This document shows positions 1-33,968 of a DNA stretch of 33,968 bases, piece after piece. Location of the stretch: the NCBI GenBank assembly GCA_027061855.1, contig JAMOVT010000042.1, positions 1-33,968 of the forward strand. The letters run 5' to 3'. Position 1 is the stretch's first letter. Each line of letters starts with the position of its first letter. The translations under genes and the position numbers were made by a program. The notes beneath the pieces were generated by a model. It worked only from the letters and a program-made list of their open reading frames with translations, searched no databases and was not told where the DNA came from. The stretch comes from Flavobacteriales bacterium (lineage in GTDB: Bacteria; Bacteroidota; Bacteroidia; Flavobacteriales; Flavobacteriaceae).

Positions 1-122
1 GGCAATCCAGATTTCACGATCGTATAATCCGAAATGAAAACGAATTGAATCGCATTCGTAAATATATAATATTAAATCCCCGAAGGTGGCAAAAAGACCG
101 CAATAATGATGAGGATTGGTAA
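1..122 (+). CDS. IS200-like / RAYT transposase, C-terminal end only
   Basis: Reading from base 3, an open frame runs in from outside the window and stops at TAA 120-122. The first two bases (gg) would complete a Trp codon if the preceding base is T. The visible tail has the pattern RFHDRIIRNENELNRIRKY followed by IILNP, then RRW and a short acidic end. This closely matches what I know of the C-terminus of REP-associated tyrosine transposases (Y1_Tnp/IS200-like, single-strand HUH-type enzymes), where a 'W-Q-x-x-F-x-D-H-x-I-R' segment and an 'I-x-x-N-P-x-x-W' segment end the protein. The catalytic HUH and Tyr residues lie outside the window, so activity cannot be judged. The palindromic repeats directly downstream fit the usual RAYT/REP association. 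The family call rests on about 39 residues by eye. Confidence 0.7.
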   Translation, partial: QSRFHDRIIRNENELNRIRKYIILNPRRWQKDRNNDEDW

Positions 123-135
123 ATGCGATTAATCT

Positions 136-198
136 GATTGTGGATACGCGATTGATGATTGTGGATACGCGATTGATGATTGTGGATACGCGATTAAT
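136..198. repeat. Three tandem 21-bp repeat units
   Basis: Three head-to-tail copies of a 21-base unit lie at 136-156, 157-177 and 178-198. Each begins GATTGTGGATACGCGATT. The first two are identical and the third differs by one base near its end (GAT to AAT). A degenerate copy of the core (TGCGATTAAT) precedes them around 124-133, just after the transposase stop codon. There are no spacers, so this is not a CRISPR. Confidence 0.9.
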
Positions 199-209
199 CG
201 CGTATCTAC
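182..209. repeat. REP-like palindrome closing the tandem array
   Basis: Bases 185-206 are a perfect 22-base palindrome with half-site GATACGCGATT. Through one G-T wobble pair it extends to 182-209. The third tandem unit forms its left arm, and the right arm is an inverted copy of the unit core, so the array ends head-to-head. In single-stranded form it would fold into a long hairpin, the kind of substrate RAYT transposases recognise. It could also act in transcription termination downstream of the transposase gene, but no T-run follows directly. Confidence 0.85.
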
Positions 210-229
210 CAATAATACCAATAATACCA
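209..229. repeat. Short 9-bp direct repeat (CCAATAATA)
   Basis: The 9-base unit CCAATAATA occurs at 209-217 and 218-226, with a third partial copy (CCA) after it. It lies between the palindrome and the polA promoter. No function is evident. It may be slippage sequence at the edge of the repeat array. Confidence 0.7.
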
Positions 230-241
230 TTTTATTTTTAT

Positions 242-249
242 TAATTTTG
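242..249 (+). promoter_or_regulatory. Candidate -7 element for polA
   Basis: TAATTTTG fits the Bacteroidota -7 consensus TAnnTTTG. It lies 26 bases upstream of the polA ATG, predicting a leader of roughly 20 bases. No clear -33 TTG element is visible. Confidence 0.45.
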
Positions 250-275
250 ACAATATAATAAAACCGCAAATAATA

Positions 276-3041
276 ATGTCCGATTTACAAAATACCGACC
301 AACAAAAACGCAAACGTTTATTTTTACTCGATGCCTACGCCTTAATTTTCAGGGCTTTTTATGCATTTATAAAAAATCCCCGCATCAATTCAAAAGGTTT
401 GGATACCTCGGCGACATTTGGGTTTCTCAACACTTTAATGGATTTGATTCGACGGGAAAACCCCGATCATTTGGCAGTGGTTTTTGATTTGGGCGGCTCC
501 AAGGAACGCAGTGAAATTTATGAACAATACAAAGCCAATCGCCTGGAAACTCCCGAAGGCATTCAGGTAGCGGTGCCTTATATCAAAAAGATTTTGGAGG
601 CGATGCATATTCCCATAATCGAACTCGAAGGCTGGGAAGCCGACGATTTGATAGGCACTTTGGCCAAACAAGCCGAGAAACAAGGCTATGATGTGTTTAT
701 GGTTACGGCCGATAAAGATTTTGCCCAATTGGTCGATGAACATATTTTCCTGTATAAGCCGTCGCGAATGGGCAACGGAATTGAAATTTGGGATGTGGAA
801 AAAGTCAAAGAAAAATTCGGAGTGGAACGCCCCGAACAAGTGATCGATTTTTTGGGAATGATGGGCGACAGCGTAGATAATATTCCCGGATTGCCCGGAG
901 TGGGAGAGAAGACCGCAAAAAAATTCCTGGCGGAATTTGGCAGTATGGAAAACCTTTTTGCCAATACCAATAGGCTCAAAGGAAAAATGAAAGAAAAGGT
1001 GGAAGCCAATAAAGAATTGGGCTTATTGTCAAAAAAATTGGCTACTATCAATACCCATGCACCCATTGAATTCGATGAAAAACAATTTGAATTGAACACC
1101 CCCGATTTTGAGAAAACCCAGGAGATTTTCAAAGAATTGGAATTCCGCCGTATTGCCGAGCAATTCAATCGTTTGTTTAGAAAACCCGGAGAAATAAATC
1201 AAGCGGAAACAAAAACTGTTTCCGGAAATAAACAGTACTCGTTGTTTGGAGAAGAAACCGGCGAAACCGCCGTAAATTCTTCCTTTTATACTTTTGAAAC
1301 CTGGGATAAATTTTATCAAGCACTGGAAACTCCGAAAGCCAAAGAGCTCTTGAAAGAAAAATTACTTCAAGCAAAAGAAGCGGCATTGAGCCACTACCCC
1401 GACCGTTTTGCCTTTGAACAAAGCAAGTACCATTTGGCTACGGCTATCAATCCGGGAAAAGTCTATCATTTTCCGCTCGAAAAAGAAATACAGCAAGAAT
1501 TATTCAGATTAAAAGAATTTGTATCCAATGAAGAAAAGGCCAAAACGGGTTATGATTTAAAAGAATTTTACAAACTATTGACATACAATAACTTGGATTT
1601 AAAAGGCGAGTTATATGATATCCTATTGATTCATTACTTGCTCAATCCCGAGATGCGTAACCAACTGGAAATTCTGGCCGAAAATTATTTGAATTTAAAA
1701 ATAGAAAAGCCGGGGAAAAAATCCACCGGAGAGGATTGGATCAATTATGCCGCCCTTAAAGCCGATGTGAGTTTGCGGCTAAAAGATGTGATGTTGGAAA
1801 AATTGTCTCAATCCGAGGCAAAAGATTTATACTTTAATTTGGAAATGCCTTTGATGAAGGTATTGGGTGATATGGAGCTTGCAGGGATTAAGCTCGATAT
1901 CAATGTTTTGAAAGAAATTGACGAGAAACTTCAAAAGGAAATTACCCGTTTGGAAAAAGAAATATTCGAATTGGCAGGAGAGGAATTCAATATCGGCTCC
2001 CCCAAACAATTGGGGTTGATTTTGTTTGAAAAAATGAAATTGGACAGCAAAGCAAAGAAAACCAAAACGGGACAATATTCCACTTCCGAAGAAGTTTTGA
2101 AAAAATATTTGGACAAACATGAAATCATCAAAAAAATACTGGATTGGCGCAGTTTGACCAAGCTCAAATCCACTTATATCGATTCTTTGCCCAAGCAAAT
2201 AAATCCGGTTACGGGGCGCATCCACACTCATTTCAATCAGGCGGTTACCTCTACGGGACGTTTGAGCTCTACCGATCCCAATTTGCAAAACATTCCCATA
2301 CGCACCAAATGGGGACAAGAAATCCGTAAAGCTTTTGTAGCCGAAAAAGGAAACAAGCTCATCTCCGCCGATTATTCACAAATCGAATTGCGGTTGATTG
2401 CCACTTTCAGTGGAGATGCCGAGATGCTCGAAGCCTTTAAAAAAGGAGAAGACATTCACCGGGCTACCGCCGCCAAGGTATTTGGCATTCCCATCGAAGA
2501 AGTTACCAAGGAACAACGTTCGCATGCCAAAAGCGTCAATTACGGGATTATTTACGGTTTGTCGGCACACGGATTGAGCCAGCAAACGGGATTGAGCCGC
2601 AGCGAGTCAAAAAAATTAATCGATACCTATTTTGAGACTTATCCCACCCTCAAAAAATACATTGCCGGTCAAGTAGATAAAGTTCGTGAAAAAGGTTATG
2701 CCGAAACGATTTTGGGACGTCGCCGGTATTTGCGTGATATCGATTCGCGGAATGCCATAGTGCGTGCCGCCGCCGAACGCAATGCCGTGAATGCCCCCTT
2801 ACAAGGAAGTGCCGCCGATATCATAAAAAAAGCCATGATTGAAATACAAGAAGAATTGAAAAAAGCTTTTCAAACCAAAATGTTATTGCAGGTGCACGAC
2901 GAATTGGTTTTTGAAGCTCCAAATGAAGAAGTGGAAAAGGTTACAGGCTTAATCAAAGAGAAAATGGAAAATGTGGTAAAACTGGATGTGCCGTTAACCG
3001 TGGATATCGGAATAGGGGAGAACTGGTATGAAGCGCATTGA
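276..3041 (+). CDS. polA: DNA polymerase I
   Basis: This 921-residue protein has the normal length and order of Pol I. An N-terminal 5'-nuclease domain (about 10-300) carries D19, the GWEADDLIG and TADKDF segments and the MGDSVDNIPG helix-hairpin-helix region. A middle region (about 320-520) sits where the 3'-5' exonuclease lies. The polymerase domain (about 540-921) has motif A DYSQIELR (D699), motif B RSHAKSVNYGIIYG and motif C VHDELVFE (H874, D875). It fills Okazaki-fragment and repair gaps and removes RNA primers. Two oddities: the exonuclease acidic residues are not recognisable (the usual DTET motif is replaced near 368-376), and the O-helix selectivity residue is Tyr756 rather than Phe. 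Arginine codons in the polymerase part are almost all CGN. It is probably monocistronic, starting at the TAATTTTG box. Confidence 0.97.
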   Translation: MSDLQNTDQQKRKRLFLLDAYALIFRAFYAFIKNPRINSKGLDTSATFGFLNTLMDLIRRENPDHLAVVFDLGGSKERSEIYEQYKANRLETPEGIQVAVPYIKKILEAMHIPIIELEGWEADDLIGTLAKQAEKQGYDVFMVTADKDFAQLVDEHIFLYKPSRMGNGIEIWDVEKVKEKFGVERPEQVIDFLGMMGDSVDNIPGLPGVGEKTAKKFLAEFGSMENLFANTNRLKGKMKEKVEANKELGLLSKKLATINTHAPIEFDEKQFELNTPDFEKTQEIFKELEFRRIAEQFNRLFRKPGEINQAETKTVSGNKQYSLFGEETGETAVNSSFYTFETWDKFYQALETPKAKELLKEKLLQAKEAALSHYPDRFAFEQSKYHLATAINPGKVYHFPLEKEIQQELFRLKEFVSNEEKAKTGYDLKEFYKLLTYNNLDLKGELYDILLIHYLLNPEMRNQLEILAENYLNLKIEKPGKKSTGEDWINYAALKADVSLRLKDVMLEKLSQSEAKDLYFNLEMPLMKVLGDMELAGIKLDINVLKEIDEKLQKEITRLEKEIFELAGEEFNIGSPKQLGLILFEKMKLDSKAKKTKTGQYSTSEEVLKKYLDKHEIIKKILDWRSLTKLKSTYIDSLPKQINPVTGRIHTHFNQAVTSTGRLSSTDPNLQNIPIRTKWGQEIRKAFVAEKGNKLISADYSQIELRLIATFSGDAEMLEAFKKGEDIHRATAAKVFGIPIEEVTKEQRSHAKSVNYGIIYGLSAHGLSQQTGLSRSESKKLIDTYFETYPTLKKYIAGQVDKVREKGYAETILGRRRYLRDIDSRNAIVRAAAERNAVNAPLQGSAADIIKKAMIEIQEELKKAFQTKMLLQVHDELVFEAPNEEVEKVTGLIKEKMENVVKLDVPLTVDIGIGENWYEAH

Positions 3042-3092
3042 TATTTTCCCATTTAAAATATATATTTTTTAAATAAAATAGATTCTTAAATT

Positions 3093-3929
3093 ATGTTGTT
3101 TAATTATATACATTGGAACATCAATCCCGAAATATTTAATTATCATGGTTTTGCAATTAGATATTATGGCTTACTATTTGTAATAGGACTCCTTCTCAGT
3201 CTTTATGTGCTTAGATGGATTTTTAATAAAGAAAATATAGCACAAAAGAATTTAGATAAGCTTGCGATTTATAGTATGATTGGAGTACTTGCAGGTGCAA
3301 GATTAGGTCATTGTTTATTTTATGAATCTACTTATTATCTTTCAAATCCTTTGGAAATGTTTTTACCTATAAGAATTTTAAATGAAGGAGATATTGAATT
3401 TATAGGTTATCAAGGATTGGCAAGTCATGGTGGGGCACTTGGATTAATACTTGCTTTAATATTTTATTCTATAAAAACAAAACAATCTATAATTAAAACA
3501 GCAGACTTAATTTCCATTGTTGCTCCATTAGGTGGTGCATTTATAAGGCTTGGAAATTTTATGAATTCTGAAATAATTGGAAAACCAACCACAAAACCAT
3601 GGGCTATTATTTTTGAACGTATTGATAATTTACCAAGACATCCCGCCCAATTATATGAAGCATTTTCATACTTTTTAATTTTTATTATTATGATCCTACT
3701 TTATAAAACAAAAAGAGAAACTTTAAAAAATGGTTTCTTCTTTGGATTTACGCTTGTGTTAATTTTTTCTGCGAGATTTTTAATTGAATTTATAAAAGAA
3801 AGACAAGTTGCTTTTGAAGAAAACTTAAAATTAGATATGGGACAACTTTTAAGTATTCCTTATATACTTATAGGAATTGGTTTTATGATTTATACAATAC
3901 GAAAAATACACAGAACAGCAAGTATATAA
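3093..3929 (+). CDS. lgt: Prolipoprotein diacylglyceryl transferase
   Basis: Lgt transfers diacylglycerol from phosphatidylglycerol to the lipobox cysteine of prolipoproteins, the first step of lipoprotein maturation, in the inner membrane. The 278-residue protein is highly hydrophobic with about seven membrane segments. Family landmarks are visible: SHGGALG (111-117), the signature IRLGNFMNSEIIG (151-163) with Arg152, Asn155 and Glu160, RHPAQLYEA (182-190), and RFLIEFIKERQ (228-238). Several lipoproteins in this window (23167, 28873, 11599) would be its substrates. The gene is strikingly AT-rich: hand-counted 60-base blocks between 3181 and 3480 are 25-35% G+C. Ten of its twelve arginines use AGA or AGG, whereas the polymerase domain of polA next door uses CGN. 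It may be acquired or simply atypical. It lies 51 bases after polA. Confidence 0.96.
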   Translation: MLFNYIHWNINPEIFNYHGFAIRYYGLLFVIGLLLSLYVLRWIFNKENIAQKNLDKLAIYSMIGVLAGARLGHCLFYESTYYLSNPLEMFLPIRILNEGDIEFIGYQGLASHGGALGLILALIFYSIKTKQSIIKTADLISIVAPLGGAFIRLGNFMNSEIIGKPTTKPWAIIFERIDNLPRHPAQLYEAFSYFLIFIIMILLYKTKRETLKNGFFFGFTLVLIFSARFLIEFIKERQVAFEENLKLDMGQLLSIPYILIGIGFMIYTIRKIHRTASI

Positions 3930-3973
3930 TAACAAATAATAAACGCATTTATAAATATATCATTATCTTATCT

Positions 3974-4828
3974 ATGAGATTTAAACTTTTCTTTATATTA
4001 TTTTTCACTATTTTAATTATAAAAGCTCAAATCATAAGAGGTAAAATCATTGATAGTGTTTTTAATAAACCGATAGTTTATGTAAATATCAGCCTTATAA
4101 ATACTCATTTGGGAACCATAACCGATGAAGAAGGCTATTTTGAATTGGAAATTCCCGAGAAACAAAAAAGCGGTTTTTTACGTATTGGAGCTATCGGATA
4201 TGAAGAAAAGATTATCAAAATTACGGATTTTACAAATAACCCGGAAACCATACGATTAAATCCCAAGCCTATTCAATTGGAAGAAGTGGTGCTTGATACG
4301 CCGGCGAGGAATAAAAGAAAAGTGGGCACTCTCAAAAAGGATAAAAAAAATATTTGCGGGTGGGGAGGAAATCAATTTGGAAAAGGACATGAAATAGGAC
4401 TTCAAATAGATTTGGGCGAAGAATTTGTGAATGTAACTTCAATCCATCTTTATTTGTATAAACTATCCTTTAAAACGAGTTTGTTTAGGCTGCATATCAG
4501 GGATTTGGATCAAAACGGCATGCCCGGAAAAGAATTGTTAAAAGAAAATATTTTATTGAATTTTGATAAAAAATCCGGCTGGTTAAATTTTGATTTAAAG
4601 CCCTATCATATTTTTTTAAAAGGTAAAGTGGCAGTGAGTATTGAATGGTTGAAAGCTTCCCAACCCCAAGAAAAAAAATTTACGGCTGTAAACGGAAAAA
4701 AATATTTGCCCAATATATTGCTGGCTGCCAAAAATAATAAAGGAATTTTTTATATTAGGAAAGGAATTGAACTTCCTTGGAAAAAAATTGTAAACAAAAC
4801 TCCGGTTATAAATTTGAGCGTTCAATAG
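3974..4828 (+). CDS. Secreted protein with carboxypeptidase-like regulatory domain
   Basis: A 284-residue protein with an N-terminal signal peptide (hydrophobic 3-17, cleavage likely after KAQ). Residues about 20-105 form a CarboxypepD_reg-like beta sandwich: IRGKIIDSVFNKPIVYVNI, then LGTITDEEGYFELEIP and an RIGAIGYE segment. This is the same fold found at the N-terminus of SusC/TonB-dependent receptors. The remainder (about 110-284) is beta-rich and not recognised. It includes a KNICGWGG segment and alternating hydrophobic strands such as SIHLYLYKL. There is no TonB plug or barrel, so this is not a truncated receptor. It probably sits in the periplasm or at the outer membrane; its function is unknown. 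It follows lgt by 44 bases on the same strand. Its first ~100 bases share the AT-rich composition of lgt. Confidence 0.8.
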   Translation: MRFKLFFILFFTILIIKAQIIRGKIIDSVFNKPIVYVNISLINTHLGTITDEEGYFELEIPEKQKSGFLRIGAIGYEEKIIKITDFTNNPETIRLNPKPIQLEEVVLDTPARNKRKVGTLKKDKKNICGWGGNQFGKGHEIGLQIDLGEEFVNVTSIHLYLYKLSFKTSLFRLHIRDLDQNGMPGKELLKENILLNFDKKSGWLNFDLKPYHIFLKGKVAVSIEWLKASQPQEKKFTAVNGKKYLPNILLAAKNNKGIFYIRKGIELPWKKIVNKTPVINLSVQ

Positions 4829-4861
4829 CTTCACAAAGTTTTAAATATAAAATTACTCATC

Positions 4862-5146
4862 ATGAAAAAAACATTTTATTCGGTATTATTAGCTTTAATA
4901 GTGGTTTTTGCTTTCATTTTTTCCGTGCAAAATACCGCTCAAGTAGATGTTCGTTTCATCACTTGGGATTTAAAAATGGCATTGGCTTATATCATCTTTT
5001 TGTCTATCCTTACGGGGATTATCATTGCCGGCTTGTGGTTCTTTATCAAAGCATTCAAATATAAAAAAGAAATTAAACGCTTGAATAAGCAATGCAAATC
5101 CTATGAAGACCAATTGGCGGTGTCAAAAAAAGGAAATGAAAATTAA
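4862..5146 (+). CDS. LapA-family (DUF1049) small membrane protein
   Basis: A 94-residue protein with two hydrophobic segments (about 5-23 and 38-62), separated by a short loop containing the QNTAQVDVRFI pattern typical of LapA/DUF1049, where the motif is 'N-x-x-x-V-x-x-x-F'. A basic, coiled-coil-like cytoplasmic tail (YKKEIKRLNKQCKSYEDQL) ends the protein. In proteobacteria LapA works with LapB in lipopolysaccharide assembly control, but no lapB is present here. The role in this organism is inferred from the fold only. It is followed by a strong hairpin terminator shared with the convergent permease gene. Confidence 0.8.
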   Translation: MKKTFYSVLLALIVVFAFIFSVQNTAQVDVRFITWDLKMALAYIIFLSILTGIIIAGLWFFIKAFKYKKEIKRLNKQCKSYEDQLAVSKKGNEN

Positions 5147-5157
5147 CTTGTAAAAAA

Positions 5158-5190
5158 AATCCCGGCAAGCGGGATTTTCTTGCCGGGATT
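5158..5190. terminator. Bidirectional terminator between lapA-like gene and YeeE gene
   Basis: A 12-base-pair perfect stem has left arm 5158-5169 and right arm 5179-5190, with core CCCGGCAAG/CTTGCCGGG and a 9-base loop. An A-run precedes it (5152-5159), which is a U-run for leftward transcripts ending the permease gene. It sits 11 bases after the + strand stop and 21 bases beyond the - strand stop. Confidence 0.9.
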
Positions 5191-5211
5191 ATATTTATCT
5201 GTAAGCGGATT

Positions 5212-6816
5212 TTAATCATTGGGATAAGCTTCGGGCGGTACCGGCATTGGAGCGGGAACTCCGTTAACGAGTCCATTATTTTTCTTGGCTTCTTCTTCGA
5301 TATACCATTGTGCTTCTTCGGTACTTCTGTGAATAATATGTATTTTTTGAAGTCCGGTATTTTTCATTCCGCGTTTAATCAAAAACAATAAGAGCCATAA
5401 CAATAACACCCACCATAAAGCGAGAATAAACTGTTGAACATGAATATTATCCGAGAATAATTCATAAACCTTGTATTTGTCTGTCCAGGTTCCGTTTTTT
5501 CCTGCCAATACCGTTGAAGACAAGAAATGTTTATGTTCTTTATAATATAAGGTAAAGGGTAGATAACCCAAAGCAAAGCCAATAAAACCTATCCAAGTAT
5601 TGAGATAACCCATACCGATTCTCATATAGGAACGGATTTCACATCCGATAAGCAATACGGCTCCAAGACCTAATAACAATCCCCCTATAAAACTGCCGTA
5701 AGTAAGTGAATATTTTACTTTTCCGGCAAATGCAGGCGGAACATCCATTAAAACCCATGCCAAAATGATAAAAGCAAGCATCACTACCCAGTGAGTAGCA
5801 ATTCCGATTATAGGTAAGTAACCACGCATAAGGGTTCTCGTGATTTTAGGAACTCCCAACCAAGCATATTTTTTATCGTTTTTACGTATGCTTTCAGCAG
5901 TTTCTGCCGATACCAAGGCACATTCGGTACCGAATCCGCTTTTTGCCAATCCGATTCCGGCCAAAATCCCTCCTAATAAGGTCAATACTACATAAAACAA
6001 ACCTTTGTGAGCAATGGATTTGTTAAAGGGAACAATTTTATCCCCACTGATATGCGAGGCACTTTCCGGAGCAAAAATTCCTTCATAAATAGTGACAAAT
6101 ACAAAAAGAGTAACAAAGATAAATCCAATCCAGTAGATAAGCCTTTTTTTCGGATTGTATCCAGGTTTATAGGTGGCTTGCTCTCCTTTATCGGCATTTT
6201 TCACATACTCCAAAGTCTCCTGATGTTTAAAATATCCTGCCAAACGCATTTTTCCCATAATTATAAAACCGAGCATTCCTCCTATTGCCATAAATATTAC
6301 GGTAGTGAGGGAATGGATATTCATCATGGGAACTCCTCCCATCAAATGATTTAAGGTACAACCACCTGCGAGACGTGTTCCATAGCTAAAAAGCATCCCT
6401 CCCAAGAAAGAAATGAAAAGCAATTTTTTACCATAATATGCCCAGGTTCTAAATTCTTTTTCCATAATAGCTACAAGGAAACCTCCAATGATCATTCCTA
6501 CAATAGGCCAACCTATTCCCGGTACAAAAGCACCGCCGGTAGCAGGAAGTACCGTTTGCACACCATCTACTGTAATGGTCGCATATTTTCCGTATAATTC
6601 CGAATGAAATCCGAATAAATTATTGATCCAAACTTCCAAAGCTCGAAACATTTTCCCTAAATCTGTTGTTACCGTGATGGGTTTAAGGCTGGGAGATTTA
6701 CCATGTTGTACCGCATTAACCCAAAGTCCTATCATATAGACTATCTGGGCTATACCGGCCAAGAGTCCTGCATATACAAAGGACCATTGGTGTGTAATTA
6801 ATTTTTTAATATTCAT
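5212..6816 (-). CDS. YeeE/YedE-family (TsuA-like) sulfur-compound permease
   Basis: A 534-residue integral membrane protein with about a dozen hydrophobic segments, the two-lobed architecture of YeeE/YedE permeases. The best-studied members take up thiosulfate using three conserved cysteines lining the path. Three well-placed cysteines are visible here: RLAGGCTLNHLMGG (C153), GFGTECALVSAE (C299) and LIGCEIRSYMRIGMG (C392). The length is more than 1.4 times that of the single-unit bacterial TsuA proteins. A cytosolic or periplasmic loop (195-225) and a Pro-rich C-tail (APMPVPPEAYP) are extra. It lies 19 bases after the porin gene and is likely cotranscribed with it. No TusA or rhodanese gene is adjacent, so thiosulfate as substrate is inference. 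Confidence 0.85.
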   Translation of the reverse strand: MNIKKLITHQWSFVYAGLLAGIAQIVYMIGLWVNAVQHGKSPSLKPITVTTDLGKMFRALEVWINNLFGFHSELYGKYATITVDGVQTVLPATGGAFVPGIGWPIVGMIIGGFLVAIMEKEFRTWAYYGKKLLFISFLGGMLFSYGTRLAGGCTLNHLMGGVPMMNIHSLTTVIFMAIGGMLGFIIMGKMRLAGYFKHQETLEYVKNADKGEQATYKPGYNPKKRLIYWIGFIFVTLFVFVTIYEGIFAPESASHISGDKIVPFNKSIAHKGLFYVVLTLLGGILAGIGLAKSGFGTECALVSAETAESIRKNDKKYAWLGVPKITRTLMRGYLPIIGIATHWVVMLAFIILAWVLMDVPPAFAGKVKYSLTYGSFIGGLLLGLGAVLLIGCEIRSYMRIGMGYLNTWIGFIGFALGYLPFTLYYKEHKHFLSSTVLAGKNGTWTDKYKVYELFSDNIHVQQFILALWWVLLLWLLLFLIKRGMKNTGLQKIHIIHRSTEEAQWYIEEEAKKNNGLVNGVPAPMPVPPEAYPND

Positions 6817-6835
6817 ATTTTTTTATTTATAGTTA

Positions 6836-7978
6836 TTAGAAATCGATTTGCATACGGATCAAATGTCCCTTTAATTTTCCTAAAATATCATTATGATCAT
6901 CCGTAATTACGTAATTATACATAATACGAGCATGAGAAGTGAGATACCAATTTAAGCCGAAAGTGATATTTTTTATTTGATCGGGTTGGGTAGGATTCAC
7001 AAGAATGAGATCTTCAGAAGGTGTAAAATCAGAGAACCTCAATAGCACTTCAAAAGCTCCGTAACCGCCGTTAGAAATATCTTTTTTAGGTTTTACACGG
7101 CCAAAAGCCCCTTTTTTGTAAGGACGATGTTCTCCTGTAAGGAAATAACTTCCCATTACATAATAACTGCTGGCCGAATAGTCCAAGCCTAAATCATTAT
7201 TTCCCTCTTCTGTTTTATATTCTGTTTGCAATGAAAAAGATTGATAATTTGCAGCCAATTCAAAACCTACAAATGTCCGGTTATCCGCTCCGGGCATAAG
7301 ATATGTATATTTGTTTCCCATATGGTTTTCGGGTCTGAATTTCAAATTATTATAGGGGCGATGCGCATAATTTATACCCAGATGAAGCAAAGTATTATTT
7401 TCTTTATTTTGGAGAGGGACTCCTGTAAAGCGGGCGACAAAGTTCATTCCTTTTTCAAGTTCGGTATCTTTGAATCCGGAAAGATGGCTACCGTTATCGG
7501 TCAATGCCAATTGTACTCCGGCCTTCCCGTCAAACAGATGGAAGTTATCATAATGCAAACCGGATCCCCAACGAAAATTTTGCATGGCTGTAAGCATAGC
7601 TCTTTCGGCAAAAGGACTATATTTACTACTGGTGGCCATATCCAAACCTGTGGGTTCTGTCATGCTGCCGATACCAAAATTTCCATATTTTCCGGCTAAA
7701 TACTGTACATACATATCCCTGAAACTGATTTCTCCCGTGGAAATGTCTGTTTCTACTTTATATTTGATTTTAGGGGCAATTTTACCGGAAAAAGAAATAT
7801 ATACGCGGCGGAATTCATTTCCATTAAACCAATCGGAAGATTTTTCCCGTTTTAGGAATTCATAATCATAATGGATACGTCCGTTTACTTGTAAAGTTTT
7901 TTGGAAATTTTCCTGGGCCAAACCGGAAAAGGAAAAGAAACCCAAAACAAGAAGAATAAGAAGAGCAAATTTGTTCAT
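6836..7978 (-). CDS. Outer-membrane porin, OprO/OprP-like (Porin_O_P)
   Basis: Starting at the ATG at 7978 the product has 380 residues. It has a clean signal peptide (MNKFALLILLVLGFFSFSGLAQ), then a long run of amphipathic beta strands ending in QIDF, with a C-terminal Phe as in outer-membrane barrels. The early sequence (VNGRIHYDYEF, FRRVYISFSGKI, KYKVETDIS, FRDMYVQYL) is typical of phosphate-selective porin O/P proteins. A longer start at 7999 (adding MGAKITT) is rejected because it would overlap the TATATTTG promoter box at 7997-8004. Its coupling to the YeeE permease suggests it passes the same anion across the outer membrane, for example a sulfur oxyanion. The true substrate cannot be read from sequence. 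Confidence 0.85.
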   Translation of the reverse strand: MNKFALLILLVLGFFSFSGLAQENFQKTLQVNGRIHYDYEFLKREKSSDWFNGNEFRRVYISFSGKIAPKIKYKVETDISTGEISFRDMYVQYLAGKYGNFGIGSMTEPTGLDMATSSKYSPFAERAMLTAMQNFRWGSGLHYDNFHLFDGKAGVQLALTDNGSHLSGFKDTELEKGMNFVARFTGVPLQNKENNTLLHLGINYAHRPYNNLKFRPENHMGNKYTYLMPGADNRTFVGFELAANYQSFSLQTEYKTEEGNNDLGLDYSASSYYVMGSYFLTGEHRPYKKGAFGRVKPKKDISNGGYGAFEVLLRFSDFTPSEDLILVNPTQPDQIKNITFGLNWYLTSHARIMYNYVITDDHNDILGKLKGHLIRMQIDF

Positions 7979-7996
7979 AGTGGTTATTTTTGCTCC

Positions 7997-8004
7997 CAAA
8001 TATA
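7997..8004 (-). promoter_or_regulatory. Candidate -7 element for porin-YeeE operon
   Basis: On the minus strand this reads TATATTTG, fitting TAnnTTTG. It lies 18 bases upstream of the ATG at 7978, implying a leader of about a dozen bases. It overlaps the alternative upstream start codon and so decides the start. Confidence 0.6.
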
Positions 8005-8053
8005 AATCTAAAAAACCGGAATTAAAATGATTAGGTATTAAAAAATTATTAAT

Positions 8054-8869
8054 TTAATAGCGTTGAAAATGTACAAATTTCCACCGGTTTGTATTCTTTT
8101 CTTTTTCCAGCTTGTTTTCGATTGAGTCGGGGAGGGCAGGAAAAAAATCAATTCCGGTTATTTTTTCTATACTGTCCACGGGGACTGCAAATATTTTGGG
8201 ACTGACTAAACTATCATGATGAGGTATAATAAAGCCTATCATTTTAGGATGTTTGGGATCGTTATAATCCAAAATTATTTTATAAAATTGATCGGGAACG
8301 GCGACATCTTCACGACCTATTCTTTCCAGTCCGGGTTTAAGTATTCCTCCGGTTACGATATATAATTTGCCATAGCGTTTTGCCCAGTAGCGCACTTGCT
8401 TTTCCAGATTGTTCCATATTCCGGAATTAAAATAATGATCCATAGGAGCTACATTGGAGGTATAAAAAGTTTCGTCAAAAGCTTCTTCGCTGAAACGCCG
8501 GTCGGCAGCCGGAACCAAATGTCCTTTTTCATATCCGTTAGGGTAATAATTTTTATAATGTGCCGAACGGGTTTTTACTTTGGGGTCACGAATAAAATAG
8601 GGTCTTTTTCTTTGTGCTTTACTGATTTGTTTAGGAGAAAGAGAATAAGCGACCCACTCCGGATTTTCATAGTCTTCATTATAAGATAAGCTATAATACT
8701 TGTGAAAAACCACTTGTCCGGTTGTGGAGGCGGGAAGATAATTAAAAGTATCTTTTACCGCTTTTTTTAGGTCTTCTTCATTTTTTATATCTTCAATTGC
8801 ATTTTTATTTTCACAAGATATAAATGTAATAAACAGTAGGGCAAAAAGCCCGATTTTATATAATTTCAT
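8054..8869 (-). CDS. DNA/RNA non-specific endonuclease (NUC family), putative lipoprotein
   Basis: A sugar-nonspecific beta-beta-alpha-metal nuclease of the Serratia NUC type. From ATG 8869 it has 271 residues. There is a lipoprotein-like signal (hydrophobic 6-17, then FISC with Cys19), predicting export and lipid anchoring. The catalytic segment is GYEKGHLVPAADRRF with His117 (the family DRGH motif here reads EKGH). It is followed by FYTSNVAPMDHYFNSGIWNNLE, containing the metal-binding Asn near 148. A GTG three codons upstream (8878) is the alternative start. Either start overlaps the 3' end of radA by 14-23 bases, so the genes are translationally linked. It could scavenge extracellular nucleic acid. 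The coupling to radA is probably positional rather than functional. Confidence 0.88.
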   Translation of the reverse strand: MKLYKIGLFALLFITFISCENKNAIEDIKNEEDLKKAVKDTFNYLPASTTGQVVFHKYYSLSYNEDYENPEWVAYSLSPKQISKAQRKRPYFIRDPKVKTRSAHYKNYYPNGYEKGHLVPAADRRFSEEAFDETFYTSNVAPMDHYFNSGIWNNLEKQVRYWAKRYGKLYIVTGGILKPGLERIGREDVAVPDQFYKIILDYNDPKHPKMIGFIIPHHDSLVSPKIFAVPVDSIEKITGIDFFPALPDSIENKLEKEKNTNRWKFVHFQRY

Positions 8870-10205
8870 TGAGATCACGAATTTCGGAGATTCCTTTTAT
8901 TTCTATTTTAAAATCAGCGGGATTAATTTTATTATGTGCGGATATAAATATTTTTTCAAAACCCAACTTTTCTGCTTCCCCGATACGTTGCTCGATCCGG
9001 GTAACTGGTCGCACTTCTCCGGTCAATCCCACTTCTCCTGCAAAAGCCCAAGAAGAAGGAATAGGGAGATCATTATTTGAAGAAAGAATAGCGGCAGCCA
9101 CAGCCAGATCTATTGCAGGATCATCTATTTTAATCCCTCCCGTAATGTTTAAAAAAACATCTTTGGCTGCCAATTTAAAACCCATACGTTTTTCCAAAAC
9201 GGCCAGAATCATATGCAATCGTTTGATATCATAGCCTGTGGTGGAACGTTGAGGAGTTCCGTAAACAGCACTGCTTACCAAAGCTTGAACTTCGACCAAA
9301 ATAGGACGAATACCTTCTGTGGCTACGGCAATAGCTGTTCCGCTTAAATCTTCGGAATGTGTACTTAGCAAAATATTGGAGGGATTGCTTACTTCTCTCA
9401 ATCCTTTATTATACATTTCGAAAATTCCTATTTCGGAAGTAGCTCCAAATCGATTTTTTGAGGCGCGTAATATCCGGAAGAGATGATTTCTGTCGCCTTC
9501 AAATTGCAAAACGGTGTCCACCATATGTTCCAAAACCTTTGGCCCGGCAATTTGTCCTTCCTTATTAATATGCCCGATAATAAAAACCGGAGTACCTGTG
9601 CTTTTGGCATATTGAATGATTTCCGAAGCACTTTCGCGGATTTGAGAAACACTTCCGGGAGATGATTCAATATAATCGGTATGTAAAGTTTGTATGGAAT
9701 CTATCACTAGAATATCCGGTTGAAATTTTTCCAGCTGATGAAATATTTTTTGGGTATTGGTTTCAAATAATAATTTCATATTCGGATTTTCATATCCGAT
9801 TCGCTCTGCCCGCATCCGTATTTGTTTCGGACTTTCCTCTCCTGAAACATATAGAGTATGAAAGGGTAAATGCAATGCAATTTGTAACATTAAGGTCGAT
9901 TTTCCTATTCCCGGTTCTCCTCCCAAAAGAATGACACTTCCCGGTACAATTCCCCCTCCCAAAACCCGATCCAATTCGGTATTATTTGTTGGAATGCGAT
10001 ATTCTTCTTTGGTATCTATTTCGGATAAATCCCAAATTTTTTTTGAAATCTTTCCCGCCGGAATTCCTCCTTTTTTTTGTTCTTTTTTGCTTACCACTTC
10101 TTCCACCACCGTATTCCATTCTTTACATACTTGGCACTGTCCGACCCATTTGGAATACTGCGTGCCGCAATTCTGGCAATAATATGTAGTTTTGGTTTTG
10201 GCCAT
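8856..10205 (-). CDS. radA: DNA repair protein RadA (branch-migration ATPase)
   Basis: A 449-residue protein of standard length. An N-terminal C4 zinc finger (C10, C13, C24, C27) is followed by a RecA-like ATPase with Walker A GGEPGIGKST (95-104), Walker B ILVIDS (165-170), the RadA-specific KNRFG motif (250-254) and a C-terminal Lon-protease-like domain (about 270-449). RadA extends D-loops and processes recombination intermediates with RecA. The start ATG at 10205 lies a single base from the stop of the upstream CNNM/CBS gene, and its 3' end overlaps the nuclease gene, forming a compact three-gene operon. Confidence 0.97.
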   Translation of the reverse strand: MAKTKTTYYCQNCGTQYSKWVGQCQVCKEWNTVVEEVVSKKEQKKGGIPAGKISKKIWDLSEIDTKEEYRIPTNNTELDRVLGGGIVPGSVILLGGEPGIGKSTLMLQIALHLPFHTLYVSGEESPKQIRMRAERIGYENPNMKLLFETNTQKIFHQLEKFQPDILVIDSIQTLHTDYIESSPGSVSQIRESASEIIQYAKSTGTPVFIIGHINKEGQIAGPKVLEHMVDTVLQFEGDRNHLFRILRASKNRFGATSEIGIFEMYNKGLREVSNPSNILLSTHSEDLSGTAIAVATEGIRPILVEVQALVSSAVYGTPQRSTTGYDIKRLHMILAVLEKRMGFKLAAKDVFLNITGGIKIDDPAIDLAVAAAILSSNNDLPIPSSWAFAGEVGLTGEVRPVTRIEQRIGEAEKLGFEKIFISAHNKINPADFKIEIKGISEIRDLNEII

Positions 10206-10206
10206 A

Positions 10207-11478
10207 TTAGTCTTCTTCCTCTTCTTTGGTAAGGATTACTTTAAGAATTTGATTCGGGCTGGTCTTGTTTATTTTGATATGGAAGTGGTCGATATCAAAT
10301 TCGTCACCTTCCTCGGGAATTTCTCCAATTTTATCGAGAATATATCCTCCCAGCGTTTCATAGCTTTCATCTTCGGGAATATCCAAATTGTATTTTTCAT
10401 TTAGATCTTCGATCTCGTGTCTTCCCGAAAGAATGAATGTATGTTCGTCAAGTTGTTTTTCAAACAATTCGTTTTTATCATGTTCATCTTCAATTTCCCC
10501 AAATATTTCTTCGATAATATCTTCCAATGTAATCAAACCGGATGTACCTCCGTATTCATCCAAAACAATAGCGATGTTTTTTTTCTTTTTGGTCATTTCG
10601 TTCAATAAATCGTTGATGGGAATGGTTTCGGGAACAAAGAGCACATCCCGTAATACTTCCGCAATATTTTTGGGGTTTTTAAACATATCAAAACTATGCA
10701 CATATCCAATGATATTATCGATATTGTCGTCATAAATAATAATTTTGGACATCCCGGTTTCAATGAATTTTTTACGTAATTCATCGATATTGGTATTTAT
10801 ATCCACCGCTTCGATTTCAATTCGCGGCACCATTACCTCGCGTGCTTTTACATCGGCAAAGTCCAAGGCGTTATTGAGAATTTTCAATTCATTATATGTA
10901 TCGTCTTCTTCTTTATTGTCTTTGAGTTGTTCGGAAATAAATTTTCCCAGTTCCATTTTTGAAATGGCTTGTTGCACTTCATTATTTTCGGTTTTGAAAA
11001 TCAATTTTAAGATTAAATTGGAAATCCACAGGATAAAACGTGTAACTGGCCAAAAGAGTAAATAAATAAGATAAGCGGGAATGGCAAAAAATTTCAATAA
11101 TTTATTGGAATACAGTTGGAAAACCACTTTCGGTAGAAATTCTGCGGTAAAAAGAATCACCAATGTAGTAATTACAGTCTGAATGAGCAGCTCATTAAAA
11201 GAATTGAGTTTTCCGATATGTTTGAGAAGAAGTTCCGTGACCAGATCTCCCATAAAGAGTCCGTAAACCACCAATGCCACATTGTTCCCTACAAGCATAG
11301 TAGTGATAAAATCAGAAGGGCTTTGAGTTAGTTTACGCAATATTTTCCCGGTAATGCCTTTTTCTTTTTTATCCAGCTCCAAACGTATTCTGTCCGAACT
11401 TACAAAAGCGATTTCCATCCCCGAAAAAAAGGCGGATAGCAATAAAAATACTATAATAATCAGAATTTGATATTCCAT
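10207..11478 (-). CDS. Hemolysin-family CNNM/CBS/CorC protein
   Basis: A 423-residue membrane protein with the usual order: a CNNM (DUF21) domain with about four membrane segments (1-190; FFSGMEIAFVSSDRIRLE is the signature), paired CBS domains (about 200-335, with ALDFADVKAREVMVPR and AIVLDEYGGTSGLITLEDIIEEI) and a C-terminal CorC/HlyC transporter-associated domain (about 345-423). Relatives (YfjD/TlyC, CorB/C) take part in Mg2+ or other cation efflux; 'hemolysin' is a historical name. It resembles the flavobacterial GldE paralogue group, but no gld genes flank it, so GldE is not claimed. It is the first gene of the operon with radA and the nuclease, driven by a TATCTTTG box 20 bases upstream. 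Confidence 0.9.
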   Translation of the reverse strand: MEYQILIIIVFLLLSAFFSGMEIAFVSSDRIRLELDKKEKGITGKILRKLTQSPSDFITTMLVGNNVALVVYGLFMGDLVTELLLKHIGKLNSFNELLIQTVITTLVILFTAEFLPKVVFQLYSNKLLKFFAIPAYLIYLLFWPVTRFILWISNLILKLIFKTENNEVQQAISKMELGKFISEQLKDNKEEDDTYNELKILNNALDFADVKAREVMVPRIEIEAVDINTNIDELRKKFIETGMSKIIIYDDNIDNIIGYVHSFDMFKNPKNIAEVLRDVLFVPETIPINDLLNEMTKKKKNIAIVLDEYGGTSGLITLEDIIEEIFGEIEDEHDKNELFEKQLDEHTFILSGRHEIEDLNEKYNLDIPEDESYETLGGYILDKIGEIPEEGDEFDIDHFHIKINKTSPNQILKVILTKEEEED

Positions 11479-11497
11479 TAATAATTAAACTTTCATA

Positions 11498-11505
11498 CAA
11501 AGATA
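11498..11505 (-). promoter_or_regulatory. Candidate -7 element for CNNM-radA-nuclease operon
   Basis: The minus strand reads TATCTTTG, identical to the boxes at 27706 and 31014. It lies 19 bases upstream of the ATG at 11478, giving a leader of roughly 14 bases. Confidence 0.6.
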
Positions 11506-11598
11506 ATTCATTTTAAAGATTTAAAAATTTTAATTTAGTTATTTAAGACATGATACGGCATAATTTTTGCTTATTTTCCTTTACGCAAAAAATGAAAT

Positions 11599-12429
11599 AT
11601 GAAAAAAAACGGATGGATTATCCTGTTGGTGTTTAGTTTGGCTTGGATGCAAAGTTGTAAGAAAACGGAATTGTCTATTGAAAAGATGGAGGTGACCACC
11701 GATGATGCAGAATTTATAATCGAAACAGAGAAAATTACAGATGATTTTTATGAATTTATAGATGTCAATGCTTTTGAAGAAAAAACTATCTTTTCCCGAA
11801 AAAATTTTGTTGAATTACCTTCCTGTGCCGAAAAATCTATTGTTATTCATTCCCCCACACATTACACAATTACTTTAAAATTTGAGAATACCGGTTGCGA
11901 ATTACCAAATGGGGATACCTATTTGGGAACCCTGATCATTGAAAGAAATTTTAATGGAAATGACAAAACCTATTCCGGAGAAATTATTTTTGATAACTTT
12001 TCAATCAACGGAATAAAAATCGAAGGAAAAGTATCTTTTATTCATTTATTGGTTAACCAATCGGGTGTTCCGGAGTCCGATTACGAATATGAGTTGACTT
12101 TCCATTTTGCCAATGGAGACATTGCTAAGCAAACCGGAAACAAAATAAGAATTTGGATAGAAGGTTTCTCCACAGTATCTCTTACTGATAATATTTTTTT
12201 AATTACAGGTAAGGCCTATATTTTGAAGAGAAATGGGGTTGAAATACATACTAATATTACTTTACCGCTTAAAAAAATAGCGACTTGTCCATTTTATGTA
12301 AGCGGACGGATGGCGATTGAAAAAGAAAATCAACAAGCCGTTTTGGATTTCGGAGACGGAAGTTGCAACAATACCGCTACTTTAATTTTTCCGGATGGAC
12401 ATACAGTTTCATTACGCCTCATACACTGA
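11599..12429 (+). CDS. Hypothetical lipoprotein with C-P...GDGxC C-terminal motif
   Basis: A 276-residue protein with a lipoprotein signal (hydrophobic 6-17, lipobox MQSC with Cys20). The mature part is beta-rich with several cysteines (LPSCAEKS, TGCELPNG, TCPFYVSG, GDGSCNNT). The C-terminal stretch from Cys230 has the order CPFYVSG, a ~15-residue strand, DFGDGSCNNTATL and a final HTVSLRLI strand. I have seen this 'C-P-x-x-x-G ... D-x-G-D-G-x-C-D/N' pattern in Bacteroidota surface lipoproteins of unknown function; I cannot name a domain. It is probably exported to the outer membrane. It diverges from the CNNM gene and ends in its own terminator. A weak -7-like ATAATTTTTG lies upstream around 11560. 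Confidence 0.75.
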   Translation: MKKNGWIILLVFSLAWMQSCKKTELSIEKMEVTTDDAEFIIETEKITDDFYEFIDVNAFEEKTIFSRKNFVELPSCAEKSIVIHSPTHYTITLKFENTGCELPNGDTYLGTLIIERNFNGNDKTYSGEIIFDNFSINGIKIEGKVSFIHLLVNQSGVPESDYEYELTFHFANGDIAKQTGNKIRIWIEGFSTVSLTDNIFLITGKAYILKRNGVEIHTNITLPLKKIATCPFYVSGRMAIEKENQQAVLDFGDGSCNNTATLIFPDGHTVSLRLIH

Positions 12430-12448
12430 TTTTAATCAAAATATATTT

Positions 12449-12478
12449 AAACAGACTTCCCGAGGAGGTCTGTTTTTT
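12449..12478 (+). terminator. Rho-independent terminator after the lipoprotein gene
   Basis: A stem of about 12 pairs (AAACAGACTTCC 12449-12460 with GGAGGTCTGTTT 12464-12475, one G-T wobble), a 3-base loop and a T-run. It lies 20 bases past the stop codon and upstream of the maeB promoter. Confidence 0.88.
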
Positions 12479-12532
12479 ATTTTTAAATTTTTAAAAAATA
12501 ACAAAATACATTTTTTATTAAATAATAGGACG

Positions 12533-12540
12533 TAAATTTG
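12533..12540 (+). promoter_or_regulatory. Candidate -7 element for maeB
   Basis: TAAATTTG fits TAnnTTTG. It lies 38 bases upstream of the maeB ATG and is preceded by an A/T-rich stretch. It is isolated from the upstream gene by the terminator at 12449. Confidence 0.55.
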
Positions 12541-12578
12541 TATCATAATTCATCATTTATAATGATAAAAAAATAATT

Positions 12579-14906
12579 ATGAAAGAAAAAAGATTAAGAA
12601 GGGAGGCGCTCAAATATCATATGGAGCCTCGTCCCGGAAAAATTGAAGTAATACCGACCAAAAAACATAGTACACAAAGAGACTTGTCCTTAGCTTATTC
12701 TCCCGGTGTAGCGATTCCTTGTATGGAAATACATGAAAATCCGGAGGATGTTTATAAATATACCAACAAAGGAAATTTGGTAGCGGTGATATCAAACGGA
12801 ACTGCTGTATTGGGATTGGGAAATATAGGTGCCGAAGCCGGAAAACCGGTAATGGAAGGCAAAGCTTTACTTTTCAAAATTTTTGCAGATATCGACGTCT
12901 TTGACATAGAAATAGATACCGAGAATATCGATGAGTTTATAGAAACCGTAAAAAATATTGCTCCTACCTTCGGAGGTATTAACTTGGAGGATATCAAAGC
13001 CCCGGAAGCTTTTGAAATAGAAGAACGTTTAAAAAACGAATTGGATATTCCCGTTATGCATGACGATCAACATGGCACGGCTATTATTTCCGCAGCCGCT
13101 TTGCTGAATGCTGCTGAATTGGCGGGAAAAAAATTGGAAGATTTAAAAATTGTCGTAAACGGTGCCGGTGCGGCAGCAGTTTCCTGTACCAAACTTTATC
13201 AAGCTTTGGGGGTGAAAAAAGAAAATATCATAATGCTCGACAGCAAAGGAGTAATTAAAGCAGACCGCCCCAACCTGAGTCCGGAAAAAAAATTATTTGC
13301 CACGGAACGTGATGTGAATACATTGGAAGAAGCTATGAAAGGAGCCGATGTATTTGTGGGCTTATCCGTTGGAAATGTATTAAATGGAGAACATTTAAAA
13401 TCAATGGCAGAAAACCCTATTGTTTTTGCCCTTGCCAATCCGACTCCCGAAATCGACTACAAAGAAGCATTGGCAGCTCGTAAAGATGTAATCATGGCTA
13501 CGGGACGATCGGATTATCCTAATCAGGTCAATAATGTATTGGGATTCCCTTATATTTTTAGAGGCGCCTTAGATGTAAGAGCCACCAAAATCAATGAAGA
13601 AATGAAACTGGCTGCGGTAAAAGCCTTGGCAGAATTGGCAAAAGAAAGTGTACCTGAACAGGTCAATGCCGTGTATCATGAAAAACACCTTTCTTTCGGG
13701 AAAGAATATATTATTCCGAAACCTTTTGATCCTCGTTTGATTTACAAAATTCCTCCCGCAGTAGCAAAAGCCGCTATGGAAAGCGGAGTGGCACGTAAGC
13801 CCATTGAAGACTTTGCAAAATATGAAGAGGAATTAATGGATCGATTGGATGCCGAATCCAAACAAATCCGGTATATTACCAATCAAGCCAAGAAAAACCC
13901 CAAAGTGGTTGTCTATCCCGAAGGTGATTTGCCCGAAGTTTTAAAAGCTGCCTATATAGCCCATGAAGAAGGAATCGCCCATCCCGTTCTTTTGGGAAAC
14001 AGAGAGGCCATTGAAGAAGTAAAAAAAGAATTGGAGTATGCTGATGACCTTCCGATTATTGATACGAACTCTCCCGAAGTAAATGATAAGATAGAACATT
14101 TTGCTCAGCTTTTCTGGGAAAAACATCAACGCAAAGGGATTACTTTGCTCGAGGCCAGAAAATTAATGCGTAATCGTAATTATTTTGGGGCGATGATGGT
14201 AGAAACCGGCGAGGCTGATGCCGTGATATCCGGTTATTCCAGAAGTTTCAGAACTATTTTTAAACCGATGATAGAGGTAATCGGCAAAGCGCCGATGGTA
14301 GAAAAAGTATTTGCAACTACACTTTTGATCACCAAAAAAGGTCCTTTATTTTTCACGGATTCATCAATTGTGGTAAATCCCGATGTCAATGATATTGTGC
14401 GTATGACAGCTATGATGGGAAATGTGGTAAAAATGTTCAGAATCAAACCTAATATCGCTTTACTTTCTTTTTCAAATTTCGGATCTTCCAAACATCCCGA
14501 AGCACAAAAAATGAAAAAAGCAGCTCTGATTTTACGCAATAAATATCCCGAATTAAATGTGGACGGTGAAATGCAAGCCGATTTTGCTTTAAATAAAACC
14601 CTTTTGAAAGAGAAATTCCCTTTCTCAAAATTGGTAAATAAAAAAGTAAATACTTTGATTTTCCCTAATTTGGATGCCGCTAATATTTCCTATCGTATGG
14701 TAAAAGAATTGACCAAAGCACCTATGGTAGGGCCGATTATGATGGGTATGAACAAACCGGTACATATCTTGCAAATAGGTTCTACTGCCGATGAGATTGT
14801 GAATATGACCGTTGTGGCGGTAATAGATGCACAAATGCGTGAAAAACAAGTAAAAGAAGAAAAAAGGAAACAACGTGCCGAAGAAAAGGCGGAAGCCGGG
14901 CAATAA
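12579..14906 (+). CDS. maeB: NADP-dependent malic enzyme, MaeB hybrid type
   Basis: A 775-residue fusion. The N-terminal half is malic enzyme, which oxidatively decarboxylates malate to pyruvate with NADP(+) as expected cofactor. It shows SLAYSPGVAIPC with Tyr40, GNLVAVISNGTAVLG (65-79), Lys95 in MEGKALLFK, metal-binding EDIKAPEAFE (Asp138), HDDQHGT (161-167) and the Rossmann motif NGAGAAA (194-200). From about 430 to 755 a phosphotransacetylase-like domain follows (for example VSGYSRSFRTIFKPMIEVIG), which in MaeB proteins is usually catalytically inactive and mediates acetyl-CoA regulation. A basic coiled tail (EEKRKQRAEEKAEAGQ) ends it. It is monocistronic between its own promoter and a strong terminator. 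It supplies NADPH and pyruvate for biosynthesis. Confidence 0.96.
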   Translation: MKEKRLRREALKYHMEPRPGKIEVIPTKKHSTQRDLSLAYSPGVAIPCMEIHENPEDVYKYTNKGNLVAVISNGTAVLGLGNIGAEAGKPVMEGKALLFKIFADIDVFDIEIDTENIDEFIETVKNIAPTFGGINLEDIKAPEAFEIEERLKNELDIPVMHDDQHGTAIISAAALLNAAELAGKKLEDLKIVVNGAGAAAVSCTKLYQALGVKKENIIMLDSKGVIKADRPNLSPEKKLFATERDVNTLEEAMKGADVFVGLSVGNVLNGEHLKSMAENPIVFALANPTPEIDYKEALAARKDVIMATGRSDYPNQVNNVLGFPYIFRGALDVRATKINEEMKLAAVKALAELAKESVPEQVNAVYHEKHLSFGKEYIIPKPFDPRLIYKIPPAVAKAAMESGVARKPIEDFAKYEEELMDRLDAESKQIRYITNQAKKNPKVVVYPEGDLPEVLKAAYIAHEEGIAHPVLLGNREAIEEVKKELEYADDLPIIDTNSPEVNDKIEHFAQLFWEKHQRKGITLLEARKLMRNRNYFGAMMVETGEADAVISGYSRSFRTIFKPMIEVIGKAPMVEKVFATTLLITKKGPLFFTDSSIVVNPDVNDIVRMTAMMGNVVKMFRIKPNIALLSFSNFGSSKHPEAQKMKKAALILRNKYPELNVDGEMQADFALNKTLLKEKFPFSKLVNKKVNTLIFPNLDAANISYRMVKELTKAPMVGPIMMGMNKPVHILQIGSTADEIVNMTVVAVIDAQMREKQVKEEKRKQRAEEKAEAGQ

Positions 14907-14929
14907 TTTTCCTTTTGTTAAACATATAC

Positions 14930-14963
14930 ACATTCGGGCGGCCAATTTTGGCCGCCCGAATGT
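14930..14963. terminator. Bidirectional terminator between maeB and the HlyD gene
   Basis: A 16-base-pair perfect stem has arms 14930-14945 and 14948-14963, with core CGGGCGGCC/GGCCGCCCG, much more G+C-rich than its surroundings. It lies 23 bases after the maeB stop and 17 bases beyond the HlyD stop. The U-tracts are weak on both sides, but position and stability favour a shared terminator. Confidence 0.85.
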
Positions 14964-14980
14964 ATATGATGAGAAAAAAA

Positions 14981-16243
14981 TTACTTGTTCACTTCTACTG
15001 CTTCACCGTTTTTTAAACGTTTACTGAGTAGATTATAAGGACCTGTAATGATTTCATCTCCTTCATTCAGTCCTTTTTTAATTTCTATATTCGTATCATC
15101 TTGAATTCCTGTTTCCACTACTTTTATTTTGGCTTTCCCGTTTTCAACAACAAAAACGACTTCAAAAGGTTTGGCATTTTCGTCCTTTTTTTTGTTTGTT
15201 TTCTTGTGTTTAGACGCCACAGCCGCAGTATCTTTTCTTATGGTTACAGCACTGATTGGTACACCGATTACATCCCGTTTTACATTGGTAATAATATCAA
15301 CCGCTGCAGTCATTCCAGGGCGGAAAGGTGAATAATATGCAGGCTTATCTTTCATCAAGTGCTTGTAAGAATCTTCCAATAATCGTATTTTCACTTTGAA
15401 ATTGGTAATTTCATCTCCACTAGACAATTTATTTTGGGCAGAGTTGGCAATTTCCGTAATGACACCTTTGAATTTATCATTCATATAGGCATCGACTTCT
15501 ACATTAGCAGAGTCTCCCACCTTTATTTTTACTATATCATTTTCATTGATATCCACTACAGCTTCCATATTATTGAGATTGGCAATACGCATAATTTCCG
15601 TTCCGGTCATTTGCTTTGTTCCCACAACTCGTTCTCCGGTTTCTACATTCAGAGCTGAAATGGTTCCCGATATTGGTGAATAAATAGTGGTGCGTTGTAA
15701 ATTGTCTTTAGCTTCTTTGAGGTTAGCATAGGCACTTTGCAAAGAATATTTGGCCGAATTATAAGTAGCTTGTGCCACTTTGTAGTTGGTTTCCGCTTTT
15801 TGATAATCGGCTTTGGAGATAATTCCTTTTTCATATAATTGTTTGCTACGCTTAAATTCTTCATCGGCAGAGACCAACCGGGCTTTGGCTTGTTCCAAAC
15901 TCGCCTTGGCATTATTTACGGAAGCTTTGGCGCGTTCTAATCCCGATTGATATAGGTCGGGGTTTATTTTTACCAATAGATCTCCTTTTTTTACCTGTTG
16001 ACCTTCTTTTACCGGAAGTTCGATAATTTCTCCGGACACATCCGATGAAATTTTTACTTCTTTCTCGGGTTGTATTTTACCGGAACCGGTCACTGTTTCG
16101 ATTATATCCACCCGTTTTACTTTTTCGGTAAATACTTTTTTGGCATTTCCTTTTTGTCCGAACCATCCTTTGGCAGCTCCGAAACTAACAATTATAAGCA
16201 AAAGGACGCCTATGATTACAGTATATTTTAATGTTTTGTTCAT
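14981..16243 (-). CDS. HlyD/MacA-type periplasmic adaptor of an efflux pump
   Basis: A 420-residue membrane-fusion protein. There is one N-terminal membrane anchor (about 8-27), a first half-lipoyl strand set (SDVSGEIIELPVKEGQQVKKGD), a coiled-coil hairpin (about 100-190, rich in Ala, Lys and Gln), a second half-lipoyl motif (IYSPISGTISALNVETGERV), then beta-barrel and membrane-proximal domains. A charged insert KHKKTNKKKDENAK (about 345-360) interrupts the C-terminal part. Adaptors like this link an inner-membrane ABC or RND pump to a TolC channel. The TolC-like gene lies 6 bases upstream, but no ABC (MacB-type) subunit follows: a terminator ends the unit. Confidence 0.92.
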   Translation of the reverse strand: MNKTLKYTVIIGVLLLIIVSFGAAKGWFGQKGNAKKVFTEKVKRVDIIETVTGSGKIQPEKEVKISSDVSGEIIELPVKEGQQVKKGDLLVKINPDLYQSGLERAKASVNNAKASLEQAKARLVSADEEFKRSKQLYEKGIISKADYQKAETNYKVAQATYNSAKYSLQSAYANLKEAKDNLQRTTIYSPISGTISALNVETGERVVGTKQMTGTEIMRIANLNNMEAVVDINENDIVKIKVGDSANVEVDAYMNDKFKGVITEIANSAQNKLSSGDEITNFKVKIRLLEDSYKHLMKDKPAYYSPFRPGMTAAVDIITNVKRDVIGVPISAVTIRKDTAAVASKHKKTNKKKDENAKPFEVVFVVENGKAKIKVVETGIQDDTNIEIKKGLNEGDEIITGPYNLLSKRLKNGEAVEVNK

Positions 16244-16249
16244 AGAAAA

Positions 16250-17581
16250 TTATTTTATATTATATTCTAAAACTTTTGATTTTAAAAAGTATTGATATTT
16301 TGCATTAATGTATTGATATTGAGCGTTTTCATATTTTAGTTTGACATTGTTCAAATCAAAAATATTAATAACGCCCACTTTAAATTTTTCCATTGCATAT
16401 TCATAGGCTTTTTGTTGGGCTTTTACGCTGGCTTCTGCGGCTTTCAAACTTTGGTATGCCGCTTTCAAATCCATATGCATTTTATATATATCGTTTTGTA
16501 ATTGTTTATGACTGTTGATGACTTGGTATTCACTCCTTGTTTCATTTATCTTGGATAATTTCACTTGATTTCTGGCTGATAATCCGTTGAAAACCGGAAT
16601 ATTTAGACTGATTCCATAAGTTTTTCCTTTATTGTTTTTCAGTTGTGTCCATAATGGATCTGCGGGAGTAATCACCCCCCCGAAACCGATATTTTCCCTG
16701 TCTGAATACCGCGTATTGTAATTGAAAAAGCCACTTAAACTCGGGTATAAACGGGATTTTGCCAATTTGGTTTGGAATTGTGCAATTTTTTCGCTTGTTT
16801 CTGCCGTTTTGATTTTATAATTGTGTTGTTTTGCCATAGAAAACAATTCGGAAGAAGGTAAAATCAAAAGACTCTCATCAATAGCCAATTCTTTTTCGGT
16901 CTCGTCTATTTCAAAATTTTCAGGATCTGGGAGTTCCAAAATTTGTGCAAGATTTAACTTGGCCAATTGATAGGAATTGAGTGCTTGAATCACTTTTAAT
17001 TGATCATTTTTCACTTGCGCTTCGGCATCAATCAAATCTCCTTTGGGAGAAACACCGGCTTTGATTAATTCTTTGATTTTTTCTTTTTGTTGCAAACTGT
17101 TTTCATACTGTTGTTTGCTGTTTTCCAAGTTTTCTTTTGCCAAAAGAATTTGTACATAAGCTGAAGCAATCTGTGTTTGAATATTTTTTACGGCATCTTT
17201 GTATTGGTATTGGGCAGATAATTCTTCAAGCAAAGATTTTTTATAGTTATAATGATTTTGAAAACCTCTAAACAAATTTAAATTAGAAGAAAGAGAGCCG
17301 CTTCCCCCGAAAGTAGTTTGATTTTCGAGAATTCCCGTAGTGAAATTTTGAGTTAGTCCGCTGTTCCATGAAATCGAGCTATTGGCATTGATATTGGGTA
17401 AATAGGCCATTTTACTTCCTTGGATATTGACCTTGGCTTGATCGATTTGCAAATGGGTTTGTTTAAGACTGATATTATTTTTTTCGGCGTAGCTTAAACA
17501 TTCTTGCAAGTTCCATTGTTTTTGTTGGGCTTGCAAGGAAAAGGTCATAAAAAGAATAAAAAAGGGAAAAATATTTTTCAT
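16250..17581 (-). CDS. TolC-family outer-membrane efflux channel
   Basis: A 443-residue protein with a signal peptide (MKNIFPFFILFMTFSLQAQ) and the internally duplicated architecture of outer-membrane factors: long amphipathic helices with heptad-like patterns (about 40-75, 135-215, 250-290, 350-440) and two beta-strand hairpins (near 75-110 and 285-335). The start of the mature protein, WNLQECLSYAEKNNISLKQT, is the standard TolC/OEP opening. It pairs with the HlyD adaptor directly downstream. It lies 63 bases after the GGGP synthase stop, so it may be read through from that operon or have its own promoter; no perfect -7 box is visible in the gap. Confidence 0.92.
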   Translation of the reverse strand: MKNIFPFFILFMTFSLQAQQKQWNLQECLSYAEKNNISLKQTHLQIDQAKVNIQGSKMAYLPNINANSSISWNSGLTQNFTTGILENQTTFGGSGSLSSNLNLFRGFQNHYNYKKSLLEELSAQYQYKDAVKNIQTQIASAYVQILLAKENLENSKQQYENSLQQKEKIKELIKAGVSPKGDLIDAEAQVKNDQLKVIQALNSYQLAKLNLAQILELPDPENFEIDETEKELAIDESLLILPSSELFSMAKQHNYKIKTAETSEKIAQFQTKLAKSRLYPSLSGFFNYNTRYSDRENIGFGGVITPADPLWTQLKNNKGKTYGISLNIPVFNGLSARNQVKLSKINETRSEYQVINSHKQLQNDIYKMHMDLKAAYQSLKAAEASVKAQQKAYEYAMEKFKVGVINIFDLNNVKLKYENAQYQYINAKYQYFLKSKVLEYNIK

Positions 17582-17644
17582 AGGTAAAGTTTTGTATTAA
17601 AACTACTTTATTTCTAACGAGTCAATAATATAATTGTTACAGTG

Positions 17645-18349
17645 TCAACCGGTAAATTGTCCTTTTTCAATAGCAGTTCCGATAACTACAATATCAGCAC
17701 CTGCCTCAAAGGCTTTTTTCATCTGTTTTTTATTTCTTATACCGCCACCTACAATAAGCGGGATATGAAGGTTTTTGGAGACCTTTTTAATGAGTTTGGC
17801 AGGCACAGGTTTTGCGGCTCCGCTTCCTGCTTCCAGATAAATCATTTTCATTCCCAACATTTCTCCTGCCAAAGCTGTGGCCAAAGCAATGTCGGCTTTA
17901 TCGCGAGGAATGGGTTTGGTCTGGCTGATATATTCTACACTGGTGGTTTTTCCGTTTTCTACAAGTATATAGCCGGTGGGGATAATTTCCAACTTGCTTT
18001 TTGCTAAAATAGGGGCAGCAATGACATGCTGACCTATAAGAAATTCGGGATTTCTTCCGGATATCAAGCTCAGAAATAACAGGGCATCAGCATTTATTGA
18101 TATTTGTGTATTATTTCCTGGAAAAAGGAAAATGGGAATGTTACATTTTTTTTTGATTTGCAGAATCATTTTATCCAAATGATTATTCTGCACCATACTT
18201 CCTCCTGCAAATAGCCAATCGGGCTGGATTTTTTTAATTTGATAAATAATTTGAGGAAGTTTATCATACATATCCGGGTCGAGCAATACGGCCAATGATT
18301 TTTTTCCTTGTTTTTTATTTTTTATTATTTGTGAATAAATGTTTTTCAT
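17645..18349 (-). CDS. Geranylgeranylglyceryl phosphate synthase family (PcrB-like)
   Basis: A 234-residue TIM-barrel prenyltransferase. Motifs: SLAVLLDPDMY (18-28), WLFAGGSMVQ, FPGNNTQIS, IPTGYILVENGK, YLEAGSGA, VGGGIRNKKQ and ADIVVIGTAIEKG. Relatives transfer a prenyl chain to sn-glycerol-1-phosphate, the first step of archaeal-type ether lipids. Characterised Bacteroidota members (group II GGGPS, as in Flavobacterium) do make geranylgeranylglyceryl phosphate; the final product in bacteria is unclear. The length is normal. It starts 4 bases after the methyltransferase stop, the last of four tightly packed genes. The mevalonate enzyme mvaD elsewhere in the window fits the isoprenoid supply. 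The chain length used cannot be read with confidence here. Confidence 0.9.
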   Translation of the reverse strand: MKNIYSQIIKNKKQGKKSLAVLLDPDMYDKLPQIIYQIKKIQPDWLFAGGSMVQNNHLDKMILQIKKKCNIPIFLFPGNNTQISINADALLFLSLISGRNPEFLIGQHVIAAPILAKSKLEIIPTGYILVENGKTTSVEYISQTKPIPRDKADIALATALAGEMLGMKMIYLEAGSGAAKPVPAKLIKKVSKNLHIPLIVGGGIRNKKQMKKAFEAGADIVVIGTAIEKGQFTG

Positions 18350-18353
18350 TGTT

Positions 18354-18965
18354 TTATTTTTTCATAATGGCGCGATACCAATCAGTTCCCAATTTAAAGT
18401 ATTTTTCGTCAATCGCTTCAAAGCCATTATTTTTTAATATTTCATCTTGCCTTCGGGTGAGATTACAGCCGTCGGCAATGGGTTTCCAAACCGGATTAAC
18501 AAGTTTTTGCAATTTTCCGTAAAAGTTTTCGCCGGAATGAATATGTTCCAATACAAGAAGTTTTCCGTCATTTTTTAATAAATGATGATACCGGGCGGCT
18601 CCTTTTTCCGGGTCTTTAATTGTACATAAGACAAGAGTAGATAAAATATATTGAAAGGATTCAGGAATTTCAGGATGCCCGCTTACTTCTTCCAATCCGA
18701 TATTAAAAAGATGAATATTAGGTTTATTCTTTGCTTTTTTCAAAGCCTTTTTATACATCGGCATCGAGGGTTCAATGGCATAGATTTCGAGATGATCCGG
18801 ATATAAATCAAAATTCACACCGGTACCCGCCCCTACTTCCAAGACGGGACCTTTATCTATTTTTCCGATTAAAAAGCGGCGGTGTTTGATTAATTCCTTT
18901 TCCAATGAATCCATAAAAGGATCATAGAACAGAGCCATTAATTTTTGATATTGACGTCGTATCAA
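18354..18965 (-). CDS. Class I SAM-dependent methyltransferase
   Basis: A 203-residue Rossmann-type methyltransferase. Motif I is VLEVGAGTGVNFDLYP (about 41-56), with an acidic partner in IYAIEPSMPM and post-motif segments YILSTLVLCTI and LLVLEHI. It resembles the UbiE/METTL7-like group by eye. The substrate is unknown. Its position between mscS and GGGP synthase makes a lipid or quinone substrate conceivable, but that is inference. Start: a TTG at 18965 overlaps the mscS stop codon (TTGA), giving the family-typical lead-in QYQKLMALFYDPFM. An ATG nine codons later (18938) is the alternative and would give 194 residues. Confidence 0.85.
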   Translation of the reverse strand: MIRRQYQKLMALFYDPFMDSLEKELIKHRRFLIGKIDKGPVLEVGAGTGVNFDLYPDHLEIYAIEPSMPMYKKALKKAKNKPNIHLFNIGLEEVSGHPEIPESFQYILSTLVLCTIKDPEKGAARYHHLLKNDGKLLVLEHIHSGENFYGKLQKLVNPVWKPIADGCNLTRRQDEILKNNGFEAIDEKYFKLGTDWYRAIMKK

Positions 18966-20614
18966 TACTTTGTGATTTTGTCTTGAAATGTTTTAATTGC
19001 CTTTTCCAATCGTTTTTTAATCTCTTCCATATTTTCAGGATATTGCGGATAAGCCGGCTTTTTCTCCGGGAAAAGTTCCATAAATAATGTTTGAGAAGGA
19101 AAGGCAAATTCCACTCCCAGACTATTGGCTAACTCTAATATACCGAGCAAAAGAATATGCCTTGCATGCATCTCTTCTCCATAATCTTTGGTCATAAAAT
19201 AGACATTAAGTAAAATATTTAAAGAAGAGTCACCGTACTCTATAAATTCCACATTATAAGGGGCGGAGTTATAGGGAGTATAATTGGAATAGTTTCGGGT
19301 CAAGGGATGAAGCTCAATGACTTTTTTGATTCCTTCGACGAATTCTTCAATCAAAGCCGGTGGGGTATCATAACGTATTCCCAATGTAGTATTATATCTT
19401 CGGTAAACTCTGCGGGCCATATTATTTACTACGGATTCGGACATTTTACTATTTGGAATTTTATAAATAGTTGTATCTGCAGCACGGATAATAGAAGATC
19501 TAAAACCTACCTCTTCTACACTTCCTTCTACATTGTCCACTTTGATCCAATCACCGATTTTAAAGGGTTTATCGATAAAAATCATAATTGAGCCTATCAA
19601 GTTTTTAACTGTATCCTGAGCTGCCAAACCTACCGCTAATCCACCGATAGAGGCACCGGCGATCAAAGCCCGGGGATCAGCTCCCATTATTACCAGCATT
19701 TTAAAGACTCCTACTACTATTACTAGGGTTTTCAAGGTGTTTTTTATGATAGGAATAAATTGGTCATCGAGTAAGTTTGCGGTTTTTTCTACTTTCTTTT
19801 TATAGATAGTAATAAAAACATCAATTAATTTCAAAAAGACAAAAATCCAGAAAACGATTTCAGCAAATTGCAGAGATGCGATTAAAAATTTGCCTATTTT
19901 TTGTCCCAATAACAAATAAGGAATCATCATCTGCATCAGATAAATCCCAAATATATATGAAAGTGGATGAGAGAATTTTTTGAGCTGCTCATCGAGATTA
20001 TCCACAGGTATCTTAATGAGTAGATTCTTGGCTTTTTTTAAGATATAGTAAAGTATTTTTTTGAGCAATATATGCACAAAATACACAATGAAAATAATGA
20101 CCAGTAATCCGATCCATTGCCATAATTCCAATCCGAAAAATTTGGCATGCAAAGGTCCGGGAACATATTTCACAATAAGATCTGCTCCAAACTTGTAGAT
20201 ATCTTTATAGAGAATATCAATTTCTGCCACCGTTTCTTTGGAATAATACCAGTTTTTTCCATATTTTTCCAGATAAACTTGCGGAAGTTTATAAGGGAAA
20301 GGCTTGTAAGCATGCCGGGGTAGCGGGAAATGGATTGAATCTATATAATTGGGATCTGCAGGAATGTTATTGTAATCTATAAATACTCCTTTTGCATCAT
20401 AGATATATTTTAATTTAATAGCTTTATCTAGGGCCGCTTCCAAATCCAGTCCATATATAGTCTTAGCCGATATTTCGGGATGATAGTTGTCGGGTTTTAG
20501 ATTTTCCAAATGGGTATAAATCGTTGCTCTGGGGGAAGAAAGGTCTGCTTGTTGTGAAATTGAATTCCAGATTGAAAACAAGAAAACGAAAATAAAATAT
20601 ACCCTTTTGTTCAT
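18962..20614 (-). CDS. MscS-family mechanosensitive channel with large N-terminal domain
   Basis: A 550-residue protein. A signal peptide (1-21) is followed by a ~140-residue periplasmic region (25-160), several membrane helices (about 168-190, 220-245, 250-275, 290-310), the pore-lining TM3 with GASIGGLAVGLAAQDTVKNLIG, and the MscS beta domain (KPFKIGDWIKVDNVEGSVEEVGFRSS), then the cytoplasmic vestibule and a charged tail. MscS channels open on membrane tension during osmotic downshift. At 550 residues it is nearly twice the size of the E. coli minimal channel, so it belongs with the larger, extended members. It lies 10 bases after deoC and overlaps the methyltransferase start, so it is in the same operon. 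Confidence 0.92.
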   Translation of the reverse strand: MNKRVYFIFVFLFSIWNSISQQADLSSPRATIYTHLENLKPDNYHPEISAKTIYGLDLEAALDKAIKLKYIYDAKGVFIDYNNIPADPNYIDSIHFPLPRHAYKPFPYKLPQVYLEKYGKNWYYSKETVAEIDILYKDIYKFGADLIVKYVPGPLHAKFFGLELWQWIGLLVIIFIVYFVHILLKKILYYILKKAKNLLIKIPVDNLDEQLKKFSHPLSYIFGIYLMQMMIPYLLLGQKIGKFLIASLQFAEIVFWIFVFLKLIDVFITIYKKKVEKTANLLDDQFIPIIKNTLKTLVIVVGVFKMLVIMGADPRALIAGASIGGLAVGLAAQDTVKNLIGSIMIFIDKPFKIGDWIKVDNVEGSVEEVGFRSSIIRAADTTIYKIPNSKMSESVVNNMARRVYRRYNTTLGIRYDTPPALIEEFVEGIKKVIELHPLTRNYSNYTPYNSAPYNVEFIEYGDSSLNILLNVYFMTKDYGEEMHARHILLLGILELANSLGVEFAFPSQTLFMELFPEKKPAYPQYPENMEEIKKRLEKAIKTFQDKITKY

Positions 20615-20624
20615 ATTTTACTTT

Positions 20625-21368
20625 TTAGTAATCGCTATTTGTTTTTCCTCCTTCGGCTATTGCTTTTGCAGAAGAAGTACCGATTCTTTTTACTCCTAGA
20701 TTAATCATTTCGACAGCTTCGTCATAACTTCTCACGCCTCCTGCCGCTTTTACAGGTAAAGGATCTGCATTTTCAATCATAATTTTGATGGCTTCGGGAG
20801 TGGCTCCATTGGGTTTTCCGTCTTGGGTTTTATAAAATCCGGTAGATGATTTTACAAATACTTTGTCGGCGTGTTCCAAACCGATAGATTGTAATACCAC
20901 ATCGCGTATCAATTGAGATAAACCGGCAATTTCTTCGGGGGTGAGTGCAGCCACCTCAATGATCCATTTTACTACTTTTCCGTTTTTGATTCCTAATAGA
21001 GTGCCTTCAAACACTTCTTTTTTTACTTTATCAATCTCTCCCTTTTTAAAAAGGGGATAATTGACGACAAAATCCAATTCATCTGCACCGTCATTGATGG
21101 CCTGTTGTGCTTCGGCAAGTTTGAGTTTGTAATTTAATGTTCCTTCGGGAAACCCAATTACTGTTCCGACTTTTACATCAGCTCCTGCCTCATCGATCAT
21201 TTTCCTGGCAAGTTTTACATATTTAGGACGTATCATAACCAAGTAAAATCCATTGTCAATCGCCTCTTGAATGGTTTTTTTTACTATTTCTTCATTTTCT
21301 TTTTCACTGATACCGGCTTGTTCTGCGGTTTTTAAATAGGTGCTGTCCAAATACTTCTTGATATCCAT
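20625..21368 (-). CDS. deoC: Deoxyribose-phosphate aldolase
   Basis: From ATG 21368 the product has 247 residues (MDIKKYLDSTYLKT...). It cleaves 2-deoxyribose-5-phosphate to glyceraldehyde-3-phosphate and acetaldehyde in deoxynucleoside catabolism. Seen motifs: VGTVIGFPEGT, ADELDFVVNYP, the Schiff-base lysine region KVFVKSSTGF, and VKAAGGVRSYDEA with the second conserved lysine, then RIGTSSAKAI. A longer start at 21395 (adding MYFCIKLLK) is unlikely because the TATTTTTG promoter box at 21385-21392 would fall inside it. It is the first gene of the deoC-mscS-methyltransferase-GGGPS unit. No other nucleoside-salvage gene is adjacent. Confidence 0.96.
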   Translation of the reverse strand: MDIKKYLDSTYLKTAEQAGISEKENEEIVKKTIQEAIDNGFYLVMIRPKYVKLARKMIDEAGADVKVGTVIGFPEGTLNYKLKLAEAQQAINDGADELDFVVNYPLFKKGEIDKVKKEVFEGTLLGIKNGKVVKWIIEVAALTPEEIAGLSQLIRDVVLQSIGLEHADKVFVKSSTGFYKTQDGKPNGATPEAIKIMIENADPLPVKAAGGVRSYDEAVEMINLGVKRIGTSSAKAIAEGGKTNSDY

Positions 21369-21384
21369 TTTCAATAATTTTATA

Positions 21385-21392
21385 CAAAAATA
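21385..21392 (-). promoter_or_regulatory. Candidate -7 element for deoC operon
   Basis: The minus strand reads TATTTTTG, fitting TAnnTTTG, 16 bases upstream of ATG 21368. It argues against the upstream start codon at 21395. Confidence 0.55.
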
Positions 21393-21420
21393 CAAAATAA
21401 ATAGTGAAAGTTTGGAAAAT

Positions 21421-21447
21421 AAAAAAGCCGGATGAAATTCCGGCTTT
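21421..21447 (-). terminator. Terminator after tonB
   Basis: A 9-base-pair stem (AAAGCCGGA 21424-21432 with TCCGGCTTT 21439-21447) and a 6-base loop. The A-run at 21421-21426 reads as a U-run on the minus strand. It lies 22 bases beyond the tonB stop and separates tonB from the deoC promoter. Confidence 0.9.
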
Positions 21448-21469
21448 GAAAGATATATAAAACATGGGT

Positions 21470-22195
21470 TTAATCTTCGACTTTAAATATAATCGGTAAA
21501 GTATAAGTTACTTTTACAGGTCTGTTTCTTTGTTGACCGGGTTTCATTTTAGGAAGTTTAGCAATAACGCGACGTGCTTCTTTTTCTAGATCTTTATATT
21601 TTGAACGGGCACGAATATTTGTTACACGTCCATCTTTTCCTATGGTAAATTGAGTGAGAATTTTCACTCTTTCTCCTGAAAGTCCGAGGTCAGATGCGAT
21701 AGAAGTATTAAAATTGCGATTCACGAATTTAGCAATTTTCTTACTCATACAATCTTTTAATTTTTGTCCTTTTTTTCCTTCACAACCGGGATAAATAGGA
21801 GGGTTTTGGATAAACTGGAAAGCTACTTCCACATCCGGTTCTTCTACATCTTCGGTTTCGATGTCTTCAATTTCTTGGATTTCTTCTTTATCGTCGGTTT
21901 CGGAAGATTGAACAATATCTTCTTTTACATCCTCTTCATCTTCTACTACTTTGATTTCTTCTGGCGGAGCTACGGGGGCAGGTGGTGGAGGTAATTTGAG
22001 ATCTTCCACATTTACTTCCAAAGTTTCATCTTCTTCTGTTCCGGTCAAGTCTAATTTATCAATGGAAATTTCTTTTTCATAGGTTTTTAATTCAATGATT
22101 TTCCATGTTAAAAAAGTGACTAAAACCAAGCCTAATAAGATAAAAGTCGAACTGTAATTATTTAAATTGGCTTCCGGTGATTTCTTTGGCTTCAT
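21470..22195 (-). CDS. tonB: Energy transducer TonB
   Basis: A 241-residue inner-membrane protein that couples the proton motive force to outer-membrane TonB-dependent receptors. It has one N-terminal membrane helix (about 15-34), a Pro-rich stretch LPPPPAPVAPPEE (about 68-80), a very acidic spacer (about 82-125, Glu/Asp repeats), and a C-terminal TonB domain (about 140-241) containing LTQFTIGKDGRV and VKVTYTLPIIF. The segment PPIYPGCEGKKGQKLKDC before the domain is the Bacteroidota-type lead-in with a cysteine pair. ExbB/ExbD genes are not adjacent. It is flanked by its own terminator. The 155-base gap upstream contains no perfect -7 box. Confidence 0.93.
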   Translation of the reverse strand: MKPKKSPEANLNNYSSTFILLGLVLVTFLTWKIIELKTYEKEISIDKLDLTGTEEDETLEVNVEDLKLPPPPAPVAPPEEIKVVEDEEDVKEDIVQSSETDDKEEIQEIEDIETEDVEEPDVEVAFQFIQNPPIYPGCEGKKGQKLKDCMSKKIAKFVNRNFNTSIASDLGLSGERVKILTQFTIGKDGRVTNIRARSKYKDLEKEARRVIAKLPKMKPGQQRNRPVKVTYTLPIIFKVED

Positions 22196-22350
22196 ATTTT
22201 AAAATATTTAATTTATTGATAGACAGTGTGTTATGAAATTTATATTATTCAAAACTTTCCAAAGTCAGCTTGAAAAAGTTTCATTTTGCTAATATATAAA
22301 TAATTTTTTTATGCACCTATAACAAAAAACAACAAAAATTGTTCCGTAAA

Positions 22351-22974
22351 TTAAGGGATACCGAGATATTTATGTGTTTGTAAAGATATTTTCCACCTTG
22401 GATTTTGTTGAATATAATCAATAATCAAAGGGATCATTTTTTCTCGTTGACTCCATTCGGGTTGCAAATACAGACGGACTTTTCTAGGAAGTCGATTGGC
22501 TTGTTCTTCAGCAAATTTGAAATCGGTTTTATTTTGTATGATTACTTTTAACTCATCAGCTATCTCATAAAATTCTTTTTTCGGAAGTTCGTTTTTTTTA
22601 GGAGATAAGCATACCCAATCAAAATTACCTGTCAAATTACCTGTTCCGGAGGTTTCAAGATGGATCTTTTTTCCTTTCTTTTTAAGAAGGTTTGTAATGG
22701 TTTCTAAATTATATAAACTCGGCTCACCTCCCGTTAGGACTACGGTGGGTATATTCTGTGGTATTTTTTCTGTCACTTCTTTTACAGAAATTAAGGGATG
22801 TATCTCGGGATTCCAACTTTCTTTGACATCACACCAATGACAACCTACATCACAACCTCCGATGCGAATAAAAAATGATGCGGTACCGGTATAAAAACCT
22901 TCTCCTTGAATGGAAAGGAAATGTTCCATTACAGGTAAATAAAGTCCTTCATTATCGAGTTTAATTATTTTCAT
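22351..22974 (-). CDS. queE: 7-carboxy-7-deazaguanine synthase (radical SAM)
   Basis: QueE converts carboxytetrahydropterin to 7-carboxy-7-deazaguanine in the queuosine/preQ0 pathway. From ATG 22974 it has 207 residues, typical for the family. The radical SAM cluster motif is CDVGCHWC (C41, C45, C48), preceded by FLSIQGEGFYTGTASFFIRIGG, the QueE opening. VVLTGGEPSLY is the SAM-binding GGE motif. The C-terminal YLQPEW and SLQTHKYLGIP segments are also standard. A longer start at 22995 is rejected because it overlaps the promoter box at 22993-23000. Other queuosine genes (queC, queD, queF) are not in the window. Confidence 0.95.
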   Translation of the reverse strand: MKIIKLDNEGLYLPVMEHFLSIQGEGFYTGTASFFIRIGGCDVGCHWCDVKESWNPEIHPLISVKEVTEKIPQNIPTVVLTGGEPSLYNLETITNLLKKKGKKIHLETSGTGNLTGNFDWVCLSPKKNELPKKEFYEIADELKVIIQNKTDFKFAEEQANRLPRKVRLYLQPEWSQREKMIPLIIDYIQQNPRWKISLQTHKYLGIP

Positions 22975-22992
22975 AAGCAAATTGAATGACTG

Positions 22993-23000
22993 CAAAAATA
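22993..23000 (-). promoter_or_regulatory. Candidate -7 element for queE
   Basis: The minus strand reads TATTTTTG, 18 bases upstream of ATG 22974. It is the same octamer as the deoC box. Confidence 0.55.
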
Positions 23001-23098
23001 CTTATAATTTCTTGATTAATAATTGCTTTCCGAAAGCTAACATTTCTTTTTTTAAGAAGATTTTATCGATAATAAATAGCTATTACGTGTTTTTTTAT

Positions 23099-23106
23099 TA
23101 ATTTTG
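23099..23106 (+). promoter_or_regulatory. Candidate -7 element for LysM glucosaminidase gene
   Basis: TAATTTTG fits TAnnTTTG, 60 bases upstream of the ATG at 23167. A second near-match (AATATTTG) lies around 23132-23139, closer to the gene, so the true start site is uncertain. Confidence 0.4.
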
Positions 23107-23166
23107 TAAATAGCGATTGGCAAAAATTACAATATTTGTTTCTTTGCCTGTTAAAAATTTGTTAAT

Positions 23167-24696
23167 ATGAAAAAATTACTATTGATCATTATTTTAGGAG
23201 GTCTTTTTATGACTAGTTGCGGATCAAAGAAAAAGGTAACCGAAAAGACTTACAGTGATGAAGAAATCAGTATTATTAAAAATGATAAACAAGGAACCGG
23301 TGTGAAATATACCAATAGAGATATTGATATTCTTAAATATATTGCAAAATATAAATCGATAGCTCAACGTGAAATGAAGGAATATGGTATCCCTGCAAGT
23401 ATTACCATTGCGCAAGGAATATTGGAATCGCAAGCTGGAAAAAGCGAATTGGCCACACGTGCCAATAATCATTTTGGTGTAAAATGTCATAAAGATTGGT
23501 CGGGCCCCCGATATCTATATGATGATGATGATATACAAGAATGTTTTAGAAAGTATGAAAATCCTGAACGTTCCTATGTAGATCATTCAAAATTTTTGGC
23601 GCATAGAAAACGTTATGCATTTTTATTTCGTTTACCTAAAACAGATTTTGAAGCTTGGGCAAAAGGACTAAAAAAGGCCGGCTATGCCACAGATCCCAGC
23701 TATCCTGATAAGTTAATTTATTTAATCAATAAATACAGATTGAATGAATTGGATAAAGAAGTATTAAAGGGAATGAGTATCAAAGTAAATGATACTGCTG
23801 AAAATATGAGCCACGAGAATAAGAAATTCATTTATGAAGTCAAAAAAGGAGAAACTATTTTTACTGTATCAAACAAATTTAATATCCCTGTTAAGAAAAT
23901 TCAAAAAATCAATAATCTGAATGATTTTGATATTTATGAAGGCCAAATTCTTGTTTTGACTCTTGGAGATGAAGAAATAAATAATGATTCGCAAAATACT
24001 GCCCAGAAACAAGAGGAAGAAGCTCAAAAAACGGAAAAAGAGGTGGAAATAAAAAATGAACAAGCTAATGAAGCGGTTGAAGTTCTGGAAACAGATGAAA
24101 CACAGATTCCCGAAGATGAAAAATATGTGGTGAAAGAAGGACAGACTCTTTTTTCCATTGCAAAAGAAAACAATATAAAAATAGATGATTTATTAACTGC
24201 TAATCATTTTGATAAATCTACTGAGATTAAAGTGGGACAAGTAATCCGGATTCCCAAAAATAAAATTATTCGTTCCGAAGAAGAAAAAAAGGATGTTGAA
24301 GTTCAGCCTGAGGTCTCTCAATCTGCGATTTCAAAAGGAGAAGCCTATAAATATACCGTCAAGCAAGGTGAAACTATTTACTCAATTGCACGAGATCATG
24401 CCATTGAAGTATCAGCTATAATGGAAGCCAATGATTTTGATAATTCATCTATTATAAAGGTAGGACAGGTAATTTTAATCCCCGGTAATCAGGAAGCTGA
24501 TGCAAATACAAAGCAAGAAAAATCCACCACCATAAATAATGATATGGAGAATAAACCGGTTTATCATATAGTTAAACAAGGAGAAACTTTATATAGAATT
24601 CATGTCAAGTATGGAGTTCCGGTTGAAACCTTGCGTAAATTAAATCATCTGAAAGGGAACAATATTAAAGTGGGACAAAAATTGCGTGTGAAATAA
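23167..24696 (+). CDS. Glucosaminidase lipoprotein with four LysM domains
   Basis: A 509-residue peptidoglycan hydrolase. The lipoprotein signal (MKKLLLIIILGGLFMTSC, Cys18) is followed by a glucosaminidase/LYZ2-type domain (about 50-200) with IPASITIAQGILESQAGKSE carrying the likely catalytic Glu, NNHFGVKC, and YVDHSKFLAHRKRY. Then come four LysM repeats (about 225-268, 320-363, 395-440, 465-508), each with a 'V-K-x-G-E/Q-T-x-x-x-I' opening, separated by Glu/Lys-rich linkers. It should bind peptidoglycan through LysM and cleave N-acetylglucosaminyl linkages during growth or division. It is a single-gene unit diverging from queE, with a terminator right after it. Confidence 0.93.
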   Translation: MKKLLLIIILGGLFMTSCGSKKKVTEKTYSDEEISIIKNDKQGTGVKYTNRDIDILKYIAKYKSIAQREMKEYGIPASITIAQGILESQAGKSELATRANNHFGVKCHKDWSGPRYLYDDDDIQECFRKYENPERSYVDHSKFLAHRKRYAFLFRLPKTDFEAWAKGLKKAGYATDPSYPDKLIYLINKYRLNELDKEVLKGMSIKVNDTAENMSHENKKFIYEVKKGETIFTVSNKFNIPVKKIQKINNLNDFDIYEGQILVLTLGDEEINNDSQNTAQKQEEEAQKTEKEVEIKNEQANEAVEVLETDETQIPEDEKYVVKEGQTLFSIAKENNIKIDDLLTANHFDKSTEIKVGQVIRIPKNKIIRSEEEKKDVEVQPEVSQSAISKGEAYKYTVKQGETIYSIARDHAIEVSAIMEANDFDNSSIIKVGQVILIPGNQEADANTKQEKSTTINNDMENKPVYHIVKQGETLYRIHVKYGVPVETLRKLNHLKGNNIKVGQKLRVK

Positions 24697-24721
24697 TCTT
24701 TTAACGCTTCATATATTCTTT

Positions 24722-24747
24722 GCTCCGGATTTTTCCGGGGCTTTTTT
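24722..24747. terminator. Terminator after LysM glucosaminidase, overlapping convergent gene end
   Basis: An 8-pair stem (GCTCCGGA 24722-24729 with TCCGGGGC 24734-24741, one wobble), loop TTTT, then TTTTTT. The T-run touches the stop codon of the convergent HupE/UreJ gene (24746). Confidence 0.88.
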
Positions 24748-25306
24748 AATGCATCAAAGCAAGCGTATATCCGATAATAAAAGCAGAAAGTAACGCGGTT
24801 AATTCTTTCCGGTTAAAAGGTAAAATCTTTGATAAAACAAATATTAACAACAATATAACCGAGGAAGCAATGATTTGACCGGTTTCTATTCCTATGGTAA
24901 ATTCAATTAAAGGAGCAATCATATTTTTTTGTCCGGATACCATCATTTTGAAATCTCTGGCAAAGCCCAAGCCATGAATTAACCCGAAGAAGAAAGCAAA
25001 AAAGTAATGTGCTTTAGTTAACCATTTTATGTTGGTAATCAATAGATTAGATAAAGCAGTGATCAGAATGGTATAAAGGATGGCTTTTTCTACAAGAACT
25101 CCATTTATCCGGATAATTCCTTTGGCAGAGAAAAATAAGCTGAATGTATGTGCCAATGCAAACAAACTGATAACTCCTATTATCTTTTTGTATTCTTTAA
25201 GTTCAAAAACAACAATTAAACCGGTTAAAAACAAAAGATGATCCCATGAAGAGAAGCTTAATATATGTTCTAATCCAAGTCTAAAGTATAGTTGAAATTC
25301 ATTCAT
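24746..25306 (-). CDS. HupE/UreJ-family membrane protein
   Basis: A 186-residue protein with six or so hydrophobic segments. Characteristic histidine/aspartate pairs are SSWDHLLFLTGL, ALAHTFSLFF and FGLIHGLGFARDF, which match the HupE/UreJ family (putative nickel or cobalt permeases linked to hydrogenase or urease in other bacteria). Glu-rich EFTIGIETGQI is also typical. No hydrogenase or urease gene is present here, so the metal is unknown. The start ATG at 25306 is only 3 bases from the stop of the upstream RND exporter, implying coupled translation and perhaps a joint role. Confidence 0.85.
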   Translation of the reverse strand: MNEFQLYFRLGLEHILSFSSWDHLLFLTGLIVVFELKEYKKIIGVISLFALAHTFSLFFSAKGIIRINGVLVEKAILYTILITALSNLLITNIKWLTKAHYFFAFFFGLIHGLGFARDFKMMVSGQKNMIAPLIEFTIGIETGQIIASSVILLLIFVLSKILPFNRKELTALLSAFIIGYTLALMH

Positions 25307-25309
25307 AAT

Positions 25310-27685
25310 TTATTCGTTTTCATCGTTGTCTTCAGGGAATATTACCAATTCGGGTTTTTCATAATCTTCTTTGGTTTTGAAGAAGCGATCCAAGAATAAT
25401 ACCAGCGCGGGAAGTAATAACAGGTTTGAAAACATTGCCACAAGCAAGGTAAATGAAATTAAGCCTCCCAAAGCTTTGGTTCCTCCATAGCTGGACCCCA
25501 AGAAGACCAAAAAGCCAAAAAACAGCACAATTGACGTATAAAACATACTGAGGCCGGTTTCCCGTAAAGCTTTGTACACGGAACGTTTTACTTGACCGTG
25601 ATGATGCCTTAATTCTTGTCGTAATTTTGCCAAATAATGAATGGTATCATCTACCGATATTCCAAAAGCAATACTGAATATAAGTATGGTGGAGGGTTTA
25701 AGGGGAATACCTAAATACCCCATTAGTCCTGCGGTAATAAGAAGAGGTAAAAGATTTGGAATGAGTGATATAACAGCCATCTTTAAAGACCAATTAAACA
25801 TCCAAGCGATAAAAATAAATATTAATAAAATGGCCAAACCTAGAGATAATACCAAGTTATTCATCAAATAATGTGTCCCTTTTAAGAAGAGCTTGGCCTT
25901 ACCTGTCATAATTACCTCAAATTTATTTTTTGGGAATAATTTATTGGTTTTTAACGCCAGGTAATCTTCTATTTTTTCCATTTTATCCGTTTCGATATCT
26001 TTCATAAATGTTGTTATACGCAAATATCTTTGAGTGGAATCTGTATAGGATCTAAGAAAACCGGGATTGTCTTTTGTTTTTTTCAAATAGGATAAAATAA
26101 AAGCCCGTTCATTCCTTGAAGGCAATTGGTAGTATTGGGGATCGTTATTATAAAAAGCTTGTTTGAGGTATTTAACAAAATTAACAAGTGAAACGGGTTT
26201 GGATAATTCCGGAAGATCTTCGATTGTTTTTTGTAATTCATCGGTTTTTTTCAATACCACCGGCTTAAAAGCTCCCTTTTTTCTTTTGGTATCAATCATA
26301 ATTTCTAAAGGGAGAATGCCTCCGAATTCCTTTTCAAAGAATTTGATGTCATGATAAAAATCGGTGTTTTTTGGTAAATCTGCGAGGATACTGCCGGATA
26401 TTTTAATTTTATACACACCAATCATACTGATAATAATCAATAGTACTACAATTGCAAAAATAAATTGGTATTTGTATCGTACTGTTTTGATCAGCCAATT
26501 GATGAAATTTTTTGCCCATTTTTTATTTAAGTGTTTTAAATGTTTGTCTTTGGGAATTTTTTTATAGCTGTAAAAAATGGGAATTATTAAAATAGAAAGA
26601 ATAAAGATAGATAAAACGGAAAGTGATGCGACCACTCCAAATTCTCTTAAAAGTTTATTATTGACTACAATAAAGGTTCCGAAACCTATGGCAGTTGTTA
26701 AATTAGTCATTAAAATAGCATTTCCCGTTTTACTGATAACACGTTGCAAGGACTTGGCTTGATTGCCGTGTTTCATAATCTCTTGCTGGTATTTATTGAT
26801 CAAGAAAATGGCATTCGGCACACCTATTACAATTACCAGTGGCGGAATAATGGCCGTTAATATACTGATTTGGTAATGCAGTAATCCCATAATACCAAAA
26901 GACCACATTACGGCGATCGAAACAATCAAAAGCGAAATCACTATGGGAGATGGGGTTCTAAAAAAGAAAAAGAGAATAATGGCTGCTACCAATAAAGTAA
27001 GTCCGATAAAAAAGGGTATTTCTTTTTTTATGATTTCGGCATCGAGGGTTTTTATATAAATGAGCCCGGAGATATGCATTTCCGGAAAATGGCTTTTTTT
27101 ATATTTGTCTAATAAAGGTTTTAATTTCTTTGTTATAAAACCTGCTCTTTTTTCACTATTGACTATTTCCTTTTTCAAGGTAATCAATCCTTGTATGGCC
27201 CCTGTTTTTTTATTGTAAATTATTCCTTCATAAAAAGGAAGGGAATCAAAAAGTTTGGCTTGAATCGCGCGTGCTTCTTTATCCGATTTAATTTTACCGT
27301 TTATAAGATTTTGGTAGGTAAATTCTTTTTTGGTTGTATCTTTTATTAAAACTTTTAGGTTTGACAATGATACGACACTTTCTATTTCATCAAATTTCGA
27401 GATACTATCAAATAAGCTATTCCATTGATTCAGTTTCTTTTGAGTAAACAGAGTGCTATCTTTAATTCCAACAAGGATCAAGCTGTTATCATTGGGAAAT
27501 TTCGATTTGAATTTTTTATATTCGATTACATAGGGGTTGGTATCGGGCAGAATACTTTTTTGTTCATAGGAAATCTTGACATACTTCCATTGGCTGGCCA
27601 TAAATAGCGTAGTAGCTATAATCAAGAGGATGAAAACTATTTTATTTCGCAGAATGACCCCTGCTACTTTTGACCAAAAATCCAT
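25310..27685 (-). CDS. MMPL/RND-family transporter
   Basis: A 791-residue membrane protein with the duplicated RND layout. TM1 (about 13-30) is followed by a large periplasmic loop (about 35-220), five TM helices (about 222-380), TM7 (about 410-430), a second loop (about 435-610) and a final bundle (about 612-770). The proton-relay-region pattern GISVDDTIHYLAKLRQEL in the second half and IVIGVPNAIFLINKYQQEI in the first are typical of MMPL/'hydrophobe exporter' proteins. The family moves lipids, hopanoids or hydrophobic compounds. There is no adaptor or outer-membrane channel beside it. It is cotranscribed with the HupE/UreJ gene from a TATCTTTG box. The substrate is unknown. Confidence 0.9.
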   Translation of the reverse strand: MDFWSKVAGVILRNKIVFILLIIATTLFMASQWKYVKISYEQKSILPDTNPYVIEYKKFKSKFPNDNSLILVGIKDSTLFTQKKLNQWNSLFDSISKFDEIESVVSLSNLKVLIKDTTKKEFTYQNLINGKIKSDKEARAIQAKLFDSLPFYEGIIYNKKTGAIQGLITLKKEIVNSEKRAGFITKKLKPLLDKYKKSHFPEMHISGLIYIKTLDAEIIKKEIPFFIGLTLLVAAIILFFFFRTPSPIVISLLIVSIAVMWSFGIMGLLHYQISILTAIIPPLVIVIGVPNAIFLINKYQQEIMKHGNQAKSLQRVISKTGNAILMTNLTTAIGFGTFIVVNNKLLREFGVVASLSVLSIFILSILIIPIFYSYKKIPKDKHLKHLNKKWAKNFINWLIKTVRYKYQFIFAIVVLLIIISMIGVYKIKISGSILADLPKNTDFYHDIKFFEKEFGGILPLEIMIDTKRKKGAFKPVVLKKTDELQKTIEDLPELSKPVSLVNFVKYLKQAFYNNDPQYYQLPSRNERAFILSYLKKTKDNPGFLRSYTDSTQRYLRITTFMKDIETDKMEKIEDYLALKTNKLFPKNKFEVIMTGKAKLFLKGTHYLMNNLVLSLGLAILLIFIFIAWMFNWSLKMAVISLIPNLLPLLITAGLMGYLGIPLKPSTILIFSIAFGISVDDTIHYLAKLRQELRHHHGQVKRSVYKALRETGLSMFYTSIVLFFGFLVFLGSSYGGTKALGGLISFTLLVAMFSNLLLLPALVLFLDRFFKTKEDYEKPELVIFPEDNDENE

Positions 27686-27705
27686 ATTGACAGATATATT
27701 TCTTG

Positions 27706-27713
27706 CAAAGATA
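27706..27713 (-). promoter_or_regulatory. Candidate -7 element for MMPL-HupE operon
   Basis: The minus strand reads TATCTTTG, 20 bases upstream of ATG 27685. It is identical to the boxes at 11498 and 31014. Confidence 0.6.
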
Positions 27714-27762
27714 TGGCTTTTCCTATAATTTTTCTATAAAGGCTGACGGGTTTACTAAGAAC

Positions 27763-27792
27763 AAAAAAGTCGCCTGTGAGCACAGGCGACTT
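27763..27792 (-). terminator. Terminator after rpmA
   Basis: A 12-pair perfect stem (arms 27767-27778 and 27781-27792, core GTCGCCTGTG/CACAGGCGAC). The A-run 27763-27768 gives a U-run on the minus strand. It lies 23 bases beyond the rpmA stop, between it and the MMPL promoter. Confidence 0.92.
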
Positions 27793-27815
27793 AAATAATG
27801 TATAAAAAGCTTTTC

Positions 27816-28079
27816 TTATGCTTCTGTTACAGGTATAACAGAGATATAAGATTTTCCGCCTTTTTTCTTTTCAAATTTCACAATACCGTCTATTGCTGCG
27901 TGTATTGTGTGGTCTTTTCCCATGAAAGTATTTTTTCCGGGATGATGTTTTGTTCCTCTTTGTCTAACGATAATATTACCGGCAATAGCAGTTTGACCGC
28001 CAAATATTTTGACGCCCAATCGTTTACTTTCCGATTCTCTACCGTTTTTGGAACTACCTACACCTTTCTTATGTGCCAT
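27816..28079 (-). CDS. rpmA: 50S ribosomal protein L27
   Basis: An 87-residue protein, normal for L27. The N-terminus [20 protein letters not shown] reaches toward the peptidyl-transferase centre. [25 protein letters not shown] is the family signature. The short N-terminus has no Firmicutes-type cleavable extension. It follows rplU by 39 bases in the universal rplU-rpmA order and ends in a strong terminator. Confidence 0.98.
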
Positions 28080-28118
28080 AATAATTAAATTTTATTGTTT
28101 ACTGATTGAATGATTGAT

Positions 28119-28781
28119 TTATGAACGTCCTCCGTCCAATTCATCTTGCCATTTTTTTAGCTCGTCCCATTTTCCTTCGGCAGCCAATTCAGCTTGCTTA
28201 GGCCATGTTTCGGGATCGTGCATTGCATAACGTTTTCCTCCTTTTTCTACTAAAAGTTCACGTATCTTTTCAGGATCTGCTTTGGCTAATTTTGCAAATG
28301 TTTCATATCCGTTTTCTGCCAAAATAGAAGCGATTTTAGGTCCGATTCCTTCTATTTTTTTCAAATCATCGGCTTTACTTGCTTTTTTAGCGGGCGCTTT
28401 TTTAGCAGTGGTTTTCTTTGCGGTTTCAGCTTTTTTGGGAGCAGCAGCTTTCTTTTCTCCTTTTACTCCTTGGGCTAAAATGTCTTCTACAACGATTTCA
28501 GTCAAATATTGACGGTGTCCGTTTTTCTTTTTGTAACCTTTTCTTCTTTTCTTTTTGAAAACGATTACCTTGTCACCTTTAAGGTGGCGTAAAATTTTGG
28601 CAGTTACACCTGCTCCTTCTATAACCGGGGCGCCAATTGTTACTTGACCATCGTTATCCAAAAGCAAAACTTTGTCAAAAGTGACATTGTCTCCTTCCGC
28701 TCCGGGTAAACGATGAACAAATACCTTTTGGTCTTTATTCACTTTGAATTGTTGCCCTGCTATCTCTACAATTGCATACAT
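28119..28781 (-). CDS. rplU: 50S ribosomal protein L21 with C-terminal helix-hairpin-helix extension
   Basis: A 220-residue protein, about twice the usual ~103. Residues 1-103 are a complete L21 ([38 protein letters not shown], which binds 23S rRNA). A Lys/Ala linker (about 108-138) follows, then a helix-hairpin-helix-like domain (about 139-220) with [21 protein letters not shown] and a Trp-rich tail ([20 protein letters not shown]). This extension is known in Flavobacteriia L21 proteins; its function is not established but the fold suggests nucleic-acid contact. The first gene of rplU-rpmA, it has a TATATTTG box 31 bases upstream of the ATG. Confidence 0.96.
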
Positions 28782-28812
28782 AATTCTGTTGGTTTTAAAT
28801 TTTTTGAGTTTG

Positions 28813-28820
28813 CAAATATA
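28813..28820 (-). promoter_or_regulatory. Candidate -7 element for rplU-rpmA
   Basis: The minus strand reads TATATTTG, fitting TAnnTTTG. It lies 31 bases upstream of the rplU ATG at 28781, in the 91-base gap to the preceding gene. No structured L21 leader is visible in this short leader. Confidence 0.6.
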
Positions 28821-28872
28821 CGAAAAATAATTTTCAATATAAAATTATAACTCGTTATTTTTTATATGTTTA

Positions 28873-30009
28873 TCAAGGCAATAAAATGGAATAGTAGTGA
28901 AAATGATAGTCTGGTGTTTCTTCGGGATAGAAAATATGATATAAATCTCGAAGCACTTTATCCGGGCGTGCGGCAGATTCTTCAAAATAAATTAATCCGC
29001 CGTTTTTTCCTTTCATTAAGGCATAGGTATATATTTGATCCTTGCGGTAACTTTTCATTTTTATTACTTCGGGAAAAGCTTGTTTTAGAGCGGTTTTTGA
29101 TAAGATGCTCCCGGGATTTAACCATATATCTGCTTGTGGTAATTTTATCAACACATTTTCATAACTGACGGGAATGCTCCCATTATGCGTATCTTCTTCC
29201 CAAATATATCTTCCACCGGCATCTTTTATCAATTGTACGGCATAACTTTTTCCTCCCGGCACATACCATTTTCCGGCAAAAAATCCTCCCTGAAAAACAA
29301 GGGGTTTTTCTTTTATGGATTGTATTTTTTCTTTTATAAGATTATAATTTTCGGCAATTTCATCAAATTTTTGTTGTGCTTTTTTCTCTTTTCCGAATAA
29401 TACTCCGAACAATTTAATCCATTCGGCACGTCCCAAAGGAGAACTTTCCATCCAGTCGGCGTTATAAAGTACGGGAATTCCGTGTTTTTCGAAAAACTCG
29501 TATTGTTTTTGGTCTCTTCCACTGGAAAAAGCGACAATCACATCGGGTTTGAGCAATAAAGTTTCTTCTGTATTTAATCCGGCTCCGTTCCCAATTTCTT
29601 TGATTTGATTTTTTCGCAGCTTTTCCATAAATGTATCTGAGGAGATATATTTGGTATTCGGAAAACCTTTTAATTTATCTTCTTCTCCCAAAAGGGAAAG
29701 AGCGGGAAGGTGTGTAGTAGAGGTAACCACCAGATTGTTCACCGGCACTTGTATAAACGGATATTGTTTTAAAGAATCGGGGAGTTTTTTTTTGTTTTTT
29801 CCCGCAACATATTTATAATTTCCGGCTTTTGCCCAAGGTTCCATTACTTCAATAATGGTATAATCCCCGGCTTTATCCAACTTTAAATGAGAAGCATATT
29901 CTATTCCGTTGCTTTTGCCGGTTACAGCCTCCCGGGTGGAATTTTTACAAGAAAATAAAAAAATAAAAATCAAAAAAACGGTACCAAATAATATTTTCCA
30001 TTTTTTCAT
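28873..30009 (-). CDS. ABC transporter substrate-binding lipoprotein (FecB/BtuF-like)
   Basis: A 378-residue lipoprotein (hydrophobic 6-18, lipobox LFSC, Cys21) with a type III periplasmic binding fold. Segments seen: VVTSTTHLPALSLLGEEDKLKGFPN, NTEETLLLKPDVIVAFSSG, GIPVLYNADWMESSPLGRAEWIKLFGVLFG, YVPGGKSYAVQLIKDAGGRYIW and LPQADIWLNPG. These match Peripla_BP_2 proteins that bind iron-siderophores, haem or cobalamin. No permease or ATPase is adjacent; instead it follows def by 7 bases. It probably works with transporter parts encoded elsewhere. The ligand cannot be assigned. Confidence 0.88.
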   Translation of the reverse strand: MKKWKILFGTVFLIFIFLFSCKNSTREAVTGKSNGIEYASHLKLDKAGDYTIIEVMEPWAKAGNYKYVAGKNKKKLPDSLKQYPFIQVPVNNLVVTSTTHLPALSLLGEEDKLKGFPNTKYISSDTFMEKLRKNQIKEIGNGAGLNTEETLLLKPDVIVAFSSGRDQKQYEFFEKHGIPVLYNADWMESSPLGRAEWIKLFGVLFGKEKKAQQKFDEIAENYNLIKEKIQSIKEKPLVFQGGFFAGKWYVPGGKSYAVQLIKDAGGRYIWEEDTHNGSIPVSYENVLIKLPQADIWLNPGSILSKTALKQAFPEVIKMKSYRKDQIYTYALMKGKNGGLIYFEESAARPDKVLRDLYHIFYPEETPDYHFHYYSILLP

Positions 30010-30016
30010 CGGACGA

Positions 30017-30592
30017 TTATTTTTTGGGGAATTTCATCCTGTAATGCACATTTACTTTCCCTTTGCTGATGTTTTCCAATTTTCTTTTTAACAGGCGTTT
30101 TTTCAGCGGGCTGAGATAATCGGTAAACAAAACACCTTCGATATGATCGTATTCATGTTGGATTACACGCGCCAAGAGCCCGTCTATTTCTTCCGTATGT
30201 TTATTGAAATCCCGGTCGTAATATTCTATTTTAATTTTGGATTTTCTCTTTACGTCTTCATTGATTCCGGGAATACTCAAACAGCCTTCGGTAAAATTCC
30301 ATTCTTCACCGCTTTCTTCCAAAATAATAGGGTTGATAAATACGCGTTGCCCTTTTAATTTTTCCTTTTCTTCCTCTTTTACTTCGTCTACTTGGGCAAA
30401 AGGTTCGGCATCAATCACAAAAAGGCGAATGGAACGGTCTATCTGCGGAGCGGCCAATCCCACGCCATCCGAGGCATACATGGTCTCAAACATATTGTCT
30501 ATGAGTTCTTGCAATCCGGGATAATCAGGGGTGATTTCTTTTCCTTTTTTTCTCAAAACGGGCATGCCGTATGCTACTACCGGTAATATCAT
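30017..30592 (-). CDS. def: Peptide deformylase
   Basis: A 191-residue metalloenzyme that removes the N-formyl group from new polypeptides. All three motifs are present: GVGLAAPQI (43-51), EGCLSIPG (102-109) with metal ligand Cys104, and QHEYDHIEG (145-153) with ligands His146 and His150 and catalytic Glu147. A charged insert (about 68-82, VDEVKEEEKEKLKG) lies between the first two motifs, as in many Bacteroidota deformylases. It is 6 bases downstream of ruvX and 7 bases upstream of the substrate-binding protein gene. Confidence 0.97.
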   Translation of the reverse strand: MILPVVAYGMPVLRKKGKEITPDYPGLQELIDNMFETMYASDGVGLAAPQIDRSIRLFVIDAEPFAQVDEVKEEEKEKLKGQRVFINPIILEESGEEWNFTEGCLSIPGINEDVKRKSKIKIEYYDRDFNKHTEEIDGLLARVIQHEYDHIEGVLFTDYLSPLKKRLLKRKLENISKGKVNVHYRMKFPKK

Positions 30593-30598
30593 TTTTTC

Positions 30599-31009
30599 TT
30601 ATTTTTTATATAAATAGGATTGTAAAATCAAAGCTGCACTTACTTGATCGAGCATGGCTTTGTTTCTGCGTTTTTTCTTTTTCAGCCCTCCTTTGATCAT
30701 CGTTTCCATGGCCATTTTTGAAGTATATCTCTCGTCTTCCCTTACCACTTCTATCTCAGGAAATTTTTTCTTAAATTTTTCTATGAATTTCAAGATTTCT
30801 TTTTCAATGGCATTGGGATTTCCTTCCAGGTCTAAAGATTCTCCGATAACTATTTTTTCCACTTCATTATTTTCCATATATTTTTCAAGAAATTGCCATA
30901 ATTTATCCGTTTCAACAGTGGTCAAACCGCTTGCAACAATCTGTAAATCATCGGTTTCGGCAATGCCGGTTCTTTTTTTTCCGTAATCTATTCCGAGTAA
31001 TTTGGGCAT
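30599..31009 (-). CDS. ruvX: RuvX/YqgF-family RNase H-like nuclease
   Basis: A 136-residue protein, normal for YqgF/RuvX, with the RNase H-like fold: GIDYGKKRTGIAETD carries the first acidic residue, IVIGESLDLEGNP the second strand, EVVREDERYTSKMA and ALILQSYL the C-terminal part. The family is implicated in pre-16S rRNA end maturation and possibly Holliday-junction resolution. It is the first gene of ruvX-def-substrate-binding protein. A TATCTTTG box sits only 4 bases upstream of the ATG, which would place transcription initiation close to or at the start codon. Confidence 0.95.
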   Translation of the reverse strand: MPKLLGIDYGKKRTGIAETDDLQIVASGLTTVETDKLWQFLEKYMENNEVEKIVIGESLDLEGNPNAIEKEILKFIEKFKKKFPEIEVVREDERYTSKMAMETMIKGGLKKKKRRNKAMLDQVSAALILQSYLYKK

Positions 31010-31013
31010 GCTG

Positions 31014-31021
31014 CAAAGATA
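31014..31021 (-). promoter_or_regulatory. Candidate -7 element for ruvX-def operon
   Basis: The minus strand reads TATCTTTG. It ends 4 bases before the ruvX ATG (31009), so a transcript from it would have almost no leader. Confidence 0.5.
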
Positions 31022-31241
31022 AAGAGAATTAATAAGATAAAAAATCTGTTTTTTCGGAGTTTTTGATTCCCGGAATGCGTTTATATTTTTGAAAGTTTTT
31101 AATTTTTATCCGGTTTAATTGATTATTCCAATTTTTGAATAAGCCGCCCTAATTTGGCCGCCTTATGAAAGACAACGGAGTGCGGGATGGCGAAGGCAAC
31201 AAACGCTTATCTTATGATGCATGGAAATTATGGCTGAAAAA
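31022..31241. other. Intergenic region between ruvX promoter and C1B peptidase terminator
   Basis: About 220 bases with no recognised gene. The left part is A/T-rich. The right part (31141-31240) has a more G+C-rich stretch with a direct repeat of GCCGCC (31144 and 31157) and a short + strand frame (31165-31281, 38 codons, MKDNGVRDGEGNKRLSYDAW...) that runs into the terminator hairpin. I recognise no homologue and no promoter for it, so it is not called as a gene. Confidence 0.6.
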
Positions 31242-31277
31242 AGAAAAAGAGAACGGATCAATCCGTTCTCTTTTTCT
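31242..31277 (-). terminator. Terminator after C1B peptidase gene
   Basis: A 17-pair perfect stem has arms 31242-31258 and 31261-31277, core GAGAACGGAT/ATCCGTTCTC, flanked by AAAAA/TTTTT within the stem, so a U-run follows on the minus strand. It starts 8 bases beyond the stop of the peptidase gene (31285). Confidence 0.92.
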
Positions 31278-31284
31278 CTAAAAA

Positions 31285-32502
31285 TTATTTAATCCCCAAT
31301 TTCTTTTTCAAGTCTTTCGGTAAGGCATCTTTATGTACAAAGATAGCGATGGTTTTATAACGAAAATAAGGATAGGAAGCGAGAAAATATCCGTTTAGTT
31401 CGTTTGATTTTCCCCAGGAATTTTTAATGATAAAATATTTTTTTCCGTTTTGGTCCTGTACAATCCCTACGGCATGCATTCCGTGATCATCGGTAGTGGA
31501 GCGGTTTTCAAAAGCTTCCTGACGCAGTTGCGGCGTGATTTTTTTCTCGGGAACGGGAATATAAAAGGCATTGGGCACTTTTTCTCCGTCTATTTCCTCG
31601 TATTTTTTGTCGCTTCTTCGTTGTGCGGTTCTTTCGTCTTCGGGAACGATGGCCAATCCTTTTTTATGTGAAAAACCTTTTTCCGAAACATCGGCGGCCC
31701 ATGCAAAAGTATAACCTTTATCGATTGCTTTTTCGGCTACATCTTGTAATTCGTCCAGCGGGATATTATAGGCTTGTGCCATTTGCCAGTTATCGGGCAA
31801 TTCAAGCACGAATTTTGAATAATAAGGATGATGAGTGAAAGAGGTCAACTCCACATAATCGTCCATATTCAAATCCAGGTATTTTGCAAAAGATTTTGGA
31901 GTGTATTTTTTTCCTTTGTATTCAAAAGTAAAATCTTCGGTATTTTCGGGTACATCGCCGAGATAGCTATCCACTACGCGCATAAGTGCTTTTTCCCATA
32001 CCGGAGAAAGTTTTCCTCCCATGGGTTTTTTATTTAAGGCTTTTACCATTCCGTCCAATACGGCTTGCATTTCGGCATGATTATATTTTTCACTTCCGTA
32101 GGCAATGCCGGGATAAGCATATTGCGGGACTATTCCGTATCTTTTTACCACCCAGGGAATATCATGAAATTCTCCTCCTTCTCCAAAATTGAAATGGCCG
32201 TCCATCAATAGATAATTTTTTGCTTTCCCGCGGTAGGCGTTTCTTGCTACCCACATTTCGGCCAAGTCGTGTTGGCCTTTCCCTTTTCTCAACAATTCGG
32301 ATTCCAGAAAAGACATGGTGGAAAAACTCCAACAAGTACCGGTTCGATCTTGACTTTTTACGGGAGTATCGTCAAGGTGCTTTAATACTTTGAATTGATA
32401 TTCACTTCCTTTTGTATTGGTAAAAGTTTCGTTATTTTTTAATTGGGCCGGCATTTTTTGAATAAAAATTACCGCCATCAAAACATACAAATATTTTTTC
32501 AT
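31285..32502 (-). CDS. Secreted C1B (bleomycin hydrolase-like) cysteine peptidase
   Basis: A 405-residue papain-fold peptidase. The signal peptide (MKKYLYVLMAVIFIQKMPAQ) indicates export, unlike the cytosolic PepC and bleomycin hydrolase. Catalytic residues are clear: Gln51 and Cys57 in VKSQDRTGTCWSFS, His340 in DDHGMHAVGI and Asn361 in IIKNSWGKSN. The LAEMWVARNAYRGKA segment and the long insertion between Cys and His are C1B features. It likely acts as an aminopeptidase or oligopeptidase in the periplasm. It lies 28 bases after mvaD in the recJ-mvaD run and ends in a strong hairpin. Confidence 0.92.
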   Translation of the reverse strand: MKKYLYVLMAVIFIQKMPAQLKNNETFTNTKGSEYQFKVLKHLDDTPVKSQDRTGTCWSFSTMSFLESELLRKGKGQHDLAEMWVARNAYRGKAKNYLLMDGHFNFGEGGEFHDIPWVVKRYGIVPQYAYPGIAYGSEKYNHAEMQAVLDGMVKALNKKPMGGKLSPVWEKALMRVVDSYLGDVPENTEDFTFEYKGKKYTPKSFAKYLDLNMDDYVELTSFTHHPYYSKFVLELPDNWQMAQAYNIPLDELQDVAEKAIDKGYTFAWAADVSEKGFSHKKGLAIVPEDERTAQRRSDKKYEEIDGEKVPNAFYIPVPEKKITPQLRQEAFENRSTTDDHGMHAVGIVQDQNGKKYFIIKNSWGKSNELNGYFLASYPYFRYKTIAIFVHKDALPKDLKKKLGIK

Positions 32503-32530
32503 GGGATTTTGTTTTTATAGAAACATAAAT

Positions 32531-33598
32531 TTAAGCCATTTTTATGAAATCGTCCAAAATTTCTTTGCCGGTAATTGATTTAAGCCAGCTTTTTATTTCT
32601 TTTTCTTCTTTCCGGGGATACAGGATATGCACGTTGGCTCCCGCATCCAAAGTAAAACAGGCTTTGCTCCCCGTTGCTTCTCGATATTCTCTGAGTTTAT
32701 GGATGATATGCAGCGTTTCGGGTTGCATCAAAAGATAATTGGGGCTGGAAGTCATCATCATGGCATGCAGCGTTAAAGCCTCGGCTTCCACCAGTTCTAT
32801 AAATTTGTCCAAATCTCCGTTTTCAAGAATGGAGAGCATTTCCGTTGTATTGTCAAAGGCTTGATTTTTACGGATTTCTTTAAAAATATGGTTTTCCATT
32901 AAAGCATGTCCGGCTGTGCTGGATACTTTTTTTTGTCCTTTTTCCACCAATACGATGCTGTCCCTGAAATTTTTGAAATTCTCATGAAGCTCAAAACCGG
33001 GTTTGACGGCATAAATGTTGGAACTTCTTTCGATTTCCGGGTGTTCTCCCCAGAGGCTTACCGGTCCTTCAATGCTTCGTGCGGCACTTCCGGAGCCGAT
33101 TCGGGCCAAGAAAGAAGCTTTTTTAAGGTAATATTCCTCTTCTTTCGGAGATTTTGCTAACTTTTTTTCCAGTTCGATTATGATTTTGGACAAAGCGGCA
33201 AAAGCACTTGCCGATGAAGCGATTCCCGAAGAATGCGGGAAAGTGTTCCGGCTGTCAAAAATCAGATGATAAGCGGTTAAAAATGGTGCATAGGGCAGTA
33301 TGTTTTCCAGAAAAGTCTGGATTTTTGGTTCAAAGCCGGGCTTGGGTTTTCCTTCAAATAAAAATTCGAATGATAGCCGGTTGTCTTTTTCTTTTTTGGG
33401 GATAAATTGGCCTTTTGTAATGCTTTTGCTGTTGGTTAATGTAAAACTCACCGAAGGATTCATGGGGATTTGTCCGGGGAATTTTCCCCAATATTTCACA
33501 AGGGCAATATTCGAAGGAGCTTCTTTTGTAATGCTTATTTTGTGAGGGAAAGAAGAAGTTATTTCTTGTGCGATAAAGTCTTTTTCTATAAATTTCAT
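32531..33598 (-). CDS. mvaD: Diphosphomevalonate decarboxylase
   Basis: A 355-residue GHMP-superfamily enzyme that makes isopentenyl diphosphate from mevalonate diphosphate, the last step of the mevalonate pathway. Signatures: APSNIALVKYWGKFP (27-41), MNPSVSFTLT (46-55), the ATP-binding HSSGIASSASAFAAL (122-136), IGSGSAARSIEGPVSLWGEH (167-186) and the catalytic Asp318 in CFTLDAGANVH. Its presence indicates mevalonate-derived isoprenoids, which fits the GGGP synthase at 17645. The ATG directly abuts the recJ stop codon (TAA-ATG), so the genes are cotranscribed. A few extra residues precede the conserved core (MKFIEKDFIAQEITSSF). Confidence 0.95.
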   Translation of the reverse strand: MKFIEKDFIAQEITSSFPHKISITKEAPSNIALVKYWGKFPGQIPMNPSVSFTLTNSKSITKGQFIPKKEKDNRLSFEFLFEGKPKPGFEPKIQTFLENILPYAPFLTAYHLIFDSRNTFPHSSGIASSASAFAALSKIIIELEKKLAKSPKEEEYYLKKASFLARIGSGSAARSIEGPVSLWGEHPEIERSSNIYAVKPGFELHENFKNFRDSIVLVEKGQKKVSSTAGHALMENHIFKEIRKNQAFDNTTEMLSILENGDLDKFIELVEAEALTLHAMMMTSSPNYLLMQPETLHIIHKLREYREATGSKACFTLDAGANVHILYPRKEEKEIKSWLKSITGKEILDDFIKMA

Positions 33599-33968
33599 TT
33601 AGAACATCGGTTTAATATCTTTTACTAGTAGTTGTAAGCTTCGTCTGTTATTCCATACATTTTCTTCGATTGTATAAACGATAGACAACGGTTTGCCCGA
33701 TTTCACCATATCGATTTTATCTCCCATTCCAAAAGCGATTCCGTTCATAATTTTTCCCGATTTCAATTCTCTTAACGAGAGTTTCAAATGGCTGTTGTCT
33801 TTTCCTACGTTTTTACTGTAACCGTTATCATTGACACTTTCCGTGAGAAAAACGGGATGCATATTTCCGGGCCCAAAGGGCGCCATTTGTTTAATCAATC
33901 GATAAAGTTTATCATTAATATCACTGATTTTTATTTTAGCGTCGATTTCTATTTCGGGTTCTTTTTGA
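33599..33968 (-). CDS. recJ: Single-stranded-DNA exonuclease RecJ, C-terminal part
   Basis: The frame is open to the window edge, so the N-terminal catalytic DHH/DHHA1 domains lie outside. The ~123 visible residues contain the RecJ-specific PFGPGNMHPVF segment, followed by an OB-fold-like region with HLKLSLRE and GIAFGMGDK, ending VKDIKPMF. Upstream of the PFGPGN motif the frame reads EPEIEIDAKIKISDIND, matching the RecJ linker. RecJ degrades single-stranded DNA 5'-3' in recombination and mismatch repair. Any internal start (such as the TTG at 33898) is not a real start because coding similarity continues upstream. The stop codon abuts the mvaD ATG. Confidence 0.9.
   Translation of the reverse strand, partial: QKEPEIEIDAKIKISDINDKLYRLIKQMAPFGPGNMHPVFLTESVNDNGYSKNVGKDNSHLKLSLRELKSGKIMNGIAFGMGDKIDMVKSGKPLSIVYTIEENVWNNRRSLQLLVKDIKPMF

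Follow-up and report, generated by a model that had tools for sequence, protein, structure and literature searches.

The window analysed here is a whole contig of 33,968 nucleotides from a Flavobacteriales bacterium, and it starts inside a RAYT gene. The features at this end of the window, in the numbering of its forward strand, are:

3-122, plus strand: C-terminal 39 codons and stop codon of a gene for a RAYT (TnpA-REP), truncated at the contig start
124-134, plus strand: degenerate core TGCGATTAATC, read directly
135-155, plus strand: tandem unit 1, consisting of a spacer, the foot GTGG and the left half of the REP
156-176, plus strand: tandem unit 2, with the same sequence as unit 1
177-197, plus strand: tandem unit 3, 95% identical, leading into the full palindrome
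182-209, no strand assigned: double-foot REP GTGG-ATACGCGATTAATCGCGTAT-CTAC, 28 bp, full form GTGGATACGCGATTAATCGCGTATCTAC
185-206, no strand assigned: perfect 22-bp palindrome GATACGCGATTAATCGCGTATC, within the REP
276-3041, plus strand: neighbouring gene for DNA polymerase I (polA; Pfam DNA_pol_A, E 9.7e-167), context outside the element

Because the contig begins within the gene, the RAYT is represented by a 39-residue piece only; nucleotides 3-119 translate to QSRFHDRIIRNENELNRIRKYIILNPRRWQKDRNNDEDW, and the stop codon occupies 120-122. This piece scored 25.4 bits (E 1.1e-5) against the NCBIfam model NF047646 (REP_Tyr_transpos), whose cut-off is 80, a shortfall that is expected for a fragment; a Pfam search with the same 39 residues gave no match. 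By tblastn the piece is 64% identical over 33 residues to the RAYT of locus L028/L160 (E 5.8e-10), and in the set of sequences used for the tree below it is nearest to L160 (19 of 26 residues), then to L186 and L162 (18 each). The best match, L028/L160, is a carrier of the palindrome core; the lower ranking is mixed and includes L186 and, in tblastn, L172, both without a GCG-ATTAAT core. The fragment retains the Q of the WQ motif and has a Y motif of YIILNP, compared with the listed YIxNNP; the HUH motif falls outside the contig, as the gene is cut by the contig end, and so does the part in which RAYT genes of subclass 2.4 can have an in-frame REP. The adjacency of RAYT and polA was considered as a conserved arrangement and ruled out: in a survey in which 53 relatives matched and 29 polA loci were fetched, none of the 29 had a RAYT in the fetched flanks. 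From two genus-mates with fragmented assemblies (G461 and G462) the DNA search with the polA part of the window returned nothing, unlike most of the other genera searched, which do match it.

Within positions 124-209, three 21-bp units follow a degenerate core and run into a perfect 22-bp palindrome, an anatomy that the original prediction had described and that is borne out by direct reading and by Tandem Repeats Finder (135-195, period 21, 2.9 copies, 100% matches). The prediction had also placed the array directly downstream of a transposase. The array does begin 1 nt past the RAYT stop codon, and so lies within the 1000 nt of the gene that characterize such REPs, although the transposase itself is the 39-residue C-terminal piece. 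The degenerate core at 124-134 is probably what is left of an older copy of the REP. As set out in the text excerpt of Quentin et al. (2018; PMC6006769), the double-foot REP of subclass 2.4 carries the feet GT[AG]G and C[TC]AC at its two ends, with a long hairpin between them. The window has both: GTGG at 182-185 as the first foot, at the hairpin base, and CTAC at 206-209 as the second, at the opposite end. Since these feet belong to the element, the full element is probably the 28-mer at 182-209 and not the 22-bp palindrome alone. A script search found this to be the sole double-foot palindrome in the window.

An 18-base core, searched with up to 3 mismatches, matched nothing in the window except the two strands of the 185-206 palindrome, in agreement with the earlier remark that no other copy had been noticed here; shuffled sequence gave 0.01 matches on average. 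The predicted fold of the array is better than that of each of 200 dinucleotide shuffles, both as DNA (z -4.3) and as RNA (z -5.3). It is very unlikely that the core and the fold arose by chance. Two weak tandem repeats elsewhere in the window (15967-16010 and 29305-29351), within long ORFs, also have a period of 21. The contig start, which truncates the RAYT, is 124-209 bases away from the array, and an assembly artefact at this contig end might have inflated the number of units or misjoined the RAYT. We consider this highly improbable, as in other assemblies (L007, L013 and L028/L160) a RAYT stop codon is also followed closely by a palindrome, and the tandem copies in the window are not all alike.

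The source genome comprises 2.04 Mb in 117 contigs, of which the window is G000:C42. With up to 3 mismatches allowed, the REP was found in two convincing places, the window and G000:C113:12764; a third match, on contig C44 with 3 mismatches, does not stand out from the reversed control, which itself gave one match. The second copy sits between ORFs, with no ORF of at least 60 aa over it, and both copies are outside the listed gene-sized ORFs; the element is thus extragenic and repeated in its own genome. The core is therefore not unique there, a point on which the original prediction depended, but a large repeat family in this genome is not supported, the number of copies being 2. Classical REPs usually exceed 100 copies per genome according to the text excerpt of PMC2817692; the present element does not reach such numbers, with 2 copies in 2.04 Mb and a maximum of 53 in 13 related genomes.

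A scan of a genome collection recovered the exact 22-mer in 15 other stretches from 13 genomes. The titles of 14 of these name taxa that we take, from the names, to belong to the phylum Bacteroidota, and the remaining title reads only 'bacterium'. Frequent forms of the palindrome elsewhere are GTAGATACGCGATTAATCGCGTATCTAC and GTAGAGACGCGATTAATCGCGTCTCTAC. A 15-mer core with at most one mismatch has between 1 and 53 forward matches per genome in the 13 genomes, compared with 0 or 1 for its reversed control; the four richest genomes have 53, 31, 29 and 18 matches, and the control has none in any of them. In the repeat-rich genomes G446, G447 and G438 the element is mostly extragenic, as the prediction had proposed to check: 49 of 52 sites in 49 regions (a count that leaves out eight more G446 regions, L092-L099) lie outside ORFs of at least 100 aa, whereas 70-85% of random positions fall inside such an ORF. 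In one further genome, G439 (part of L120-L139), many cores are embedded in a larger, MITE-like repeat with CCCTTATT or AATAAGGG flanks. A search of 149 genomes at the family level found the 22-mer pattern in the source genome alone, and a scan of viral contigs returned no stretches.

The palindrome is repeatedly associated with RAYT sequence in these relatives. The palindrome lies beside or inside RAYT sequence in 4 of the 15 stretches (L007, L013, L014, where the match is partial, and L016), and the phylum search added L024 and L028. Among these carriers of the core is Flavobacterium sp. SH_e (L007/L022). For subclass 2.4 the excerpt of PMC6006769 lists the motifs NH[IFV]H, WQ and YIxNNP. 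Five aligned RAYTs of relatives have NH[VIF]H, WQ and YIxNNP together with a variable loop; L024 reads YIIANP, and all three motifs are intact in four of the five. In four of these five (L024, L028, L022 and L013) the palindrome is translated within the transposase loop, with products such as VETRLIASL, ADTRLIAYL and RRDAINRVS. A strict double-foot palindrome is located between the HUH motif and the first in-frame stop at 14 of 30 RAYT loci, three of which are members of the search profile; L175 gave no HUH match and hence has no row in this set. The 14 in-gene palindromes are 28-29 bp long and their cores differ; at three of these loci (L168, L173 and L189) the stop precedes the Y motif. A further in-gene palindrome, at L161, was missed by the strict search, its left foot reading GCAG. 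Overall we counted 22 double-foot palindromes in 107,592 bases, compared with 0.1 in mononucleotide shuffles.

At the level of the phylum, a profile search found a subclass-2.4-like RAYT (E up to 1e-10) in 125 of 296 genomes, and the 16-mer core is present in 6 of the 296, the source genome included. The source genome itself scores 0 in the profile search, the window fragment being too short. All five of the other core genomes have a subclass-2.4-like RAYT, compared with 125 of 296 overall (P about 0.013, in a test that is not independent, as the profile itself includes rows from three of the five). The independently chosen Pfam family PF01797 showed no enrichment, being present in 4 of the 6 core genomes and in 209 of all 296. 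Its presence or absence is uninformative because Y1 transposases are common and PF01797 scores subclass 2.4 weakly, missing one of three RAYTs. On the question raised by the prediction, of whether the core is equally frequent in genomes free of RAYTs, the non-independent profile (5 of 5) points in its favor and PF01797 does not.

To relate the cores to RAYT lineages we used a tree built without the loop from 28 of 33 sequences (L164, L168, L173, L175 and L189 were dropped). On this tree the six RAYTs with a GCG-ATTAAT core, all of which were first found through the core and so form a non-random sample, require 2 label changes, a number as low as in none of 500 shuffles. A branch with values of 100/97 holds 20 of the 22 other sequences. 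Only 6% of bootstrap trees unite the six, and L186, with no core detected, is placed among them; L187, which has a related TCG-ATTAAT-CGA core and was scored as 'other', stands alone on a long branch. On the tree, then, carriers of the GCG-ATTAAT core cluster without being a clean clade. Together with the RAYT neighbors and the in-gene palindromes, this clustering supports the original proposal of a REP-type element tied to a RAYT.

These observations also bear on a simpler account of the array, as an ordinary slippage-generated tandem repeat at a hairpin terminator or mRNA 3' stabilizer of the transposase gene, in which the RAYT itself plays no part. The tandem structure, the strong RNA fold where the gene ends and the cases of REPs within terminators in another genus, described below, are all compatible with it. 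It leaves unexplained, however, the phylum-wide occurrence of the 28-mer, its position beside or inside RAYTs and the clustering of cores by RAYT lineage. No terminator-like site was detected at the array, in a scan that requires a loop of 3-8 bases and a run of T immediately behind the stem and so weighs little. We judge this account to be quite unlikely.

A REPtron is a RAYT gene together with its cognate palindromic substrate. We propose, with a probability of about 0.85, that the feature is a double-foot REP of TnpA-REP subclass 2.4, flanking the RAYT gene of a REPtron on the 3' side, and that a decayed core and two truncated copies of its left half come before it. Within this reading, the anatomy of the array, its RAYT neighbor, its recurrence across Bacteroidota, its mostly extragenic placement in repeat-rich genomes and the clustering of this core type on the RAYT tree are directly shown. 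The REP would consist of a GTRG foot, the hairpin ATACGCGATTAATCGCGTAT and the reverse-complement foot CTAC. In a single-stranded state, for example on the lagging-strand template, the palindrome would fold into a hairpin, whose GTRG foot and stem the HUH/Tyr enzyme may recognize, nick and rejoin; by this route, we infer, copies could have spread over time to intergenic sites. The 21-bp half-units would be duplications that end at the center of the palindrome; their most plausible origin is slippage of strands at the hairpin, or strand transfer that the RAYT misdirected from one foot to another.

Half-units are seen beside other copies as well. An extra foot-plus-arm match occurs within 120 bp of 13 of 100 sites (11 distinct loci, seven of them in G438), and there are 18 such matches in 200 near windows, compared with 13 in up to 600 control windows farther away. 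Some of the near matches (at L063, L102, L110 and part of L013) are a second palindrome and not a half-unit. L016 contains a clear array of 45-bp units. The recurrence of half-units makes tandem duplication a plausible mode of expansion. At L102, in another genome, two full cores lie 30 bp apart and are joined by TTGATGATTGTAG. The units of the window share this junction (TTGATGATTGTGG / TTGATGATTGTRG), which is absent from every other fetched locus. Because the junction recurs at L102 between two cores, a doublet origin is suggested for the window array, in which the middle of the doublet would have been lost and its left half then duplicated.

In a REPIN, two inverted REPs flank a spacer. 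The junction shared exclusively with the L102 doublet is what would be expected if the array were a REPIN or BIME, two inverted REPs and a spacer, that has been partly deleted here, and the excerpt of Quentin et al. (2018; PMC6006769) names the central deletion of an inverted dimer as a possible source of double-foot REPs. Against this, the window has one complete palindrome, and its remaining copies are half-units in the same direction, which makes such an origin unlikely. The original reading as a REP/REPIN therefore stands insofar as the element is of RAYT-linked REP type, but with one complete palindrome it is not a REPIN in the strict sense.

Beyond the feet, some copies in relatives carry additional inverted arms that are specific to their locus. 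A perfect inverted flank of at least 5 bp outside the feet is present at 14 of 96 sites, compared with 0.5% when flanks are randomly re-paired (largest of 5000 permutations, 4.3%); 12 of an initial 108 sites had been removed by a text filter as parts of larger repeats, and those in opposite orientation that the filter missed had runs of 0. Ten sites have at least 7 bp, four of them from one genus, that of G448. Of eight sites shown from this genus, six have inverted runs between 8 and 17 bp long; the 96-site count had already included four of the eight, and a ninth locus, L193, gave no core. The stem itself shows a related pattern: of 51 sites at which the seven bases adjacent to the core depart from the consensus, 15 still pair 7 of 7, compared with 2.3 by shuffling (largest 7), and five of these 15 fully paired sites keep the GTAG foot. 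At G446 sites such as L064, L065, L073 and L074 an altered foot, GTAA, GTAT or GCAG, stays fully paired, as if palindromy outweighed foot sequence. The arms are a property of relatives and are not evident in the window copy, where the strict outer run is 0 and the flanks, beyond an imperfect foot pair, pair only as ATTG/CAAT with one base skipped.

At the L196 locus, between convergent genes, L200, L202 and L203 read by eye as plain intrinsic terminators, and the sister genomes G441 and G448 (L196/L199) hold a double-foot REP in the terminator-like loop with similar arms; the orthologs were compared by eye, leaving out the mapped L201, L204 and L205. At L191/L213, an orthologous decayed REP has 16-bp perfect arms in G448 and none in G455, as if the arms had grown after insertion. 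At L038/L141, a 60-bp perfect palindrome follows a stop codon in G448, and G441 and G455 are without both REP and arms, with a RAYT just downstream in G441. One general cause of the arms that we considered is that the REP inserted into a terminator already present; this fits L196 but neither L191 nor L038. As these two loci, and several arms that by eye have no terminator polarity, are unlike L196, we claim no single cause.

Template switching is described as making and mending hairpins in the text excerpt of PMC8794818. We tentatively raise the possibility, itself doubtful, that the REP acts as a seed of self-templated hairpin growth: copies might settle in hairpin loops, including those of terminators, after which template switching would perfect or extend the arms with locus-specific sequence, keep the stem paired through double changes and throw off tandem half-units. 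A search of titles and the beginnings of abstracts in the open-access literature returned nothing on REP insertion into terminator loops, which is a weak negative.

For Bacteroidota the locus supplies a concrete pair of RAYT and REP, whose candidate substrate, at 28 bp, is small enough to be tested directly for nicking. How REP palindromes choose their sites and remain perfect is, to our knowledge, unsettled for REPs generally; the REPs in terminator-like loops, the locus-specific perfect arms and the paired stem changes make both site choice and upkeep testable.

Comparison with known systems places the element as follows. Like the REPINs of Bertels and Rainey (2011) it is a RAYT-linked palindromic short repeat, but where a REPIN is an inverted REP pair with a spacer, the window has one complete palindrome and same-direction half-units. 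The Rickettsia palindromic elements mentioned in the text excerpt of PMC3733652 are in-frame palindromes inside genes, as in the RAYTs of our relatives; their host differs, and the likeness is one of description. The GTAG-tagged REPs and REPtrons of the same paper (Di Nocera et al., 2013) share with our element a palindrome, a GTAG-like tail and a position near a RAYT, and the excerpt describes both tandem reiteration in REP clusters and REPs inside genes. Those REPs are high-copy, in contrast to the 2 copies in 2.04 Mb found here, and the main text mentions Bacteroidetes once, for CGTC repeats. The excerpt of PMC6006769 already describes double-foot REPs, as well as REPs that lie within genes of subclass 2.4, and Bacteroidetes are among the hosts it names. 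Compared with that double-foot REP by definition and not by core sequence, the window has the same feet, long hairpin and tnpA-REP adjacency, and adds two tandem half-copies before the full palindrome. The REP of the window is a real and mostly ordinary member of a known family.
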